DNA of 64,000 bases, taken from the NCBI RefSeq assembly GCF_017901175.1, contig NZ_CP072793.1:62001-126000 (forward strand). The letters are read 5' to 3'. Below the pieces are notes generated by a model. The model was given only the letters and a program-made list of their open reading frames with translations. It made no database searches and was not told where the DNA came from. The DNA comes from Thiothrix unzii (lineage in GTDB: Bacteria > Pseudomonadota > Gammaproteobacteria > Thiotrichales > Thiotrichaceae). Made by a program: the position numbers and the translations under genes. Below, piece by piece: positions 1 to 64,000 of this stretch. The stretch's first letter is position 1, and each line of letters opens with the position of its first letter.

Positions 1-493
1 TGGCAAATTCGGTAGCAGTCAGGGTAACGTTTTGCCCCTGCCAACTGGCGGTGTGTTGTTGTGGTTGAATTGTGAGCTTACTCAGGCGCAATTCACCGGG
101 GGTAATCGCCGCACTGCTTGGTGTGAGTTGCTGGCTGCGCTTGAGGATCACATTAATGCGGGCGACTAATTCACGGGGGCTAAACGGTTTGGTGACGTAA
201 TCATCGCCACCGATTTCCAACCCCAGAATGCGGTCTATTTCATCATCCCGCGAGGATAAAAACAGAATCGGTACATCGGAAAACTTACGCACTTCGCGGC
301 ACACTTCCAGACCGTCAAGTTCTGGCATATTGATGTCGAGCACGATCAAATCCGCCGCTTGCGCCCGGAATAAATCCAAGGCTTGCCGCCCGTCTTCGGC
401 GAGGGTGGGTTGCATCCCGGCTTTTTCCAGCGCGAAACTGATCACGTCGCGGATGTGCGGGTCGTCGTCGGCGATGAGGATGTGTTTATTCAT
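1..493 (-). CDS. OmpR/PhoB-type response regulator, 3' end outside the window
   Basis: The first 164 codons of a two-component response regulator are present; the gene runs off the left edge. The receiver domain shows the acidic pair (IADDDPH, residues 5-11), the phospho-acceptor Asp in LIVLDINMPELDG and the conserved Lys in GDDYVTKPFSPREL. A linker (VILKRSQQ) then leads into the start of a winged-helix domain (LTATEFA), where the window ends. This order is that of the OmpR/PhoB class, which binds promoters after phosphorylation by a partner histidine kinase. The kinase, if adjacent, would lie outside the window. The ATG at 493 is placed directly before the first beta strand (NKHILIADDD). The signal it answers cannot be told. 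Confidence 0.93.
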   Translation of the reverse strand, partial: MNKHILIADDDPHIRDVISFALEKAGMQPTLAEDGRQALDLFRAQAADLIVLDINMPELDGLEVCREVRKFSDVPILFLSSRDDEIDRILGLEIGGDDYVTKPFSPRELVARINVILKRSQQLTPSSAAITPGELRLSKLTIQPQQHTASWQGQNVTLTATEFA

Positions 494-833
494 GGGGGTA
501 ACTATAAAGCAAGCGGGCAAAGTAATTCCAGTCAGCGACGCTAAAGCCGCTAACCGGAACCGAAGGAGTCTTATGGGTTGTCAAACCCACCGGGATAACA
601 GCTTGTAAACATCCGATTATTGTTGGCATCGTCCGTTTCCCGGTTCATGTGAGTAGTGTCAGGAGTAGATAGTACGCGCCACTTGTGCAGGTATTTACGC
701 GCTGATGTGGAGGGAGCACGGAAAGATTTTGCAGATTTGGTGCAGGCACGGGGGCGTATTTGTGATTTTGCATTGTTCATGACAATCTGTCTGTCTAAAC
801 TCGCCTCATTTCAGGTAACGCAAAGGAAAACCC
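494..833. other. 340-bp intergenic stretch without a recognised gene
   Basis: No convincing coding sequence or RNA gene is seen here; the short open frames have no recognisable composition or ribosome site. It must hold the divergent promoters of the response regulator and of the DUF302 gene. The only local structure noted is a 15-bp inverted repeat at 772-786 (ATTGT, 5 bases, ACAAT), about 48 bp before the DUF302 start, which could be an operator. This is a weak inference. Confidence 0.4.
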
Positions 834-1226
834 ATGTCATACGAGTTCAACACCACACTGCAAAGCGGTTTTGAAGAAGCCATTGAAAGAGTCCGCGCCG
901 TCTTGATGGAAGAGCATCTGGGCGTTGTCAGCGAAGTCAATGTGCAAGCCATTTTCAAAGCCAAAATGGATAAAGATATTCCGCCTTACCGTATTTTCGG
1001 CGCGTGCAACCCCAAGCTGGCCTCCCAGATTCTGGAGGTGGAACCGAATGCAGGCACGTTATTGCCATGCAATTTCATTATGTACGAAACCACACCGGGC
1101 AACGTGGTGGTGAGTTTTATGGATCCTGTCACCGTGCTGGGGCTGGCGCAAAGCGACGCAGCACAAGAAGTTGGCAAGGTGGCAAAGGAAAAGCTGTTGC
1201 GCGTCATCGACAAACTGTCCGCGTAA
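834..1226 (+). CDS. DUF302 family protein
   Basis: A 130-residue soluble protein matching the DUF302 family. It has an N-terminal amphipathic helix (SGFEEAIERVRAVLMEEHLGVVSEVN), then VQAIFKAKMDKDIPPYRIFGACNP and the family's characteristic LLPCNFIMYE segment with a conserved Cys. The biochemical role of the family is not established; members are often found near sulfur, redox or metal-stress genes in sulfur-oxidising bacteria. An AAGGA ribosome site lies just before the ATG. It stands alone, with a divergent regulator on the left and a convergent LysE gene on the right. Confidence 0.88.
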   Translation: MSYEFNTTLQSGFEEAIERVRAVLMEEHLGVVSEVNVQAIFKAKMDKDIPPYRIFGACNPKLASQILEVEPNAGTLLPCNFIMYETTPGNVVVSFMDPVTVLGLAQSDAAQEVGKVAKEKLLRVIDKLSA

Positions 1227-1276
1227 TACGCAACCCATCCCAGTCTCCTCTGCTCAGGGGAGACGAGGGATGCTCC

Positions 1277-1891
1277 TCATGCCAGAAAAATCCGCAAAGC
1301 CAATAAAATCAGGATAACACCCAGAATTCGCTCGACCCACACCTGATGTTGCCGTAACCATTCCAGCCATTTACCTTGTGACAAAACCGCAGCCACCAGC
1401 ACATACCAAGCACCATCCACGATAGCAATCGTGCTGACAAACATGGTTTTGGCAGTCAGACTCATCCCTTCCTGCACAAACTGGCTGAACAGCGCGAGGA
1501 AAAACAGCCCGACCTTGGGGTTGAGCAACGCTATCAGCAAGCCGTCACGGGCAGCGTCCAGCAATGTGGCTTGATGCGTTTGAATAGCGGCGTGTCGCCC
1601 CGTGTGCGCTTTCGCCATCAAGCCTTGATAGCCCAGCCACAGCAGGTAAACTGCCCCGGCGTAGCTAATGGCTTTGACCAACAGCGGCGATTGTTGCAGC
1701 AGCAAAACCAGACCGAGTACCGAAAGCAGCGCGTATAAACCGATGCCCAGCGCGTGGGAAACGCCAGTCACGATGCCGTGCAAGCGCGAATGATTGATAG
1801 TGTTGCGCAGCACCACAGCAAGGCTTGCACCGGGGAACATTGCACCCATCAAACAGATGGCGAGCAGGGAAAACCAGTCAGTTAAGGGCAT
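1277..1891 (-). CDS. LysE/RhtB family amino-acid exporter
   Basis: A 204-residue inner-membrane protein with about six hydrophobic segments and the LysE-family layout: an N-terminal MGAMFPGASLAVVLRNT segment (the family's PGP-type motif), a central YAGAVYLLWLGYQ helix and a GLLIALLNPKVGLFFLALFSQF segment. The family exports amino acids or related small metabolites by proton antiport; the substrate cannot be assigned. The frame stays open upstream, but the Met at 1891 is preferred because hydrophobic family-like sequence begins there and the longer version would overlap the ATPase gene. It lies 10 bp after the stop of that ATPase and may be co-transcribed. Confidence 0.88.
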   Translation of the reverse strand: MPLTDWFSLLAICLMGAMFPGASLAVVLRNTINHSRLHGIVTGVSHALGIGLYALLSVLGLVLLLQQSPLLVKAISYAGAVYLLWLGYQGLMAKAHTGRHAAIQTHQATLLDAARDGLLIALLNPKVGLFFLALFSQFVQEGMSLTAKTMFVSTIAIVDGAWYVLVAAVLSQGKWLEWLRQHQVWVERILGVILILLALRIFLA

Positions 1892-1901
1892 TTCACGTAA
1901 C

Positions 1902-3092
1902 TCAATACAACATCCCAAACAACCACAACGGAATCCGCCTGCCATCGCCGATGACCACATCATCGACCACCGCATAGCCATCCGGGTGCTGTGCCAGTTG
2001 TTTGAGCGTCTTACCCGCACCTCCGATTTCAAATACCCAGCGGTCATCCACCACAAAATCGCCTTTGTCGTGGTAATGCACCTGATGCTGGTAACTCAGT
2101 TGCGAGACAAAAAAACTTTCGCGCAGCGAGCCAACATTGGGGCTGGCACACAGCGCGTAAAACAGGTTGGTGTTATCCAGCAATAGCTTGTCCGGCTTGT
2201 TGACGGTACGCATTCCGCTGCCGCCGCGCACGATATGCACCAGACTGCCCGCGCTCATGCTGTCGAGATAGCGTGAAAGCGTCGGCCAAGATGTACCCAC
2301 CCCCGCGCTCAGTTTGGAAATGTTCAATTCCACCGGGTCAGTGCTGCACAGCATGTACAGCAGCTTTTTCAGCTTATCCAGTTTGTCGGGGGCGATGCTG
2401 TAGAGGCTGGCAAGGTCGGAATCAATCGTCAGGTTGATCACTTCCAGCAGCTTGCTGGTGTAATTATCCAGCGATTCGCGGTAGAACGGGTAAGCACCGT
2501 AACGCAGGTATTTCTTGAACTGCTCAATCGGGCGCAGCGTTTGCATGACGTTTGCCGCCAAGTTGGCGTGATTGGCGAGGATGTCGGGCAGGGCATAAGC
2601 CGCGAAGTGTTGCCCGGTTTCGATTTCCATGAATTCGCGCAATGACAGCACCGGCAACTCATGTACCACCGCCCGCCGTGACAAATCCGCCAGTTCGTGT
2701 TCCAGCCGCAACGCCGACGAGCCGGAAAAGATCACCTGCAAATCAAAGGTATCGCGGATCGCCTTGAGGTGAACGGCAAAGCCCTTGCTTTTGTGGATTT
2801 CGTCGATCAGCAGCAGTTGCCCGCCTTCTTGGTAAAAGGTTTGGGCTAGGGCATACAAATCCACATCCACCATCGCGGGGTGGTCGCAGGCAATATAGAG
2901 GATACGGGAGGCTTCCAAGCCGCAGCTTTGCGCGTGTTGCAGCAGCACGGTGGTTTTGCCACAACCGCGTGCGCCCTTGATGCCGATCAGTTGCTCGCCA
3001 AAGTCGATGCGAGTGTGCAGGAAACGGCGGTAGTCCGGTTGCCGTCGGGCAAGGATCAAGGCGGATGTCTGACGGAGGATGGGGGAGATCAT
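1902..3092 (-). CDS. AAA+ ATPase with DUF4143 domain
   Basis: A 396-residue P-loop ATPase. Walker A is GARGCGKTT near residues 40-48 and Walker B is QLLLIDEIHK near 93-102, followed by the sensor strand LQVIFSGSS. The middle carries LSLREFMEIETG, and the C-terminal half is the DUF4143 region ending in VDDRWVFEIGGAGK, a degenerate PD-(D/E)XK-like fold. Such proteins are common in accessory regions of bacteria and archaea. Their biological role is unproven, though they often sit near toxin-antitoxin genes, as here. It is divergent from the toxin-antitoxin pair at 3222. A second, clearly different family member lies at 57050. Confidence 0.88.
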   Translation of the reverse strand: MISPILRQTSALILARRQPDYRRFLHTRIDFGEQLIGIKGARGCGKTTVLLQHAQSCGLEASRILYIACDHPAMVDVDLYALAQTFYQEGGQLLLIDEIHKSKGFAVHLKAIRDTFDLQVIFSGSSALRLEHELADLSRRAVVHELPVLSLREFMEIETGQHFAAYALPDILANHANLAANVMQTLRPIEQFKKYLRYGAYPFYRESLDNYTSKLLEVINLTIDSDLASLYSIAPDKLDKLKKLLYMLCSTDPVELNISKLSAGVGTSWPTLSRYLDSMSAGSLVHIVRGGSGMRTVNKPDKLLLDNTNLFYALCASPNVGSLRESFFVSQLSYQHQVHYHDKGDFVVDDRWVFEIGGAGKTLKQLAQHPDGYAVVDDVVIGDGRRIPLWLFGMLY

Positions 3093-3130
3093 CGTCTGTG
3101 AAACCTATTTCAGTAAAAATCAGCTTTAGT

Positions 3131-3146
3131 CTAAAGTATAGTTTAG
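3131..3146. promoter_or_regulatory. Inverted repeat upstream of a toxin-antitoxin pair
   Basis: CTAAA and TTTAG arms separated by 6 bases lie in an A/T-rich stretch between the divergent ATPase and antitoxin genes. Antitoxins of this type usually repress their own promoter through such sites. The assignment is by position and symmetry only. Confidence 0.3.
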
Positions 3147-3221
3147 AGCATAATGCGAAAATTATCACACGTTGTTTTTCACGTAAAAGCGTGCTACACA
3201 TGAAAGCGTGGAGGTGATGAC

Positions 3222-3467
3222 ATGAAACAGAATATTACGCTTTCGTTGGAAAAAGAACTGCTCCAGAAAATCAAGGTACTGGCAGCACAACGTTCTACGT
3301 CAATCAGTGCCTTGCTGACAGCGGAGCTGGAGCGTTTAGCAAAGAAAGACGATGCCTACCTGCAAGCGATGGAACAAGCACTAGCTTCGATGGAAAAAGG
3401 TTATGACTTCGGCGGTGGCAATTACTTAACACGCGAGGAAATGTATGACCGCAAAAACTTTCGTTGA
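3222..3467 (+). CDS. Ribbon-helix-helix-type antitoxin
   Basis: An 81-residue protein with an N-terminal strand plus two-helix pattern (NITLSLEKELLQKIKVLAAQ, then TSISALLTAELERLAKK) typical of RHH DNA-binding antitoxins, close to the DUF6364/CopG group. The C-terminal tail (GYDFGGGNYLTREEMYDRK) would wrap the toxin. A very strong Shine-Dalgarno sequence (GGAGGTGATG) precedes the ATG. The gene overlaps the downstream PIN toxin by 23 bp, the usual arrangement for translational coupling that keeps antitoxin in excess. Confidence 0.85.
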   Translation: MKQNITLSLEKELLQKIKVLAAQRSTSISALLTAELERLAKKDDAYLQAMEQALASMEKGYDFGGGNYLTREEMYDRKNFR

Positions 3468-3903
3468 TAGCAACATCTTGTTGTATGTCTACGATCATGC
3501 GGCTGGCTGGAAGCAGGAAATCTGCAAACAAGTCGTGCAGGATTTGTGGCGACAGCGTTGCGGGGTGATTAGCACGCAGGTCATGCAAGAGTTCTACAAC
3601 AATGCCACCCGTAAATTACGCAAGCCGATGACTTATGAGACCGCCAGAGCCGAACTGAAATTGTACGAAGCGTGGGAAGTTGTGCAGGTTGACCCGTCAT
3701 TGATTCAGATAGCCTCCAACATTCAGGAAATGGTGCGGCTATCGTTTTGGGATTCATTGATTGTCGCGGCAGCGCAGCGGGCAAACGCCAGCGTTTTGTT
3801 GAGCGAAGACCTCAATCATGGGCAAGTGATTGGCGGGGTGCGTATCCATAATCCGTTGTTGAATCAGGTGCAGGAAGAGGGTGGACGTTACTTACACGAC
3901 TAA
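3445..3903 (+). CDS. PIN-domain ribonuclease toxin (VapC-like)
   Basis: A 152-residue PIN domain. Acidic metal ligands are visible at FVDSNILLYVYD (first Asp, near residue 7), in the VMQEFYNN helix, and in LSFWDSLIVAAA, with a late LLSEDLNHGQ strand. These match the four-acid active site of VapC-type endoribonucleases that cut tRNA or other structured RNA. It is paired with the RHH antitoxin that overlaps its 5' end. The exact RNA target cannot be read from sequence. Confidence 0.9.
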   Translation: MTAKTFVDSNILLYVYDHAAGWKQEICKQVVQDLWRQRCGVISTQVMQEFYNNATRKLRKPMTYETARAELKLYEAWEVVQVDPSLIQIASNIQEMVRLSFWDSLIVAAAQRANASVLLSEDLNHGQVIGGVRIHNPLLNQVQEEGGRYLHD

Positions 3904-3916
3904 GCCGATAAATTGC

Positions 3917-4333
3917 TCAACGTAAAATTGGTTCATCCGGCAAATCAAGCCTGAGAAATGCTGCTGGAGTTACCACATCAACACCCACGCAGACATCCGC
4001 TGGAAAGTCGTTGCCATTGCCCGTTACCAAATATTTCGCGCCACTTGCCAGTGCGGCTAGCAGATAAGGCACATCCTTTGGGTCTGGGAGTGGGTAAGCA
4101 ATCGGCTCTGGGTAAACGAATTCAGCTACCCGTGCCATATCCAGCATGAAACCTTCCAGTTTGTCGCGAACACGGACAAATTTGGGGCGGGATACTACTT
4201 CCTGATATTCAGCCAAAATAGCCGGTGACATCACTATCTCGCAATGAGCCAGTGCCGTTTGTATCACGGCGCGGCATGTTCCTGCTGTCAGCCCTGCTGA
4301 AATCAAAATGTTGCAATCAATGACAACCCTCAT
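3917..4333 (-). CDS. PIN-family toxin (COG1569-type)
   Basis: A 138-residue PIN protein. VVIDCNILISAG carries the first Asp, LAEYQEVVSRPKF the conserved Glu, PDPKDVPYLLAAL the third acid and YLVTGNGNDFP the last, which is the pattern of the COG1569 putative toxin family. It overlaps the antitoxin gene by 4 bp (ATGA), so the two are translationally coupled. It converges with the PIN toxin ending at 3903 but is not closely related to it. Acts as a ribonuclease by family inference. Confidence 0.9.
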   Translation of the reverse strand: MRVVIDCNILISAGLTAGTCRAVIQTALAHCEIVMSPAILAEYQEVVSRPKFVRVRDKLEGFMLDMARVAEFVYPEPIAYPLPDPKDVPYLLAALASGAKYLVTGNGNDFPADVCVGVDVVTPAAFLRLDLPDEPILR

Positions 4334-4635
4334 GCTTTACCTTGGCGGTAGGCTTGAATTTCTTCACGCACCATGCGCATAACTTCTTCTTCGCTCATGT
4401 CGGCAAATTCTTCGGGTGGTGGTTCTGCCAAACGCTGTTGCAAGTTTTTGCGGGCGATGTCCTGTATCAGTTGCCACTTGCGGTCATCTTGTTCGCGCTG
4501 GGCTTGTAGCTGCTCTTGGTCACGGCGGATGAGGCTGCGGATGTAATCGCTAATATTGCTGTAATCACCACCTGTTACCCGTTGGCTGATCCATGTTTTC
4601 ATATTGTCTGGTAAAGAAATGTTTAGCGTGGTCAT
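4330..4635 (-). CDS. ParD-like antitoxin
   Basis: A 101-residue protein with an N-terminal RHH fold (MTTLNISLPDNMKTWISQRV, then SNISDYIRSLIRRDQ) as in CC2985/ParD-type antitoxins, followed by a long charged helix that would bind the toxin. ParD antitoxins usually partner ParE toxins, whereas here the partner is a PIN protein, a documented kind of module shuffling. It is divergent from the lipase-STAND gene that begins at about 4808. Confidence 0.85.
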   Translation of the reverse strand: MTTLNISLPDNMKTWISQRVTGGDYSNISDYIRSLIRRDQEQLQAQREQDDRKWQLIQDIARKNLQQRLAEPPPEEFADMSEEEVMRMVREEIQAYRQGKA

Positions 4636-4676
4636 GATTTGACTCTCCCATTTGCCGATACCTAGAGTCTTGAACG

Positions 4677-4694
4677 TTGACTCATTATTGTCAA
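4677..4694. promoter_or_regulatory. Inverted repeat between antitoxin and STAND gene
   Basis: TTGAC and GTCAA arms separated by 8 bases lie in the divergent promoter region, 42 bp upstream of the antitoxin start. A plausible antitoxin operator, based only on symmetry and place. Confidence 0.3.
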
Positions 4695-4807
4695 TATCGC
4701 CACATTGAAGCGGTGATCAAATGTTCATAAAGTCGGACAAAATGGCGGATAAACGGTATCATTCCCCATGTAAATTTTATCCCCCATTCCTCGTTATCGG
4801 TGGCTTG

Positions 4808-7800
4808 ATGGCTCAATTAGAATGTTTGGTTGGTTCGACCAAGAAAGATGATCTTGCCGTTATATTCATTCACGGTCTAAACGGCGATGCCCGTGGAACT
4901 TGGATGATGGATGAAAAAGATGATTCCACGTTATGGCCTCGCTGGTTGGCATCTGATGTTGATTGCTCGGTTTGGGTGCTTGGCTACGATGCGAAATTGA
5001 GTAGTTGGCAAGACAATGCGATGCCACTACCCGATCAAGGCGATTCGGTGCTGGAAACACTGGCTACCGAAGAAGGGCTAAAAAACCGTCCCTTACTATT
5101 GATCGGTCATAGTATGGGTGGGTTGGTCATCAAAACCTTGATCCATCACGGATGCACAAAAGGAGTTGCCCGCTATGAAAGTGTTGTTAAACGCATTCGA
5201 GGCGTTTCTTTCGTTGCCACACCACATAATGGTTCACAGCTAGCTACGCTTGCTCAATATATGGCCTTCTTGCTGCGTACTAACCCGCAGGTCGGAAACA
5301 TGCAAAATCATGATGCGCACTTGCGTTCACTCAATCAGCAATTCCTTGCCTATTTCAATGCGCAAGATACTTGTGTTGCGGTGCGCACTTTTGCTGAGAG
5401 AAAACCAGTGCAAGTCGGTGTGAAATTCTTTAAGCCAATAAAAGTCCTTGTCGTTGATGCTAATAGCAGTGAGCCACACGTACCACATGAAATAGCAGTT
5501 CCACTGCCTGAAGATCATATCAGCATCTGCAAGCTGGCAAACAAAGGCGACCAGCTTTACAAATCGTTGCTGGCTTTCATCAAGGAGGACGTGCTCCCAA
5601 AGTCTCAACCCCTACAGCAATCTGATGTTGAAACTGTAGGGGAATCCGCAGAACCTCCGCCTGCCGATAAAATCCAGATCACCAAACTTCCCCATACCAA
5701 CAGCCATCTGTTTGGGCGTGAAGCAGAAATTGCCATGTTGAATAGAGCTTGGGCTGAAGGGGTCAATGTTCTCATTCTGAAAGCAATGGGCGGTACGGGT
5801 AAAACTGCATTGCTGAAACATTGGTTAGATCAATTTGTTGCAAGTGGCTATCGCGGCGCAGAAGCCGTCTTTACATGGTCATTCTATTCTCAGGGTTCAG
5901 CAGAGAATAAGCAGGCTTCTACCGATGACTTCTTCGAGTCTGCCTTGCGGTTCTTTGGTTATGCCGAGCAAAATCTGCCACCGCCACATGAACGCGGTAT
6001 CAAGTTAGCCCGATTAGTTGCTTCACAGCGCACCCTCTTGATCTTGGATGGTTTAGAGCCATTACAGCACCCGGTTGGGATTTTCCACGGTGAGCTTAAA
6101 GATCAAGCTTTAAAAGCGTTGTTGCAGCAATTGGCAGTCAAAAATCCGGGGTTGTGCCTGATTTCGTCACGGCAAACTGTCGAAGAACTCAAAGGTAAGC
6201 CGGAAAAACTGGTATTAGCCCACGATCTTGAACAACTACAAGAAACAGACGGCGTAGCCCTGTTGCGAGCTATCGGTGTAAAAGGCTCAGAGGTTGATCT
6301 GACAAAGGCTGTGAAAGAAGTTGCAGGTCATGCCTTGGCACTTAACTTACTGGGTAATTACGTCAAAAAGGTGTTGAGCTGTGATATTCGCCAACGAGAC
6401 AAGATTCCGGGTTTGATGGCTGAGCGTAGTGATGGCAAACACGCAGAAAAAATGTTGGCTGCTTATGAAACACATCTCAAGGGTACATCCGCATTGAGTG
6501 TGTTGTACTTGCTGGGTTTGTTTGATCGACCCGTTTCACCCGGAGCTGTCCAGTGTTTGAAAGAGGCGAAAATCCCCAGACTTACTGATCAGTTGGGTAG
6601 TGATGCCGATTGGTGCTATGCAATATATGACTTGCGCGAACAACGACTGTTAAACGCTCCAAATCCTGATTATCCAGATAACCTCGATTGCCACCCGCTG
6701 ATCCGCGAATACTTCGGCGGGCAACTACAAACCCAGCAGCCACAAGCGTGGCAGCAGGCGCATGAACGGCTGTACGAGTACTACAAAGCTCTGCCGGAGA
6801 AGGAATTTCCCGATACGTTGGAAGAAATGCAGCCGCTGTTCAGTGCTGTGGCGCATGGGTGTGCGGCGGGGTTGCATCAGCAGGCGTTGGATGAGGTGTA
6901 TTGGCCTCGTATTTTGCGTGAGAATGAAAAATACATTTGGAGAAAACTCGGAGCTTTCAGCGATGACCTCGCTACCGTAGCGCATTTCTTCACTACCCCG
7001 TGGCACACCCCCGCAGCGGGTTTGACGGAAGGCGATAAAGCCGTATTGCTGAGCTGGGCAGGTTTCCGCTTACGCGCCTTGGGGCGGCTGCGTGAGGCAC
7101 TGGAGCCGATGCAGGCTGGTATGGAAATGCAGACAAACAGCAAAGATTGGGAAAATGCCGCAAGTGCCGCCAGTAACCTCAGCGAACTGCAACTCACCCT
7201 CGGCGATGTGGCGCAAGCGGTGGAGAGCTGCGCACGCAGCAGCCGCTACGCCGACCAGTCCGGGGATATGTTCCAGCGCATGGCAAGACGCTCCACCCAC
7301 GCCGATGCCCTGAATCAGGCAGGGGACACCGCCGCCGCCCTTGCCCTGTTTCGGGAAGCGGAGCAACTCCAGCAGGAACACCAGCCTGCGTACCCGCGCC
7401 TGTATTCGCTGCCAGGTTTCCTCTACTGCGACCTGCTGCTGGTGTATGGCAGCACGGCGGAGGTGCTGGAGCGGGCGGAACAGACGCTGGAATGGGCGAT
7501 GCGAAACAGAGCAAGTTTACTTGATGTATGCCTACAACAACTCACCCTCGGACGTGCCCATCTGCAACAACTCTTACTCCCCTCTACCTCCGGGAGAGGG
7601 GTTGGGGGTGAGGGTCTTCACTGGCTAGATCAGGCTGTCGCTGGTTTGCGTGCAGCAGGACAACAGATCATGTTGCCTCACGGTCTGCTCGCCCGCGCTG
7701 CGCTGCACCGCCACACCCGCAACTTCGCCCGCGCCCGGCAGGACTTGCAGGAAGTGTTCGACATCGCCGACGGCAGCGGGATGCGGCTGCATTTGACGGA

Positions 7801-8011
7801 TTATCATTTGGAGATGGCGCGGTTGTTGGTGGCGGAGTCTCTTGCTCCCTGCCCCCCTTGCGGGGGAAGGGCTGGGGAAGGGGGGAATAGCCGCGCAGCG
7901 GCTGACCCTGCGTACCACATTGCCGCCGCCGCCAAACTCATCAAAGAAACGGGTTATCACCGCCGCGATAAAGAGCTGGAGGAATTGCAGAGTTTATCAC
8001 TCCGAACCTAA
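4808..8011 (+). CDS. Lipase-like hydrolase fused to NB-ARC/STAND ATPase and TPR repeats
   Basis: A protein of about 1067 residues with three parts. Residues 10-270 are an alpha/beta hydrolase of the DUF676/SERAC1 type: FIHGLNG (oxyanion region), nucleophile elbow GHSMGG with Ser102, and His237 in EDHISICK. Residues 300-640 are a STAND ATPase: FGREAEI entry motif, Walker A GGTGKT with Lys332, Walker B RTLLILDGLEP and a winged-helix-like region with VAGHALALNLLGNYV. From about residue 640 to the end are TPR-like helical repeats. This effector-switch-sensor order is that of bacterial immune STAND proteins; the lipase would be the effector, perhaps on membrane lipids. The frame opens at 4721, but Met at 4808 precedes the first domain strand (LECLVGS). 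Two G/C-rich palindromes are embedded in the coding sequence (see repeats). Confidence 0.87.
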   Translation: MAQLECLVGSTKKDDLAVIFIHGLNGDARGTWMMDEKDDSTLWPRWLASDVDCSVWVLGYDAKLSSWQDNAMPLPDQGDSVLETLATEEGLKNRPLLLIGHSMGGLVIKTLIHHGCTKGVARYESVVKRIRGVSFVATPHNGSQLATLAQYMAFLLRTNPQVGNMQNHDAHLRSLNQQFLAYFNAQDTCVAVRTFAERKPVQVGVKFFKPIKVLVVDANSSEPHVPHEIAVPLPEDHISICKLANKGDQLYKSLLAFIKEDVLPKSQPLQQSDVETVGESAEPPPADKIQITKLPHTNSHLFGREAEIAMLNRAWAEGVNVLILKAMGGTGKTALLKHWLDQFVASGYRGAEAVFTWSFYSQGSAENKQASTDDFFESALRFFGYAEQNLPPPHERGIKLARLVASQRTLLILDGLEPLQHPVGIFHGELKDQALKALLQQLAVKNPGLCLISSRQTVEELKGKPEKLVLAHDLEQLQETDGVALLRAIGVKGSEVDLTKAVKEVAGHALALNLLGNYVKKVLSCDIRQRDKIPGLMAERSDGKHAEKMLAAYETHLKGTSALSVLYLLGLFDRPVSPGAVQCLKEAKIPRLTDQLGSDADWCYAIYDLREQRLLNAPNPDYPDNLDCHPLIREYFGGQLQTQQPQAWQQAHERLYEYYKALPEKEFPDTLEEMQPLFSAVAHGCAAGLHQQALDEVYWPRILRENEKYIWRKLGAFSDDLATVAHFFTTPWHTPAAGLTEGDKAVLLSWAGFRLRALGRLREALEPMQAGMEMQTNSKDWENAASAASNLSELQLTLGDVAQAVESCARSSRYADQSGDMFQRMARRSTHADALNQAGDTAAALALFREAEQLQQEHQPAYPRLYSLPGFLYCDLLLVYGSTAEVLERAEQTLEWAMRNRASLLDVCLQQLTLGRAHLQQLLLPSTSGRGVGGEGLHWLDQAVAGLRAAGQQIMLPHGLLARAALHRHTRNFARARQDLQEVFDIADGSGMRLHLTDYHLEMARLLVAESLAPCPPCGGRAGEGGNSRAAADPAYHIAAAAKLIKETGYHRRDKELEELQSLSLRT
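7579..7616. repeat. Short G/C-rich palindromic repeat inside the STAND coding sequence
   Basis: The core CCCTCT...GGGAGAGGGG is followed by TTGGGGGTGAGGG. The same repeat type occurs at 43375-43410. It is read in frame and adds a Ser/Gly-rich stretch (PSTSGRGVGGEG) to the TPR region without a stop. Confidence 0.75.
7846..7886. repeat. Second palindromic repeat inside the STAND coding sequence
   Basis: CCCCCCTTGCGGGGGAAGGG followed by CTGGGGAAGGGGGG. It is the same type as the copies at 8012-8052 (inverse orientation) and 48196-48235. In frame it encodes a PCPPCGGRAGEGG segment that breaks the helical repeat pattern. Confidence 0.75.
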
Positions 8012-8054
8012 CCCCCCATCCCCAGCCCTTCCCCCGCAAGGGGTGAAGGGAGCA
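8010..8054. repeat. Palindromic repeat between convergent genes, possible terminator
   Basis: CCCCCCATCCCCAGCCCTTC followed by CCCCGCAAGGGG and a short arm. It lies directly after the STAND stop codon and before the end of the ferredoxin reductase gene. It can fold into a G/C hairpin but has no U-tract, so any terminator role is uncertain. Confidence 0.55.
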
Positions 8055-8073
8055 AAGATTCGTGGGTTAGTGT

Positions 8074-8928
8074 TTAATACACCAACTCCGCCCAACGCCC
8101 ATCCGCCACCAGCCGGTTCTTCAACGCCTGCCAGTTCGCCGCCGAACCCGCCAGTTCACCCATCACCTTATCCAGCACCGCCACCTGTTTCTTCAACCCG
8201 GCGAGGTAAACGTAAGTATTCGGCATCTGCATCATCACCCAGGTTTTCGCGCCGTTTTCCGCCAGACTCTTGCCCAGATTACCGGACGCATCGCGCCACG
8301 ATTGCGGGTCAATCGCCTGATACGCCTCAAAGGTAGCCTGATCGTAATAGTTGGTAATGTCATTGTTCTGGTCGTTCATGTACAACGCATCCAGCCCGCT
8401 CTTCGCGCCGTAGAACAAGCGCACTTGCCCACGCCAGCCCTGTTCCTGCGCGTATACTGACTTGATCAAAGTACGGAACGGCGCAATCCCCGTCCCCGTC
8501 CCAATCATCAACAAGTTGCTGGTGTTATCCGCAGGCACTTTGAACGCCGCCTTGTAAGGCCCGGTCAGGGTAATTTGCTTACCCGGTGCAGCATCACACA
8601 GGTAGTGCGAAGCAATGCCGGGGTATTCTTCACCCGACACCTCGTCGATATAGGAACAACGCCGCACCAGAATCTCGATGTCCGAGCCTTCGCCATGCGG
8701 CTGTGCCGCTAACACGCTGTAATAGCGATGATGGAAGCGGTTGCCAAACGGATGTTTGCCTTCCACCAGCACGCCAATATTCTGCCCCGGCATCGCCCGG
8801 AACGCAGGGTCATGGATGGTCAATACCATTTCACGCACCTCATCCGTTTTGGTATCGGTGATGCGCTTGCTGGAGCGCACGATAGCGTCGCAGGTATTGC
8901 TGTAAGTCTGTTCGTTGGTATCAGTCAT
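8074..8928 (-). CDS. Ferredoxin-NADP(+) reductase
   Basis: A 284-residue flavoprotein of the plant-type ferredoxin reductase superfamily. The FAD-binding RYYSVLAA motif lies near residue 68, the NADP-binding GTGTGIAPFRTLI near 145, and the C-terminal GRWAELVY carries the aromatic residue that stacks on the flavin. It transfers electrons between reduced ferredoxin and NADP(H). It is the last gene of the rnfB-nifJ-rnf operon, 15 bp after the Cys-rich membrane protein, so its ferredoxin pool is probably the one loaded by NifJ and used by Rnf. A soluble NADH-dependent variant cannot be ruled out. Confidence 0.85.
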   Translation of the reverse strand: MTDTNEQTYSNTCDAIVRSSKRITDTKTDEVREMVLTIHDPAFRAMPGQNIGVLVEGKHPFGNRFHHRYYSVLAAQPHGEGSDIEILVRRCSYIDEVSGEEYPGIASHYLCDAAPGKQITLTGPYKAAFKVPADNTSNLLMIGTGTGIAPFRTLIKSVYAQEQGWRGQVRLFYGAKSGLDALYMNDQNNDITNYYDQATFEAYQAIDPQSWRDASGNLGKSLAENGAKTWVMMQMPNTYVYLAGLKKQVAVLDKVMGELAGSAANWQALKNRLVADGRWAELVY

Positions 8929-8943
8929 AAAAATCCTCTCTCT

Positions 8944-9144
8944 TCAATGTTCGTGTTTGTCGCGGTTCTTGCACGCCTTCTTGCCACTGCACCCGCACGA
9001 CGACCCGCAGCCGCCGCCCTCCTCGCGTGGCGGGCCAAACTCCGGGTGGCGCAAGGCAAATTCTTTCACGATGCGTTGCACCACAATCCACGCGCCGAAC
9101 AACACCGGAATCACCAGCATTGCAATCAGATAATCCCGCATCAT
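8944..9144 (-). CDS. Small Cys-rich single-span membrane protein in the rnf operon
   Basis: A 66-residue protein with one hydrophobic helix at about residues 5-23 (LIAMLVIPVLFGAWIVV), then a short linker and a Cys cluster with Cys46, 50, 52 and 58 set in Gly/Ser, ending in a His/Lys tail. Its start overlaps the rnfA stop by 4 bp, so it is translationally coupled to Rnf. The layout (one span plus a C-terminal Cys cluster) resembles NqrM, the maturation factor of Na(+)-NQR, and FeoB-associated Cys-rich proteins, though I see no direct sequence match to either. A metal-delivery or assembly role for Rnf is an inference from shape and position. Confidence 0.75.
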   Translation of the reverse strand: MMRDYLIAMLVIPVLFGAWIVVQRIVKEFALRHPEFGPPREEGGGCGSSCGCSGKKACKNRDKHEH

Positions 9145-9725
9145 TCCGCTCCCAGTCCTGCAAATCCCATAAACGCCATTGACAGCAATGCGCCGAGGAT
9201 CAGGCTCAACGCCGCCCCTTGGGTTACACTCGGCAACCGTGCCAAATCCAGCCGCTCACGTAAGCCCGCCATCAGCACCAGTGCGAGGATGAAACCGACC
9301 CCCGCGCCCCCGGCATACGACACCGATTGCATGAAAGCGTATTCCTTGGAAGTCTGGAACAAGGCCACACCCAGCACCGCGCAGTTGGTGGTAATCAACG
9401 GCAGGTAAATCCCCAGCGCACGGAACAACGCCGGGCTGAGTTTCTTCATGGTCATTTCCACCAGTTGCACCGCCGACGCAATCACCACGATGTAACTGAT
9501 CAGGCGCAGGTATTCGATATTGAACGCCACCAGCAATTCATTGATGAAATACGCGCATATCGAACTCACCAGCATGACGAACGAAGTCGCCAAGCCCATT
9601 GGCACTGCTGTATTCAGCTTGCCAGATACGCCAAGGAACGGGCACAGCCCCAAAAACATCGCCAGCACGAAGTTATTTGCCAGCACCGAGTTGAAAAAGA
9701 TAAACGTGACGCTATCCGTGTTCAT
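9141..9725 (-). CDS. rnfA: Rnf complex subunit RnfA
   Basis: A 194-residue integral membrane subunit of the ion-translocating ferredoxin:NAD(+) oxidoreductase, with six hydrophobic segments. The paired half-helix motifs with Cys, NSVLANNFVLAMFLGLCPFL near the N-terminus and TTNCAVLGVALF in the middle, contribute to the membrane-embedded [2Fe-2S] site shared with RnfE. The frame is open further upstream, but the Met at 9725 gives the family's usual length and overlaps the rnfE stop by 4 bp. Confidence 0.96.
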   Translation of the reverse strand: MNTDSVTFIFFNSVLANNFVLAMFLGLCPFLGVSGKLNTAVPMGLATSFVMLVSSICAYFINELLVAFNIEYLRLISYIVVIASAVQLVEMTMKKLSPALFRALGIYLPLITTNCAVLGVALFQTSKEYAFMQSVSYAGGAGVGFILALVLMAGLRERLDLARLPSVTQGAALSLILGALLSMAFMGFAGLGAE

Positions 9726-10372
9726 GCGCTGACACCTCCGGTGGTTGGGGTTTGATCTTGCTTGCGGGTTTTCAGCCATTCAAAGAACAGCAACCAGCCA
9801 CCCAGCACCAGGAAGCCGCCCGGTGGCAATACCATAATGACCCACGGCTGGAACTGTTCCCCGAACAGTGGCAAGCCAAACAGCGAACCATTGCCCAGTA
9901 CTTCCCGCACTGTTCCCAGACACAGTAACGCCAGCGTGAAACCCAGCCCCATGCCCGCCGCGTTTACCATCGACTTCAGCGGTTTGTTGCGTGACGCACA
10001 GGCTTCCGCCCGCCCCAGAATAATGCAGTTCACCACAATCAACTGGATGAACGCCCCCAGCGCGTTGTACAAGGTCTGGCTTACCGCCTGCATGGTGTAA
10101 TCGACGATGGTCACAAAGGTGGAAATGATCACGATGTAAGTGGCAATCCGCACCCCCGACGGGATCAGGTTACGGAACAACGACACCAGCATACTCGACG
10201 CAATCAAGACGAAGGTCGTAGCCAGCCCCATTGCCAAGGCGTTAATGGAGGAATTGGTCACTGCCAATACCGGGCACATCCCCAGCATCATCACGAACAC
10301 CGGGTTTTCGCGCCAAATGCCTTCGAGGAAAGTATCGACCGTGATGCGGTCATCCTGTTTGAGTAAGCTCAT
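9722..10372 (-). CDS. rnfE: Rnf complex subunit RnfE
   Basis: A 216-residue membrane subunit homologous to RnfA but with inverted topology. It carries MMLGMCPVLAVTNSSINALAMG and IVVNCIILGRAEACASRN, whose cysteines pair with those of RnfA around the intramembrane iron-sulfur centre. The C-terminus (PPGGFLVLGGWLLFFEWLKTRK) is typical of RsxE/RnfE. It overlaps its neighbours by 4 bp at both ends. Confidence 0.96.
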   Translation of the reverse strand: MSLLKQDDRITVDTFLEGIWRENPVFVMMLGMCPVLAVTNSSINALAMGLATTFVLIASSMLVSLFRNLIPSGVRIATYIVIISTFVTIVDYTMQAVSQTLYNALGAFIQLIVVNCIILGRAEACASRNKPLKSMVNAAGMGLGFTLALLCLGTVREVLGNGSLFGLPLFGEQFQPWVIMVLPPGGFLVLGGWLLFFEWLKTRKQDQTPTTGGVSA

Positions 10373-11022
10373 GGTTGCGCTCCTTCCATTTGCGACAGTA
10401 ACGGCACGACCTTGGGCAACACGTCTTGTGCACTGCCATTCAGCCCCTTGGCAATCGCCTTGGAGGAAATGGTCGCCCCACTAATCGCATCAATTTCCCA
10501 CGGGTTCTTTTTCGAGCCATGTTTGACCGCGACAATCGCGTTTGCCAGCGCATCGCCCTTCACGGTGGCATCCAGCTTGTCGAAGTTGGCGACGAAATCC
10601 TTGTTGGTAATCACCTTGTCACCCAGCCCCGGCGTTTCAGTTTGCTTGATGACCTTGACCCCGGTAATGCACTGGCAAGATGGGGTGTAGGCGTAAATGG
10701 TTTCCACCGCGCCCGAATAACCTTGCGCCCGACCTTCCGCCGCCAAACCCGTCAACTTGCCCCCAGCATCGTAACCGGCGTAGACATTCGTGCCTTTCAA
10801 GCCGGGGGCGGCTGCCAGCAACTCACCTTTTTCATTGATGACGAAATGCTTGTAAGCGGTTGCGCCCTTGATGACTTCCAGCACGGTTTTCTGGATAGCC
10901 AGCCGTTTGTTTTCCTCAATCGCCGGTTTGGTGGCTTGGTACACGGTCACGATCAGGAAACCCGACAGTGCAGTCACAAACCCCAAGGTGGCGATCATCG
11001 CCTTACTGGTATTCCCACTCAT
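10369..11022 (-). CDS. rnfG: Rnf complex subunit RnfG (covalent FMN)
   Basis: A 217-residue protein with one N-terminal membrane anchor (residues 10-29) and an FMN-binding domain facing outward. The flavin attachment site is the S(T)GAT-type motif AISGATISSKAIAKGL near residue 185, where the Thr takes FMN by a phosphoester link made by ApbE. No apbE is in the window. It overlaps rnfD and rnfE by 4 bp. Confidence 0.95.
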   Translation of the reverse strand: MSGNTSKAMIATLGFVTALSGFLIVTVYQATKPAIEENKRLAIQKTVLEVIKGATAYKHFVINEKGELLAAAPGLKGTNVYAGYDAGGKLTGLAAEGRAQGYSGAVETIYAYTPSCQCITGVKVIKQTETPGLGDKVITNKDFVANFDKLDATVKGDALANAIVAVKHGSKKNPWEIDAISGATISSKAIAKGLNGSAQDVLPKVVPLLSQMEGAQP

Positions 11023-12083
11023 GCGGTTCTCCCCTTAGATTGTGCGCTCTTGGGTTGTGCGCCAAACAAGCGTGGTTGTGTCCAGGTATCAATCAGCGGG
11101 GTCATGGCATTGCCCAGCAAAATGGCGTACATAATGCCTTCCGACAAACTCCCGAACTGGCGAATGAGTACGGTGAGGAAGCCGATCAGCAAGCCGTAAA
11201 TCATTACCCCTTTCGGTGTGAGCGGCGAACCCACCATGTCGGAAGCCATGAACATTGCCCCCAACATCAGCCCACCCGAAAACAGCATGAATACTGGGTC
11301 AGCGTATTTGTCCGGGTTAATCAGGTACAACACCCCGGAGGTGGCAATCACGCCGACGAAAATCCACGCCGGAATCTGCCAGTTCATCATCTTGCGGATC
11401 ACCAGATACATCCCGCACACCAGAATCAGCAGTGCGGACGTTTCCCCCGCCGAACCCGCTACCATGCCGGTATACAGGTCAAACGGTGCAGTGCTGATGT
11501 GCTGGAACTTGTGCAAACTTAATGGCGTAGCCCCGGTAAAACCATCCACCGCCACCTGTTTCACCCACTCGGCGGTTTCCGGCGGCATCATGAACGGCGC
11601 AGTCAGGCTGGAAGGCACAAACTCGCTGAAACGCCCGGTGAAAAACGCCGGAGTCCAAGTGGTAATCGCCACCGGAAACGCCGCTTGTACAAACGCCCGC
11701 CCCACCAATGCCGGGTTGAATACGTTGTAACCAATCCCGCCAAATACCGCTTTACCGATGGCAATCCCGGCAATCCCCGCCACCGCCGCCATCCACAACG
11801 GAAAACCGGGTGGTAAGGTCAACGCCAGCAAAATGCCGCTGATGGTGGACGACCAGTCGTTCAAGCTGCTGGGCTTGTTGCCCATCCAGTTGAAAAAGCG
11901 TTCCGTGCCAAGGCAAGCCAGCGTGGTGACAATCACCAGTGCCAGCACGCTAATGCCAAACTGGTACACCGCGAACGCCACAATCGGCAGCAGCGCGTAC
12001 ACCACATGGCGCATGATAGTCGGCACATCCTGCGGCTTTTTCACGTGCGGCGCAGTGTGCAGAACAATGTGTTTCTTGCTCAT
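11019..12083 (-). CDS. rnfD: Rnf complex subunit RnfD
   Basis: A 354-residue integral membrane subunit of the NqrB/RnfD family with about ten hydrophobic segments. The covalent FMN site is DGFTGATPLSLHKF near residue 178, and the quasi-conserved VFGGIGYNVFNPALVGRAF segment lies near 93-113. It forms the core ion path together with RnfA, E and G. 4-bp overlaps with rnfC and rnfG indicate tight translational coupling. Confidence 0.96.
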   Translation of the reverse strand: MSKKHIVLHTAPHVKKPQDVPTIMRHVVYALLPIVAFAVYQFGISVLALVIVTTLACLGTERFFNWMGNKPSSLNDWSSTISGILLALTLPPGFPLWMAAVAGIAGIAIGKAVFGGIGYNVFNPALVGRAFVQAAFPVAITTWTPAFFTGRFSEFVPSSLTAPFMMPPETAEWVKQVAVDGFTGATPLSLHKFQHISTAPFDLYTGMVAGSAGETSALLILVCGMYLVIRKMMNWQIPAWIFVGVIATSGVLYLINPDKYADPVFMLFSGGLMLGAMFMASDMVGSPLTPKGVMIYGLLIGFLTVLIRQFGSLSEGIMYAILLGNAMTPLIDTWTQPRLFGAQPKSAQSKGRTA

Positions 12084-13441
12084 GCTTTCCCCTTCTGTTC
12101 ACGGTTGACGGCTTTGGCAATGCGGAAATATTGCACCAGCGGAATGTTGGATGGGCACACGAAGCTGCAACAGCCGCATTCAAAGCAACTGTTGAGGTGG
12201 AAATCGCTTTCCATTTCGGCGTAGTGGCGTTTGCCCGCCAGCCAGCCCATTTGCGCCGGGTTGAGGTGCATCGGGCAGGCATCCACACAGCGCGAACACT
12301 TGATGCAGGGGAAAACCGTTTCGCCCTGTTCGCCGATGAAAGTGCGTTCCTGAAACACCAGCAAACCGGACGTGCCTTTGGTGATCGGCACATCCAGCGA
12401 AGGCAGCGACATCCCCATCATCGGGCCACCGAGGATCACTTTTTCGTGGTCGGCGGTAATGCCCAGTTGCTCAAGGATGAAGCGTACCGGTGTGCCAATC
12501 GGCATCAGGTAATTGCCTGCTTTGGCAACATTCGTGCCCGTGACGGTGACGACGCGCTCAATCAGCCCTTCGCCTTTGGGTAACAGTTTGCCGAGTTGCG
12601 CCAGCGTACCGACATTGTTGACCACAATGCCGATGTCGATGGGCAAGCCGCCAGCGGGGACTTCCACACCCAGCAGCGATTTCAGCAGCATCTTTTCCGC
12701 GCCCTGTGGGTACTTGGTTTCCACCAGTTCCACGGTGATCGGGTCGTCGGGTTTCAAGGCGGCTTTTATCGCGGTGGCTGCGTCGGCTTTGTTGTCTTCA
12801 ATGCCGACGATGGCGCGTTTGGCTCCGGTAATGTGCAGCGCGTAACGGATGCCTTGCAGCAAATCCTGTGGCTGTTCCAGCATCACCCGGTGGTCGCAGG
12901 TGAGGTAGGGTTCGCATTCGCAGCCATTCACCACCAGTGTGTGCGCGGTTTTGCCGTGCGGAATGCGCAATTTGACGTGCGACGGAAACGCCGCCCCGCC
13001 CAGACCTGCCATGCCGGTGGCTTGCACCCGCTGGATCAGTTCGTCGTGGTCCAGCGTTTCCGGCTCGACCGGATTGCCGTACAGCACGTACTGGGAAGAG
13101 GCTTTGTACACATCAATCACAATCGACAGCACTTTGGGGCCAGCCGCACTCGGCATCAGCCCAATGCTGCTAACCACACCCGTGGCAGGCGCGTGTACCG
13201 GGACGGACATGAAGCCATCCGCCTCGGCGATGATTTGCCCACGCAGCACTTCCTGACCCACGTTGACCACAGGCTTGGCAGGTGCGCCAATGTGTTGTGC
13301 CACCGGCACTATCAGGCGCGGCGGGAACGCCAGCCGCTGGATCGCCTTCCCCCGCGTTGCATCCTTGTGGTAACGCGGGTGAATGCCGTGCGAGAAGCGG
13401 CCTTTGCGGAATTTTTCAAACAGAGCAAGCATGGTTGTCAC
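12080..13441 (-). CDS. rnfC: Rnf complex subunit RnfC
   Basis: A 453-residue peripheral subunit that binds NAD(H) and FMN. It has the N-terminal barrel region (FPPRLIVPVAQHIGAPAKPVV), a Rossmann-like part with VVNGCECEPYLTCDHRVMLE near 170, an SLBB region, and two [4Fe-4S] motifs, CIKCSRCVDACP and CFECGCCSFVCPSNIP. It is shorter than the E. coli protein because it lacks the long Ala/Lys-rich tail. It follows nifJ after a 126-bp gap holding a large inverted repeat. The Met at 13441 precedes the conserved LFEKFRKGRFSHGIHP. Confidence 0.96.
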   Translation of the reverse strand: MTTMLALFEKFRKGRFSHGIHPRYHKDATRGKAIQRLAFPPRLIVPVAQHIGAPAKPVVNVGQEVLRGQIIAEADGFMSVPVHAPATGVVSSIGLMPSAAGPKVLSIVIDVYKASSQYVLYGNPVEPETLDHDELIQRVQATGMAGLGGAAFPSHVKLRIPHGKTAHTLVVNGCECEPYLTCDHRVMLEQPQDLLQGIRYALHITGAKRAIVGIEDNKADAATAIKAALKPDDPITVELVETKYPQGAEKMLLKSLLGVEVPAGGLPIDIGIVVNNVGTLAQLGKLLPKGEGLIERVVTVTGTNVAKAGNYLMPIGTPVRFILEQLGITADHEKVILGGPMMGMSLPSLDVPITKGTSGLLVFQERTFIGEQGETVFPCIKCSRCVDACPMHLNPAQMGWLAGKRHYAEMESDFHLNSCFECGCCSFVCPSNIPLVQYFRIAKAVNREQKGKA

Positions 13442-13477
13442 CTGTTCCCTCGTGGGTAATCAGTCAATCTCGGCGAT

Positions 13478-13561
13478 GTAGGGGCAGACCTATGTGTCTG
13501 CCCTTCTGTAAATTCACCGCCGGTTACGGCAAAGAGGGCAGACACGCAGGTCTGCCCCTAC
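13478..13561. repeat. Large imperfect inverted repeat between nifJ and rnfC
   Basis: Arms at 13478-13505 and 13533-13561 (GTAGGGGCAGACC...) are near-perfect complements of about 28 bp with a 27-bp loop. It is the main content of the nifJ-rnfC gap. In the transcript it would form a long hairpin; possible roles are partial termination, processing or protection of the mRNA end. It looks like a small repetitive element rather than an intrinsic terminator, since no U-tract follows. Confidence 0.75.
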
Positions 13562-13567
13562 CCATTT

Positions 13568-16500
13568 TTACTGATACTTCGCTGCCCGCGCCACCAGCTT
13601 ATCCAAGCCAGCTTCGTTCGGGTTGTGCGGAGTCCCAGGGTGCAGGCAACCTGCCGTGCATTTCTCTGCCGCTTTCACGATGTCCTTGAACGAGCCGCCT
13701 TGTGGGTTAATCACAATCGCCTTTTTCTGGTCGTTGTAAGCAAAGATAGCGGGGTTGATATTGATGCACTCGTCACAGGCGGTACATTCCGGGGTATCGA
13801 CCCACACTGGCTCGAAACTGCCCGCGTTAGCCGCTGGTGCGCCAGAAGCCGGAGACAATGCGCCATTGCCACCGCTTGCCAGCAAACCGGCAGGCAAGCT
13901 GCCCGCCGCCATGCCCATCAGGGTGGCAGTGAGTTGTTGCGCCACTTCGGCTTTGGCTTGCAGCTTGATCGCATCCATATCCACCACTTGATCAACCCCG
14001 GTCAGCGACTTGAGTTGATGCCAGAAACCACGGCGCTCTTCGGTGGAAGCCAGCAATTCCTGTGCAACCAATACCCGCATCAGACGGTTTTTGCCATCGA
14101 CTGCCCAGATGTACGGGAACAGGCCGTCGCGTGCGTCTTCATCCAGTTCGATGAAGTCGTGCAACTGCACCATATTGTCGTTCCAGGTTTCCGGCGGGGC
14201 TTTGCGGAAGCTCTTGCGGAAACGGCCTTCGGTCAGGGCGAAATCGGCAAAGGTCATTGGCACTTTCATGCTGGCGGTTTTGCCTTTTTCGTCGGTGTAT
14301 TCCAGCGTGTAAGTTGGCCAGTCGGTGTCGATGGACGGGTTGCCTTCGATGCTGGCGCAGTCTTTCAGGGTTTCGCCTGCATCCGGGTCGAAGCGGAACA
14401 AGGGGTATGCGCGGGATTCGACCGCCAGTTTGCTTTGCTGTTCGGCAGCATCATCGGCTACACCGTGTTCGGGTTGGCACACGGCATAGATGTTGAACAG
14501 GGCTGGACGGCGGCTGTTCAAACCGTCGATAAAGCCTTCGATCATGTGGGTCATGTTGGAAATGGAGCTTTGCAGCACGAAGGACGTGCGGTGTGCCATC
14601 CCTATCAGGCTCATTTCCTTGCGGATTTCGGTCTTGCCTTTCCACGCCTTGCCATACGGAGCCATGTCGGACACCTGCCCGATAAAGCCGGAGGTACACG
14701 CCTGACCGCCCGTGTTGGAATACACCTGCGTATCCAGCACCAGCACCTTGATCGGCATTCCTGACATCAGCGCCCGCGACAGGTTTTGGAAGCCGATGTC
14801 ATACATCGCACCGTCACCACCCACGGCAACGACTGGTGGGCACAAACGCCATTCTTCATCACTGAAGGCTTTCCAGTTGAAGTAGGTCAGGATGGAATCG
14901 TGTTCCGCCGGGTCGTATTTGTCGGCAATAATCAGCTCGGCCTTGCGGATGGCTTTGAAACCGTCTGCCATTTTCGCCATGTGACCTTCAAAAATACCCA
15001 TCGCCATCGACGGCGCGTCCTGGAACAAATGGTTTGCCCACGGGAACGGATACGGGTTGAACGGGAAGGTGGATGCCCACACCGAGGTACAGCCCGTGGC
15101 GTTGATAATGCCCATTTCGGCGCGACCTTGCTTGGTCTGGCCTTCGGTGTAACGCCATTTCAGGTTGCGCAAGGCATCCAGTAGCTTGGTAATGTCTTTC
15201 AGCCATTGCTGGTTGAGTGGCTGGGTCGGGCCGTCTGCTTCCAGTGAATGCGAGAGGATGCCCAGTGTCAGGTCATGTTCCTTGTTGCCGTCGATAGCGG
15301 CGCGGAAGGCAGCGGTGTCGCCAAGGTTGATATTGTTCGCCAAGGTCATGCGCACCTTGGTTTCGAGCTGGTTGATCAGGTTGTCGATTTTTTCCAGATG
15401 CGTTTTGACGCGCGGTTGCAGCAAGGCGGTTACGGTGGCGGTGAACAGGTGGATACTGGTCTTTTCGCCGCAACCCAGACACGCGCCGTCGCCGGACATC
15501 ATGGAATGGTAGTTGTGCTTGTCGAGCAGTAGGGTTTCGAGTGCACCAACCTTTTCATCCAGATCGTCAATGCGGCTGAATTCGGGGGCGGTGGTGGGCA
15601 ATTCCAGCCAGAATTTCCATTCCTTGCGCATCCGCTCGACCGCTGATTCGGTTTGCGGGGCGGCTACCAATGCCTGATCGTCACAGACCTTGATGCATTC
15701 CATGCAGCCTTTACAGGTGTAAGGGTTGATGGTGATGGAGAACAAGCCACCGCTGCCTGCCTGCTTTTTCTCGCGGGTGGAGTAGTAAGGCTTGGTAATG
15801 GCGAAACGGAAGTCGCCGATGGTGGCGAGCAGGCGGCTGAATTCGCGTTCCAGACTCTGCTTTTCCGCACCTTCCAGCGGGGATTCTGCCAGTGTTTCCA
15901 GTACCGCATGGTCGATGAGCTGGTTGACGTTGGCGGCTTCACCGTTTTGCTCGATCAGGCCGCGCAGCTTTTTCTCAACGGTACGCACTTCACGGCGCAG
16001 GAAACGGGTCGGGTTGCCGCCGCGTTCAATCGTCATGATGGCGGAATTGAATACGTCGCTGATGGAGTTGACCAGACCGGGAATTGCGCTATCCGGGCAC
16101 ACGCTGTAGCAGTTGCCGCAAGCGGTGCAGTTTTCCGGCTTGAATTCAGGGTATTCAAAGCGGATCTGGGTCATGTCGCGGTAGAAGCCGGTGGCGACGG
16201 GCATCAAGCCGGTTGCCATGTACGGGTCGGCGAGGTTGCCGCTGCCTTTGCCTTCGAGGTAGAAGCTGCCGGTCTGTTCCCAGAAACGGTGGATGTCGGA
16301 TAAACGTCCGTCGCCTTCCGGCAACTGTTTCAGCATGATCGGCAAGGAACTGGCTTGCTTGCGCACCGCTTCCGGGGTCAAACCGACGGTTTTTTCCGTG
16401 ATTTCAATGATTTCATCGAAACCACGGCGTACCACTTTGAGGTTGTCTTCAACCACCCGTGCGCCTTTGCCGCCGAACTTGTCGCGCAATTGTTTTTCAA

Positions 16501-18493
16501 TCGCGTCGAACAGGGTGTCGCGGGTCATATTGTTCCGCGCCATCAACGGGGAAGCGGCGAAGAACGCACCTTGGAAGGCGTTACCCTGCATACGGAATTG
16601 CAGTTCAGCGTTGGAAGCTTCTTCGCGGGCAATCTTGAAACCGTCGATGTAGTAAATGCGGATGCCGTGGTCAACGATGTATTTCTGTGCCTGACGCGGA
16701 ATTTGCGCCCACACTTCTGCCGCAGTGCCGAGGCTACTTTGGATAATGAACACGCCATCCTTGTCCAGCCCGTGCAATGGGTTGGAGTGCAGGAACACGT
16801 TCGGGTCGGGTGAGAGCACCACATCGACGAAATGGTATTCGCACGATAAACGGATCGGTTCAGGCGCAGCGGACAGGTAGTAGGTGGTCGGCTGACCTTT
16901 CTTTTCCGAACCGTATTTGGGGTTGGCTTTGATGTCGAAACCCAGCAAGTCGTACAGCGTCATCGCCAGGTTTTTACCCGTGGTGATTGCGCCCCAGCCG
17001 CCGACCGAGTGCATCCGCACGGTGATTGAGCCTTTCGGCATCAGGTTGGGATTTTCACTGCCATACACCGACAAATCCTTGATTTGCGGGTAACGGCTCA
17101 ACAGGTCATTGAAATACACTTCCTGACGCGGGGAGGCGGCATTGCGGTAGAAGTCGATGCCGAGATAGAAGAAACGCTGGTTTTTGCCGGTGGGCAGCAT
17201 GTTTTCGATAGCACCGATAATGCCTTCCGGTTGCAGGTCGCGGCTACCCAAGCCGTAGCAGCCGGAGTACAGGGCTGGGGCTTCGCCGCTTTTGTAGCTG
17301 GCATACAGCGGGTAAGGCAGTTCGCCACGGGTAGCAAAACCGTTTTCCATGCTTTTGGTGAGGGAGGCGCGGACTTCACGCATCACGGGTAAATCTTCCG
17401 CCAGTGGCTGGTCGGTACGCTCCAGCACCACGCAGCCTTTCTTGCCCTTGAGTGCCTTGCTAATCAAATCGCCGGGGAAGGGGCGGTACATGGTGAGGTT
17501 AATTACGCCCACTTTGAGCTTGCGGGTATCGCGCAGGTAATCGGCAACCGCTTCCGCCTGCACGATCATGCTGCCTTGCCCAAGGATTACGTAGTCAGCG
17601 TCATCGCAACGGTATTCGGCAATGCGCCCGTAGTAACGCCCGGTAAGGCTGGCGTATTCCGCCATCGCTTTTTCGGAAAGGTCGCGGATGTGGTCGAAGA
17701 AATACGGGCGTTGCGCGGCAGTCGCTTGCATGTAAGCGTCTTGGTTTTGCACCGTACCGGCAACCATCGGGTTATCCACGCTCCACACTTCAGGGACACG
17801 ACGGCGTTTCGGGCCGTAAATCATTTCCTGCGCCGGGGTGGGGCAGTCGATCATGTCGGCGGGGTTGCCGAGGAATTCCGCAATCAGTTCGCGTTCCGGC
17901 ACTTGCAGCGGTTCGATCAAATGGGTGGTGAGGAAGCCGTCTTGTGCAACTGCCGCTGGGGTCAGGGACATTTCGGCAATCTTGCGTCCGATCAGGTTGA
18001 GGTCAGCCGCTTCTTGCGCATTCTTGGCAAAAATCTGGAAGAAACCGGTGTCGTCGATGCAGTGGTAGTCATCATGCCCGCAATGCACGTTGAGGCTGGC
18101 TTTGGTAATGGCGCGGCAACCAATGTTCAGCACGTAAGGCAGGCGTTTACCGACGGCGGCGTACAAGGATTCGTGCATGAATGCCACGCCCTGTGCGGAG
18201 GAGAAGTTGGTGGCACGCAAGCCCGTCATGGACATCCCCGCAGTCACGGCGGCGGCAGCATGTTCGGATTCCGGTTCAACGAAAATCAGCGGTTGCCCCG
18301 CGTTATTGACGTGGCCTTTGGCGACTTCTTCCGCCCAGTATTCGCCCATTTGGGTGGAAGGGGTAATGGGGTACGCACCCGCAGCATCCGATGCCTCGCG
18401 TTCACACATAATGACAGCGGCGTTGCCGTCCATTGCCATGCGCGTACCGGGGTACTTGACGGTAGGGGTAACAGGTTTCTTGATTCCGAACAT
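13568..18493 (-). CDS. nifJ: Long-form pyruvate:ferredoxin (flavodoxin) oxidoreductase
   Basis: A 1641-residue single-chain 2-oxoacid oxidoreductase that converts pyruvate and CoA to acetyl-CoA, CO2 and reduced ferredoxin. In order: pyrimidine-binding domain (AYPITPSTQMGEYWAEE), transketolase-like domain II, gamma domain (HSVGGWGAITTGKNLA), first [4Fe-4S] motif CTACGNCYSVCP near residue 789, about 130 residues of inserted helical sequence, second motif CKGCMECIKVCD near 928, thiamine-diphosphate domain (CLGCGEKTS, GDGAMYDIG, VYSNTGGQ) and a C-terminal ferredoxin-like domain with CTACDEC and a late Cys pair near 1580-1630. Usual NifJ proteins are about 1170-1200 residues, so this is an extended variant. 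The Met at 18493 starts the conserved MFGIKKPV and has an AGAGGC-type ribosome site. Confidence 0.93.
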   Translation of the reverse strand: MFGIKKPVTPTVKYPGTRMAMDGNAAVIMCEREASDAAGAYPITPSTQMGEYWAEEVAKGHVNNAGQPLIFVEPESEHAAAAVTAGMSMTGLRATNFSSAQGVAFMHESLYAAVGKRLPYVLNIGCRAITKASLNVHCGHDDYHCIDDTGFFQIFAKNAQEAADLNLIGRKIAEMSLTPAAVAQDGFLTTHLIEPLQVPERELIAEFLGNPADMIDCPTPAQEMIYGPKRRRVPEVWSVDNPMVAGTVQNQDAYMQATAAQRPYFFDHIRDLSEKAMAEYASLTGRYYGRIAEYRCDDADYVILGQGSMIVQAEAVADYLRDTRKLKVGVINLTMYRPFPGDLISKALKGKKGCVVLERTDQPLAEDLPVMREVRASLTKSMENGFATRGELPYPLYASYKSGEAPALYSGCYGLGSRDLQPEGIIGAIENMLPTGKNQRFFYLGIDFYRNAASPRQEVYFNDLLSRYPQIKDLSVYGSENPNLMPKGSITVRMHSVGGWGAITTGKNLAMTLYDLLGFDIKANPKYGSEKKGQPTTYYLSAAPEPIRLSCEYHFVDVVLSPDPNVFLHSNPLHGLDKDGVFIIQSSLGTAAEVWAQIPRQAQKYIVDHGIRIYYIDGFKIAREEASNAELQFRMQGNAFQGAFFAASPLMARNNMTRDTLFDAIEKQLRDKFGGKGARVVEDNLKVVRRGFDEIIEITEKTVGLTPEAVRKQASSLPIMLKQLPEGDGRLSDIHRFWEQTGSFYLEGKGSGNLADPYMATGLMPVATGFYRDMTQIRFEYPEFKPENCTACGNCYSVCPDSAIPGLVNSISDVFNSAIMTIERGGNPTRFLRREVRTVEKKLRGLIEQNGEAANVNQLIDHAVLETLAESPLEGAEKQSLEREFSRLLATIGDFRFAITKPYYSTREKKQAGSGGLFSITINPYTCKGCMECIKVCDDQALVAAPQTESAVERMRKEWKFWLELPTTAPEFSRIDDLDEKVGALETLLLDKHNYHSMMSGDGACLGCGEKTSIHLFTATVTALLQPRVKTHLEKIDNLINQLETKVRMTLANNINLGDTAAFRAAIDGNKEHDLTLGILSHSLEADGPTQPLNQQWLKDITKLLDALRNLKWRYTEGQTKQGRAEMGIINATGCTSVWASTFPFNPYPFPWANHLFQDAPSMAMGIFEGHMAKMADGFKAIRKAELIIADKYDPAEHDSILTYFNWKAFSDEEWRLCPPVVAVGGDGAMYDIGFQNLSRALMSGMPIKVLVLDTQVYSNTGGQACTSGFIGQVSDMAPYGKAWKGKTEIRKEMSLIGMAHRTSFVLQSSISNMTHMIEGFIDGLNSRRPALFNIYAVCQPEHGVADDAAEQQSKLAVESRAYPLFRFDPDAGETLKDCASIEGNPSIDTDWPTYTLEYTDEKGKTASMKVPMTFADFALTEGRFRKSFRKAPPETWNDNMVQLHDFIELDEDARDGLFPYIWAVDGKNRLMRVLVAQELLASTEERRGFWHQLKSLTGVDQVVDMDAIKLQAKAEVAQQLTATLMGMAAGSLPAGLLASGGNGALSPASGAPAANAGSFEPVWVDTPECTACDECININPAIFAYNDQKKAIVINPQGGSFKDIVKAAEKCTAGCLHPGTPHNPNEAGLDKLVARAAKYQ

Positions 18494-18527
18494 GGTTTGA
18501 CTGCCTCTACGAGTGAGATTCAAAGGA

Positions 18528-19421
18528 TTATGCGTGGCTAACTGGGAGTGCCTTCTTTCTAATGACAGGCTTGGCTTTTGACCCTTTTTCGGTCTCCCCT
18601 TTGCGGTTCAGCCACACGATTGCACCGGTAGGGCAACGCTGGATGCTGACGCGAGAGGCTAGGGTGTTTTTACTGTAATCAATGGTTGCCAGGTTGTCCC
18701 TGATCGTTATTAACCCTTCCGGGGAATCGTTCACGCAACGCTCACAGGCATTGCAAGCCACTTCGCATTCGGCTTCCGCCTCTGCGCCGTGGTGGAGATT
18801 TTTGCAAGCCACCCACAATTGGTGGCTGACAGGATGCAGTTCAAACAGTTTCTTGGGGCAGACATCGACGCAATCGCCACAGGCGGTGCATTTGTCGGCA
18901 TCGACGACGGGCAGGCCGTTTTTATCCATCGAAATCGCGCCGAATTCGCACACGTCGGCGCAATCCGCCATGCCCAAGCAGCCCCACGTACAGGTTTTGC
19001 CACCGCCGCCCACCATTGCTGCGCCCCGGCAGGAATGCAATCCGGCGTATTTGGCGCGGTTGTAGGCAACGTGGTTGCCGCCAGCGCAAGCCAATCGAGC
19101 CACGCGCTTTTCCTGATTACCGAGATCCACGCCGAGGAAATTGGCAATCGCAAGGTTGTTGGCAGGCGCGTTAACGGTGCATTGCCCCGGCTGGACTTCG
19201 CCCGCAATCAGCTTTTCGGCGAAAATGCGGCAACCGGCTTCACCACATGCACCACAATTGGCGTGTGGCAGGGCGGAATCCACTTCGTCGATGCGCGGAT
19301 CTTCGTACACAAACAGGAAACGGTTGGCAATTGCCAGAATAACGGCGAGAGAAACTCCCAAGGCCAGCATGTAACCTAGGGCAACTACGGTGTCTGCGGA
19401 GAGAATGCTGGCGTCAATCAC
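18528..19421 (-). CDS. rnfB: Rnf complex subunit RnfB
   Basis: A 297-residue membrane-anchored electron-entry subunit. After one N-terminal span comes the [4Fe-4S] Fes motif CGACGEAGCRIFAEKL with a later Cys, then CTWGCLGMADCADVC and the ferredoxin motif CTACGDCVDVCP, and two further Cys groups (CEVACNACERC and RCPTG). It receives electrons from ferredoxin. It is longer than the E. coli protein (192 residues). Translation probably starts at a GTG (19421) with a TAGGA site about 10 bases upstream. It is the first gene of the operon, 34 bp before nifJ. Confidence 0.95.
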   Translation of the reverse strand: MIDASILSADTVVALGYMLALGVSLAVILAIANRFLFVYEDPRIDEVDSALPHANCGACGEAGCRIFAEKLIAGEVQPGQCTVNAPANNLAIANFLGVDLGNQEKRVARLACAGGNHVAYNRAKYAGLHSCRGAAMVGGGGKTCTWGCLGMADCADVCEFGAISMDKNGLPVVDADKCTACGDCVDVCPKKLFELHPVSHQLWVACKNLHHGAEAEAECEVACNACERCVNDSPEGLITIRDNLATIDYSKNTLASRVSIQRCPTGAIVWLNRKGETEKGSKAKPVIRKKALPVSHA

Positions 19422-19457
19422 GCTAAAATGTCCTATCGTGGGGAAAATGTTACATTT

Positions 19458-19500
19458 ACATTACCCAAAATTGTGCAGGCGCAATAATGATTTATATCAA
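19458..19500 (-). promoter_or_regulatory. Putative FNR-type class II promoter of the rnfB-nifJ operon
   Basis: On the minus strand, TTGATATAAATCAT (19500-19487) matches the FNR consensus TTGAT-N4-ATCAA with one mismatch. It is followed after 23 bases by TAATGT (19463-19458), a fair -10 hexamer. This spacing is that of class II FNR promoters, with the site centred near -41. The predicted transcript start is about 30 bases before the rnfB GTG. The regulator itself is not in the window. Confidence 0.6.
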
Positions 19501-19589
19501 GGTTTTATATTGCACCGCACAACGTGAAGGGATAGCCTGAATAGCTAAAAGAGATATAGAAAGGGTAGGGATGGCACTAGAATAGGGCT

Positions 19590-19595
19590 TATAAT
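19590..19595 (+). promoter_or_regulatory. Putative -10 element of glnE
   Basis: A perfect TATAAT lies 32 bases before the ATG at 19627. Its presence argues that the in-frame ATG at 19594, which overlaps it, is not the translation start. No good -35 hexamer is seen. Confidence 0.45.
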
Positions 19596-19626
19596 GGGGG
19601 AAGTGCCTTCTCAAGAGAAAATAATA

Positions 19627-22281
19627 ATGCTTGTTTCTGATGCCATTTTTTCAGCCAGCCCCTATCTGCAACACCAGCTTGCCCGCCACCCTGAATGGCA
19701 AGCCTACCTAGAAACGAGCCAGCCGTATGCCAATGGTGAATTGGTGCAAAACATCGCGGCTGAAGTGCTTACACTCCCCGATTACGACAGCCTATTGCGC
19801 ACGGTGCGCATCATCCGTAACCGCGAAATGGTGCGCATCGCCTACCGCGATTTGCTAGGCAAAGCAGAACTCGCCGAAACCTTGCAAACCACTTCCGACC
19901 TCGCCGATGGTTTGGTGGACGCAGTTTACCGCTGGTGTTACGCCGAACTCACCGCCAAACACGGCATCCCGCGCAGCCGCAGCGGTGAGCCCCAGCAGAT
20001 GGTGATTATCGGCATGGGCAAACTCGGTGGGCAGGAACTCAACTTTTCCTCTGACATCGACATGATTTTCGCCTTCCCCGAAGCAGGCGCAACCGATGGC
20101 AAGCGCGATCTCGATAACCAAACGTTTTTCACCCGTGTGGGACAACGCTTGATTGGGGTGTTGGGGCAAACCACGGCGGAGGGCATTGTGTACCGCGTCG
20201 ATATGCGCTTACGCCCCTTCGGTGAAGTCGGCGCACTTGCGTTGTCGTTCGATGCGATGGAGCATTACTACGAAACCCACGGGCGCGAATGGGAACGTTA
20301 CGCCCTGATCAAGGCGCGGGTGATGGCGGGCGACAAACACAATGGCGCGGAATTGATGGCACGCTTCCGCCCGTTTGTGTTCCGCCGCTACCTCGATTAT
20401 GGCGCGATTGAGCAATTGCGCGATATGAAAGCCATGATCAACCGCGAAGCCGAACGCCGTGGCAAATATTTGGATGTGAAGCTCGGCACTGGCGGTATCC
20501 GCGAAATCGAATTCACCGCGCAAGTGTTCCAACTGATGCGCGGCGGGCGGATTCCCGAATTGCGGGGGCGTAGTTTGCTGCCGACGCTGGATGCCTTACT
20601 GGCGCAACAATTGCTGACGGCGGACGAGTTTGGGATTTTACGCAGCGCGTACCATTTCCTGCGCCGCACGGAAAATCGCCTGCAAATGTGGAACGACGAA
20701 CAGACGCATTCGCTGCCAACCACGTCTGAACGCCAAGCCTGTCTCTCCAGCTCGATGGGCTTTGCGGATTGGGCGAGTTTTGAGGCAGAACTCAATCGTC
20801 ATCAGCGTGCGGTATCGCAGATTTTCCAGAGGGTGTTTGCACTCGAAACCCAAGAGAGTCAGCCGATGCCGGAACATCCCGCGATTCAGGCATTGCTGCA
20901 CAGCCGTTTGTATAACACGTTGACCGATACGGGGCGCAGTCGTTTGAACCGCTTGCTGCCTGCGTTGCTGGATGCGTGTAATGCTTTGGCTGACCCTGAA
21001 CAGGCGTTGGAACGGTGTTTGCGGATTGTGCAAAAGATTGCGCCGCGTTCCGGTTACATTGCCATGCTGGCGGATCACCCGAATGCGTTGGAACAATTTG
21101 TGCGCTTGGTTAGTGATAGCTTGTGGATTACCAGCCAGTTGACCGATCACCCGATTTTGCTGGATCAATTGCTGGATTCGCGCCAGTTGTATACGCCGTT
21201 GGATCGTGAGCAACTGGGGGCGGCATTGCGCTTGGAATTGGAGCGTATTGATCAGGGCGACACCGAACAGGTGATGGAACGGTTGCGCCAATTCAAGCAA
21301 GCACAAGTGTTGCGGGTAGCGGCGGCGGACATTACCGGCATATTGCCGCTGATGAAGGTCTCGGATCAGTTGACATGGATTGCCGAGGCGGTGTTGGAAG
21401 AAACCCAGCGGCATGTGTGGGTGACGATGACGGCGCAAACGGGCGTGCCGTGTTACAAGAATGATGCGGGAGAAACGCAACAAGCGGGGTTTGCGATTAT
21501 TGCTTACGGCAAACTGGGCGGGCTGGAACTCGGTTATGGGTCGGATCTCGACATTATTTTCTTACACGACAGCCACGGCACGGCGCAGCAGACCAATGGC
21601 AAAAAGACGCTGGAAAATGCGGTGTTTTATGCACGATTTGCGCAGAAAATTATTCATACGCTGACGACGTTTACGCCAGCGGGACGCTTGTACGAAACCG
21701 ATACGCGCTTGCGCCCTAGTGGGGCTTCGGGTTTGCTGGTCAGCAGTTTGAATGCGTTTTGCACTTACCAGCAGGAAAAGGCGTGGGTGTGGGAACATCA
21801 AGCCTTGCTGCGGGCGCGGGTGATTACGGGAACGGAGCGTTTGCGGTCGCAGTTTGAGCAAGTACGCCATGACATCCTTTGTCAGCCGCGTGATAGGGCG
21901 GAGTTGCGCAAGCAGGTGATTGCGATGCGCCAGAAAATGTGGGAAAGCATGGCGAGTAAGGATTCCAGTATTTTTAACCTGAAAAAAGACCCCGGTGGCG
22001 TGACAGATATTGAATTTATTGTGCAGTTTCTGATTCTGGCTCATGCGCACGAACACCCGGAATTGGTGCGCTGGAGCGACAATATCCGCCAATTAGAATC
22101 GTTGCAGGGGGCGGGAATTTTGCCAGCAGATACGGCGGTGATGTTGGCGGATGCTTACCGGACGTTGCGTGATCGTATCCACGAGCTGTCGTTGCAGGAG
22201 CAGGACGCGGTAGTGGAGGCGGGGCAGTTTGTGCGTGAGCGTGAGGCGGTGCGGGCTGCTTGGGTTACTTACCTTGGCTAA
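19627..22281 (+). CDS. glnE: Bifunctional glutamine synthetase adenylyltransferase/deadenylase
   Basis: An 884-residue protein that adenylylates and deadenylylates glutamine synthetase in response to PII and glutamine. The two nucleotidyltransferase domains are each marked: GMGKLGGQELNFSSDIDMIF in the N-terminal (deadenylylating) half and AYGKLGGLELGYGSDLDIIF in the C-terminal (adenylylating) half. Each is followed by a helical GlnD-type domain (RDMKAMINREAERR; KKDPGGVTDIEFIVQF). It is slightly shorter than the E. coli enzyme. The Met at 19627 is chosen because an upstream in-frame ATG overlaps the -10 element. The gene's last 17 bp overlap the end of the BLUF gene on the other strand. Confidence 0.95.
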   Translation: MLVSDAIFSASPYLQHQLARHPEWQAYLETSQPYANGELVQNIAAEVLTLPDYDSLLRTVRIIRNREMVRIAYRDLLGKAELAETLQTTSDLADGLVDAVYRWCYAELTAKHGIPRSRSGEPQQMVIIGMGKLGGQELNFSSDIDMIFAFPEAGATDGKRDLDNQTFFTRVGQRLIGVLGQTTAEGIVYRVDMRLRPFGEVGALALSFDAMEHYYETHGREWERYALIKARVMAGDKHNGAELMARFRPFVFRRYLDYGAIEQLRDMKAMINREAERRGKYLDVKLGTGGIREIEFTAQVFQLMRGGRIPELRGRSLLPTLDALLAQQLLTADEFGILRSAYHFLRRTENRLQMWNDEQTHSLPTTSERQACLSSSMGFADWASFEAELNRHQRAVSQIFQRVFALETQESQPMPEHPAIQALLHSRLYNTLTDTGRSRLNRLLPALLDACNALADPEQALERCLRIVQKIAPRSGYIAMLADHPNALEQFVRLVSDSLWITSQLTDHPILLDQLLDSRQLYTPLDREQLGAALRLELERIDQGDTEQVMERLRQFKQAQVLRVAAADITGILPLMKVSDQLTWIAEAVLEETQRHVWVTMTAQTGVPCYKNDAGETQQAGFAIIAYGKLGGLELGYGSDLDIIFLHDSHGTAQQTNGKKTLENAVFYARFAQKIIHTLTTFTPAGRLYETDTRLRPSGASGLLVSSLNAFCTYQQEKAWVWEHQALLRARVITGTERLRSQFEQVRHDILCQPRDRAELRKQVIAMRQKMWESMASKDSSIFNLKKDPGGVTDIEFIVQFLILAHAHEHPELVRWSDNIRQLESLQGAGILPADTAVMLADAYRTLRDRIHELSLQEQDAVVEAGQFVREREAVRAAWVTYLG

Positions 22282-22705
22282 TGCCGTGGCGGTCGGCGAT
22301 TTTATCGACCAGTTGCCAGACTCGCGCTTCCAACATGCTGTAGCGGCTGGTGTGCGCAGTTTTTAGTAGTAAAAAACTGTGCAAGATGTGCTCCAGTCGA
22401 ATATTTACTAACGAGCCTTGTTTCAGCCACTGCATATGCCATGTCGGAAAACGGCGTGTTTCCAAGTCATTATCCATCACCAGGCGCTTGATGGTGTGGC
22501 GCGTGTCACGCTCAATACGCCCGATTAACAGGTCAATAGCCCACGCTTCACCTTCGATGTATTGCATGAAACGCCCGTTGTCGAAATACAAATAACCCGT
22601 GACCCCGGATTCAGCATTACGCGCGGCGGCATCTGTAGCAAGTTGGGCAAGGTCATTTTCACTAAAATCAATGCACGCAAAACTGGCGTAAACTAGGCAT
22701 TTCAT
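22265..22705 (-). CDS. BLUF-domain blue-light sensor
   Basis: A 146-residue protein made of a single BLUF domain, which binds FAD and senses blue light. The key residues are present: Tyr6 (LVYAS), Asn30 (ARNAESGVTG), Gln48 (GRFMQYIEG) and Trp89/Met91 (FPTWHMQW). No output domain is attached, so it must signal by contact with another protein, as in short BLUF proteins such as PixD. No obvious partner is adjacent. It is convergent with glnE, overlapping it by 17 bp. Confidence 0.93.
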   Translation of the reverse strand: MKCLVYASFACIDFSENDLAQLATDAAARNAESGVTGYLYFDNGRFMQYIEGEAWAIDLLIGRIERDTRHTIKRLVMDNDLETRRFPTWHMQWLKQGSLVNIRLEHILHSFLLLKTAHTSRYSMLEARVWQLVDKIADRHGISQGK

Positions 22706-22765
22706 CAGAATTCTTATCTCTCGACGTGGTGTTTAGTTTGTGTTTCCAAAATGACAAGTGAGCGG

Positions 22766-23467
22766 TTATGCCGCAATCCGGTCGTACAACTGCTGCGCAC
22801 CTTCCGCCACAATCCGCTGCGCCCAACTTGGCTTCATTTTCATATCCGCTGCCCGTTCCAGATACAGTGCAGGTCGTGTCAGCATATCTGCCAACGATTT
22901 CAACAATGCTTTGCGGGGAACACTGCCGTATTGTCGCTCGGCTTCTTGCCATGCAGCTTGCGGGATTTCACCCCATGCCAGATACATCGCCACCAAATCG
23001 AAGACATCCTTGAACGGTGGGGCAAGCGCACGGTCAGCATTCGCCAACAGCTTGGTCATGAAACAGGATTCGCGTGACAAGTAGGGCAGCGGAAACAAGT
23101 TCAGATCAGCACCTGCGCCCAGTCGGTATTCATCACAACTGACGATTTCGAGTTTGACCAGTGAATCATCCAGCTTGAGAAACGTTCTGACAGCGTAACG
23201 GTCGGCGCGAATTTCGCGCACATAATCAAACTCTTGCCTGACCAATGCGCCGAGGGAAAGATTCGTCACCTGTTCACGCACAGCACGGTAGGCATCCTTG
23301 TTTGGACACAGCAAATCAATATCAACCGATTCGCGGTATTCGTCCAGTTCCAAGGCAATGCGTGTCCCGCCACCGAAACAAATGGCATGTTGGGTAAAGA
23401 AATCAGCATCGAACTGCGCCAATGCGGTCATGATCAGGCGGTGATGGGGCAGTTGGTAATCAGGCAT
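22766..23467 (-). CDS. AbiEii/AbiGii-type nucleotidyltransferase (putative toxin)
   Basis: A 233-residue nucleotidyltransferase with the DNA-polymerase-beta-like signature GGGTRIAL, then YRESVDIDLLCP with the two metal-binding Asp near residue 55, and a C-terminal helical region (FKDVFDLVAMYLAWGEIP). Family members include toxins of abortive-infection type IV toxin-antitoxin systems (AbiE, MenT). The start is set at the Met (MPDYQL) that overlaps the upstream small gene by 8 bp. That upstream partner has no visible resemblance to AbiEi, so the system is assigned only as AbiEii-like. Confidence 0.85.
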   Translation of the reverse strand: MPDYQLPHHRLIMTALAQFDADFFTQHAICFGGGTRIALELDEYRESVDIDLLCPNKDAYRAVREQVTNLSLGALVRQEFDYVREIRADRYAVRTFLKLDDSLVKLEIVSCDEYRLGAGADLNLFPLPYLSRESCFMTKLLANADRALAPPFKDVFDLVAMYLAWGEIPQAAWQEAERQYGSVPRKALLKSLADMLTRPALYLERAADMKMKPSWAQRIVAEGAQQLYDRIAA

Positions 23468-23690
23468 GATGCACCACCCCAAACGCTGGAATGAAAATGC
23501 CTTGCCCCACTGTGCGAGTGAGTTCCTTGATTAGACCTTGCTCGTTGTCGCTTAGATTCTGTGCTTGCACGAAGCCCCAACGTTCTTCATACACGCGGAA
23601 AGCAAAGTCAGGATCGACGGTTTCGCAATGGACATCCCATAGCAGCTTGTCCAGTTCCGGGTAGAGCTTACGGTTGATGGTGGTTGGCAT
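23460..23690 (-). CDS. Small partner protein of the nucleotidyltransferase
   Basis: A 76-residue soluble protein (MPTTINRKLYPELDKLLWDV...) that I do not recognise. It is encoded just before, and overlaps by 8 bp, the AbiEii-like nucleotidyltransferase, which suggests co-translation and a function as antitoxin or cofactor. It has no HTH or other motif that I can identify. It is divergent from the UPF0175 gene at 23879. Confidence 0.7.
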   Translation of the reverse strand: MPTTINRKLYPELDKLLWDVHCETVDPDFAFRVYEERWGFVQAQNLSDNEQGLIKELTRTVGQGIFIPAFGVVHHA

Positions 23691-23878
23691 GGCGGTTTTC
23701 CTGCTTTGCTGGTGTTTTCATGAGGATAGCATGAAACCTTGTGTAGCCAATCCTATGCACTGTCACCAAATCCGTTTGCCACGCAAGTGGGTTATCCGTA
23801 CCGACGTAAACATCCAAGTTTGCGAGTGCGGTTGGGGCGTGCCACAATGATCATGTACCTCGTTAGCGGAGAAATCTC

Positions 23879-24142
23879 ATGCAATTGACGCTCGATATTC
23901 CAGAAAAATTCTTTGCTTATCAAACACCCAAAGAGCTGATACGCCTACTCAAACTGAATACGGCGATTGACCTTTATCGACGCGGCAAACTGTCGGCGGG
24001 TGCTGCGGCTGAATTTGTTGGCGACCTTGACCGCTACGAATTTCTCTACGAATGCCGCCAACGCGGGATTGAGCCACAAACCTACGACAATGTTGAAGAG
24101 CTGCAAGCAGAAATCGACATGCTGGCAAAGGATTTGGCGTGA
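23879..24142 (+). CDS. UPF0175 family antitoxin
   Basis: An 87-residue protein with the UPF0175 pattern: LKLNTAIDLYRRGKLSAGAAAEFVGDLDRYEFLYECRQRGI, a helix-turn-helix-like region near residues 30-60. The family is regularly found before DUF3368 PIN proteins and acts as the antitoxin. The gene overlaps the next by 4 bp (GTGA). Confidence 0.88.
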   Translation: MQLTLDIPEKFFAYQTPKELIRLLKLNTAIDLYRRGKLSAGAAAEFVGDLDRYEFLYECRQRGIEPQTYDNVEELQAEIDMLAKDLA

Positions 24143-24612
24143 TTATTATTGCGGATAGCTCGCCTTTAGTCGCTTTGGCACTGTGCGATTGCTTGGACGT
24201 TTTGGATGCACTCTTTGGCGAAGTCCGAGTGTCACAGACTGTTTATGAAGAAGTTACCGTCGGGAATAAAGCTGGCTCAGCCAAACTTGCTCATTATTTA
24301 CAAGGCAAAGTAAAAGAATCGTGCCTTGATTTGCACATTATTGGTGGCGACACAGTCGACAAGGGTGAGTTAACCTCTATTGTATTGTATAAAAACCTTA
24401 ATGCTGATTATCTGTTGATTGACGAGAAAGCAGGGCGAAAAGTCGCACAAATCAACCAAGTCAAAATCATTGGCAGTCTCGGCGTTTTGATTGAAGCCAA
24501 GCGCAAAGGCATGATTCCTTTACTAAATCCTTATATTGAAATTTTGCGCAACTCCAAAACCTATTTTGGCGAAGAGTTATTAAATTACGCACTGACTGTT
24601 GTGGGCGAATAA
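24139..24612 (+). CDS. DUF3368 PIN-like toxin
   Basis: A 157-residue PIN-fold protein of the DUF3368 type. IIADSSPLVALALCDCLDVL holds the first Asp, VSQTVYEEV the conserved Glu, DKGELTSIVL a further acid and YLLIDEKAGRKVA the last. The likely start is the GTG at 24139 that overlaps the UPF0175 stop. By family it is the ribonuclease toxin of the pair. The A/T content rises from here toward 30 kb, consistent with acquired DNA. Confidence 0.87.
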   Translation: MIIIADSSPLVALALCDCLDVLDALFGEVRVSQTVYEEVTVGNKAGSAKLAHYLQGKVKESCLDLHIIGGDTVDKGELTSIVLYKNLNADYLLIDEKAGRKVAQINQVKIIGSLGVLIEAKRKGMIPLLNPYIEILRNSKTYFGEELLNYALTVVGE

Positions 24613-24661
24613 TGCTTTAAATGCTTTGTCACGCCACTTAAAATAACAAAATGTGTAATTG

Positions 24662-27393
24662 TTAATTTAAATTAGGCTCATTACATCCAATCATATCAGC
24701 TATCCAAAGGTATTTCAAAAAGCCAACAGAAGTAAGACTTATATGTAATCTATCACGCCAAGATGCTATTTGTTCTAGTGTTAATGATGCTGTGTTTTGA
24801 AAGTTCTCTATAGGATATAGCGCAGTACTTATCTCTAAAATCAAATTCAGGCAAAGAAATATATTTGGTCTTGTTTCAGATAGCAAGGTGAGATCTTGAT
24901 CCGAGAAATAATTAGTTAACTCAGCCATTGAGTCAAAAGTTTTTTGAGCGTGCGAGTTTATAGCCACTTCTTCATCTTCTAAATAATTACGTAGCACATC
25001 TGTGCCAACATCGTCCATGCCTTGAATTTGCTTATTAAAATTAGATAAATAATCAATATGCTCAAATAGCTCCCCATAAGAGTTGACAAAAGAATCAATA
25101 AGATCTGTCTTACCCAGATATGCCCACTGCCTAATTCCAAGTGCATCCAAAACATCCGAGCTAATAGGCTCAGGAAATAAACGCCAACGTTGGCTGCTTA
25201 TAACATCAATATCATATTCCATAACTCCCTTGAAATTAGTATAAGCTAATCTTTCCAAGCTTTTTCCTTTGACTAGCGGGATCAGTATTATATGTTGCCA
25301 ATAGAGATCCATTGCTTTGATTCTAACAATTTTGTCTTGGTCTATATTTAATGCACTTGCTATTGCTTGCCATAAAGCATCCAATGCATTTAAAGAGTCA
25401 ATTGGATGTTCAACATCGAAAGTGATCCATAATGCATTATTTCCTTTCCAGTAAATATTATCCGCATGAATTTTGGCATGAATACCTCGTTTTTTTAATA
25501 GTTTTAATGAGGAATTAAGACGATTGGATGTAGGGATTAAACAATCACTTAGCATTCCTTTTGTTAATTTTCTTTTGGTTTTCTGGAGCTTTCCTTCCAT
25601 GAGTGGAAACTGTTCTGGATATGCAGCTCTACACCATTTGTATATAGTTTCAATCCATGCTTCATATTCTTCTTTTGGTGATAAAAAGTCTAGCGACTGG
25701 GGATTTGTCAAGACCTCCTCTTGTTGGTGAAGTTTTTTTAGCATTATACATGCATCAATTCCATTGCATACTGATAAATGAATATCATGTTTGTTGATAC
25801 CCTCTTTTTCAGCTAAAGCATAAAGCTCTTCAACTTGATCTTTTGCTTTTGCAGATGGCATAAGAACCATGAGAATAAGGGCTTTTTCAGCCGACCTTAC
25901 GAAATCACCAACCCTATGCCTATATTCATTAAGTGCCACTTTAAAATCAGACAAACGTTTGCTGGCTAAAAATCTTTGGCTATTTCTTAAATTCGAGGTT
26001 TCTTTAGCTTGACTTTCAGTTATCATTCCCCATTCGTCAAGAGCAGATTTTGGCAACAAAAAATTATCCGTTGTTAATCGTCTAAAGCTATTCCACTCCT
26101 TCATATCGGTTATAAATTGTATATCTTTTGAACCAATATCATGTAAAGCAATGCCGATTTGTTTTAGTGAATAAACTGTATCTCTACGCAGTTTATATAT
26201 TTGGGAAAAGTACTCACTCCATTCTTTCGGGCGAGCTTGATAGTCTACTAATCCCTGAAACCAAGAATTAAAAATAGGCAACCAAGGTTTCAGAATGTTT
26301 TCAATAGGCATTCGCTTTACTGTGTCATCATAAGGCAATTCCAGCAGAGATGTTTTATTCCCATATCCCGATGATCCATACTTATTGAAGTTTGGTATAC
26401 ACCAAGCGATTGTTTCAACCCTTTCTACTGAAAGATCATTATAAGTAACAAGTGTATCAGGCTTCGATCTTGACAATCCCATGCCAGACATTCTATTGTT
26501 TTGCCTAATTATATAGTGTGCAACCAAACAGTCATCTTCTTGATCTAACGCAAATATTCCTTCTTTTTCTTGGATATGTTTTTTCAACTTTTCTTTATTT
26601 AAATCAAACCAAGAAGAATATAAATTCTCATTAAATGTACGAGTGGCAATAGCAAGCCGAGCAAAAGAATAAACAGGTAGAATAGTTAATGCTGCATCCA
26701 AATCATCGTTGGCAATTAACTCATAATCGACTTTTAAATTAATATGTCCAAGCCAAAATATAATTTCTGCAAATGCATCAAATTCAAGAATTGACTGTGG
26801 ATTTCTAGGAAAATAAAGCAAGCTTCCGAGAAAATCAGAAAAATAATTAAATATATCCATTTTATTTGTTTGTTTTTCTTTTAATGCCATTGCTGCTTGA
26901 GCAGCTATTGCAAAGTTAGGATTTGATGCTGCCAATGGTGCAAATAAATCATTTTTTACTTTTAATGCATTTGCTATATCAAAATCTATTAACATCCACC
27001 ATGCCTGTCCTACAAGAGTACGCGCATCACTCAAAACTTCCGCATTAACCAAAGCATACTCTTTGAGTCCAAGCCATTGCAAAGATCTACCAACACCTCT
27101 TACCGCCTCCCATGTTGTTAAGGAAAGAGAAGATAACGCTGATATTAATTCTTTTGAATCATGATAGTGGCGTGAGAATGTACATAGTAAAAAGAACTCA
27201 AGATCATTTTCTTCTAGAATTGATAAAACCTGTTTTGCTAAGCTGGGCCAAGGATAAAAAACCTCATCTAATAACTGGGAGCATATAATTTCGCTGCGTA
27301 CTGAGTGAAAACCTTCAACATAATGACCATCAATAGATGTTCGCAATAAAAATTCGTTATTAAAGCGTTGTAATGTCCGTTGGGGTTCTGCTA
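24662..27393 (-). pseudogene. C-terminal two-thirds of an IS-interrupted nuclease-STAND gene
   Basis: About 909 residues continuing in frame from the fragment at 28499-29968 once the IS630-type element (27394-28498) and one TA duplicate are removed. The join restores LVNLCDI followed by AEPQRTLQRF. No domain is recognised in this part; it is helical and rich in short repeats of hydrophobic residues, as expected for the sensor arm of a STAND protein. The IS end now supplies an ATG (27454) in frame, so a fragment with 21 foreign N-terminal residues could still be made. Base composition is much more A/T-rich than the surrounding chromosome. Confidence 0.85.
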
Positions 27394-28498
27394 AGTAACT
27401 AGCTAGAAGTTTCCACGTATAAGATCCTGCTGGTGTAAACTGGTAGTTTGTCACTTAAGAATGTCCGCACCGATGAAATTTGCCCAGCCGATCCCTGAAG
27501 AAATCCGCGTGACCTTGCAGGAAATGTATATGAACCACCCTACATTCCGCTGTCGTCAACGTGCGCAAGCAATTTTGTTGAGTACACGCGGCTTTACCCT
27601 TGCGGAACTGTGGTCAATCTTGGATGTACGGCGCGATGCCATCAGTGAGTGGCTCGACCGCTGGGAACATGAAGGGCTGCTGGGACTTTACGACCGTCCC
27701 CGCTCTGGTTGCCCCCGGATATACACAGAAGCTGAAGTAGCGTTGTTGAAAACCCTAGTGGACGAAGAGCCACGCCAAATCAAGACGGCTCAAACCAAAC
27801 TGGCTGATCTAACCCAGAAAGTAGCCAGTACCAGCACCTTGAAACGCCTGTTAAAAAAAAGTTCCACTACCTCTGGAAGCGGATGCGTAACTCATTGAAA
27901 GATAAACGTGACCCCGTGGCTTTCAAGCGTGAGCAGGAAATTCAAGCATTACTCCACCAGCAAGCGGCGGCTGGCAAGTTGCTTATTTACTACTTCGATG
28001 GTTCAGGTTTTACCACAACTCCTTGCGTCCCTTACGGGTGGCAGAAACGGGGGAAACACGCAGGCTACTCACAGCTCAGAGCAAACGCTTGAATGTCTTG
28101 GGTTTTATGAGCCTAGACAACGATAGTTTTTTCCACACGGTGGAAGGGCGCGTTGACTCACAAGCTGCCATCGCCGCCTTTAGTGCCTTTGCTGACCGTT
28201 ATGCCGAAGAATTTGCACAAACAAAAATACCTTGCTTGGTTATTCTGGATAACGCCCCGATACAAACCAGCAAAGCCTTTCTTGGTAAACGTGAAGATTG
28301 GATGTTGGCGGGAATTTGCTTACATTTTTTGCCAACCTACAGCCCTGAACTCAATCCTATCGAAATACTCTGGCGAAAAATCAAATATGAATGGTTGCCG
28401 CTGGATGCCTATAAAAGCTACAAGGACATGAAGGAACTGGTGTTAGCTATACTGGCTGGCTTCGGCGAAAAATACACGATAACTTTTGGATAATTACT
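27394..28498 (+). mobile_element. IS630-family element, copy A
   Basis: A 1105-bp element flanked by TA duplicates (27392-27393 and 28499-28500), as expected for this family. Terminal inverted repeats begin AGTAACTAGC on the left and AGTAATTATC on the right. The boundaries were set by comparison with copy B and by the restored reading frame of the host gene. One base difference from copy B was noticed (Ser/Asn codon in the transposase). Confidence 0.92.
27461..28493 (+). pseudogene. IS630-family transposase in three frames
   Basis: The N-terminal HTH part (145 codons from 27461, MSAPMKFAQPIPEEIRVTLQ) leaves frame at a run of eight A (27853-27860). A -1 shift there gives KKFHYLWKRMRNSLKDK, which continues to DGSGF and PYGWQKRG. 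A second -1 shift at five G (28049-28053) gives ETRRLLTAQSKRLNVLGF, with the second catalytic Asp in VILDNAPIQ and the Glu in LNPIEILWRK. Frameshifting at a poly-A run is known in this family, but the second shift suggests a lost G and a non-functional transposase. Confidence 0.85.
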
Positions 28499-29968
28499 TA
28501 TATCGCAAAGATTTACAAGATCAATTAACCGAATTCGTGCCTCATATGCTGATGCCACAGCTACCAGACGTAAGAGCTTCAATTCATTACAAGTTAATTT
28601 ACCTTCATTTACTTCATCTTGCAATGCAGAAACTTGCTGTTTTATTTTAAATGTTAAGCTTTGATTTTGTGTTAAAAGATAAACAAATTCAAACAGTGTT
28701 TTTCGCTCTCCTAGCTGTTTCCAAGCATCATCAAAATCCAAATAATGCGTGACTTTATATTTTTCATTAAGTGAGCCAAACAACAGCATTGCCGTATTTT
28801 CATCAAACTGTGGCTGTATATCTGCAAAGAAGAAATCATCAATAGTTATTCTTGAGAGAAACCAGTCTTCTTCTCGAATAGTGATAAGAACTTGTATGCC
28901 TGAAATACCTGATACTTCTCTTACGAATTCTTTCCAGGCATTATCACCGGGGCGTACATCTAAATAAATAAAAGTTGGAACTTGCAATGACTCATAATGC
29001 CCAGCCAAAGCTATTGCCATACGTCTTGCATGAATAGTATCAGAAGGTCTTAGAATCTCAAAGCAGAACTCAGCAGCACAAAACTCTAACAAATAACGAT
29101 AGGCTAATGTAGTTTTACCTTGCCCTGATGCAGCATGAACCACTACTACATTATTTTTGAGGAAAGCATTATTAATCTCAGCCAGCACCTGATTTCTAGG
29201 AATATCAAGATTAGCGGCAATATGTTCAAATCTTACGCGCCCTCCTTGGAAGAATTCACGTTCTAAGATTTCCGTGCTTTGATGTGGCGTTAATAATGAA
29301 ATAGGCAGAATAGAAACATTCCATTCACTTATATGAGAATTTCTTTGAGCTAAGAACTTGCCTATGTTATTGAGTCGCTCAATAACAGCCTTCCTAGTGA
29401 TTTCTGTCCTTTTTTCTGATGCAGTAAATAACCACCACATGAAATTATCAAAAGCTTGTTGTGGTTGTCCTGCTGCTACAGACTTTCTCAATTTAGAAAA
29501 AACAATCTCAGTTAATTTCTCATCTTCAAGTTGAACATATTGGATATGATTGAGAATTTGTGAAGCTTGAGTATCTGATAAAGTTTCACCTTTAACGGTT
29601 TTTAATGTGCGCTTAGGTATGTTGGATGACGTATCTAAAGCCATTGCTAATTCACTACCAATAGCCCCAAAAGATGCCAACGTTACTTTAACCTTAGATG
29701 TTGGTTGGCAATATTGAGCAATCCGTTCATAGAAAAAAGATGTAAAATCAGATGCAACTAATGGACTGGAATAATCTTTTACCTGTACAACTTCTAGCAA
29801 CACACCTGAGGCATCAAAGATCGCTAAATCCTCAATGCCTTCTGGTTGCAGAATATAGTTTTCTGGCAAGCCATCTTCAAAAAGACGAAATAAACAATAA
29901 AGTGCTTGGCGACGATAACCACGATAGGTAAGTAACTGAGCCAAAGTTTTCGTGTATTCCTGATTCAT
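28499..29968 (-). pseudogene. N-terminal part of an IS-interrupted nuclease-STAND gene
   Basis: 490 residues of the original protein remain, followed by 26 residues read from the IS. Residues 1-200 look like a DUF4297/Mrr-like PD-(D/E)XK nuclease, with Asp47 (EGIEDLAIF) and Gln62-Val-Lys64 (EVVQVKDY). A P-loop ATPase follows: Walker A AASGQGKTTL near 277-285, Walker B VPTFIYLDVRPG near 334 and a VLITIREEDW strand near 361. The intact protein would have been about 1399 residues. The order nuclease, STAND ATPase, long helical tail is that of Avs-type antiphage proteins (an inference by architecture). The start is the ATG at 29968. Confidence 0.87.
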
Positions 29969-30171
29969 AACTCATTGAGTTTCAAAGGGGGTAATGTGCG
30001 AAAACTTAGTACTAGTTACTTAGCAGAAGGATCATCCACTTTTTGCATACGTTTATGTCCTAATATCGGTAGCTAGGATGGCGAATTTTCCGCCTTGCTT
30101 GTGTTCTCACAAGGATAACATGAAACTACGCGCATCCGAGCCTACCCACAACAACTACAATTCCTCTTATA

Positions 30172-31276
30172 AGTAATTATCCAAAAGTTATCGTGTATTT
30201 TTCGCCAAAGCCAGCCAGTATAGCTAACACCAGTTCCTTCATGTCCTTGTAGCTTTTATAGGCATCCAGCGGCAACCATTCATATTTGATTTTTCGCCAG
30301 AGTATTTCGATAGGATTGAGTTCAGGGCTGTAGGTTGGCAAAAAATGTAAGCAAATTCCCGCCAACATCCAATCTTCACGTTTACCAAGAAAGGCTTTGC
30401 TGGTTTGTATCGGGGCGTTATCCAGAATAACCAAGCAAGGTATTTTTGTTTGTGCAAATTCTTCGGCATAACGGTCAGCAAAGGCATTAAAGGCGGCGAT
30501 GGCAGCTTGTGAGTCAACGCGCCCTTCCACCGTGTGGAAAAAACTATCGTTGTCTAGGCTCATAAAACCCAAGACATTCAAGCGTTTGCTCTGAGCTGTG
30601 AGTAGCCTGCGTGTTTCCCCCGTTTCTGCCACCCGTAAGGGACGCAAGGAGTTGTGGTAAAACCTGAACCATCGAAGTAGTAAATAAGCAACTTGCCAGC
30701 CGCCGCTTGCTGGTGGAGTAATGCTTGAATTTCCTGCTCACGCTTGAAAGCCACGGGGTCACGTTTATCTTTCAATGAGTTACGCATCCGCTTCCAGAGG
30801 TAGTGGAACTTTTTTTTAACAGGCGTTTCAAGGTGCTGGTACTGGCTACTTTCTGGGTTAGATCAGCCAGTTTGGTTTGAGCCGTCTTGATTTGGCGTGG
30901 CTCTTCGTCCACTAGGGTTTTCAACAACGCTACTTCAGCTTCTGTGTATATCCGGGGGCAACCAGAGCGGGGACGGTCGTAAAGTCCCAGCAGCCCTTCA
31001 TGTTCCCAGCGGTCGAGCCACTCACTGATGGCATCGCGCCGTACATCCAAGATTGACCACAGTTCCGCAAGGGTAAAGCCGCGTGTACTCAACAAAATTG
31101 CTTGCGCACGTTGACGACAGCGGAATGTAGGGTGGTTCATATACATTTCCTGCAAGGTCACGCGGATTTCTTCAGGGATCGGCTGGGCAAATTTCATCGG
31201 TGCGGACATTCTTAAGTGACAAACTACCAGTTTACACCAGCAGGATCTTATACGTGGAAACTTCTAGCTAGTTACT
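30172..31276 (-). mobile_element. IS630-family element, copy B
   Basis: A 1105-bp element, inverse to copy A and almost identical to it, with TA duplicates at 30170-30171 and 31277-31278. It sits exactly at the end of dld: the TAA stop of dld is made of the target TA plus the first A of the element, and the same stop would have existed before insertion (TA followed by A in the left flank). Confidence 0.92.
30177..31209 (-). pseudogene. IS630-family transposase, copy B, in three frames
   Basis: Same structure and the same two frame breaks as copy A: poly-A run at 30810-30817 and five G at 30617-30621 (minus-strand sense). The shared second break shows it arose before the two insertions separated, or that the element is moved by a transposase supplied elsewhere. 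It differs from copy A by one residue noticed (AFNAFADRY instead of AFSAFADRY). Confidence 0.85.
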
Positions 31277-32955
31277 TACTTCTCCATCTTCCCAATCCCC
31301 GGATTAAACGTATTGGTCGGATCAAGCCGCTTATAAAACTCCCGCAAGCCGCTTTCCGCCTGATACAAATGCCCGACATTATGCTCCGCCGGATATTTCG
31401 CCCCCCGCGCATCCAGCAACGCCAGCATCGCCTTTTTCACCGCATGGGCATCCGCACCCTTTTTCAAAATATAATCCTGATGGAAAACGTGGCACATAAA
31501 ATGCCCGTAATACAGCGTATGTTCAATCTGGCTGCGAATGTGTTCCGGCAACACTTCCACCCAATCCGCATCATTGCGCCGCAACGCAATGTCCAACGCC
31601 AACATTTCCTCGCCGACCTGATCACTGAACAAGGTCTGGTAACGGATCGCCGCGCCCGCCGCCGCAAACCGCTGCAAGAACGCCTTACTCGCCTCCTGCG
31701 GCGTACACTCAAAATACGCGCCCGCATTACCCGCATCCGCAAAGAATTCCGGCAAAAACGCCTGCGCCTCGGCAATCCCGCCCTCACTCATTTTCAGAAT
31801 CAAGTGATGCTCATAACGGTCACGGAATTCCAGCAAACGGTCAGGTAAATGCTGCGGAAACAAACTACTGACGCCCTGCATCACCCGATCACTCAAATAT
31901 TTGGGCAGCAACGGCAACTTATTCAAAGTCGCATCGGTACGCCCCTTAATCGCAAACAACTTCGGCATCACATCCGTCCCCAACTTTTCAATCGTCAGGA
32001 AGGTATCTTTGCCGTACTTTTCCGCAATATTAAAAATATCGCGGTGCATGTATTCGCCCACTTCCGGCACATTTTCAAACTGGCTGAGGATGTGGCGACG
32101 CAAGCGCGTCAACACCTGCGGATCATTCGTGCCGATGTAAAACGCTTGCTCCTGCTGCACCATCGGAAACGTATCCAGTCGCACCGCAAACACCGCCAAT
32201 TTCCCCGCGCACCCACTGGCTTCAAACAAACGGCTTTCATCGGCATTGAAACGCGCCGGTGTTGCCGCATCCACATCGCGCAACCGCGCCACGTAGTCGC
32301 GAGCCGATGCCAGCTTGCCGCCATCATCCACCCCGTCTTTGGCAAAATTGCCAGACTCCAGCCGTGTAATCATCTCCTCTGGCGAATCGCCCAAGGCAAT
32401 CCCCAAATGGTTAACCATTTCGAGCTTGCCCTGTTCATTCACCTGCGCAAACAACGCCATTTCGGTGTAAGCCGGGCCGCGTTTGACCAAGGCTCCGCCC
32501 GAATTATTCGCCACGCCGCCGACAATCGACGCGCCCAAACAGGACGAGCCGATCACCGAATGCGGCGCACGTTTTAACGGCTTGAGCAATTTTTCCAGCT
32601 TGTGCAAAGTCGCACCGGGAAAACTCAACACCTGTTCACCGCCATTCAACAGCACCAAATCGTCCATCGCCAAGGTATTGATCACCACCACTTCACGGTC
32701 GTAATCGTCCCCGCTGGGGGTCGAGCCTTCCGTCAAGCCGGTTTTCGCCGCCTGCATAATGATAATGGTGTTCGCATCCACACAAGCTTGCAGCACGTGC
32801 CACAGTTGCATGAGGGTTTGCGGAAACACCACCGCCAATGCCGTGCCACTGCCCGAACGAAAGCCGGTACGGTAATACTCAGTACGGCGTTGCCCAGTCG
32901 TCAGCTTATCCGCGCCCACAATACCTTGCAGGGTGGTGATCAGGGGATGGTTCAT
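31276..32955 (-). CDS. dld: Quinone-dependent D-lactate dehydrogenase
   Basis: A 559-residue FAD enzyme of the E. coli Dld type that oxidises D-lactate to pyruvate at the inner membrane and passes electrons to quinone. The FAD-binding domain (FPQTLMQLWHVLQACVDANT, MQAAKTGLTEGSTPSG, GSSCLGASIVGGVANNSGG) occupies the first 200 residues. The cap and membrane-binding parts follow (YHVGHLYQ-type motif seen as YPAEHNVGHLYQAESGLREFYKRLDPTNTFNPGIGKM at the C-terminus). It lies 9 bp after lldP in the same direction. The IS copy B begins at its stop codon without altering the protein. Confidence 0.95.
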   Translation of the reverse strand: MNHPLITTLQGIVGADKLTTGQRRTEYYRTGFRSGSGTALAVVFPQTLMQLWHVLQACVDANTIIIMQAAKTGLTEGSTPSGDDYDREVVVINTLAMDDLVLLNGGEQVLSFPGATLHKLEKLLKPLKRAPHSVIGSSCLGASIVGGVANNSGGALVKRGPAYTEMALFAQVNEQGKLEMVNHLGIALGDSPEEMITRLESGNFAKDGVDDGGKLASARDYVARLRDVDAATPARFNADESRLFEASGCAGKLAVFAVRLDTFPMVQQEQAFYIGTNDPQVLTRLRRHILSQFENVPEVGEYMHRDIFNIAEKYGKDTFLTIEKLGTDVMPKLFAIKGRTDATLNKLPLLPKYLSDRVMQGVSSLFPQHLPDRLLEFRDRYEHHLILKMSEGGIAEAQAFLPEFFADAGNAGAYFECTPQEASKAFLQRFAAAGAAIRYQTLFSDQVGEEMLALDIALRRNDADWVEVLPEHIRSQIEHTLYYGHFMCHVFHQDYILKKGADAHAVKKAMLALLDARGAKYPAEHNVGHLYQAESGLREFYKRLDPTNTFNPGIGKMEK

Positions 32956-32964
32956 GGCAATGCC

Positions 32965-34659
32965 TCACATTAACGGGTCAGTCACGCCTAAGAAATGGAT
33001 GGCAACCATGGTAATAATGCCCGCCATCACCAGGTAATACAGCGTCGGAATAATCGTCAAGCGAATGGTTTGCCCTTCACGCCCCAGCAAGCCCACCGTT
33101 GCCGATGCCGCCACCACGTTGTGAATCGCAATCATATTGCCCGCCGCCGCGCCCACCGCTTGCACCGCCACCAACATTGCACCCGATACCCCAATCAACC
33201 CGGCGGTATCAAACTGGAATTGCGCCAACATCAGGTTGGAAACGGTATTCGAGCCAGCAATAAACGCGCCCAATGCCCCAACCGCAGGTGCAAAGAACGG
33301 GTAAACATCGCCCACACTGCTGGCAACCAATTGCGCCATTGCGCGTGGCATGGATGGCAAATCCGCCAGATTTACCCCGGAGTTAATCAGAATCCGCACC
33401 ATTGGAATGGTGAAAATCAATACAAAGCCCGCACCCAGCAATGTCCGTGAAGACTCGCCCACTGCCGCTTTCAACTCGGAAAATTTCATGCGATGCAGGA
33501 AGAACGTCGCCAACACCACCAACACCATAATGCCACCCGGCAAGTACAGGAACTCGATTTTGCCGGAAATGCCCTTTTCACCCAGAATATCCACCCACGG
33601 CAACACCAGCGTATTGCTCAGGAAGGTTTTCACCTCGGTACTAACCCGTGACAACACCAACAACGCCGCCAGCAACACATACGGCAACCACGCCATGCCA
33701 ATCGACACGGGTGCTTTTGCGGTCAGGCTATCCAGCTTAATTTCAATGCTGCCCATCCATTCCGCAGCCCATTCGCTCGGTGGCGCAAAATCCCACGATT
33801 TTTTCGGCACCAAAAAACCGGCACGTGCCGCCGGTACAACCAAGGACAAACCCACCAATGCACCAATAATGGACGGGAATTCCGGCCCCAAAAACACGCC
33901 AGCCAGCGCGTAAGGAATTACAAATGCCAAACCCGCAAAAATCGCAAATGGCGCAACCGCCAAACCTTCACTCCACGACTTGTTACGCCCGAAGAAGCGG
34001 GTCAACATCACACACATGAACAGCGGCATTAACACGCCAATAAGCGCGTGGGTAATCGCCACTTCCGAGGTAATCAGCGCGTACAACACGTCCCAGCTTG
34101 AGCCTTCGCTGAGCAGTTTTTCGCTGATGCCCGCCTTATCCAAACCGCCGGAAACCCCGACGATAATCGGCGTACCCACCGCACCGAATGATACCGGCGT
34201 GGATTGCACCATCATCCCGACCATGACCGCTGCCATTGCCGGAAAACCCAAGGCTACCATCAACGGTGCAACCACCGCTGCGGGTGTACCAAAACCGGAT
34301 GCACCTTCAATAAAGCAGCCAAACAACCACGCCACGATAATGACCTGAATGCGTCGATCGGTACTGACATTCGAGAAGCCCGCCCGAATCGCGGTAATCG
34401 CCCCCGAATGCTTCAGCGTATTCAGCAGCAAAATAGCCCCGAAAATAATCCACAGAATCGCCCCCGTCAGAATCAGCCCTTGCAGGGTAGAAGCCAGCAC
34501 CCGATTAGCGGTCATTTCCCACGCGGTAAGCGCAATCGCCACCGTCACCACGAAAACCACGGGCATCGCTCGCCGTGCAGGCCAGTTAAATCCCACCAGC
34601 AGCACGGCTGCCAGCACCAAGGGCAAAAATGCCAGTAACGAAAGTAGCGTTTGACTCAT
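32965..34659 (-). CDS. lldP: Lactate permease (LldP/LctP family)
   Basis: A 564-residue inner-membrane transporter with about 13 hydrophobic segments, importing L- or D-lactate (and glycolate in relatives) with protons. Recognised from the family motifs [61 protein letters not shown] and, late, [18 protein letters not shown]. It is transcribed together with dld toward the left from a control region that holds two candidate LldR operators directly upstream (34684-34727). Confidence 0.95.
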
Positions 34660-34683
34660 TGAGAACTCCTCCTCCTGAATATA

Positions 34684-34698
34684 ATTGGTCTTACCAAT
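34684..34698. promoter_or_regulatory. Candidate LldR operator 1
   Basis: A perfect inverted repeat ATTGGT-CTT-ACCAAT, 25 bp before the lldP start. It contains the TGGT-N3-ACCA core typical of FadR/LldR-subfamily GntR sites. Confidence 0.6.
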
Positions 34699-34716
34699 AT
34701 TGCTTTAATAACCAAC

Positions 34717-34727
34717 TGGTAAGACCA
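34717..34727. promoter_or_regulatory. Candidate LldR operator 2
   Basis: TGGT-AAG-ACCA, the same core as operator 1, centred 31 bp away (about three helical turns). Confidence 0.55.
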
Positions 34728-34806
34728 TGAATTCTGGGGCTTTTCGTAAGTCCTTGTCAATACACAATCTAATCCACTTGCAATAAAACTTTCAGGCTTT
34801 TATGAT

Positions 34807-35914
34807 CTGATGTTACGCAGTCCGACCTCTCCTCGACTATATTTCAGGTATGAATCAAACACGTCTTGACCTCTACACCGACTACCTGACCGTGACCTTT
34901 GGCTACGCCACAGCAACGGGTTTATCCCAATTATTGGACGGCGAAATTAGCCACGATGCGATCAGTCGTTTTCTTTCGGGAGATGAGTACACCTCGAAAG
35001 ACCTGTGGAAACAGGTAAAAAAGACCGTCAGGGAGGTCGAATCAGCCGATGGCATCCTGATCATCGACGATACGGTGCAAGAAAAGCCCTACATGGACGA
35101 AAACGATCTAATTTGTTGGCATTACGACCACTGCAAAGGGCGTAATATCAAGGGAATCAACTTGTTAAACTGTCTATATCATAGCAATGGTGCATCCATT
35201 CCTGTTGCATTTGAACTGATACGGAAACCGTTCCGTTTCTGTGACATCAATACACGCCAAGAAAAGCGGTGCAGCGATGTCACCAAAAATGAGCAAATGC
35301 GCTCCATGATTGACACCTGCATTCAAAACCAACTGACATTTTCATGGGTGTTGAGCGACATTTGGTTCGCCTCCGCCGAGAATATGGAACACATCAAGGA
35401 GAAACGGCAAAAGGACTTCATTATGGCATTGAAAAGTAACCGATTAGTGGCATTGAGCGAAGTAGACAGCAAGGCAAAACGTTACACACGACTCGACCAA
35501 TTGGTATGGACAGAACAAAAAGCCATCAAGGGCTGGTTGAAGGGGCTAACCTTCCCCGTCAAGCTCGCCCGGCAAGTCTTTACGAACAAAGACGGCAGCA
35601 GCGGCATTTTGTATCTGGTCTGTAGCCGCTTGGCAGCAGAGTGGGACGAAATCACGACAACCTACCAAAAACGGTGGAAAGTCGAGGTCTTCCATAAATC
35701 GCTCAAATCCAATGCTGCCTTTGCGAAATCCCCTGCCCACACCGCTAAAACACAAGCGAATCACTTATTCGCCTCCATCGTCGCCGTCTTCAAAATGGAG
35801 TGTTTGACCATCAGCAAGCATCTTAACCACTTTGCCTTGCGTTCAAAGCTCTACGCCAAGGCAATTCGGGGCGCTTTTGATGAGCTACAGGTGCTTAGGG
35901 CTGCGTAACATCAG
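34807..35914 (+). mobile_element. IS4-superfamily insertion sequence between lldP and lldR
   Basis: About 1108 bp with perfect 14-bp terminal inverted repeats (CTGATGTTACGCAG at 34807-34820 and its complement at 35901-35914). It is flanked by 7-bp target duplicates TTATGAT (34800-34806 and 35915-35921). It holds one transposase gene. It has split the lldP-lldR control region; without it the two genes would be roughly 190 bp apart. Confidence 0.88.
34850..35908 (+). CDS. DDE transposase, IS4/IS701-like
   Basis: An apparently intact 352-residue transposase. The catalytic acids are visible in GILIIDDTVQEKPY (first Asp, near residue 70), FSWVLSDIWFAS (second Asp, near 168) and QKRWKVEVFHKSLK (Glu, near 280, the YREK-like region of IS4 relatives). 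The N-terminal part (SHDAISRFLSG) resembles a DNA-binding helix. The exact IS family cannot be fixed without a database; IS701 is the best guess. Confidence 0.85.
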   Translation: MNQTRLDLYTDYLTVTFGYATATGLSQLLDGEISHDAISRFLSGDEYTSKDLWKQVKKTVREVESADGILIIDDTVQEKPYMDENDLICWHYDHCKGRNIKGINLLNCLYHSNGASIPVAFELIRKPFRFCDINTRQEKRCSDVTKNEQMRSMIDTCIQNQLTFSWVLSDIWFASAENMEHIKEKRQKDFIMALKSNRLVALSEVDSKAKRYTRLDQLVWTEQKAIKGWLKGLTFPVKLARQVFTNKDGSSGILYLVCSRLAAEWDEITTTYQKRWKVEVFHKSLKSNAAFAKSPAHTAKTQANHLFASIVAVFKMECLTISKHLNHFALRSKLYAKAIRGAFDELQVLRAA

Positions 35915-35929
35915 TTATGATAACCAAAA

Positions 35930-35942
35930 TTGGTAAGGCCAA
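35930..35942. promoter_or_regulatory. Candidate LldR operator 3, upstream of lldR
   Basis: TTGGT-AAG-GCCAA, an imperfect form of the operator core seen before lldP, 14 bp before the lldR start. The IS lies between it and operators 1 and 2. Confidence 0.45.
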
Positions 35943-35955
35943 AAGAGCGGAAGCC

Positions 35956-36714
35956 ATGAAGAAATTACGCATCGCCGAACAACTCACTCAACAACTGGAA
36001 CAAATGATCACCAGCGGACATTTCACGCTGGGCGAACGTTTGCCCGCCGAACGCGCCTTGGCGGAACAATTCGGCGTATCGCGCCCTTCCTTGCGTGAAG
36101 CCATCCAAACCCTGATCAGCCGGGGCTTGCTGGTTTCCAAACCGGGCGGCGGCACGTTTGTGGAAAACGATACCCCGCAAGCCACTGCACCGTGCAGCAG
36201 CCCCTTGGTCGAATTGTTCCGTGAAAACCCCGAATACCGTTTCGACGTGCTGGAAATTCGCCACGCCTTGGAAGGCAATGCCGCTTGGTACGCCGCCTTG
36301 CGTGCCACCGATGAGGACAAAGCCAATATCCGCGATTGTTTCGAGCGCATGATTCAACGTCACGGCAGTGCTGACCCGATGGACGAAGCCCGCGCCGATG
36401 CCGATTTTCATCTGGCGATTGTCGAAGCCTCGCACAATCTGGTGCTGCTGCACGTCATGAAAAACCTGTTTGAACTGCTGCAAAACAGCATTTCGCACAA
36501 TCTGGATAAGCTCTACACCATCCCGCGTGTGTTCGATCCGCTCAAGAATCAGCACCGCGAACTGATGGAAGCCGTCCTTGCCAGTGATCCCGAACGCGCC
36601 CGCAAAGCCGCGCAAGAACATCTGGCTTTTGTGGAAGATTCCCTCAAATCCATCGACGCTGACGAAGCCCGCAAGGTGCGTTCGCTGCGTCACCTAACAC
36701 TCGTAGGCAGGTAG
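35956..36714 (+). CDS. lldR: GntR-family lactate-responsive regulator
   Basis: A 252-residue FadR-subfamily regulator. The N-terminal winged helix (GERLPAERALAEQFGVSRPSLREAIQTLISRGLL, residues 24-57) is followed by a VSKPGGGTFV hairpin and the all-helical FCD ligand domain (VLEIRHALEGNAAWYAALRAT, ADADFHLAIVEASHN with metal-binding His/Asp, LKNQHRELMEAVLASDPERARKAAQEHL). With lutABC downstream and lldP/dld divergent, lactate is the likely effector. A longer frame begins at 35917 inside the IS target duplicate; the Met at 35956 has a GCGGAAG ribosome site and fits the family. Confidence 0.9.
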   Translation: MKKLRIAEQLTQQLEQMITSGHFTLGERLPAERALAEQFGVSRPSLREAIQTLISRGLLVSKPGGGTFVENDTPQATAPCSSPLVELFRENPEYRFDVLEIRHALEGNAAWYAALRATDEDKANIRDCFERMIQRHGSADPMDEARADADFHLAIVEASHNLVLLHVMKNLFELLQNSISHNLDKLYTIPRVFDPLKNQHRELMEAVLASDPERARKAAQEHLAFVEDSLKSIDADEARKVRSLRHLTLVGR

Positions 36715-36720
36715 GCTCCA

Positions 36721-37461
36721 ATGGCAACAAAACCCGATACCATCTACTTTTTTGGCACATGCCTAGTCGATTTGATGTACCCGCAAGCGGGTGTGTCAGC
36801 GATGCAATTGCTGCAACGTGCGGGGGTGAAAGTCATTTTCCCACCTGCACAAACCTGCTGCGGACAACCCGCTTGGAACTCCGGCTACCGCGACGAAGCG
36901 CGTTCTGTGGCACGGGCGCAAATCGCGCTGTTCCCCAAACCCATTCCCATCGTGATTCCATCCGGTTCGTGTGCGGGGATGATGAAAGTGCATTACCCCG
37001 AACTGTTTGCGGGGCAGCAGGATGAAGCACAAGCGGTGGATGTTGCCAGCCGCGTGTACGAACTCACCGAATTCCTCGTCGATGTGCTGAAAATCGAGTT
37101 GCAAGATTTGGGCGAACCGCTGACAGTGGCAGTACACACCTCTTGTTCTGCCCGCCGTGAAATGGGCGTTGCCGACAAGATCGAATCCTTGCTGGGGCAA
37201 CTCAGCAATGTGCAACGGGTGGAGCACGCCCGCAAACCCGAATGCTGCGGTTTTGGCGGCACGTTCGCGGTGAAAGAGCCGGAAATTTCGGCGGCGATGG
37301 TGCTGGATAAAGTGACCCACATCCGCAATACCGGCGTGGATCGTTTGATCAGTCAGGAATGCGGTTGCTTGATGAATATTGGCGGGGTAATGGCAAAGCA
37401 AGGCGATGCGCTTCCTCATCAGCATATTGCCGAGTTTCTTTGGGAGAGAACGCATGTTTGA
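36721..37461 (+). CDS. lutA: L-lactate oxidation complex subunit LutA/LldE
   Basis: A 246-residue Fe-S protein with two CCG domains: TCCGQPAWNSGY with its partner FFGTCLVD, and ECCGFGGTFAVK with HTSCSARREMG. It is one of three subunits of the flavin-independent L-lactate dehydrogenase complex that oxidises L-lactate to pyruvate. It follows lldR by 6 bp and precedes lutB after a gap filled by a repetitive element. Confidence 0.95.
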   Translation: MATKPDTIYFFGTCLVDLMYPQAGVSAMQLLQRAGVKVIFPPAQTCCGQPAWNSGYRDEARSVARAQIALFPKPIPIVIPSGSCAGMMKVHYPELFAGQQDEAQAVDVASRVYELTEFLVDVLKIELQDLGEPLTVAVHTSCSARREMGVADKIESLLGQLSNVQRVEHARKPECCGFGGTFAVKEPEISAAMVLDKVTHIRNTGVDRLISQECGCLMNIGGVMAKQGDALPHQHIAEFLWERTHV

Positions 37462-37463
37462 AG

Positions 37464-37559
37464 AAAATCCCCCTCAGTCCCCCTTTTTCAAAGGGGGAAG
37501 CCAGATGCGCCACCCCTCTTGTTCCCCCCTTTGCAAAAGGGGGGGTAGGGGGGATTTTT
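37464..37559. repeat. MITE-like palindromic element between lutA and lutB
   Basis: About 96 bp with similar ends (AAAATCCCCCTCAGTCCCCC on the left; the right end, reversed, reads AAAATCCCCCCTACCCCCCC). Two internal hairpins have stems CCCCCTTT/AAAGGGGG and CCCCCCTTT/AAAAGGGGGGG. It lies wholly in the 123-bp gap between the two genes and ends before the lutB ribosome site. Confidence 0.75.
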
Positions 37560-37584
37560 CCCCTTTGGCAGGAGACAATACGCT

Positions 37585-39000
37585 ATGACATCCACTTTCC
37601 GCCAAACCGTCCGCGCTAACCTCGCCAAGCCCGAAGTTCGCGCCAATTTCTACCGTGCGATGGATGGCTTGATGACGCGCCGCCTCGACCAATTCCCCGA
37701 CAAAGCCGAACTGGAACGCTTGCGCACCCAAAGCATGGCGATCCGCGCTAACGCTCTGAGCAAGTTGCCGGAATTGTTGGAAACCCTCGAAGCCAACCTG
37801 ACCCGCAATGGCATTCAAGTGCATTGGGCAGAAACCCCCGAACAAGGCAACCAGATCGTGCAAGCGATTTTGGAACGCCACAATGCCAAGTCGATTATCA
37901 AAGGCAAGTCGATGGTGTCGGAAGAAATGGGTATGAACCATTTCCTCGAAGCCTTGGGCATTGAGTGTTTGGAGTCCGACCTTGGCGAATTCATTATCCA
38001 ACTCGATGGCGAAACCCCGTCGCACATTATCATGCCCGCGATTCACAAAAACCGCATACAGATTGCCAAGTTGTTCCACCAAAAATTCCCCGACATTCCT
38101 TACACCGAAGACGTGGATGAATTGACGCAAACCGCTCGACGTATTTTGCGCGACAAGTTTTATGCCGCACCCGTGGGGCTTTCCGGCGTGAATTTCATGG
38201 TGGCAGAAACCGGCACGTTATGTTTGGTGGAAAACGAAGGCAATGGTCGGATGTCGACTACTGCGCCGCCAGTACACATTGCAGTCACGGGCATTGAAAA
38301 AGTCGTGGAAAGCCTGAGCGATGTGCCGCCGCTGTTGAGCATTTTGACGCGCTCGGCGACGGGGCAACCGATTACCACCTACTTCAATATGATTTCCAGT
38401 CCTCGCAAAGTGGGGGAGAAGGATGGCCCCGAAGAGGTGCATTTGGTGTTGCTGGATAATGGGCGTTCCAATATTTATAGTGATCCCGAATTGCTGGCGA
38501 CCTTGCGCTGTATTCGTTGCGGGGCGTGCATTAACCATTGTCCGGTGTACGTGCGCATTGGTGGGCACAGTTACGGCACGGTGTATCCGGGGCCGATTGG
38601 CTCGATTTTAGAGCCGCAAAAAGCGGGGCTGGATGTGCATGGTGAGTTAGCGCAAGCCTCGACCTTGTGCGGCGCGTGTAGCGAAGTTTGCCCGGTACGC
38701 ATTCCGATTCCGAGTATTCTCAACCGCTTGCGTTACGACGGGGTGCGTAAGGATGCTGCTAATACCAACACCGTGGGTTCGGGCAAACGCCGTACTTTGA
38801 GCGAGGCGGCAACTTGGAAAACCTGGGCATGGGCGGCGACGCATCCGACGATTTACCACGCAGGTTCGACGCTGGCGACGCGCTTCAAAGGCATGTTGCC
38901 GACGAATTTGGGCGCGTGGACGACGGTACGTAGTGCGCCAAAATTGGCGGAATCGACCTTGCACCAACAAGTAAAGAATCTGGGAGTCGACCATGAGTAA
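37585..39000 (+). CDS. lutB: L-lactate oxidation complex subunit LutB/LldF
   Basis: A 471-residue iron-sulfur protein. The N-terminal two-thirds is the LUD domain (SIIKGKSMVSEEMGMNHFLE, VAETGTLCLVENEGNGRM). Two [4Fe-4S] motifs follow: CIRCGACINHCPVY and CGACSEVCPVRIPIP. It carries electrons in the LutABC complex. AGGAGA lies 11 bases before the ATG. The gene overlaps lutC by 8 bp. Confidence 0.96.
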   Translation: MTSTFRQTVRANLAKPEVRANFYRAMDGLMTRRLDQFPDKAELERLRTQSMAIRANALSKLPELLETLEANLTRNGIQVHWAETPEQGNQIVQAILERHNAKSIIKGKSMVSEEMGMNHFLEALGIECLESDLGEFIIQLDGETPSHIIMPAIHKNRIQIAKLFHQKFPDIPYTEDVDELTQTARRILRDKFYAAPVGLSGVNFMVAETGTLCLVENEGNGRMSTTAPPVHIAVTGIEKVVESLSDVPPLLSILTRSATGQPITTYFNMISSPRKVGEKDGPEEVHLVLLDNGRSNIYSDPELLATLRCIRCGACINHCPVYVRIGGHSYGTVYPGPIGSILEPQKAGLDVHGELAQASTLCGACSEVCPVRIPIPSILNRLRYDGVRKDAANTNTVGSGKRRTLSEAATWKTWAWAATHPTIYHAGSTLATRFKGMLPTNLGAWTTVRSAPKLAESTLHQQVKNLGVDHE

Positions 39001-39643
39001 TACGGCACGCGCTAATATTCTTGCTCGTTTGCGCGAACCGCAACGCCCGGATTGCGGCTTTAACGAACGTGATTACCTGAGCCGTTACGATTGGGATACG
39101 GCGGAACGAGTACGCCGCTTTACCGAACGCATGGTCGCAGTACGCGCCGAAGTACATCACGCCACACCCGAAACGTGGTTGGATGTCGTCAGTCAGGTGT
39201 GTGCAGCCAAGGGTTTAAGCAACCTGTTAGTTTCGCCGGAAACCATGCTGGGTAAACAGCTTCACGCACAAGCCGACCGCTTTCCTGCCCTAAAAACCTA
39301 CGACCAGCCCATTGAAAGCTGGAAACAGGAGCTGTTTTACGGCGTGGATGCGGCTTTCACGGGCACGTATGGCGGGATTGCGGAAACGGGAACGTTGATC
39401 GTGATGCCGAGTGCGGATGAACCGCGTTTGATGTCGCTGGTTCCACCGGTGCATATTGCGGTGTTGGAAGTAGATAAGTTGTACACCACATTTGCGGAGG
39501 CTGTGCAGGCGCAAGGCTGGGTGCAAGCGGGAATGCCGACGAATGCGTTGCTGATTTCGGGGCCGTCGAAGTCGGCGGATATTGAGCAGACGTTGGCGTA
39601 TGGGGTGCATGGGCCGAAAGAGTTGGTGGTGATATTAATCTGA
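38993..39643 (+). CDS. lutC: L-lactate oxidation complex subunit LutC/LldG
   Basis: A 216-residue LUD-domain protein ([45 protein letters not shown]), the third subunit of the LutABC L-lactate dehydrogenase. It overlaps lutB by 8 bp. With dld on the other side, the cell can use both lactate isomers. Confidence 0.95.
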
Positions 39644-39659
39644 GGGATGCGCTACTATT

Positions 39660-41723
39660 GTGCATATGAAACCCTTGCTCCTCATTCTCCTGTATGGTCT
39701 GTTGATCTTTTCAACGGCGAATACGCCAGCTATTGAGCAAATTCCGCCATCCGCTGCTATTGCTTTAAGCAAATCCGAACAAGCATGGCTAAAGCAACGC
39801 CAAGGCGCACCCCTGCGCTATTGCTTTAGCCCCGTCTGGAAGCCCTACGACTTCCTAGAGGGTGGCAAGCACAAAGGCATTTTTTCCGACTACCTCCAAC
39901 TCTTTTCCCAGCGGCTGAATATCCCGTTGCAGCCGGTGTTGAGCAATACGTGGGGTGAAGCCTTGCAGTTTGTTCGCGAAGGTAAGTGCGATTTCCTTTC
40001 TGGGGCGGTCAAAACGCCAGAACGTGAAGATTTTTTGTCCTTCACCACGCCTTATTATCAAACGTCGCATGTTTTGCTCGCCAAATCCGGGCGGCCGTTT
40101 GTCCAGTCGTTGGCGGATATTGCGGATCAAAAAATCGTTATTCCCACCGGAGGTGCAATTGGCAAACAGTTGCGTCAAGACTACCCCAATACCACTTTTA
40201 TTGAAGCGGAAACCCCCGATGAACTGTTTGAAATGGTGGAAAACGGTGGGGCTTACGCTGGCGTGGCTTCGTTTGCGCACGGTATCCAGATTATTCAGCA
40301 GGGGCTATACAATTTAAAGATCATTGGCAAACTGGATTACGATTACCCGATTTCGATTGCAGTGCGCAAAGATTCCCCGCCATTGCTGGGTATTATGCAA
40401 AGAGCCGTCGACTCTTTGACGCAAGCCGATCACGAGGCAGTTAAGCGTAATTGGAATTCGGTCTACGTGGTTGAAACGACGGATTATTCCTTGTTGTGGA
40501 AACTCGTTATCGGTGCAACCCTGATTTTGTTGGGCAGCATTTATTGGAACCGCAAACTGACCCGTTTGAATACCGCGCTGCAACAAGCTAAGGAGGAGGC
40601 GGAACGCGCGAATCAAGCTAAAAGTGAGTTTCTGGCGAATATGAGCCATGAAATCCGTACTCCGATGAATGCGATGATTGGTTTGGGGTATTTGCTGCAA
40701 CAAACGGATTTGACCGCACAACAAGTGGATTACCTGAACAAAATGCAGTCGTCCTCCAAGATGTTGCTGGGGATTATCGACGATATTTTGGATGTGGCGA
40801 AAATCGAAGCGGGCAAGCTCGCGCTCAATCCTACAGCGTTCCGACTCAGTAATGTGTTGCAGCAAATAACCTATTTGTTTGAAGAACAGGCGCGGCAAAA
40901 AGGCTTAGGGTTTCAAATTCAAGTGGCGGAGGATGTGCCAACTTGTTTGGTTGGCGACCCGCAACGTCTTGCGCAGATTTTGCTGAATTTGGTGAGTAAT
41001 GCTATTAAATTCACCGAGGCGGGTGAAATTGCCATTCGTATTGGGCTGTTAGCGATACGGGATGCGCAAGTGCGGTTGCAATTTACGGTGAAAGATACCG
41101 GCATTGGGATTAGTCCAAACCAACAGGCAAAGCTGTTTCAACCCTTTGCACAGGCCGATAGTTCCTTGTCCCGACGGCATGGCGGGAGCGGCTTGGGATT
41201 GGTGATTAGTCAATCGTTAGCGCGGTTGATGGCGGGTGATATTACGCTGGCAAGCCAGTTAGGGCAGGGGAGTACGTTCGTTTTTACCGCTGCATTTGCG
41301 ACGTGTACGGATGCGCTACCCGTTGATACCGCCGCAAACGCGATAGTCACGAATTTCAATACCGTGCAGGTTTTGCTGGTGGAAGATGATCCGCTGAATC
41401 AGATGGTAGCGGGGGCATTGCTGGGCAAATTAGGGGTAAGTGTTACCGTGGCAAACAATGGCGTAGAAGCCATTGAAATGCTGGAACAGGCGACGTTTCA
41501 GCTTGTTTTTATGGATATTCAAATGCCCCAAATGGATGGTTACGAAGCTGTGCGGCTGATTCGCCAACGCCGCGAATGGCAGCATTTGCCGATTATTGCG
41601 ATGACGGCGCACGCGATTTCTACCGAACGTGCCAAATGCATTGCGGCGGGGATGAGCGATTACCTCACCAAACCCATTGACCCCCCAAGATTGGCGGCGA
41701 TGCTCTCGAAGTGGATAGTGTAA
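39660..41723 (+). CDS. Hybrid sensor histidine kinase with periplasmic solute-binding domain
   Basis: A 687-residue hybrid kinase. A signal peptide (residues 1-23) is followed by a periplasmic SBP_bac_3-type domain ([51 protein letters not shown]), a single membrane span near 278-297 ([19 protein letters not shown]), HisKA with the phospho-His in [10 protein letters not shown] near 331, a HATPase domain ([23 protein letters not shown]) and a C-terminal receiver with Asp near 618 ([13 protein letters not shown]). It resembles EvgS/BvgS-like sensors of small molecules. The start at 39660 or Met at 39666 are equally possible. It follows lutC by 16 bp, so a lactate-related signal is conceivable. 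Confidence 0.92.
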
Positions 41724-41760
41724 TATATAACCTAGTTGTTCTAACCAAGGGAGTATTACG

Positions 41761-42003
41761 ATGAATGTTCAAATCAATGTCGACATGTCACCGGAAGAGT
41801 TGCGCCGCCTGATGGGGTTGCCGGATGTGCAGGAATTCAACCAGAAAGTCATGGAGCAAATGCTGCAAAAAATGAAGGAAGGCGCGGAAGGTTTTGATCC
41901 CACCAGTATTTTTCAATCCAGCATCGGTACTAATGTGGATGCGATGAAGTCATGGATGAATCTGTTTGGCAATTTCGCCAGCGGCAAGAGTGCTGAGAAA
42001 TAA
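41761..42003 (+). CDS. DUF6489-like small protein
   Basis: An 80-residue soluble, largely helical protein (MNVQINVDMSPEELRRLMGLPDVQEFN...) that resembles the DUF6489 family. No function is known. It carries a helix-forming MEQMLQKMKEGAEGFDP segment and a hydrophobic C-terminal NLFGNFASG. The ATG follows AAGGGAG by 7 bases. It stands alone between the kinase and rph. Confidence 0.75.
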   Translation: MNVQINVDMSPEELRRLMGLPDVQEFNQKVMEQMLQKMKEGAEGFDPTSIFQSSIGTNVDAMKSWMNLFGNFASGKSAEK

Positions 42004-42075
42004 CTCCATGAAACCCATCCCAAGGATGCGTATAATCGCCCGCTTAAATACGCAATACACCATGAAGGAATCCCG

Positions 42076-42792
42076 ATGAGGCCAAGCGAACGTGCTCCCG
42101 ACCAAATGCGAACGGTCAAATTTACCCGTCATTACACTTGCCACGCGGAAGGTTCGGTGCTGGTTGAGTTTGGCAACACCAAAGTGTTGTGTACTGCGAC
42201 GGTGGAAGACCGTTTGCCAGGTTGGTTGAAAGGTAAAGGGCAGGGCTGGGTGACGGCAGAATACGGGATGTTGCCGCGCTCCACGGGTTCACGCACCGCC
42301 CGCGAAGCTGCCAAAGGCAAACAAGGCGGACGCACGATGGAAATCCAGCGATTGATCGGGCGTTCGTTGCGGGCAATGGTGGATTTGGAAGCCTTGGGCG
42401 AATTTCAAATCACCCTCGATTGCGATGTGTTGCAAGCCGATGGCGGCACGCGCACTGCGTCCATCAGCGGTGCTTACGTGGCATTGTGCGATGCGGTAAC
42501 CTGGTTACAGCAAAATCGTCGTCTCAAGAAAAACCCGTTGCATGGGCAAATTGCTTCGGTGTCGGTGGGGATTTTTGATGGCGTGCCGGTGCTGGACTTG
42601 GATTACGATGAAGATTCCAAAGCCGAAACCGATATGAATGTGGTGATGAATGAAGCAGGGCAATTCATTGAGTTGCAAGGCACGGCAGAAGGTCATGCGT
42701 TCCGCCGCGATGAGTTGGATGCGATGTTGGTGTTAGCCGAAAAAGGCATTCGTGAAATCATGCAAGCACAACGTGAGGCATTAGCAGGATGA
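42076..42792 (+). CDS. rph: Ribonuclease PH
   Basis: A 238-residue phosphorolytic exoribonuclease that trims tRNA 3' ends. It starts with the typical [41 protein letters not shown] region and has the phosphate-binding [14 protein letters not shown] and [14 protein letters not shown] segments, and [16 protein letters not shown] near the active site. It overlaps rdgB by 4 bp. Confidence 0.97.
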
Positions 42793-43400
42793 GTCAGCGG
42801 ATTGTTTTAGCCTCCGGGAATGCCGGAAAGTTGCGTGAATTCAATGCCATGATGAGCGATTTGGGTTTGGAATTCGTGCGTCAAAGCGAATTCGGGGTCA
42901 GTGATGCGGATGAAACCGGGTTAACTTTCGTCGAAAACGCCCTGATTAAAGCCCGTCATGCAGCACAAGCTACCGGAATGCCCGCGATGGCGGATGATTC
43001 CGGCATTGTCGTGGATGCACTCGGTGGTGCGCCGGGGTTGTACTCCGCACGTTATTCCGGTGCAGGTGATGCTGCCAATAACACCAAGTTACTTGAAGCG
43101 TTAAAAGATGTGCCGGATGCGCAGCGTACCGCGCGGTTCTATTGCTGCATCGTGTATTTACGTCATGCCGACGATCAATTGCCCATCATTGCGGAAGCGA
43201 GTTGGGAGGGCAGAATCTTGCATGAGTTGAGTGGTGCAAACGGGTTTGGCTATGACCCGTTGTTTTATGTGCCGACTCACGGCTGCTCTTCCGCTGAATT
43301 ACCGCCGGAAGAAAAAAACCGTATCAGTCATCGCGGACAGGCATTACGCAAACTGCATAAGTTATTGGCAGTTCCCTCTCCCCTTGAGGGAGAGGGGTAG
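42789..43400 (+). CDS. rdgB: XTP/dITP diphosphatase RdgB with repeat-derived C-terminus
   Basis: A 203-residue HAM1/RdgB pyrophosphatase that removes non-canonical purine nucleotides. Motifs: [13 protein letters not shown] at the N-terminus, [43 protein letters not shown] and [11 protein letters not shown]. The last ten residues ([10 protein letters not shown]) and the stop codon come from a palindromic repeat (43375-43410), after the natural family end at about ALRKLHKLL. The catalytic parts are untouched. Confidence 0.96.
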
Positions 43401-43410
43401 GGTGAGGGGT
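43375..43410. repeat. Palindromic repeat spanning the rdgB stop and gmhB start
   Basis: CCCTCTCCCCTTGAGGGAGA followed by GGGGTAGGGTGAGGGG. The same type is found at 7579-7616. It provides the rdgB stop codon (TAG, 43398-43400), a purine-rich ribosome-site-like run and the GTG start of gmhB (43402). Confidence 0.8.
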
Positions 43411-43944
43411 ATAAACAAACTTATTATCCTCGACCGCGACGGCGTAATTAACGAGGATTCGGATAATTTCATCCGCAGCGTGGCTGAATGGATCCCAATT
43501 CCCGGCAGCATTGAAGCAATGGCGCGGCTGTATCACGCGGGTTACACCTTGGCGGTGGCGACCAATCAATCGGGTATCGCACGCGGCTATTACAGCGTGG
43601 AAGAATTGGATGCGATGCACGCCAAGTTACGCGGATTATTGGCGGCACACGGCGCGGAAATTGCGTTGATTGCGTATTGCCCACACCTAGGCGAAGCGCA
43701 GTGCGCGTGTCGTAAACCCAAACCGGGCATGATGTTCGATATTGCGCAACAGCTTGGCGCGGATGTGACGCAAGCGGTAGTGGTGGGGGATTCGTTACGC
43801 GACTGGCAAGCCGCCGCAGCAGCGGGCGCGGGTTATGTGCAAGTGCGTACCGGCAAAGGCGAGCGCACCTTAGCTGATGGGCGTTTACCCGCCGATATAC
43901 CTGTGTTCGACAATCTGGCACACTACGTCGATTCACTCCTTTAG
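43402..43944 (+). CDS. gmhB: D-glycero-beta-D-manno-heptose 1,7-bisphosphate 7-phosphatase
   Basis: A 180-residue HAD-superfamily phosphatase of the ADP-heptose (LPS core) pathway. The nucleophile motif is LIILDRDGVINEDS, followed by YTLAVATNQSGIARGYY, the zinc-binding CPHLGEAQCACRKPKPGM (one His and three Cys) and VVVGDSLRDWQAAAAAG. No ATG exists near the start; the GTG at 43402, inside the palindromic repeat, gives the expected length and is preceded by GAGAGGGGTAGG. Confidence 0.93.
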   Translation: MRGINKLIILDRDGVINEDSDNFIRSVAEWIPIPGSIEAMARLYHAGYTLAVATNQSGIARGYYSVEELDAMHAKLRGLLAAHGAEIALIAYCPHLGEAQCACRKPKPGMMFDIAQQLGADVTQAVVVGDSLRDWQAAAAAGAGYVQVRTGKGERTLADGRLPADIPVFDNLAHYVDSLL

Positions 43945-43960
43945 CAAAAGTACACAACGC

Positions 43961-44704
43961 ATGAACGCATTAAATACATTCTGGTTGGGGTTGCGGGCTG
44001 CCATTTATTGGGCGGGTTCTGTGGTCAGCACTTTGTTGGTTGGCGGTATGATGATGGTGGTGCTGTGGGCATTGCCGGATAAAGTGCGTTACCCGGCTGT
44101 CACCTTGTGGAATCGTTTCAATGTGTGGTGGCTGGAAGTGACTTGCGGGGTCAAATACCGGGTGTTAGGGCGTGAAAACATCCCGGCGCAAGGTGCGTTT
44201 CTGATCATGGCAAACCACCAGTCGACTTGGGAAACTTATGCCTTGCCGGTAATTTTTCCGCAGCGTTTGACTTGGGTGCTGAAACAAGAGTTATTGAAAA
44301 TTCCGTTTTTTGGCTGGGGTTTGCGTATGCTGCGTCCGATTGCGATTGACCGCAGCGCGGGGCGTGCCGCGATTAAACAAATGAGTCAGCAGGGGAAAGC
44401 CTTGCTGGAAGCCGGTATTTGCGTGGTTATTTTCCCGGAAGGCACTCGCATTGCCCCACCGGAAACCGGCGAATTCAAAATCGGTGGCGCATTGATGGCG
44501 GCACAAATCGGTGCTTTGGTGGTTCCGGTGGCACACAATGCCGGGGAAAGCTGGCGGCGGCACGCTTGGATCAAAAAGCCCGGTACGATTACCGTGAGTA
44601 TCGGCGAGCCATTGTTAACCAAAGGCATGAAAGCTGACGCAATTAATCAGCACGTCAGAGGCTGGATTGAGGCTGAAAAAGCTCGTATGAATAAATACGA
44701 ATAA
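43961..44704 (+). CDS. plsC: 1-acyl-sn-glycerol-3-phosphate acyltransferase
   Basis: A 247-residue membrane-bound acyltransferase making phosphatidic acid. Motif I is MANHQSTWETYALP (HX4E form of the usual HX4D), motif II lies in LKQELLKIPFFGWGLRMLRPIAIDR, motif III is VVIFPEGTRIAP and motif IV VVPVAHNAGESW. One N-terminal hydrophobic span. It follows gmhB by 16 bp; rph-rdgB-gmhB-plsC probably form one transcript. Confidence 0.93.
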   Translation: MNALNTFWLGLRAAIYWAGSVVSTLLVGGMMMVVLWALPDKVRYPAVTLWNRFNVWWLEVTCGVKYRVLGRENIPAQGAFLIMANHQSTWETYALPVIFPQRLTWVLKQELLKIPFFGWGLRMLRPIAIDRSAGRAAIKQMSQQGKALLEAGICVVIFPEGTRIAPPETGEFKIGGALMAAQIGALVVPVAHNAGESWRRHAWIKKPGTITVSIGEPLLTKGMKADAINQHVRGWIEAEKARMNKYE

Positions 44705-44727
44705 ATTTATGGATATGGACGTTTTCA

Positions 44728-45777
44728 ATGAAGGTCATCAAGCCTGATATTACCTTTGAACTTCTCAATCTTATTGCTGAAATTGACGAGTTCAAGGGTG
44801 GTTGGCGTACTTACCAGAATTTAGCACCTGAACGATTGGAAGCTTTACGCTGGGTGGCGACAGTGGAAAGTGTCGCTTCCTCCACCCGTATTGAGGGTGT
44901 GAAACTGACTGATCGTGAAGTGGAAAACCTGCTGCAAAATCTGGAGCAACGCCAGTTCAGCACTCGCGATGAGCAAGAGGTGGCAGGTTACGCCGAAGTC
45001 ATGCAACTGCTGTTTGAGTCGTACAGCAGCATTCCCCTGACCGAAAACCATATCAAGCAGTTCCATACCCTGCTACTGAAATACAGCGACAAAGACGAAC
45101 GCCACCGGGGAGCGTACAAAATCCTCTCCAACAGCGTGGCTGCTTTCAGTGCGGACGGTAAGGAAATCGGCATTATTTTTGAGACTTCCAGCCCGTTTGA
45201 AACCCCACTGCAAATGCAGGAACTGGTGGAGTGGACAAACCAAGCCCTGCTTGACCGTTTCTTGCATCCTTTGATAGTTGTCGCGGTGTTTGTGGTGCGC
45301 TTTCTGGCGATTCACCCCTTCCAAGACGGTAATGGCAGGTTATCGCGCATTCTCACCACACTACTGCTATTGAAGGCCGGTTATGTGTATGTGCCTTACA
45401 GCTCCTTGGAAAGTGTGGTGGAAGCTAACAAGGATGGCTATTACTTGGCACTGCGTCGCACCCAATCCACCCTTAAAAGCGATGCGCCAGAGTGGGGACA
45501 TTGGCTGCTATTTTTCCTACGTTCCATGAAAAAGCAAAAAGATAACTTATTGAAAAAAGTCGAGCGGGAACGCCATTTCTTGCAAGCACTACCTCAACTC
45601 TCAGCAGATATTTTGGAACTCGCACGGGAAAACGGCAGGATCACCACCGGGGAAGTTTTGTTGGCTACTCAAGCTAACCGAGCCACTATTAGGAAGCGGC
45701 TGGAAGAATTGGTACGTAGCAAGTTATTGCAACAACACGGTCAGGGTAAAGGAACGTGGTATTCACTGCCCCACTGA
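44728..45777 (+). CDS. Fic-domain AMP transferase with N-terminal inhibitory helix
   Basis: A 349-residue Fic protein. The catalytic loop is HPFQDGNGRLSR (His near residue 195), complete for nucleotide transfer, normally AMP onto a hydroxyl of a target protein. The self-inhibitory helix motif (S/T)XXXE(G/N) appears as SSTRIEG near residue 51, so it is class II. The C-terminal part is a winged-helix-like region (ITTGEVLLATQANRATIRKRLEELV). The target is unknown. It lies 23 bp after plsC but is probably an accessory gene. Confidence 0.92.
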   Translation: MKVIKPDITFELLNLIAEIDEFKGGWRTYQNLAPERLEALRWVATVESVASSTRIEGVKLTDREVENLLQNLEQRQFSTRDEQEVAGYAEVMQLLFESYSSIPLTENHIKQFHTLLLKYSDKDERHRGAYKILSNSVAAFSADGKEIGIIFETSSPFETPLQMQELVEWTNQALLDRFLHPLIVVAVFVVRFLAIHPFQDGNGRLSRILTTLLLLKAGYVYVPYSSLESVVEANKDGYYLALRRTQSTLKSDAPEWGHWLLFFLRSMKKQKDNLLKKVERERHFLQALPQLSADILELARENGRITTGEVLLATQANRATIRKRLEELVRSKLLQQHGQGKGTWYSLPH

Positions 45778-45804
45778 CGATTCCCGTACTAAACCAAGGA
45801 AGGC

Positions 45805-46197
45805 TTAACCCGCACGGTTACGCATGTGATCTGCGACGTTGGCAAACGAAGACTTCAGTTGTAACTTGAATAATTCGTCACTGACTTGTTCATCCAATGC
45901 CTGATTAATGCACATTAACCACTGGTCACGCATTTGCGTATCTACCGGGAAAGGCATGTGCCGCGCCCGCAAACGCGGATGCCCGTATTCGGCTTCGTAC
46001 AATCCGGGGCCACCGAGCCAGCCCGATAAAAACTTAAAAAGTTTGTCACGTGCACTTTGCAAATCTTGCTGATGAATTTTGCGTAATTCCCACGCTTCCG
46101 GCAGTTCGTCCATTAAGTCATAAAAGCGGTTAACCAATTGGCGTATGCCTTGTTCGCCGCCGAGCATGTCGTAGTGGGTTCTGATGGGTAATTCCAT
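45805..46197 (-). CDS. Group II truncated haemoglobin
   Basis: A 130-residue 2-on-2 globin of the trHbO class. It shows MLGGEQGIRQLVNRFYDLMD with Tyr26 at position B10, GGPGLYEAEYGHPRLRARH with proximal His80 (F8) and the group II Trp93 at G8 (RDQWLMC). These proteins bind oxygen or NO and are tied to oxidative or nitrosative stress or oxygen supply. It converges with fic. Confidence 0.94.
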   Translation of the reverse strand: MELPIRTHYDMLGGEQGIRQLVNRFYDLMDELPEAWELRKIHQQDLQSARDKLFKFLSGWLGGPGLYEAEYGHPRLRARHMPFPVDTQMRDQWLMCINQALDEQVSDELFKLQLKSSFANVADHMRNRAG

Positions 46198-46275
46198 TAA
46201 GCACTCCGTGTTTGCTGAAAAGAGCGCAAGTCTACGGCGTTTTTCGCACTATCAGCATGTAATTTCGCAAATACA

Positions 46276-46304
46276 TTAGAAAATTAACATATTGTCAGTA
46301 TAAT
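46276..46304 (+). promoter_or_regulatory. Putative sigma-70 promoter of typA
   Basis: TTAGAA (46276-46281), 17 bases, then a perfect TATAAT (46299-46304), about 34 bp before the typA start. Confidence 0.55.
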
Positions 46305-46314
46305 CGCGCCTTTC

Positions 46315-46341
46315 ATGAATTCATTGAGTACTCCGTTGTGA
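46315..46341 (+). CDS. Possible 8-codon leader peptide before typA
   Basis: ATG at 46315 opens an eight-residue frame (MNSLSTPL) whose TGA overlaps the typA GTG start by 3 of its bases (GTGA). It could couple translation of typA or be chance. No independent ribosome site is clear. Confidence 0.3.
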
Positions 46342-48185
46342 TCCAGAACCTGCGAAATATCGCCATCATTGCCCACGTTGACCACGGCAAAACCACCCTT
46401 GTAGACAAACTCCTACAACAATCCGGTACTTTGGGCGAACGCGCCGAAGTCTCCGAACGCATGATGGACTCTAACGCGCTGGAGAAAGAGCGCGGCATTA
46501 CCATTTTGGCGAAAAACACCGCTTTGCGTTGGACTAACCCTGAAGATGGTCAAGAATACCGCATCAATATCGTCGACACACCGGGACACGCGGACTTCGG
46601 CGGCGAAGTAGAGCGCGTATTATCAATGGTTGACTCCGTATTACTGTTGGTTGACGCAGTTGATGGCCCAATGCCACAAACTCGTTTCGTTACCCAAAAA
46701 GCCTTTTCCCACGGCTTGAAACCGATTCTGGTCGTCAACAAAATCGACCGTCCGGGCGCGAATCCGCACCGCGTAATGGATCAGGTGTTTGAACTGTTTG
46801 ATAACCTTGGCGCGACTGACGAGCAGCTCGATTTCCCAGTGGTTTACGCTTCTGCCATCAACGGCTATGCGGGCTTGGAAGAAACGGTTAGCGGCGGCGA
46901 TATGACCCCGTTGTTCCAGACCATTATCAACAGCGTTGCTGCACCAGACGTTGACCCGGATGCACCGTTCCAGTTGCAAATCAGCCAATTGGACTACAAC
47001 TCTTACCTCGGCATTATCGGGATTGGGCGTATCAAGCAAGGTCGCGTTAAAACCAATACCCAAGTTAAAGTCATTGATACCGAAGGCAAAATCCGTAACG
47101 GTCGTGTGCTGAAAATCCTCGGCTTTAACGGTCTGGATCGCGTCGAAGTCAACGAAGCGCAAGCGGGCGACATTATCGCGTTCTCCGGTATGGATGAGCT
47201 GCACATTTCCGACACCGTGTGTGACCCAGAAAATGTGGTTGCATTGCCGCCGCTGACCATTGACGAACCGACCGTTACCATGACATTCCAAGTCAATACT
47301 TCACCGTTTGCGGGCAAAGAAGTTAAAACTGGTACATCTTCACGTCGCTTGAACGAGCGTTTGAAGCAAGAATTGCTGCACAACGTAGCCTTGCGCGTCG
47401 AAGACACCGCTGACCCTGAGAAATTCAAAGTTTCCGGTCGTGGTGAATTGCACTTGGGCATCCTGATCGAAAATATGCGTCGTGAAGGTTATGAACTCGC
47501 AGTTTCCCGCCCGGAAGTTATCATCCGTGAAATCGACGGTGTGAAAATGGAACCGTTTGAAAACGTGACCGTTGACATCGAAGAGTCCAGCCAAGGCAAA
47601 GTCATGGAAGCACTGGGCGAACGCCGTGCGGAACTGAAAGACATGGCTCCCGATGGTAAAGGTCGGGTGCGTTTGGAATACCGGATGCCTGCTCGCGGTT
47701 TGATCGGTTTCCAGACTGATTTCATGACCATGACTTCGGGTACTGGTTTGATTTACCACGTATTTGATAACTACGCACCGTTCAAAGCGGGCGCGATTGG
47801 CAACCGTCACAACGGCGTATTGATTTCTAACGGCACAGGCAAAGCCTTGGCTTACGCCCTGTTCAGCCTGCAAGAGCGTGGTAAGTTGTTCGTCGGTCAC
47901 ACCGAAGAAGTGTACGAAGGTCAAGTTGTCGGTATCCATACCCGCGACAATGACTTGGTAGTTAACCCGCTGAAAGCTAAGCAGTTAACCAATATTCGTG
48001 CTTCCGGTACTGACGAAAACCTGATCCTTGTCCCGGCGATCCGCATGACGTTGGAACAAGCGATGGAATTCATCGACGATGACGAATTGGTTGAAATCAC
48101 GCCAAAGAATATCCGTATCCGCAAGCGTTTCCTGATGGAAAACGACCGTAAACGTGCGGGCGCGGCGAAGAAAGAAGCGTCGTAA
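46338..48185 (+). CDS. typA: Ribosome-binding GTPase TypA/BipA
   Basis: A 615-residue translational GTPase that assists 50S assembly and stress adaptation. It has G1 [13 protein letters not shown]2 [10 protein letters not shown]3 [13 protein letters not shown]4 NKIDRPGA and G5 ASAINGYA, then EF-G-like domains and the BipA-specific C-terminus (VDDD-type [20 protein letters not shown]). Start is a GTG, at the expected place ([19 protein letters not shown]). Confidence 0.97.
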
Positions 48186-48193
48186 TACGTTAA

Positions 48194-48257
48194 CCCCCCA
48201 TCCTCAGCCCTGACCCCTGCAAGGGGGGAAGGGTGTTAAGAGGGGAAAAATAGGGGG
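48194..48257. repeat. Palindromic repeat between convergent typA and methyltransferase
   Basis: CCCCCCATCCTCAGCCCTGA followed by CCCCTGCAAGGGGGGAAGGG, the same type as 8010-8054, then AGAGGGGAAAAATAGGGGG. It may serve as a bidirectional terminator by hairpin formation; no clear U-tract is seen. Confidence 0.6.
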
Positions 48258-48851
48258 TTACTTCAATTTTTCTGCGTAAGATACGGTATAAGACTGGCCT
48301 TGTTTGAGCTTGTCAAAGTTACCGAAAGTCTCTTTTAGATTGCGCTTCATGTATTCACGCAAGCCATTGATTGTCACCAAATAGATTCGCCCACCCGGTT
48401 TTAGGTGGTGTTTCATATCGTGCAGCAAGATACTCATCATTTCCTTCCCCACTTTTGCTGGGATGTTGGATGCAATTACATCAAACCGCGCATCTTTAGC
48501 AATGTGTTGAAAGCCGTTACTGAGCATGGCTTTGGCATTGGGTAATTTATTCAAAGCGGCGTTACGGTTCGCGTATTCCACCGCCATGAAATCTTTATCT
48601 ACCATTAGCGTTTGCCCAAGTGGTGCGAGTTTTGCCATTGCCAAACCCACGGGGCCGTAGCCGCAACCCAAGTCGAAACAATCATCCGTCGGGTTAATTT
48701 CCAAGTATTTCAGCAGCAAATCAGTGCCGTCATCAATTTCACGCGGGGAAAAAATCCCCCAAGTGGACAAGAACGTGAGCTTATGCCCGCACAATTCGGT
48801 TTCAAAACGAATGTCATTGCGCAAGTCTTTGGTGTAAGGAATATCAGCCAT
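48258..48851 (-). CDS. SAM-dependent methyltransferase, RsmC-like
   Basis: A 197-residue class I methyltransferase of the MTS family. The SAM-binding motif I is CFDLGCGYGPVGLAMAK near residue 58, and the NPPF-type catalytic site is present as ASNIPAKVG near 128, which fits base N-methylation as by RsmC on 16S rRNA. It has only the catalytic half of RsmC, so the target is uncertain. It overlaps the SirB2-like gene by one base (TAATG). Confidence 0.85.
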   Translation of the reverse strand: MADIPYTKDLRNDIRFETELCGHKLTFLSTWGIFSPREIDDGTDLLLKYLEINPTDDCFDLGCGYGPVGLAMAKLAPLGQTLMVDKDFMAVEYANRNAALNKLPNAKAMLSNGFQHIAKDARFDVIASNIPAKVGKEMMSILLHDMKHHLKPGGRIYLVTINGLREYMKRNLKETFGNFDKLKQGQSYTVSYAEKLK

Positions 48852-49228
48852 TAGAACAACACCGGTACAACGCCTTTAGCGACTAAGTAACTGAACACAA
48901 AACCGCCTAAACCAGCCACCCACAAGACAATCGCAGTGGGGCGCGGTAAGCCCGGTTTCAGCGCGATCACGCCCAGCACGATGTATTCAAGCAAACCCAT
49001 AAACTTGAAAACCACGAAACCATCCAGCCCGTGCGCACCGCTGACAAATGCCAGCCATACACCCGTTCCCAGCAAAATCAGCATGGAAAGCGACGCGCTG
49101 GCTAAGGCCGGTTTGCCAGTAACTGCCGGATTATTGGTCATCATCCACAAGCCGCGCAGCAAATAAATAGCCAGCGAGAGCAACGCGATAATGACGTGTA
49201 CTTTTAAAATCAGGGTATTGTTATCCAT
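48851..49228 (-). CDS. SirB2-like small membrane protein
   Basis: A 125-residue protein with four hydrophobic segments (VHVIIALLSLAIYLLRGLWMM; LSMLILLGTGVWLAFVSG; FVVFKFMGLLEYIVLGVIALK; TAIVLWVAGLGGFVFSYLVAKG), the SirB2 family layout. No function is known. It lies 20 bp after purK and 1 bp into the methyltransferase, so purK, this gene and the methyltransferase are probably co-transcribed. Confidence 0.85.
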   Translation of the reverse strand: MDNNTLILKVHVIIALLSLAIYLLRGLWMMTNNPAVTGKPALASASLSMLILLGTGVWLAFVSGAHGLDGFVVFKFMGLLEYIVLGVIALKPGLPRPTAIVLWVAGLGGFVFSYLVAKGVVPVLF

Positions 49229-49248
49229 GTGGTGTCACCTCTACAGTT

Positions 49249-50373
49249 TTACAGTTGTTGGAAAATCCGCCCAGCTTCTGCCAGTGCGGCATCGGCATTG
49301 TCTGCCAATGTGCAGTAATGCCCCATTTTACGCCCGACGCGAGCTTCGCGTTTGCCGTATAAATGGAGTTTGGTGTGCGCACTTTGCAGCAATGCCAACC
49401 ACAGCGGTTGGGAGTCGCCCCACACATCGCCGAGTAAATTGACCATGACCACGGACGATAGCAGGTGAGTATCGCCAAACGGCAATTCGCAGACCATGCG
49501 CACTTGTTGTTCAAATTGCGAAGTGATGCACGCATCCAAGGTGTAATGCCCGCTATTGTGGGTGCGCGGAGCCATTTCGTTGACGAGTAATTCGCCGCTG
49601 CGGGTAATGAAAAATTCCACCGCCATCACCCCGACGAAATCGAGTTTATTCGCGATGCGGGTCGCCGCCGCTTGTGCCGATTGTGCAAGAGCGGGTGCAA
49701 CCCGTGCCGGGACGATGGTTTGGTGCAAAATGCCGTTGCGGTGTTCATTTTCCGCCACGGGGAAGCATCGCACTTCACCGCTGACACTACGCGCCAGAAT
49801 CACGGAAATTTCGCAGGCTAAATCCACCCGCTGTTCCAGCACGCATTCGACCTCGCCCATGCGTACAAAAGCGGCTTCGGCTTCGGCAAGATCGTGAACC
49901 GTTGACTGCCCCTTGCCGTCGTAACCCAAGCGTGCGGTCTTCAAAATCGCCGGAAATGTCACTAGCTCTTGCGCTGCCGCAAGGTCGGGAATACGCCGAA
50001 TCGCCGCAAACGGCACGGGCAATAAACCGCAGGAACGCACAAATTCCTTTTCCACGATCCGGTCTTGTGCCATTTCCACCGCGCTGGCAGCAGGGCGCAC
50101 CGGGCAAAACTGTGTGAGGAATTCCAGCGTTTTCGCAGGAATATTTTCAAACTCAGTGGTAACAACATCGCAGGCGTTGCCAAACAAGGTCAAGGCGGCG
50201 GTGTCGTCGTAAGCGGCAATAATGTGTTCGTCGGCAAATTGCGCGGCGGGGCTGTGCGGGTCGGGTTCCAGCACGATGACGCGATAGCCGAGGGTGCGTG
50301 CGGCAACGGTGAACATACGTCCAAGTTGCCCGCCACCGAGCATTCCGATGGTTGATCCGGGGAGTAGTGTCAT
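49249..50373 (-). CDS. purK: N5-carboxyaminoimidazole ribonucleotide synthase
   Basis: A 374-residue ATP-grasp enzyme of purine synthesis that carboxylates AIR using ATP and bicarbonate. It begins with GSTIGMLGGGQLGRMFTVAARTLGYRV, has LKTARLGYDGKGQS (ATP binding) near 155 and EMAPRTHNSGHYTLDACITSQFEQ near 270. Its partner PurE is encoded 2.4 kb upstream, across an intervening kinase gene. Confidence 0.96.
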   Translation of the reverse strand: MTLLPGSTIGMLGGGQLGRMFTVAARTLGYRVIVLEPDPHSPAAQFADEHIIAAYDDTAALTLFGNACDVVTTEFENIPAKTLEFLTQFCPVRPAASAVEMAQDRIVEKEFVRSCGLLPVPFAAIRRIPDLAAAQELVTFPAILKTARLGYDGKGQSTVHDLAEAEAAFVRMGEVECVLEQRVDLACEISVILARSVSGEVRCFPVAENEHRNGILHQTIVPARVAPALAQSAQAAATRIANKLDFVGVMAVEFFITRSGELLVNEMAPRTHNSGHYTLDACITSQFEQQVRMVCELPFGDTHLLSSVVMVNLLGDVWGDSQPLWLALLQSAHTKLHLYGKREARVGRKMGHYCTLADNADAALAEAGRIFQQL

Positions 50374-50439
50374 AAAGCCTAGGGTCTATTCATACGATAA
50401 AACAAGCACGAAGGATACAGGAAACCACAGCGCGAAGCA

Positions 50440-52743
50440 TCAACGCAGCCATCGCTGCAATATCTGCTGCAAGTCCCACAATTGATACGGCTTGCTCAAG
50501 AAATCATCCATCCCCGCCGTAAAACAGCGTTCCCGTTCCCCTTCAATTGCGTGCGCAGTCAGGGCGATAATCGGTAACGCTGCCGCTGGTTTGAACTGGC
50601 GAATTTGCTGGGTTGTCTCATAACCATCCATACCCGGCATACTCACATCCATCAACACCATTGCAAAATCCTGTTGCTGTGCCTGCTGGATAGCGGCTGC
50701 CCCACTATCTGCCACAGTGACGCGCATCCCTAATTTTTCGAGGATGGCTTGCGCAAAAAATTGGTTTAGCACGTCGTCATCCACCAGCAAAATGTGTGCA
50801 TCTGGCAGTGTACGCGGTGCGATGCTGGCAGGTGATTGCGTCGCCGGGATTATTTCAACAACGGGGAATTCCAGAGTAAACGAGAAGCTGCTGCCTTGCC
50901 CCGGTGAACTTTCCACACTTAACTCTCCTCCCATCTGCCGCACCAATTGCGCACTGATGGCAAGCCCCAGACCACTGCCACCGTAACGTCGCGAGGTTGA
51001 GCTATCTGCCTGTGAAAATGGTTGGAATAAATGCACCTGCTGTTGCGGGGTAATGCCGATGCCGCTATCGGTGACGCTAAACGTTACGGGAAGCCCTTCC
51101 TCACTTTTCTTGCCCACCACCAGCGTACACTCGACACTGCCGCGCTCGGTAAACTTGATGGCATTACCCAGCAGGTTTACGAGGATTTGCTTCAAGCGTG
51201 TTGGGTCGCCTTGCAACCAAACTGAATCCGCAGGTGCATGAATATTGAATGCTAAGCCTTTGTCGACTGCCTGCCTTGCAAATAAGATTTCCAACTCGGT
51301 GGCGATAGCGTTGAGATCAAATGAAATTTTTTCCAGATGCAATGCCTGCTGCTCAATACGGGCAACATCCAGAATATTGCCAATCAGGGTCAGCATGTGG
51401 CGGGCAGCAATTTCCAGCTTGTCGACGTAGCTGCGTTGCTGCGGTGTCAGTGCGGTATCCTGTAATAACACACCCGCACCCACCACCGCATTCATCGGGG
51501 TGCGCAATTCGTGGCTCATGGTGGTGAGAAAATCGCCTTTAGCCTTGTTAGCCGCATTTGCACTGGCTGTTTCTTCACGCAAACGGCGTACATGATCGGC
51601 TTGCACGGTCGATAGCAACAAAACAAAGAGCGTAACCCCAGTCAGTGACAGATTAAGATGATCATTGAATCCGAGCGAAATACCTAAGGTATTCAATACT
51701 GTCGGCAACAATCCACCAATCAAGACGAAAAATGCCCAGTTCAGCTTGTGAATGCGAGGTATCTGCAAGCGGCGCAAACGCCAGATAGCCAGCAGGGTTA
51801 TCACTCCGCTCAGGAGAGCCAACACATTGATGACGTACAGATCAAACGGTAGCCAAGGGGAACCCAGCATCATGACCACCGCCAACCAAAATATCCCTGC
51901 AAATACCTTATCAAGGTAAGGCAAGTAACTGCGCGTCCCTAGTAAATGACGGAAAAATGCCAAATAGCTGATAATACAAAGATACCCCAGCGCGGAATAC
52001 AGAAATGCGTATTGCTCGGATACCCGAATATACTGCTGGAACAAACCTGTATACTGGGTCAATTTCAGCATAATCGCCAAGATAAACGCGGCTAACCAAG
52101 CAAAATTACGATCCCGCAAGTTGAATGCTAATATCCCGTTGTACACTCCCAACGCCAGTAAACAACCTGCCAACAAGACACCAAAGACAACACTGTGAAT
52201 ATTCACCCGCTGCTCAGCTTGCTTGAAGTGGGCATTACCCAGCAATGCCGCATTCTGATTGTGTAAGCGTATGTACAGGGTGTAAGCCGTTTGAGAAGCC
52301 AATGGCAATGGGTAAGTGTGATAAAGGAAATACGGCTGCGGCTCAAGGCGTGTCGGTGGAGTAGCCAAACTTGGCAAATCAGCTTGCAGGTATACGGCTA
52401 CCGAGGCATCTTCCTGACCAATTAATTGCAAAAACCAAGGATGTGCGGCGTTGGCTTGGTTCAGGATACGCACACGCAGCCAATACACATCTGTTGTTAG
52501 CCCCTTACTAAAATCTGCCGCACCCGTATTGTGGAATTGCTCGGCATAAGCGTGGGCCGCGACATCTTCAATGCCTAGATTGCCAGCAGGGTCATGCAAA
52601 AAATCGAGATGCGTGTTCACCGATACGGACGTTTGTGCATCCGTCAAAACCGTTGTTGGGGCTGCCCACAACGGTATAGTGAAACAATACAGGCAAACAA
52701 GCAGTACAAGGCGGGTTGCACGGATAATGCACCGATTCCCCAT
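50440..52743 (-). CDS. 7TMR-DISM hybrid sensor histidine kinase
   Basis: A 767-residue hybrid kinase. A signal peptide (to about residue 27) leads to a periplasmic DISMED2-type beta-sandwich (VYWLRVRILNQANAAHPWFLQLI), then seven hydrophobic segments between about 180 and 385, HisKA with MSHELRTPMNAV near 409, a HATPase domain (NLLGNAIKFT, DSGIGI, GGSGLGL) and a receiver with Asp near 696 (MVLMDVSMPGMDG). The ligand is unknown; the periplasmic domain often binds carbohydrates. It sits between purE (8 bp) and purK (66 bp), in the same direction. Confidence 0.93.
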   Translation of the reverse strand: MGNRCIIRATRLVLLVCLYCFTIPLWAAPTTVLTDAQTSVSVNTHLDFLHDPAGNLGIEDVAAHAYAEQFHNTGAADFSKGLTTDVYWLRVRILNQANAAHPWFLQLIGQEDASVAVYLQADLPSLATPPTRLEPQPYFLYHTYPLPLASQTAYTLYIRLHNQNAALLGNAHFKQAEQRVNIHSVVFGVLLAGCLLALGVYNGILAFNLRDRNFAWLAAFILAIMLKLTQYTGLFQQYIRVSEQYAFLYSALGYLCIISYLAFFRHLLGTRSYLPYLDKVFAGIFWLAVVMMLGSPWLPFDLYVINVLALLSGVITLLAIWRLRRLQIPRIHKLNWAFFVLIGGLLPTVLNTLGISLGFNDHLNLSLTGVTLFVLLLSTVQADHVRRLREETASANAANKAKGDFLTTMSHELRTPMNAVVGAGVLLQDTALTPQQRSYVDKLEIAARHMLTLIGNILDVARIEQQALHLEKISFDLNAIATELEILFARQAVDKGLAFNIHAPADSVWLQGDPTRLKQILVNLLGNAIKFTERGSVECTLVVGKKSEEGLPVTFSVTDSGIGITPQQQVHLFQPFSQADSSTSRRYGGSGLGLAISAQLVRQMGGELSVESSPGQGSSFSFTLEFPVVEIIPATQSPASIAPRTLPDAHILLVDDDVLNQFFAQAILEKLGMRVTVADSGAAAIQQAQQQDFAMVLMDVSMPGMDGYETTQQIRQFKPAAALPIIALTAHAIEGERERCFTAGMDDFLSKPYQLWDLQQILQRWLR

Positions 52744-52750
52744 ATTGTCT

Positions 52751-53254
52751 TTATTCTGGAGGCAATGGCATATTCATCGCGTGTTGCCGTTGTTCTTCAC
52801 GGAATTTCTCCAGCTTTTCTGCCAGAACCGGGTCGTTATTGGCGAGCATGGCCACTGCAAACAAGGCCGCATTCGCCGCACCCGCCTCACCAATCGCGAA
52901 GGTTGCCACTGGCACGCCTTTGGGCATTTGCACGATGGAATACAGCGAGTCCACCCCACTCAAAGCGCGGCTCGTCACTGGCACACCCAAAATGGGTAAG
53001 GTGGTTTTTGCCGCTAACATGCCGGGTAAATGCGCCGCGCCGCCAGCACCCGCAATAATGCATTGCAGGCCGCGTTCCCGTGCGGTTTCGGCGTATTCAA
53101 ACAATAAATCAGGGGTGCGATGCGCGGAAACCACCCGGTATTCGTGAGCGATGCCGAACTTTTCCAGTTGCTCGACTGCTTTTGACATAACGTTCCAGTC
53201 GCTGTTACTGCCCATAACAACGCCGACGACGACACCTGAACCGACTTGGGCCAT
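52751..53254 (-). CDS. purE: N5-carboxyaminoimidazole ribonucleotide mutase
   Basis: A 167-residue class I PurE that moves the carboxyl group made by PurK to give CAIR. It shows [69 protein letters not shown] and [22 protein letters not shown]. It diverges from purC, with 84 bp between them. Confidence 0.96.
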
Positions 53255-53338
53255 GATGCTACCCTTATTTCCTGCAAAATCTGATATTATACCGTGATGT
53301 ACCCTTTCGCACTATTTGATTACGGCAATACCCATACA

Positions 53339-54238
53339 ATGGATACCACAATTACTTCCTCCAGCGTGTTTGAAACCGCTATTACCTCCCTGCCTTTAAT
53401 CGCACGCGGCAAAGTTCGCGACATTTATGCGGTGGATGAACAGCACATGCTGATCGTTACCACTGACCGTTTGTCGGCGTTTGACGTGATTATGCCCACC
53501 CCGATTCCGCAAAAAGGCGTGATTCTTACCCAAGTGGCGAACTTTTGGTTCGGTTTATTGCAGGACGTGATTCCTAACCACTTGAGTGACAAAACGCTGG
53601 ACGATTTGCCACTGACTGCCGCCGAAAAAGCCACGTTGCAAGGCCGCAGCATTATCGTGAAACGCTTACGCCCGTTGCCGGTGGAGGCTATCGTGCGTGG
53701 TTATCTGATCGGTTCGGGCTGGAAAGATTATCAGCAAACTGGCGCGGTATGCGGCATCACCCTGCCGACCGGATTGCAAATGGCGGATCGTTTGCCTGAG
53801 CCGATTTTTACCCCATCCAGCAAAGCTGAAGTGGGCGAACACGACATCAATATCTCGTTTGCGCAGATGCAGGATAAGATTGGTGCGGCCTTGGCTGAAC
53901 AAGTGCGTAGCGTCAGTATTGAGTTGTATAACCGTGCGGCGGCTTACGCATTGGAGCGTGGGATTATTATTGCGGATACCAAATTTGAATTCGGTTTGGA
54001 TGCGAATGATCAATTGGTGTTAATCGACGAAATTTTAACGCCGGATTCCTCACGTTTCTGGCCTGCGGATCAATACCAGCCGGGGATTAGCCCGCCGTCG
54101 TTTGATAAGCAATTCGTGCGCGATTACCTCGAAACCTTGGATTGGGGCAAGGTTGCGCCGGGGCCGGAATTGCCCGCCGAGATTATGGAAAAGACAGCAG
54201 CTAAGTATCGGGAAGTGGCTGATTTATTAATGAAGTGA
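53339..54238 (+). CDS. purC: SAICAR synthase
   Basis: A 299-residue phosphoribosylaminoimidazole-succinocarboxamide synthase, joining aspartate to CAIR, the step after PurK and PurE. Motifs: [41 protein letters not shown] and [15 protein letters not shown]. An open frame starts at 53294, but the Met at 53339 fits the family better. No clear ribosome site is seen at either. Confidence 0.94.
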
Positions 54239-54251
54239 GGGCAGGGCAATC

Positions 54252-55268
54252 ATGCGAGTACTAATAACAGGGGTAGCTGGTTTCATCGGGATGCATTTAG
54301 CTCTGAAACTGCTGGAGCGCGGCGATGAAGTCGTGGGGATCGACAATTTCAACGATTACTACGATGTGACGTTGAAACAGCGTCGTTTGCAGCGCGTGGT
54401 GGATGCGGATAGTGCAGGGCGATTCAAATTCATGCGCTTGGATTTGGCAGATCGTGACGGCATGGCGCAATTGTTTGCGGCGGAAGGTTTGGATGCGGTA
54501 GTAAATCTCGCAGCGCAAGCCGGGGTGCGTTATTCCATCGACAACCCGTTGGCGTATGTTGACAGTAACTTGGTGGGGTTTGCGCACATTCTGGAAGGTT
54601 GCCGCCATAACGGGGTGAAGCATCTGGTGTACGCTTCGTCGAGTTCTGTTTACGGCGCGAATGAATCCATGCCGTTTTCGGTACACGATAATGTTGACCA
54701 CCCGCTGTCATTGTATGCGGCCTCGAAAAAAGCCAATGAGTTGATGGCGCATACTTACTCGCATTTGTACGGTTTGCCGACTACCGGGCTGCGGTTTTTC
54801 ACGGTGTATGGCCCTTGGAGTCGCCCGGATATGGCGATGTTTAAGTTTACCAAGGCGATTTTGGCAGGGCAGCCGATTGATGTGTTTAACTACGGTAAAC
54901 ACCGCCGCGATTTCACTTATATTGACGATATTGTGGAAGGGGTTATCCGTACTTTGGATAATACCGCAACCGGCAACCCCGATTGGCAGGGCGCAACCCC
55001 AGACCCGGCGACTAGCAAAGCCCCTTGGCGGGTGTATAACATCGGTAATCAGCATCCGGTGGAGTTGATGGACTATATCCAAGCGATTGAAAATGCGTTG
55101 GGGATGAAAGCGCAGCTCAATTTATTGCCGCTGCAACCCGGCGATGTGCCGGATACTTACGCTGATGTCGGTGCTTTGGTGCAGGATGTCGGTTATCGTC
55201 CGAGTATGTCCGTGGATGAAGGCACGCGCCGTTTTGTCGCGTGGTATCGGGAATACTACGGGGTCTAG
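54252..55268 (+). CDS. NAD-dependent sugar epimerase (UDP-glucuronate 4-epimerase type)
   Basis: A 338-residue extended short-chain dehydrogenase. The NAD-binding motif is [19 protein letters not shown], the catalytic triad is Ser-Ser-Ser-Val-Tyr ([16 protein letters not shown]) and [11 protein letters not shown], and the C-terminal substrate domain has [17 protein letters not shown] and [19 protein letters not shown]. This pattern is that of UDP-glucuronate 4-epimerases, which provide UDP-galacturonate for surface polysaccharide. It is 13 bp after purC. Confidence 0.9.
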
Positions 55269-55287
55269 TTACCAGTAAGGTTAAGTC

Positions 55288-56265
55288 ATGCAAGCTATTC
55301 GTGAACACCGCAGCGTCAAACAACTGTTGAACCGATTGCCGGATTACCTGAGCTTGCTGCTGGTCATTTTGTGCGGGTTTTTGTTGGCGCGGTTGTTGTG
55401 GGCGTTGTATCCGGCGGAAACTACCGCGTTCGACGAGTCGCTAACCCAAACGCAAGCACCCGCGCAAACCACGACCGATACGCCTGATGTGGGGGCGCAA
55501 ATCGCTGATTTACACTTGTTTGGGCAACCGGCAGTCGAGCCACCAACGACCCCGACCGATACCAAAAATCTACAAACCAGCCAGTTAGCATTTAAGTTAG
55601 CGGGCGTGGTGTCAGGTGAAGCAGGGCAAATTGTCATCGAAGATGGCGGGAAGCAGAGCAATTACCGTGTCGGGGAAGACATTGCGGCGGGGGTGCGCTT
55701 ACAGGCGGTATTCGCGGATCATATTGTGATTTTGCGCAATGGCACGCCGGAAAAGATTGCCTTGCCTGCGTTAAAAGCCAGCAGCAATGCCGGTTCTTCC
55801 CCCAGCGTGCCGGACTTCGCCATGGAAGAGCCGATGCCGCCCGTGATGGACGAAGCCTTGCCGGATGGTCTGAATGCACCCATTGATATACCGCCCGATT
55901 TACCCAGCGGCATGTCGCCCGAACAGCCGGAAATGAACGTGCCGCATGAGTCTTTACCTGAGCCGAATTCAGCCGCACCAGTGCCAATGAATACGCCGCA
56001 ACTGAGTGAAGTGGTAACGCCAGAACCGCACGAAGCTAATGGTAAATTCGTCGGCTTTCGGCTGATGCCGGGGAGCAACGTGGGCTTGTTTAATCAGCTT
56101 GGGTTGCAACCCGGCGATATAGTGACCGCGATTAATGGCACACCACTCGATAGCCCCGCCGCCGGAGCACAGGCATTGAGCGCGGCGGCATCTTCCCCAC
56201 AGGTCAATTTAAGTTTGACCCGTGGCGGGCAACAGCTCAACTTACCGATTTCCTTGGGGCGTTAA
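55288..56265 (+). CDS. gspC: Type II secretion protein GspC-like
   Basis: A 325-residue bitopic inner-membrane protein: a cytoplasmic N-terminus, one span at about 22-42 (LSLLLVILCGFLLARLLWAL), an HR domain (LHLFGQPAVEPP, QLAFKLAGVVSGEAGQIVIEDG) that contacts the outer-membrane secretin, a long Pro/Glu-rich linker, and a C-terminal PDZ domain (GSNVGLFNQLGLQPGDIVTAINGTPL). No other gsp genes are next to it; the rest of the system would be elsewhere in the genome. Confidence 0.88.
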   Translation: MQAIREHRSVKQLLNRLPDYLSLLLVILCGFLLARLLWALYPAETTAFDESLTQTQAPAQTTTDTPDVGAQIADLHLFGQPAVEPPTTPTDTKNLQTSQLAFKLAGVVSGEAGQIVIEDGGKQSNYRVGEDIAAGVRLQAVFADHIVILRNGTPEKIALPALKASSNAGSSPSVPDFAMEEPMPPVMDEALPDGLNAPIDIPPDLPSGMSPEQPEMNVPHESLPEPNSAAPVPMNTPQLSEVVTPEPHEANGKFVGFRLMPGSNVGLFNQLGLQPGDIVTAINGTPLDSPAAGAQALSAAASSPQVNLSLTRGGQQLNLPISLGR

Positions 56266-56377
56266 CGCGCCCTACCGCACCTGTTTCCACCGTTTTTCCG
56301 TAACCCTTGCACGCGCCCTGCACATCCACTGCTTAGACTAAACGCCTGATCAATTAAGCCATAAGGCAGGTGTAACC

Positions 56378-56896
56378 ATGCTCAAAACGCGCTACTGGAT
56401 AGCGTTAACCCTGTTGAGTGTTGGCGCGTTGGGTGGGTTGCTGCCTGAAACCCCGACGATTCCGGTGCAGGGCGCGACTACCCGCGATTGGCATCCGCAA
56501 TCGTTTTGGTATTACCCGTGGGGGCGTTCCGGCACACACAAAGGCATCGACATTTTCGCGCAGGAAGGCACGCCCGTGCTGGCGGCTACCCACGGTTTGG
56601 TGGTGCATACCGGGGTCGATAGTTTGGGCGGCAATATTGTGCTGGTGCTGGGTGGTAAGTGGCGGCTGCATTATTACGCGCATTTGCAAGACATTGACAC
56701 GCAAGCGTGGCACTGGGTCAAGGCGGGGGAACGGATTGGCACGGTGGGTACGTCGGGCAATGCCGTGGGCAAACCACCGCACTTACATTACGCAATCCGC
56801 ACGCCGTATCCGCAGCCGTGGCTGTATGATGCGGGTGTGCCGCAGGCGTGGAATAAACTGTTTTTTGTTGATCCAAATCGGTGGCTGTCGCGGTAG
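56378..56896 (+). CDS. M23 family metallopeptidase
   Basis: A 172-residue periplasmic or secreted protein with a signal-anchor segment (residues 7-22) and a LytM/M23 domain. The zinc ligands are in HKGIDIFAQEGTPV (His and Asp) and HLHYAIR (last His). A further active-site His is in LHYYAHLQ. Members cut peptide crosslinks in peptidoglycan or act as regulators. The motif is complete, so it is likely active. Confidence 0.93.
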   Translation: MLKTRYWIALTLLSVGALGGLLPETPTIPVQGATTRDWHPQSFWYYPWGRSGTHKGIDIFAQEGTPVLAATHGLVVHTGVDSLGGNIVLVLGGKWRLHYYAHLQDIDTQAWHWVKAGERIGTVGTSGNAVGKPPHLHYAIRTPYPQPWLYDAGVPQAWNKLFFVDPNRWLSR

Positions 56897-57000
56897 GGTT
56901 GAATATTTTGGTTTGGCACTATAGTTTTGCATGAAAAATTTTTAGTTGACTGATTTTTATTGAGTTAATTTGTTAAAACTCGTGATAGTGCTTTCCGAAA

Positions 57001-57043
57001 CTCGTATTAAGGTCTACTATTTCTCGTATTAAGGCGATGAGAG
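57001..57043. repeat. Direct repeats upstream of the DUF4143 ATPase
   Basis: CTCGTATTAAGG occurs at 57001-57012 and 57023-57034, 22 bp apart (about two helical turns). The second continues into CGATGAGAG. A closely similar sequence lies beyond the other end of the island (62180-62199). Confidence 0.6.
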
Positions 57044-57049
57044 ATCTGC

Positions 57050-58324
57050 ATGTATCAACGTAATAGCACCCCCTTGCTGCTGGACTTACTGGCAGAATTC
57101 AGGATTCTTTACCTCACAGGGCCACGTCAGGCAGGCAAAACCACGATTGCCAAGTCCATCGCTGCCGAACGTGGAATGCAATATTTGTCGCTGGATGAGG
57201 AAGGTGTATTGGCGGCGGCACGCAATGATCCCCACGGTTTCATTCAATCGTTTGCCGGGCAGAACTTGGTGCTGGATGAATTTCAGTACGCACCCGAACT
57301 CACTTCTGCGATTAAACGGGTATCTGATAATTTACCGCCGGGGCAGAAAGGCAAATTCCTGTTGACGGGTTCAGCGGATATTTTCAGTTCAGCTCGCACT
57401 CAAGAAGCCTTGCCGGGACACATGGCACGAGTGGAATTGTGGCCGCTTTCCATCACTGAAATCCGGGGTAGCCGTTTCAACCTGATCGACTATTTGCTGG
57501 CAGGTGACTTTTCTTACCAACAAGCATTACCCGAACTGGGGCGCGAACAACTCGCGCAAATCCTGCTAGATGGTGGCTACCCGGAAGTGCAAAGCAAAAG
57601 CGCACGCGGCAAATCCATCTGGTTCAAATCGTACATACAGGGGCGTTTGTTCAAGGATTTTGAAACGCTGTACGCAGCGCGGGGGGAATACCATGCCAAA
57701 CTGCAAGCCTTGATCCCTTACCTCGCGGGTTTGAGCGGCAATCTGCTGAAATATGCCAGTGTTGCCAACGATTTGGCGCAAAACGATCAAGTCATCAGAT
57801 CCTATATCGAAGCGTTGGAATGGATGTTTATCATCAAGCGTATTTCCCCGTTTGTGAAAAACAGTGCCAAACGTGAAACCGTGGGAATGCCGAAGCTGCA
57901 CATGGTGGATACCGGGCTAGCTTGCCATTTGCTCGGTATTAAGACAGCGCGGCAACTGGCGACTTCCGCCATTTTTGGCAATCTGCTGGAAAGCTTTATC
58001 GTGATGGAATGCTTCAAGCACATGGGCTGGGCGGAAGAGGAAGTTGGCGTTTACCACTTCCGTGACACCAGCAAAAACGAGGTAGATATTGTGCTGGAAC
58101 GCAGTGGCGGCAAGCTGATTGGGATTGAAATCAAGGCTTCGGCATCGGTGGGTGAGGCGGATTTTAAGGGGCTGGTGCAGTTGGCGGAGTTTGTGGGGGA
58201 TAGGTTGGAAGCGGGGTTGGTGTTTTACAGTGGGGAGCGGGTGTTGCCGTTTCGGGTTGGGGGACAGCAGTTTTTTGCTGTGCCGATCAGTTTGTTGCTT
58301 GCGGAAGTTGTCAATGCCGACTGA
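57050..58324 (+). CDS. AAA+ ATPase with DUF4143 domain
   Basis: A 424-residue P-loop protein. Walker A is LTGPRQAGKTTIAKS near residues 22-31, Walker B QNLVLDEFQYAPEL near 70-80 and the sensor strand KFLLTGSADIFSS. The DUF4143 part includes ILLDGGYPEVQSK. The C-terminus has a PD-(D/E)XK-like core: NEVDIVLER, then GIEIKASASVG. It overlaps the 127-residue downstream gene by 11 bp. The role is unknown; the family often accompanies toxin-antitoxin and defence genes, and the upstream direct repeats may be its operator. Confidence 0.9.
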   Translation: MYQRNSTPLLLDLLAEFRILYLTGPRQAGKTTIAKSIAAERGMQYLSLDEEGVLAAARNDPHGFIQSFAGQNLVLDEFQYAPELTSAIKRVSDNLPPGQKGKFLLTGSADIFSSARTQEALPGHMARVELWPLSITEIRGSRFNLIDYLLAGDFSYQQALPELGREQLAQILLDGGYPEVQSKSARGKSIWFKSYIQGRLFKDFETLYAARGEYHAKLQALIPYLAGLSGNLLKYASVANDLAQNDQVIRSYIEALEWMFIIKRISPFVKNSAKRETVGMPKLHMVDTGLACHLLGIKTARQLATSAIFGNLLESFIVMECFKHMGWAEEEVGVYHFRDTSKNEVDIVLERSGGKLIGIEIKASASVGEADFKGLVQLAEFVGDRLEAGLVFYSGERVLPFRVGGQQFFAVPISLLLAEVVNAD

Positions 58325-58697
58325 TGTCCACACCGCTTTCGAGCGTTTAGTCACACACGACTTTGACCAAGCCTCGCTGGAGGATGTCAAGACCGTGGCG
58401 TTAGGACTTTGGTATCAGGATTTCATCCCCGACTTCACACAATTACCCGTAACCAACCTGCAATCCCAACTCCGTGCTGGCTATTTGGTTGACCGCCTAT
58501 TGCGCTATAACTGTGTATCGGATGAGCGTAAAAAAACCCTGTTTGCGAATGTGACAGCCCTCAAGACACACCTTAAACCGGCAGTCAGCACCAAACCGAA
58601 TGTTGAACCACTAGCCAAAAATTGGGGGCTGGATCAGGACTTGAAGCGGCTTGCCAAAGAACTGCTGCCTTACCAAACCCGCCATTACCAGCGATAA
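58314..58697 (+). CDS. Small protein coupled to the DUF4143 ATPase
   Basis: A 127-residue soluble protein (MPTDVHTAFERLVTHDFDQASLEDVKTVALGLWYQDF...) that I do not recognise. It is rich in helices and ends in a basic stretch (LKRLAKELLPYQTRHYQR). The start at 58314 overlaps the ATPase gene by 11 bp, so the two are probably made together. The same frame is open upstream, but there it is only a shadow of the ATPase gene. Confidence 0.7.
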   Translation: MPTDVHTAFERLVTHDFDQASLEDVKTVALGLWYQDFIPDFTQLPVTNLQSQLRAGYLVDRLLRYNCVSDERKKTLFANVTALKTHLKPAVSTKPNVEPLAKNWGLDQDLKRLAKELLPYQTRHYQR

Positions 58698-58789
58698 ATC
58701 GCAACATTAGTGCATCCGCTTGGGCAGTGTTTGCCCGCCTCCAGCATTCCGGTTACTATCCAGTCATCATCCCTTATGCTTGACTAACC

Positions 58790-61700
58790 ATGTCTATGAC
58801 TCCGCTGGAAATCGCCCTGCAACGCATCGAAGAATGCCGCCGTACCCGTGCGCCCGAACTGGATTTGGGTGGGCTTGGACTGGCAGAAATACCGGGAGAG
58901 GTGTTTGAGTTGACATGGCTGGAAAAACTGGATGTGTCGGGGGATAGAGAATATTGGGAATGGGGAAATATCCGGGAGATCCCTGCTGAGATTGGGCAAC
59001 TCACTGCACTGAGAGAATTCGATTGCACGCTCAACCAGATCAGTGACCTGTCGCCGCTGCGTGATTTGCCCGCGTTGCAAATGCTTTACTGTGGCTATAA
59101 CCAGATCAGTGACCTGTCGCCGCTGCGTGATTTGCCTGCGTTGCAAACGCTATACTGTAGCTCTAACCAGATCATTGACCTGTCGCCGCTGCGCGATTTG
59201 CCCGCGTTGCAAACGCTATCCTGTAGCGTTAACCAGATCAGTGACCTGTCGCCGCTGCGTGATTTGCCCACGTTGCAAACACTAAAGTGCAACTCTAACC
59301 AGATCATTGACCTGTCGCCGCTGCGTGATTTGCCCGCGTTGCAAGAACTATCCTGTAACTCTAACCAGATCATTGACCTGTCGCCGCTGCGTGATTTGCC
59401 CACGTTGCAAGAACTATCCTGTAACTCTAACCAGATCATTGACCTGTCGCCGCTGCGCGATTTGCCCGCGTTGCAAACGCTATCCTGTAGCTCTAACCAG
59501 ATTAGTGACCTTTCACCATTGTGCGATTTACCCGCGTTGCAATGGCTATCCTGTAACTCTAACCAGATCAGTGACCTTTCGCCGCTGCGTGATTCGCCCG
59601 CGTTGCAAACGCTAGACTGTAGCACTAACCAGATCAGTGACCTATCGCCGCTGCGTGATTTGCCCGCGTTGCAAACGCTATTTTGTCGCTCTAACCAGAT
59701 CATTGATCTATCGCCGCTACGTGGCTTGCCCGCGTTACAAGGGTTTTATTGTCACGATAACCAAATCATTGACCTGTCGCCGCTGCGTGATTTGTCCGCA
59801 TTGCAAACACTAGAGTGTAGCTCTAACCAGATCATTGACCTGTCGCCGCTGCGCGATTTGCCCGCGTTGCAAACGCTAGACTGTAGCACTAACCAGATCA
59901 GTGACCTATCGCCGCTGCGTGATTTGCCCACGTTGCAAACACTAAAGTGCAACTCTAACCAGATCATTGACCTGTCGCCGCTGCGCGATTTGCCCGCGTT
60001 GCAAACGCTAGACTGTAGCACTAACCAGATCAGTGACCTATCGCCGCTGCGCGATTTGCCCGCGTTGCAAAAACTTACTTGTGGGGCTAATGAAGTCAAT
60101 GACCTTTCTGTGATTGATGACTTGCTGTTGTCGGATCAGCTACAAAAATTTTCTTTTCATGACAGCCCTAAATCCGGCATTCCATCTGCATTGTTGGGTA
60201 GTTATCACGCTAACAACTGTCTCGAAAATATTAAACACTACCGCCAAGCCATCCTCTCGCACGGCTCAGTGACGCAAAAGCAACTTAAAATCCAGCTAGT
60301 CGGCAACGGGCGGGTTGGTAAAACCACGCTGGCAATTGCGTTGGAAACAGGCAAACCCGTTGAAAAGGATTGTGCCTCAACGCATGGGATTACGATTAAC
60401 ACCATTCTCTTTCCGATGGATAGTGGAGACACCATCAGCTTGAACGTATGGGATTTTGGTGGGCAAGAAATTTATCACGCCACCCACCGTTTATTCTTGT
60501 CGCGTGACTGCCTGTATTTGTTGCTATGGGCAGAGGAAACCGAAGAGAACGTCCAAGAAATTCGTCATTCCGTCAATTACTGGTTGGAGGCGATTCACGA
60601 TTTGGGGGGGAACAGCCCCGTTATTATAATCAAAAATCAGATAGATCGAGCCAAGAACAAATCTCCCGTGCCACCGGAGTTGGCTATGGAAGAGCTTGAA
60701 CAAGATTATAAGTTCGTCGGTATATCAGCCAAAAAATACGAAGGCATCCGTCAACTGCGCGGTATGATTGAAGACTTCCTGCACGACCCAAAACTGCAAG
60801 TTCGTGTCGAATTACCAAACACATGGGTGGCTGTTCAGGAGCAACTGGAAGCACTGAAAACCACCGAAAAGAGCATCGCTTTTTCTCGTTTCCGCGACCT
60901 GTGCATAGTGGCAGGTATTGACTACGTGGATTGGTTTGTGGATTACCTGCATAAAATTGGTGTACTGTTTTATCAAAAGAATACCTTCCAAGATCAGGTG
61001 ATCCTTGACCAAAACTGGGTGATTGATGCGGCTTACCGCGTGTTTGACCCCAAAGGTTTCCGTGAAGACATTCAAGACAAGCATGGTAAATTTAAAGGCA
61101 AATTTACTCGCTTTATTTGGTCGAAAGTGGATGATGTGGAACGGCAAATTTACCTCGATTTCATGCGCAATTGTGGCATTTGTTATGAACCACAGTATCG
61201 CGATAATCAAAATAAAGAAATTCCCTTTGCCGAGCGTGAATTCATCATCCCCGCGTTATTGCCACCGGAGAGTAAAACGCAAAAAGCACGGCGTGAGCAG
61301 TCACAAGCGGATGATTGGTTACTGGTGGTGGATTATCCCTTCCTTCACCGTAGCATTATTGAACGCCTGATTTTGCGTTTGGGCGAAACTTACGACAGTG
61401 AGGTCTGGCGAACAGGCGTTTTCTGCGAAACAGAATTCGGGGAGGTGTTATTACACTGTGAACCAGCGACACCAAATTGTAAGACTTCCAACGCGGGGCA
61501 ATTGCAGTTTTACATCCGGGCGAATCAGCAACCTCATAAGTTCGTTCAGGTGCTGCGCAAGTTGGTGAAGGAAATCAGTCCACAACCGCCACGTTACAAG
61601 GAATATTTACAGCAAGGGCAAAAAGTACGCGAGGAACTCCCGCCATTTGCTGAAGGGGAAGCGGATACAATCCGCTCGCGCCTCGATGTGATTGAACCTG

Positions 61701-62170
61701 ACACAACCGTCAAGCTTTTCATTTCTTATTCACGCAAGGATTATGAGCATAAGCTCATCCTAGAAAGACACCTGCGCCTGATCCAGTCCGCGCTCAAGCA
61801 GCGGGTTAAACTCGAAGTTTGGAGTGATAACAGAATGCAGGCTGGTGACAGTGTAAATGAACAAATCCTGCCCGAATTGCACCGTGCCGATTTGATTGTG
61901 TTGTTGGTCAGCCCTGATTTTCTCGACCCGGAGCGTTACAGCCATCGTGTTGAGCTACCGATTGCCTTGGAACGCCACGAGCAAGAAGGCATTCCCGTTA
62001 TCCCCGTGCTTGTCCGTCATACGGCTTATTGGCACGAAACCTTGGGAAATTTGACCGTCGCCACCAACGAAAATGCGGATTCCTTGGAAGATTGGTCTTC
62101 CCCCGGCAAATTCTGGGGCAGCGTCGAAACAGGCATCCGTAAGCAAGTCGAAAAGCTGGGAAAATGCTAG
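58790..62170 (+). CDS. LRR-ROCO-TIR protein
   Basis: A protein of 1126 residues. An N-terminal helix (residues 5-20) and two irregular LRR are followed by sixteen 22-residue LRR (82-433, consensus NQI-DLSPLRDLPALQTL-C). Then comes a Roc GTPase with P-loop GNGRVGKTTLA near 505, G3 DFGGQE near 555 and G4 NQID near 617; a COR domain (KIGVLFYQKNTFQDQVILDQNWVIDAAYRV, 720-760); and a TIR domain from about 970 (KLFISYSRKDYEHKLILERHLR, ADLIVLLVSPDFLDPE). The TIR holds the Glu in VELPIALERHEQ found at this place in NAD-cleaving TIRs. Together these suggest a sensor (LRR) that switches a GTPase dimer and activates a TIR effector. A role in phage defence is an inference. Confidence 0.92.
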   Translation: MSMTPLEIALQRIEECRRTRAPELDLGGLGLAEIPGEVFELTWLEKLDVSGDREYWEWGNIREIPAEIGQLTALREFDCTLNQISDLSPLRDLPALQMLYCGYNQISDLSPLRDLPALQTLYCSSNQIIDLSPLRDLPALQTLSCSVNQISDLSPLRDLPTLQTLKCNSNQIIDLSPLRDLPALQELSCNSNQIIDLSPLRDLPTLQELSCNSNQIIDLSPLRDLPALQTLSCSSNQISDLSPLCDLPALQWLSCNSNQISDLSPLRDSPALQTLDCSTNQISDLSPLRDLPALQTLFCRSNQIIDLSPLRGLPALQGFYCHDNQIIDLSPLRDLSALQTLECSSNQIIDLSPLRDLPALQTLDCSTNQISDLSPLRDLPTLQTLKCNSNQIIDLSPLRDLPALQTLDCSTNQISDLSPLRDLPALQKLTCGANEVNDLSVIDDLLLSDQLQKFSFHDSPKSGIPSALLGSYHANNCLENIKHYRQAILSHGSVTQKQLKIQLVGNGRVGKTTLAIALETGKPVEKDCASTHGITINTILFPMDSGDTISLNVWDFGGQEIYHATHRLFLSRDCLYLLLWAEETEENVQEIRHSVNYWLEAIHDLGGNSPVIIIKNQIDRAKNKSPVPPELAMEELEQDYKFVGISAKKYEGIRQLRGMIEDFLHDPKLQVRVELPNTWVAVQEQLEALKTTEKSIAFSRFRDLCIVAGIDYVDWFVDYLHKIGVLFYQKNTFQDQVILDQNWVIDAAYRVFDPKGFREDIQDKHGKFKGKFTRFIWSKVDDVERQIYLDFMRNCGICYEPQYRDNQNKEIPFAEREFIIPALLPPESKTQKARREQSQADDWLLVVDYPFLHRSIIERLILRLGETYDSEVWRTGVFCETEFGEVLLHCEPATPNCKTSNAGQLQFYIRANQQPHKFVQVLRKLVKEISPQPPRYKEYLQQGQKVREELPPFAEGEADTIRSRLDVIEPDTTVKLFISYSRKDYEHKLILERHLRLIQSALKQRVKLEVWSDNRMQAGDSVNEQILPELHRADLIVLLVSPDFLDPERYSHRVELPIALERHEQEGIPVIPVLVRHTAYWHETLGNLTVATNENADSLEDWSSPGKFWGSVETGIRKQVEKLGKC
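59033..60088 (+). repeat. Sixteen 66-bp tandem repeats encoding LRR
   Basis: Each unit begins AACCAGATCA(G/T)TGACCT and is near-identical to the others at the DNA level. Variation is mostly at the Ser/Ile codon after NQI, at an Ala/Thr codon, and in the four codons around the LRR Cys. The unit pair at about 59231-59318 (PTLQTLKCNS) is nearly repeated at about 59891-59978, a sign of unequal exchange or gene conversion. A degenerate seventeenth unit follows from 60089. Confidence 0.93.
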
Positions 62171-62179
62171 GATGCTTGT

Positions 62180-62199
62180 CTCGTATTAACGATGACGAG
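62180..62199. repeat. Copy of the CTCGTATTAA motif after the LRR-ROCO-TIR gene
   Basis: CTCGTATTAACGATGACGAG, 9 bp past the stop codon. It is similar to the sequence at 57023-57043, and its ends form a 5-bp inverted repeat (CTCGT/ACGAG). Confidence 0.5.
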
Positions 62200-62282
62200 A
62201 ATAGTGTTGGAGCTGAACTTTCCCCATCGCGTCTTCCTCTAACTTACACCATCACTATGACCCTAAGAACGAGGAACCCACC

Positions 62283-62813
62283 ATGAAACTGCTAATCGCT
62301 GCTTTGTTAACCGCTGCATCCCTCAGTATTTGTGCCGCCCCGTCAGTCATCGCGGGTGACAAGCCGGTGTCACCGACTAAGCCCATCGTGAAAAATCCGT
62401 TGGCGGAGGCGGATCGTCAATTGAAAGCCGCTGAAGCAAAGTGGAAGAAAAAACGCCCGGAACATTACAGCTACACCCTGCAACGCTCTTGTTTCTGCGC
62501 CCCGGATTACCGCAAGCCGATAGAAATCCGGGTGTTCCGTGGCAAGGTGCAGCAAGCCAGTTTGTTACCAGAAGGCACGCCACTTCCCGCCGAGCGCAAG
62601 GCAGAAGCGTTGCCGGTTGAGGGTTTGTTTCGCATGATCCGCGAAGCGATTGTTAATAAATCGGCGAGCGTGACGGTGAAATACAACGCGACTTACGGCT
62701 ATCCGACCAGCATCAGTATCGACCGTGACCGGATGATGGCGGATGAAGAAGTGTATCTTTCCGCCAGCAATTTCAAGATTGCCAGCGGTTTGAAACCTAA
62801 ACAGCAAAAATAA
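62283..62813 (+). CDS. DUF6174-like periplasmic protein
   Basis: A 176-residue protein with a signal peptide (residues 1-24, cleavage likely after SVIAG or CAAPS). The mature part has LKAAEAKWKKKRPEHYSYTLQRSCFCAPDYRKPIEIRVFRGKV, the DUF6174 pattern with a CFC motif, then ISIDRDRMMADEEVYLSASNFKI. The function of the family is not known. Outer or periplasmic location is inferred from the signal peptide. Confidence 0.82.
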   Translation: MKLLIAALLTAASLSICAAPSVIAGDKPVSPTKPIVKNPLAEADRQLKAAEAKWKKKRPEHYSYTLQRSCFCAPDYRKPIEIRVFRGKVQQASLLPEGTPLPAERKAEALPVEGLFRMIREAIVNKSASVTVKYNATYGYPTSISIDRDRMMADEEVYLSASNFKIASGLKPKQQK

Positions 62814-62875
62814 GACAATACGTTTGCAAACCGGGCAATAAGCGCGAAAATGCTGATTTCATCTTGGGATTTGCC

Positions 62876-63712
62876 ATGTTTACCATTAGCAGCCTGCACA
62901 TTTACCCGGTCAAATCGCTGCAAGGCATCGCTTTGAGTGACGCGGTTTTGACCATGCAAGGGTTGGCGTTTGATCGTCAGTGGATGTTGGTTGATGCCGC
63001 CGGAAAGTTTGTGACCCAGCGACAAATGCCTGCATTGGCGCGGATCAGCACGCGCTTAACCGCTGAGTGTTTGGTGTTGGAACACGCTGGATTGCCGCCG
63101 TTGTCGATTCCGTTAGTTCCGATGCCTGATAATCGTTGCGCGGTGACGGTGTGGCGCGATACCTGTATGGGTTGTGACGAGGGCGCGGCGGCTTCGCATT
63201 GGTTGACGCAAGCGGTAGGGCAGTGGCAGGGCGGCGACCTACGTTTGGTGCGCTTTGCCCCTGAAGGCGTGCGCCCGGTTGACCCCGCGTACATGGATGG
63301 CGATAGTGCGGATACCGCGTTTTCCGATGGCTACCCGTTTTTGATTGTATCCGAGGCTTCGCTGGCGGCGGTGAATGTGCAATTGCTTGCCAATGGCGCG
63401 GAGGCTGTGCCGATGGCGCGTTTTCGCCCTAATATCGTCCTTAGCGGGATGAGTGCGTTCGGGGAAAATGACTGCAAAACATTTACCGCCACTGATGCCA
63501 GCTACCGTTTCACGCTTCGCAAGCCTTGCCAACGCTGCAAAACCACTACTGTCGATCAGCGCACAGGGGTGATTGCCAACCCGAAAGAGCCGTTACGCAC
63601 GTTGACCGCGATGAACCCTTACCCGCATTTGAGCGGCGCGTATTTTGGGCAGAATGCCACGTTGACGCTAGGGCATGGGGTGGTGATTAAGGTCGGAGAT
63701 CAAGTGCAATGA
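62876..63712 (+). CDS. MOSC-domain molybdenum cofactor protein (mARC/YcbX-like)
   Basis: A 278-residue protein with the MOSC N-terminal beta-barrel (ISSLHIYPVKSLQGI, FDRQWMLVDAAGKFVTQRQMPALARI) and a MOSC domain (DGYPFLIVSEASL, RFRPNIVLSG, LRKPCQRCKTTTVDQRTG). The Cys in KPCQRC is placed as the molybdenum-ligand Cys of mARC/YcbX enzymes, which reduce N-hydroxylated compounds. YcbX has an added C-terminal ferredoxin, absent here. The Met at 62876 is preferred over one 12 bases upstream. Its stop overlaps the next gene's ATG by 4 bp. Confidence 0.9.
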   Translation: MFTISSLHIYPVKSLQGIALSDAVLTMQGLAFDRQWMLVDAAGKFVTQRQMPALARISTRLTAECLVLEHAGLPPLSIPLVPMPDNRCAVTVWRDTCMGCDEGAAASHWLTQAVGQWQGGDLRLVRFAPEGVRPVDPAYMDGDSADTAFSDGYPFLIVSEASLAAVNVQLLANGAEAVPMARFRPNIVLSGMSAFGENDCKTFTATDASYRFTLRKPCQRCKTTTVDQRTGVIANPKEPLRTLTAMNPYPHLSGAYFGQNATLTLGHGVVIKVGDQVQ

Positions 63713-64000
63713 CCCCAGCCATCAACCTCGCCAAAAAAGCCAAGATCGCCTTCAAGGTACACGAATACACCCACGACCCGGACAACGCCGCCTACGGTTT
63801 GGAAGCCGCCGAAAAACTAGGGCTTCCCCCCACGCAAGTCTTCAAAACGCTGGTGGTGAGTCTTGATGGCAAAGAACTCGCCGTCGGTATCGTGCCAGTC
63901 GCCGCGATGCTCAGCATGAAGCACCTTGCCAAAGCCGCCCACGCCAAAAAAGCTGACATGGCAGACAAAGCATTGGTTGCCCGCACTACGGGTTACGTAC
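63709..64000 (+). CDS. ybaK: YbaK/EbsC-type aminoacyl-tRNA deacylase, 3' end outside the window
   Basis: The first 97 codons are present. The sequence MTPAINLAKKAKIAFKVHEY, then VFKTLVVSLDGKELAVGIVPV and MKHLAKAAHAKKADMADK match the YbaK/EbsC family, which removes Cys from wrongly charged tRNA-Pro. The usual length is about 155-160 residues, so the rest lies past the right edge. It starts in a 4-bp overlap with the MOSC gene. Confidence 0.9.
   Translation, partial: MTPAINLAKKAKIAFKVHEYTHDPDNAAYGLEAAEKLGLPPTQVFKTLVVSLDGKELAVGIVPVAAMLSMKHLAKAAHAKKADMADKALVARTTGYV

Follow-up and report, generated by a model that had tools for sequence, protein, structure and literature searches.

Gene organization and the inserted element

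The analysed window, a stretch of 64,000 nucleotides from the Thiothrix unzii genome, carries on its minus strand, from 29968 to 24662, a gene whose restored form has about 1,399 codons and which is split by an IS630-type element. The first piece (28501..29968, minus strand, 489 codons) encodes an N-terminal nuclease, a linker and a STAND NTPase, and its open reading frame continues into the element, stopping at 28418. The second piece (24662..27391, minus strand, 909 residues) completes the NTPase module and continues as a long tail that belongs to no recognised family. Neither piece contains an inner stop.

The element occupies 1,105 bp inside the gene (27394..28498, plus strand), between TA target copies at 27392..27393 on the left and 28499..28500 on the right. 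It holds two transposase frames on the plus strand, the first with HTH domains (27461-27898) and the second with a DDE_3 domain (28023-28493). A second copy of the same element (30172..31276, minus strand) stands about 200 bp before the gene start and directly adjoins the end of the D-lactate dehydrogenase gene. The limits were set by comparing these two copies and the 12 full copies genome-wide, the window's two included. The length is exactly 1,105 bp in 11 of the 12 and 1,106 bp in one, and the equally long copies share 99.8-100% identity; the element has multiplied recently in this genome. IS630 elements, which are Tc1/mariner-like, are characterized by a DDE transposase, TA target duplication and terminal inverted repeats. 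With its DDE_3 domain, TA duplication and similar inverted ends, the element is assigned to this family from its sequence, and chance TA flanks are ruled out by the presence of TA on both sides of all 12 copies. A plasmid search with the element gave no match.

The two gene pieces were compared one by one with 12 homologues, separate searches being enough to show colinearity. In the eight closest homologues (L010, L016, L017, L019-L022, L026), the alignment of the first piece stops at residue 476-487 of the homologue, and that of the second piece starts at 487-493. The tail alignment extends over at least 800 residues in 9 of the 12 homologues, with 515, 145 and 79 residues in L022, L025 and L012, respectively. 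Judged by these alignments, the two pieces are one gene that lines up from start to finish with intact homologues. The preliminary description had proposed a gene of about 1399 codons cut by an IS630 element and had called for intact orthologues with the same junction; frames and element lie where it placed them, and intact homologues run colinearly across the junction.

It is highly improbable that the two pieces still act as a split protein, with the element giving the tail an in-frame start and the original promoter driving the nuclease-NTPase piece. A 930-codon open frame does run from a GTG at 27454 inside the element into the tail, and both pieces are free of stops, but the promoter scan returned 5 sites where chance alone would give 6.1, and the closest one on this strand lies about 445 bp upstream of the GTG start. 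Moreover, the tail lies within one long frame in 15 of 15 open copies of the gene, and the first piece acquires a foreign end from the element. Most likely, the IS630 cut between NTPase and tail switched the gene off, and the copy in Thiothrix unzii is probably dead.

Nuclease and NTPase domains

Residue conservation and PDB profile matches place the nuclease core, of the PD-(D/E)XK fold and the Cap4/DUF4297/LmuA type, at residues 10-110 (29639..29941, minus strand). Residues Q21, E43, D47, Q62 and K64 are invariant in all 18 aligned nuclease rows, 7 of which were found without the motif-based scan; of the QVK triplet named beforehand, Q62 and K64 recur in every row and V63 in 17 of 18. Searched against PDB, the 18-row profile matched LmuA (9ux7, E 1.5e-5) and the DUF4297 nuclease (9c1m, E 2.1e-5) with the invariant residues aligned, whereas a profile of the 11 closer rows over the whole first half reached LmuA only at E 0.14. 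Pfam Cap4_nuclease (PF14130) at E 0.1 matches 10 of the 18 members, the window's own row not being among them, and the LmuA profiles of PADLOC match the relatives L011, L012 and L014 over the nuclease region only. The N-terminal domain is accordingly predicted to be a Cap4/DUF4297/LmuA-type nuclease, and the conserved E-D and QxK pattern, together with the two PDB matches, agrees with the PD-(D/E)XK-like nuclease first suggested.

The STAND NTPase core, located by profile and fold matches, spans residues 236-380 (28829..29263, minus strand), with the P-loop SGQGK at 281-285. The P-loop, R365 and D368 are invariant in 11 of 11 rows. The first piece matches nSTAND_NTPase5 (PF25199, an accession with no mention found in the literature searched) at E 2e-6 and 28.2 bits, below the curated Pfam cut-off of 34, which the relatives L060 and L063 exceed; several identifications rest on relatives, the window's own piece scoring under Pfam cut-offs. 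The fold search with the first-half model ranked Avs5 first (E 5.7e-7, TM 0.33), Avs4 second (E 2.6e-6, TM 0.34) and Cap4 third (E 7.6e-6, TM 0.24), with TM-scores that are low and with other AAA-type ATPases forming the majority of the 50 matches listed. Profile match, relatives, invariant P-loop and fold matches together uphold the P-loop ATPase as one of STAND type, and the first-half model contains both the nuclease and the STAND folds that structure prediction had been expected to reveal.

The C-terminal tail

The 909-residue tail gave no meaningful match in Pfam, NCBIfam, PADLOC, PDB or viral models, so that it remains as unrecognised as originally reported. NCBIfam returned weak matches alone, far below cut-offs, the viral structure library had no match at E 0.001, hhalign detected no relation between first half and tail, and none of the repeat families in Pfam was found in the tail piece. 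The tail model opens with a run of paired helices and further contains two alpha/beta stretches and long helices. Built from 10 sequences with a mean pLDDT of 73.5, it is of middling quality, and the absence of a fold match is therefore weak evidence. Mean pairwise identity is 45% in the nuclease core and 43% in the NTPase core, compared with 20-34% per 100-residue block of the tail; at 28%, the nuclease-NTPase linker varies just as much, and weak conservation is therefore no distinguishing mark of the tail. The window's tail row has no close kin, its best identity in the tail tree being 26% with the L018 row disregarded, and 8 of the 14 inner branches of that tree are open.

These features bear on the idea that these proteins belong to the Avs2-Avs4 nuclease receptors as a divergent branch, with the tail an eroded TPR array sensing terminase or portal. 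The order of parts and the kind of effector are the same, Avs4 stands second in the first-half ranking, and the paired-helix opening would suit such an array. PADLOC contains Avs models, yet none appeared among the matches listed for either piece (E cut-off 1) or for four relatives (E cut-off 0.1). At E 10, the tail and first-half profiles hit no PDB chain named Avs by sequence, nor is one among the best 50 of 205 tail fold matches, and the alpha/beta stretches and long helices also speak against the idea, which we regard as unlikely.

Distribution, genomic context and foreign origin

The tail was found in 21 places, comprising 15 open copies, 5 broken or fragmentary ones and 1 unresolved. The nuclease is present in all 15 open copies; 11 loci came from a scan with nuclease-derived patterns, so its presence in those is partly built in. 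Among the 9 places found via the tail itself (L010, L011, L058, L059, L060-L063, L053), the nuclease is present in 7, with that of L059 on another contig, L058 lacking one and L053 too short to tell. Rows that built profile A3 match it by construction. L058, from the cyanobacterial phylum, lacks the nuclease and stands after a small gene that otherwise precedes TPR-protein genes, a layout that gives a hint of exchangeable effectors. Uninterrupted copies are spread patchily over several distant bacterial phyla, with members in Desulfogranum japonicum DSM 18378, Pseudanabaena sp. ABRG5-3 and Deinococcus aquaticus PB-314. The viral-contig scan yielded no relative; the first piece did match a single 'phage' record, which is unannotated.

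There is a somewhat better than even chance that the disruption was a random hit of an IS burst, uninformative about the gene itself, given that the genome carries 12 full, almost identical copies of the element, one of them about 200 bp from the gene start. Pointing the other way, another repeated element, about 1 kb long and different from this one, interrupts the gene copy in genome G1142, and 5 of the 21 places with the tail are broken or fragmentary, although these counts are small.

When 15 neighbourhoods were compared all against all, nothing but this gene was common to unrelated loci, except for a weak neighbour pair in L018 and L025, and, with no conserved neighbour found, it looks like a one-gene system. 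Conflict-type genes are among the neighbours of some loci, with a NACHT-NCAB2 gene by L019, a SMEK gene near L022, and a helicase with a methyltransferase by L016; several scanned neighbours are not defence genes. In the window, a toxin-antitoxin-like pair of UPF0175 and DUF3368 genes (23879..24612, plus strand, GC 0.443) lies outside the system as context. That the receptor guards against plasmids or DNA damage instead of phages, as other DUF4297-type nuclease systems do, is doubtful: the same nuclease family operates in Lamassu and HerA-DUF4297 systems and several homologues are plasmid-borne, but no partner gene is conserved, and the size and variability of the tail point to a protein ligand that changes, as for Avs.

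The gene copy is foreign to this genome, being AT-rich and missing from 15 other genomes of the genus. GC is 0.364 and 0.348 in the two pieces versus 0.476-0.583 in 171 overlapping 2.7-kb stretches of the remaining window; the contrast (0.35 for the gene, 0.53 outside it) and the lack of a copy in those 15 genomes bear out the transfer read earlier from A/T-rich composition. Insertion between genus-neighbour genes was rejected: glnE and dld, on one contig in 7 other genomes (G001, G002, G003, G006, G008, G010, G015), are at least 66 kb apart in each, and no empty locus could therefore be shown. A plasmid search with 25 kb of the window returned one 58-base match alone, inside the D-lactate dehydrogenase gene, to two Neisseria gonorrhoeae records.

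Proposed mechanism and significance

We consider it quite probable that the locus holds a broken copy of an unnamed one-gene antiviral receptor family uniting a nuclease, a STAND NTPase and a long sensor tail. Most likely, the family comprises nuclease-STAND abortive-infection receptors that are Avs-like in their working. The tail of intact members would bind a molecule made during infection, and ligand binding would free the NTPase, allowing the protein to assemble into an oligomer. The oligomer would bring the Cap4-like nuclease heads together, whose DNA cutting would end the infection, probably at the cell's expense. In this genome, a foreign AT-rich copy was cut between NTPase and tail by the recently multiplied IS630. 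We infer ligand sensing, oligomerization, DNA cutting and defence from the Avs and STAND literature, and know of no phage assay for any family member.

Tentatively, at a little under even chances, the tail may be a new pathogen-sensing module unrelated to Avs TPR-type sensors, recognizing a phage product new as a trigger, in a costly receptor that is repeatedly silenced by insertion sequences. The trigger is known for only a few STAND receptors of bacteria. With a conserved nuclease and switch, an unrecognised tail and uninterrupted members in named strains, the question of the tail's ligand can be asked directly; the uninterrupted copies could be tested against phages, and the broken ones offer a way to approach what such receptors cost their hosts.

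Comparison with known systems

Excerpts of PMC12931631 describe Avs proteins as tripartite, with an effector, a STAND NTPase and a C-terminal sensor, and list TPR, Sel1 or PPR types among the C-terminal repeats of Avs5, for which nSTAND3 is also named. The present family has this tripartite build, the tail's sensing role being putative. It resembles Avs1-Avs5 (AVAST) in its N-terminal effector, central STAND NTPase and large C-terminal region within one large gene, and Avs4 and Avs5 in particular through the best-ranked fold matches of its first half. It differs in having no Avs model among its listed PADLOC matches and a tail that matches no solved Avs chain by sequence at E 10, with none among the best 50 fold matches either. 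The label 'Avs-type' used in the preliminary description therefore holds for architecture, through build and fold ranks; the profiles searched give no support for placing the family within Avs1-5, because no Avs profile is listed among the PADLOC matches.

The NTPase is of the nSTAND_NTPase5 (PF25199) / nSTAND3 (PF20720) type, whose curated cut-offs relatives reach; these are domain families, not systems. The nuclease domain resembles those of CBASS Cap4, HerA-DUF4297 and Lamassu LmuA, sharing its E-D and QxK positions with LmuA (9ux7) and DUF4297 (9c1m). Cap4 carries SAVED, DUF4297 works with HerA, and LmuA works with the SMC-like LmuB; no conserved partner gene, such as Lamassu has, was found in the 15 neighbourhoods compared all against all. 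Here the nuclease shares one protein with a STAND NTPase and a tail, where Cap4 has SAVED and the other two work with HerA or an SMC-like LmuB.

Structure of the split gene

Two long open frames occupy the minus strand from 29968 to 24662, with a transposase-bearing element (27394-28498) between them. The first piece (28501..29968, 489 codons) encodes the nuclease, linker and NTPase and the second (24662..27391, 909 residues) the end of the NTPase module and the tail, and no inner stops occur in either. The pieces were compared separately with 12 homologues. The first aligns to residues 8-484 of the Pseudanabaena protein, ending at nearly the same point in the remaining close relatives, and the second aligns from residue 489 to the end of that protein. 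In 9 of the 12 homologues the tail aligns over at least 800 residues; L022 follows with 515, and L025 and L012 align over just 145 and 79. The homologues measure 1,306-1,432 residues with starts as chosen in the analysis, including the Pseudanabaena plasmid protein (1,397), that of Deinococcus aquaticus (1,398) and L017 (1,400). The preliminary description of a gene split by an insertion sequence is thus confirmed, and its size of about 1,399 codons and colinear junction are borne out by the homologue lengths and by the colinearity of the pieces with uninterrupted homologues.

Insertion elements in the family

The ends of the element were set by aligning its two window copies. Of its 14 matches in the genome, 12 are full-length copies; the other two are the parts of a single copy. 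TA flanks both ends in all 12 full copies. Eleven of these measure exactly 1,105 bp and match the in-gene copy at 99.8-100% identity (itself counted), and the twelfth measures 1,106 bp. Pfam identifies HTH domains and a DDE_3 domain on the two frames, and the element is of the IS630 type and has spread recently. The second window copy (30172-31276, minus strand) abuts the stop codon of the D-lactate dehydrogenase gene, in the orientation opposite to the in-gene copy. The transposase (27461-28493, plus strand) is carried on two open frames in each window copy, with an A run near the break, and is possibly made through frameshifting.

A second disrupted copy occurs in genome G1142, where profile positions 1-307 lie at one contig end and positions 302-485, followed by the tail, at the start of another contig (L059). 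The first 125 bases of this tail contig have 14 matches in the genome, eight at 95-100% and six at 86-88%. The copy at L070 contains both contig ends, with about 990 bp between the outer ends; at L075 a transposase-like frame stands beside the repeat copy, the other element end not being seen within the stretch examined. Visual inspection shows a 7-base word next to the break on either side. We read this as a second insertion, within the NTPase part, by a repeated element of about 1 kb (present whole in L070) different from that of the window, with a contig gap remaining. A more distant nuclease-STAND relative of 632 codons on a Sphingopyxis plasmid (L014, 7332-11656), with IS21 genes about 107 bp after it, is perhaps another truncation. 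Downstream of the broken G1142 copy (L059, 4652-7889) lie thymidylate-synthase-like and recombinase-like genes, which we take to resemble gamma-mobile-trio elements.

Nuclease and NTPase

Five residues (Q21, E43, D47, Q62 and K64, numbered as in the window) do not vary across 18 aligned nuclease regions, and E46, E59 and V63 are conserved in 17. Ten of these rows stem from a motif-based scan; seven rows from outside that scan (L011, L012, L014 and L060-L063) also retain all five residues. Against the PDB, the 18-row profile matched LmuA of Lamassu (E 1.5e-5) and a DUF4297 protein (E 2.1e-5), the invariant residues being aligned in both, and a second DUF4297 protein at E 0.11, while a narrower profile of the whole first half matched LmuA at E 0.14 only. 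Pfam Cap4_nuclease matches 10 of the 18 rows at E 0.1, the window's own row not among them. The PADLOC LmuA profiles match L011, L012 and L014, with no match in the Pseudanabaena protein or the window pieces.

The nSTAND_NTPase5 model scores 28.2 bits on the window's piece, below the cut-off of 34, which L060 and L063 exceed; nSTAND3 is above its own cut-off in P0001, L058, L061 and L063. The AlphaFold model of the first piece, built from 11 sequences, has a mean pLDDT of 80.7, and its first three fold matches are EfAvs5, Avs4 with portal, and Cap4. Because their TM-scores by query length are low (0.33, 0.34 and 0.24, respectively) and other AAA-type ATPases make up most of the 50 listed, the fold match lacks specificity by itself.

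The tail

The window's tail piece matches no Pfam, NCBIfam or PADLOC family, and a 10-row tail profile reached a best E of 0.88 against PDB sequences. A helical run, two alpha/beta regions (around 279-362 and 638-719), long helices and a closing helical part are seen in the tail model (mean pLDDT 73.5), for which neither the PDB nor the viral structure library gave a fold match at E 0.001. Averaged over relatives, identity stands at 45% for the nuclease core and 28% for the linker after it; the two NTPase blocks reach 43% and 41%, and along the tail the value drops from 34% to 20%. In L016/L017 the first half is 77% identical and the tail 58%; in L019/L020 the values are 87% and 78%. A sensor under pressure would show such lower tail conservation; relaxed constraint would give the same picture, and the linker is equally variable.

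Distribution and state of copies

A nuclease-pattern scan of 84,980 species genomes yielded 116 candidate stretches, 11 of them loci encoding relatives, whose record titles name cyanobacteria, Desulfobulbaceae, Geobacteraceae, Verrucomicrobia, Arcobacter, Planctomycetaceae, Eisenbacteria and Prevotella. Searches with the tail profile hit five genomes in the Pseudanabaena phylum (386 searched) and four in that of the window (398 searched), starting genomes counted. Used as a single sequence, the tail matched one genome among 95 relatives and one among 369 of the class, each time the window's own; the first piece likewise matched only that genome among 16 of the genus. Among 72,556 plasmid records, the tail matches two and the first piece eight; in 50,697 phage records the tail has no match and the first piece one, an unannotated faecal contig. 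An IMG/VR pattern scan gave 98 pattern matches, with no relative among them.

In total, 21 tail-bearing places were counted. In fifteen (L010, L011, L016, L017, L019-L023, L025, L026 and L060-L063), nuclease, NTPase and tail lie in a single unbroken frame; among them are L021 and L062, where the frame is open up to the contig end, L010 and L016, which are 99.6% identical, and L060, which the tail profile matches in part only. L026 was counted as open: one match row shows two stops inside, and other views give a single open frame over nuclease, NTPase and nearly the whole tail. Five are broken or fragmentary, namely the window copy, the G1142 copy, L058, L018 (frameshifted; from a draft metagenome assembly) and L053 (about 50 residues, a possible remnant). 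L024, divided between two contigs, stands outside both counts. Left out of the 21 were L012, a more distant Hymenobacter protein with a barely similar tail, and L013, L014 and L015, which are absent from the tail-search results in plasmid or phage records. The 11 loci of the genome scan were selected via nuclease patterns; of nine places found via the tail itself, seven have the nuclease, L058 lacks it and L053 is too short to tell.

Gene neighbourhoods

Fifteen neighbourhoods, some shortened by contig ends, were compared all-against-all using open frames of at least 70 codons at E 1e-8. Besides the receptor gene, no gene was common to unrelated loci, except in one weakly similar pair, L018 and L025 (139 residues at 28%), and in two Pseudanabaena regions that are almost identical; judged from sequence, the system appears to be one gene, not an operon. 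Twelve different neighbours were scanned with two libraries, revealing a NACHT-NCAB2 protein directly upstream of the receptor gene at L019 (NACHT itself below cut-off), a SMEK-domain gene at L022, a helicase and a methyltransferase at L016, and an AlbA/Schlafen-type gene at L026, the remainder being a recombinase, an ion channel, a MauJ-type gene, a DUF6880 gene or without match. Taken by themselves, these 12 neighbours may fit defence islands.

In a genome of the Pseudanabaena phylum (L058, 6299-10303), the frame without nuclease is preceded by a 133-codon gene in the same frame, with a TGA between it and the NTPase. Relatives of this gene occur on cyanobacterial plasmids; of four cases examined, two have a gene with a TPR-protein annotation immediately after them. 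This layout hints that the receptor head may be exchangeable. A second in-frame TGA also interrupts the copy, which may therefore be decaying.

Origin and fate in Thiothrix unzii

GC content is 0.364 and 0.348 in the two pieces versus 0.531 for the window without 23879-31300, and third-position GC is about 0.25 versus 0.65-0.66 in the flanking glnE and dld. Searched with tail and first piece, the gene was not found in the other 15 genomes of the genus, which supports transfer, and the proposed foreign origin agrees with both the A/T-rich pieces and this absence. In seven other genomes having glnE and dld on one contig, the two lie at least 66 kb apart.

The window gene is most likely off, because nuclease and switch are severed from the tail and a promoter scan for the tail piece found nothing above chance, and it is probably dead. 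Silencing of defence genes by IS elements is not without example: PMC10359306 reports cas genes naturally interrupted by IS insertions, as well as transposition into further defence systems of the host. Directly past the end of the broken gene lie adjacent UPF0175 and DUF3368 genes, a toxin-antitoxin-like pair (23879-24612, plus strand). An AbiEii-type nucleotidyltransferase gene (22766-23482, minus strand; Pfam E 8.2e-18) adjoins the gene of a BLUF photoreceptor at 22265-22705. Another transposase gene (DDE_5/DDE_Tnp_1; 34850-35908, plus strand) lies between lactate permease and a GntR/FCD regulator.

Comparison with known systems

Within the library searched, neither accessions (Pfam and protein) nor probable names led to a paper on this nuclease-STAND family, and among the listed literature joining STAND with DUF4297 or Cap4 no title or abstract describes it; the family is unnamed. 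The names nSTAND1 and nSTAND2 appear in PMC8195603 together with a list of exchangeable effectors of such systems; a term search of its main text did not find DUF4297 or Cap4. Testable relatives exist, even though the window's gene is probably dead.

In Avs proteins an effector, an NTPase and a sensor are combined; those of types 1-4 (Avs1-4) are nucleases that respond to terminase, portal or another phage protein, and the cell dies (PMC12931631). By analogy, the tail would bind a trigger, the NTPase would then assemble, and the nucleases would cut. The preliminary interpretation is largely supported. The family would resemble Avs1-5 in working rather than in demonstrated membership, and with Cap4 it shares the type of nuclease that it bears.
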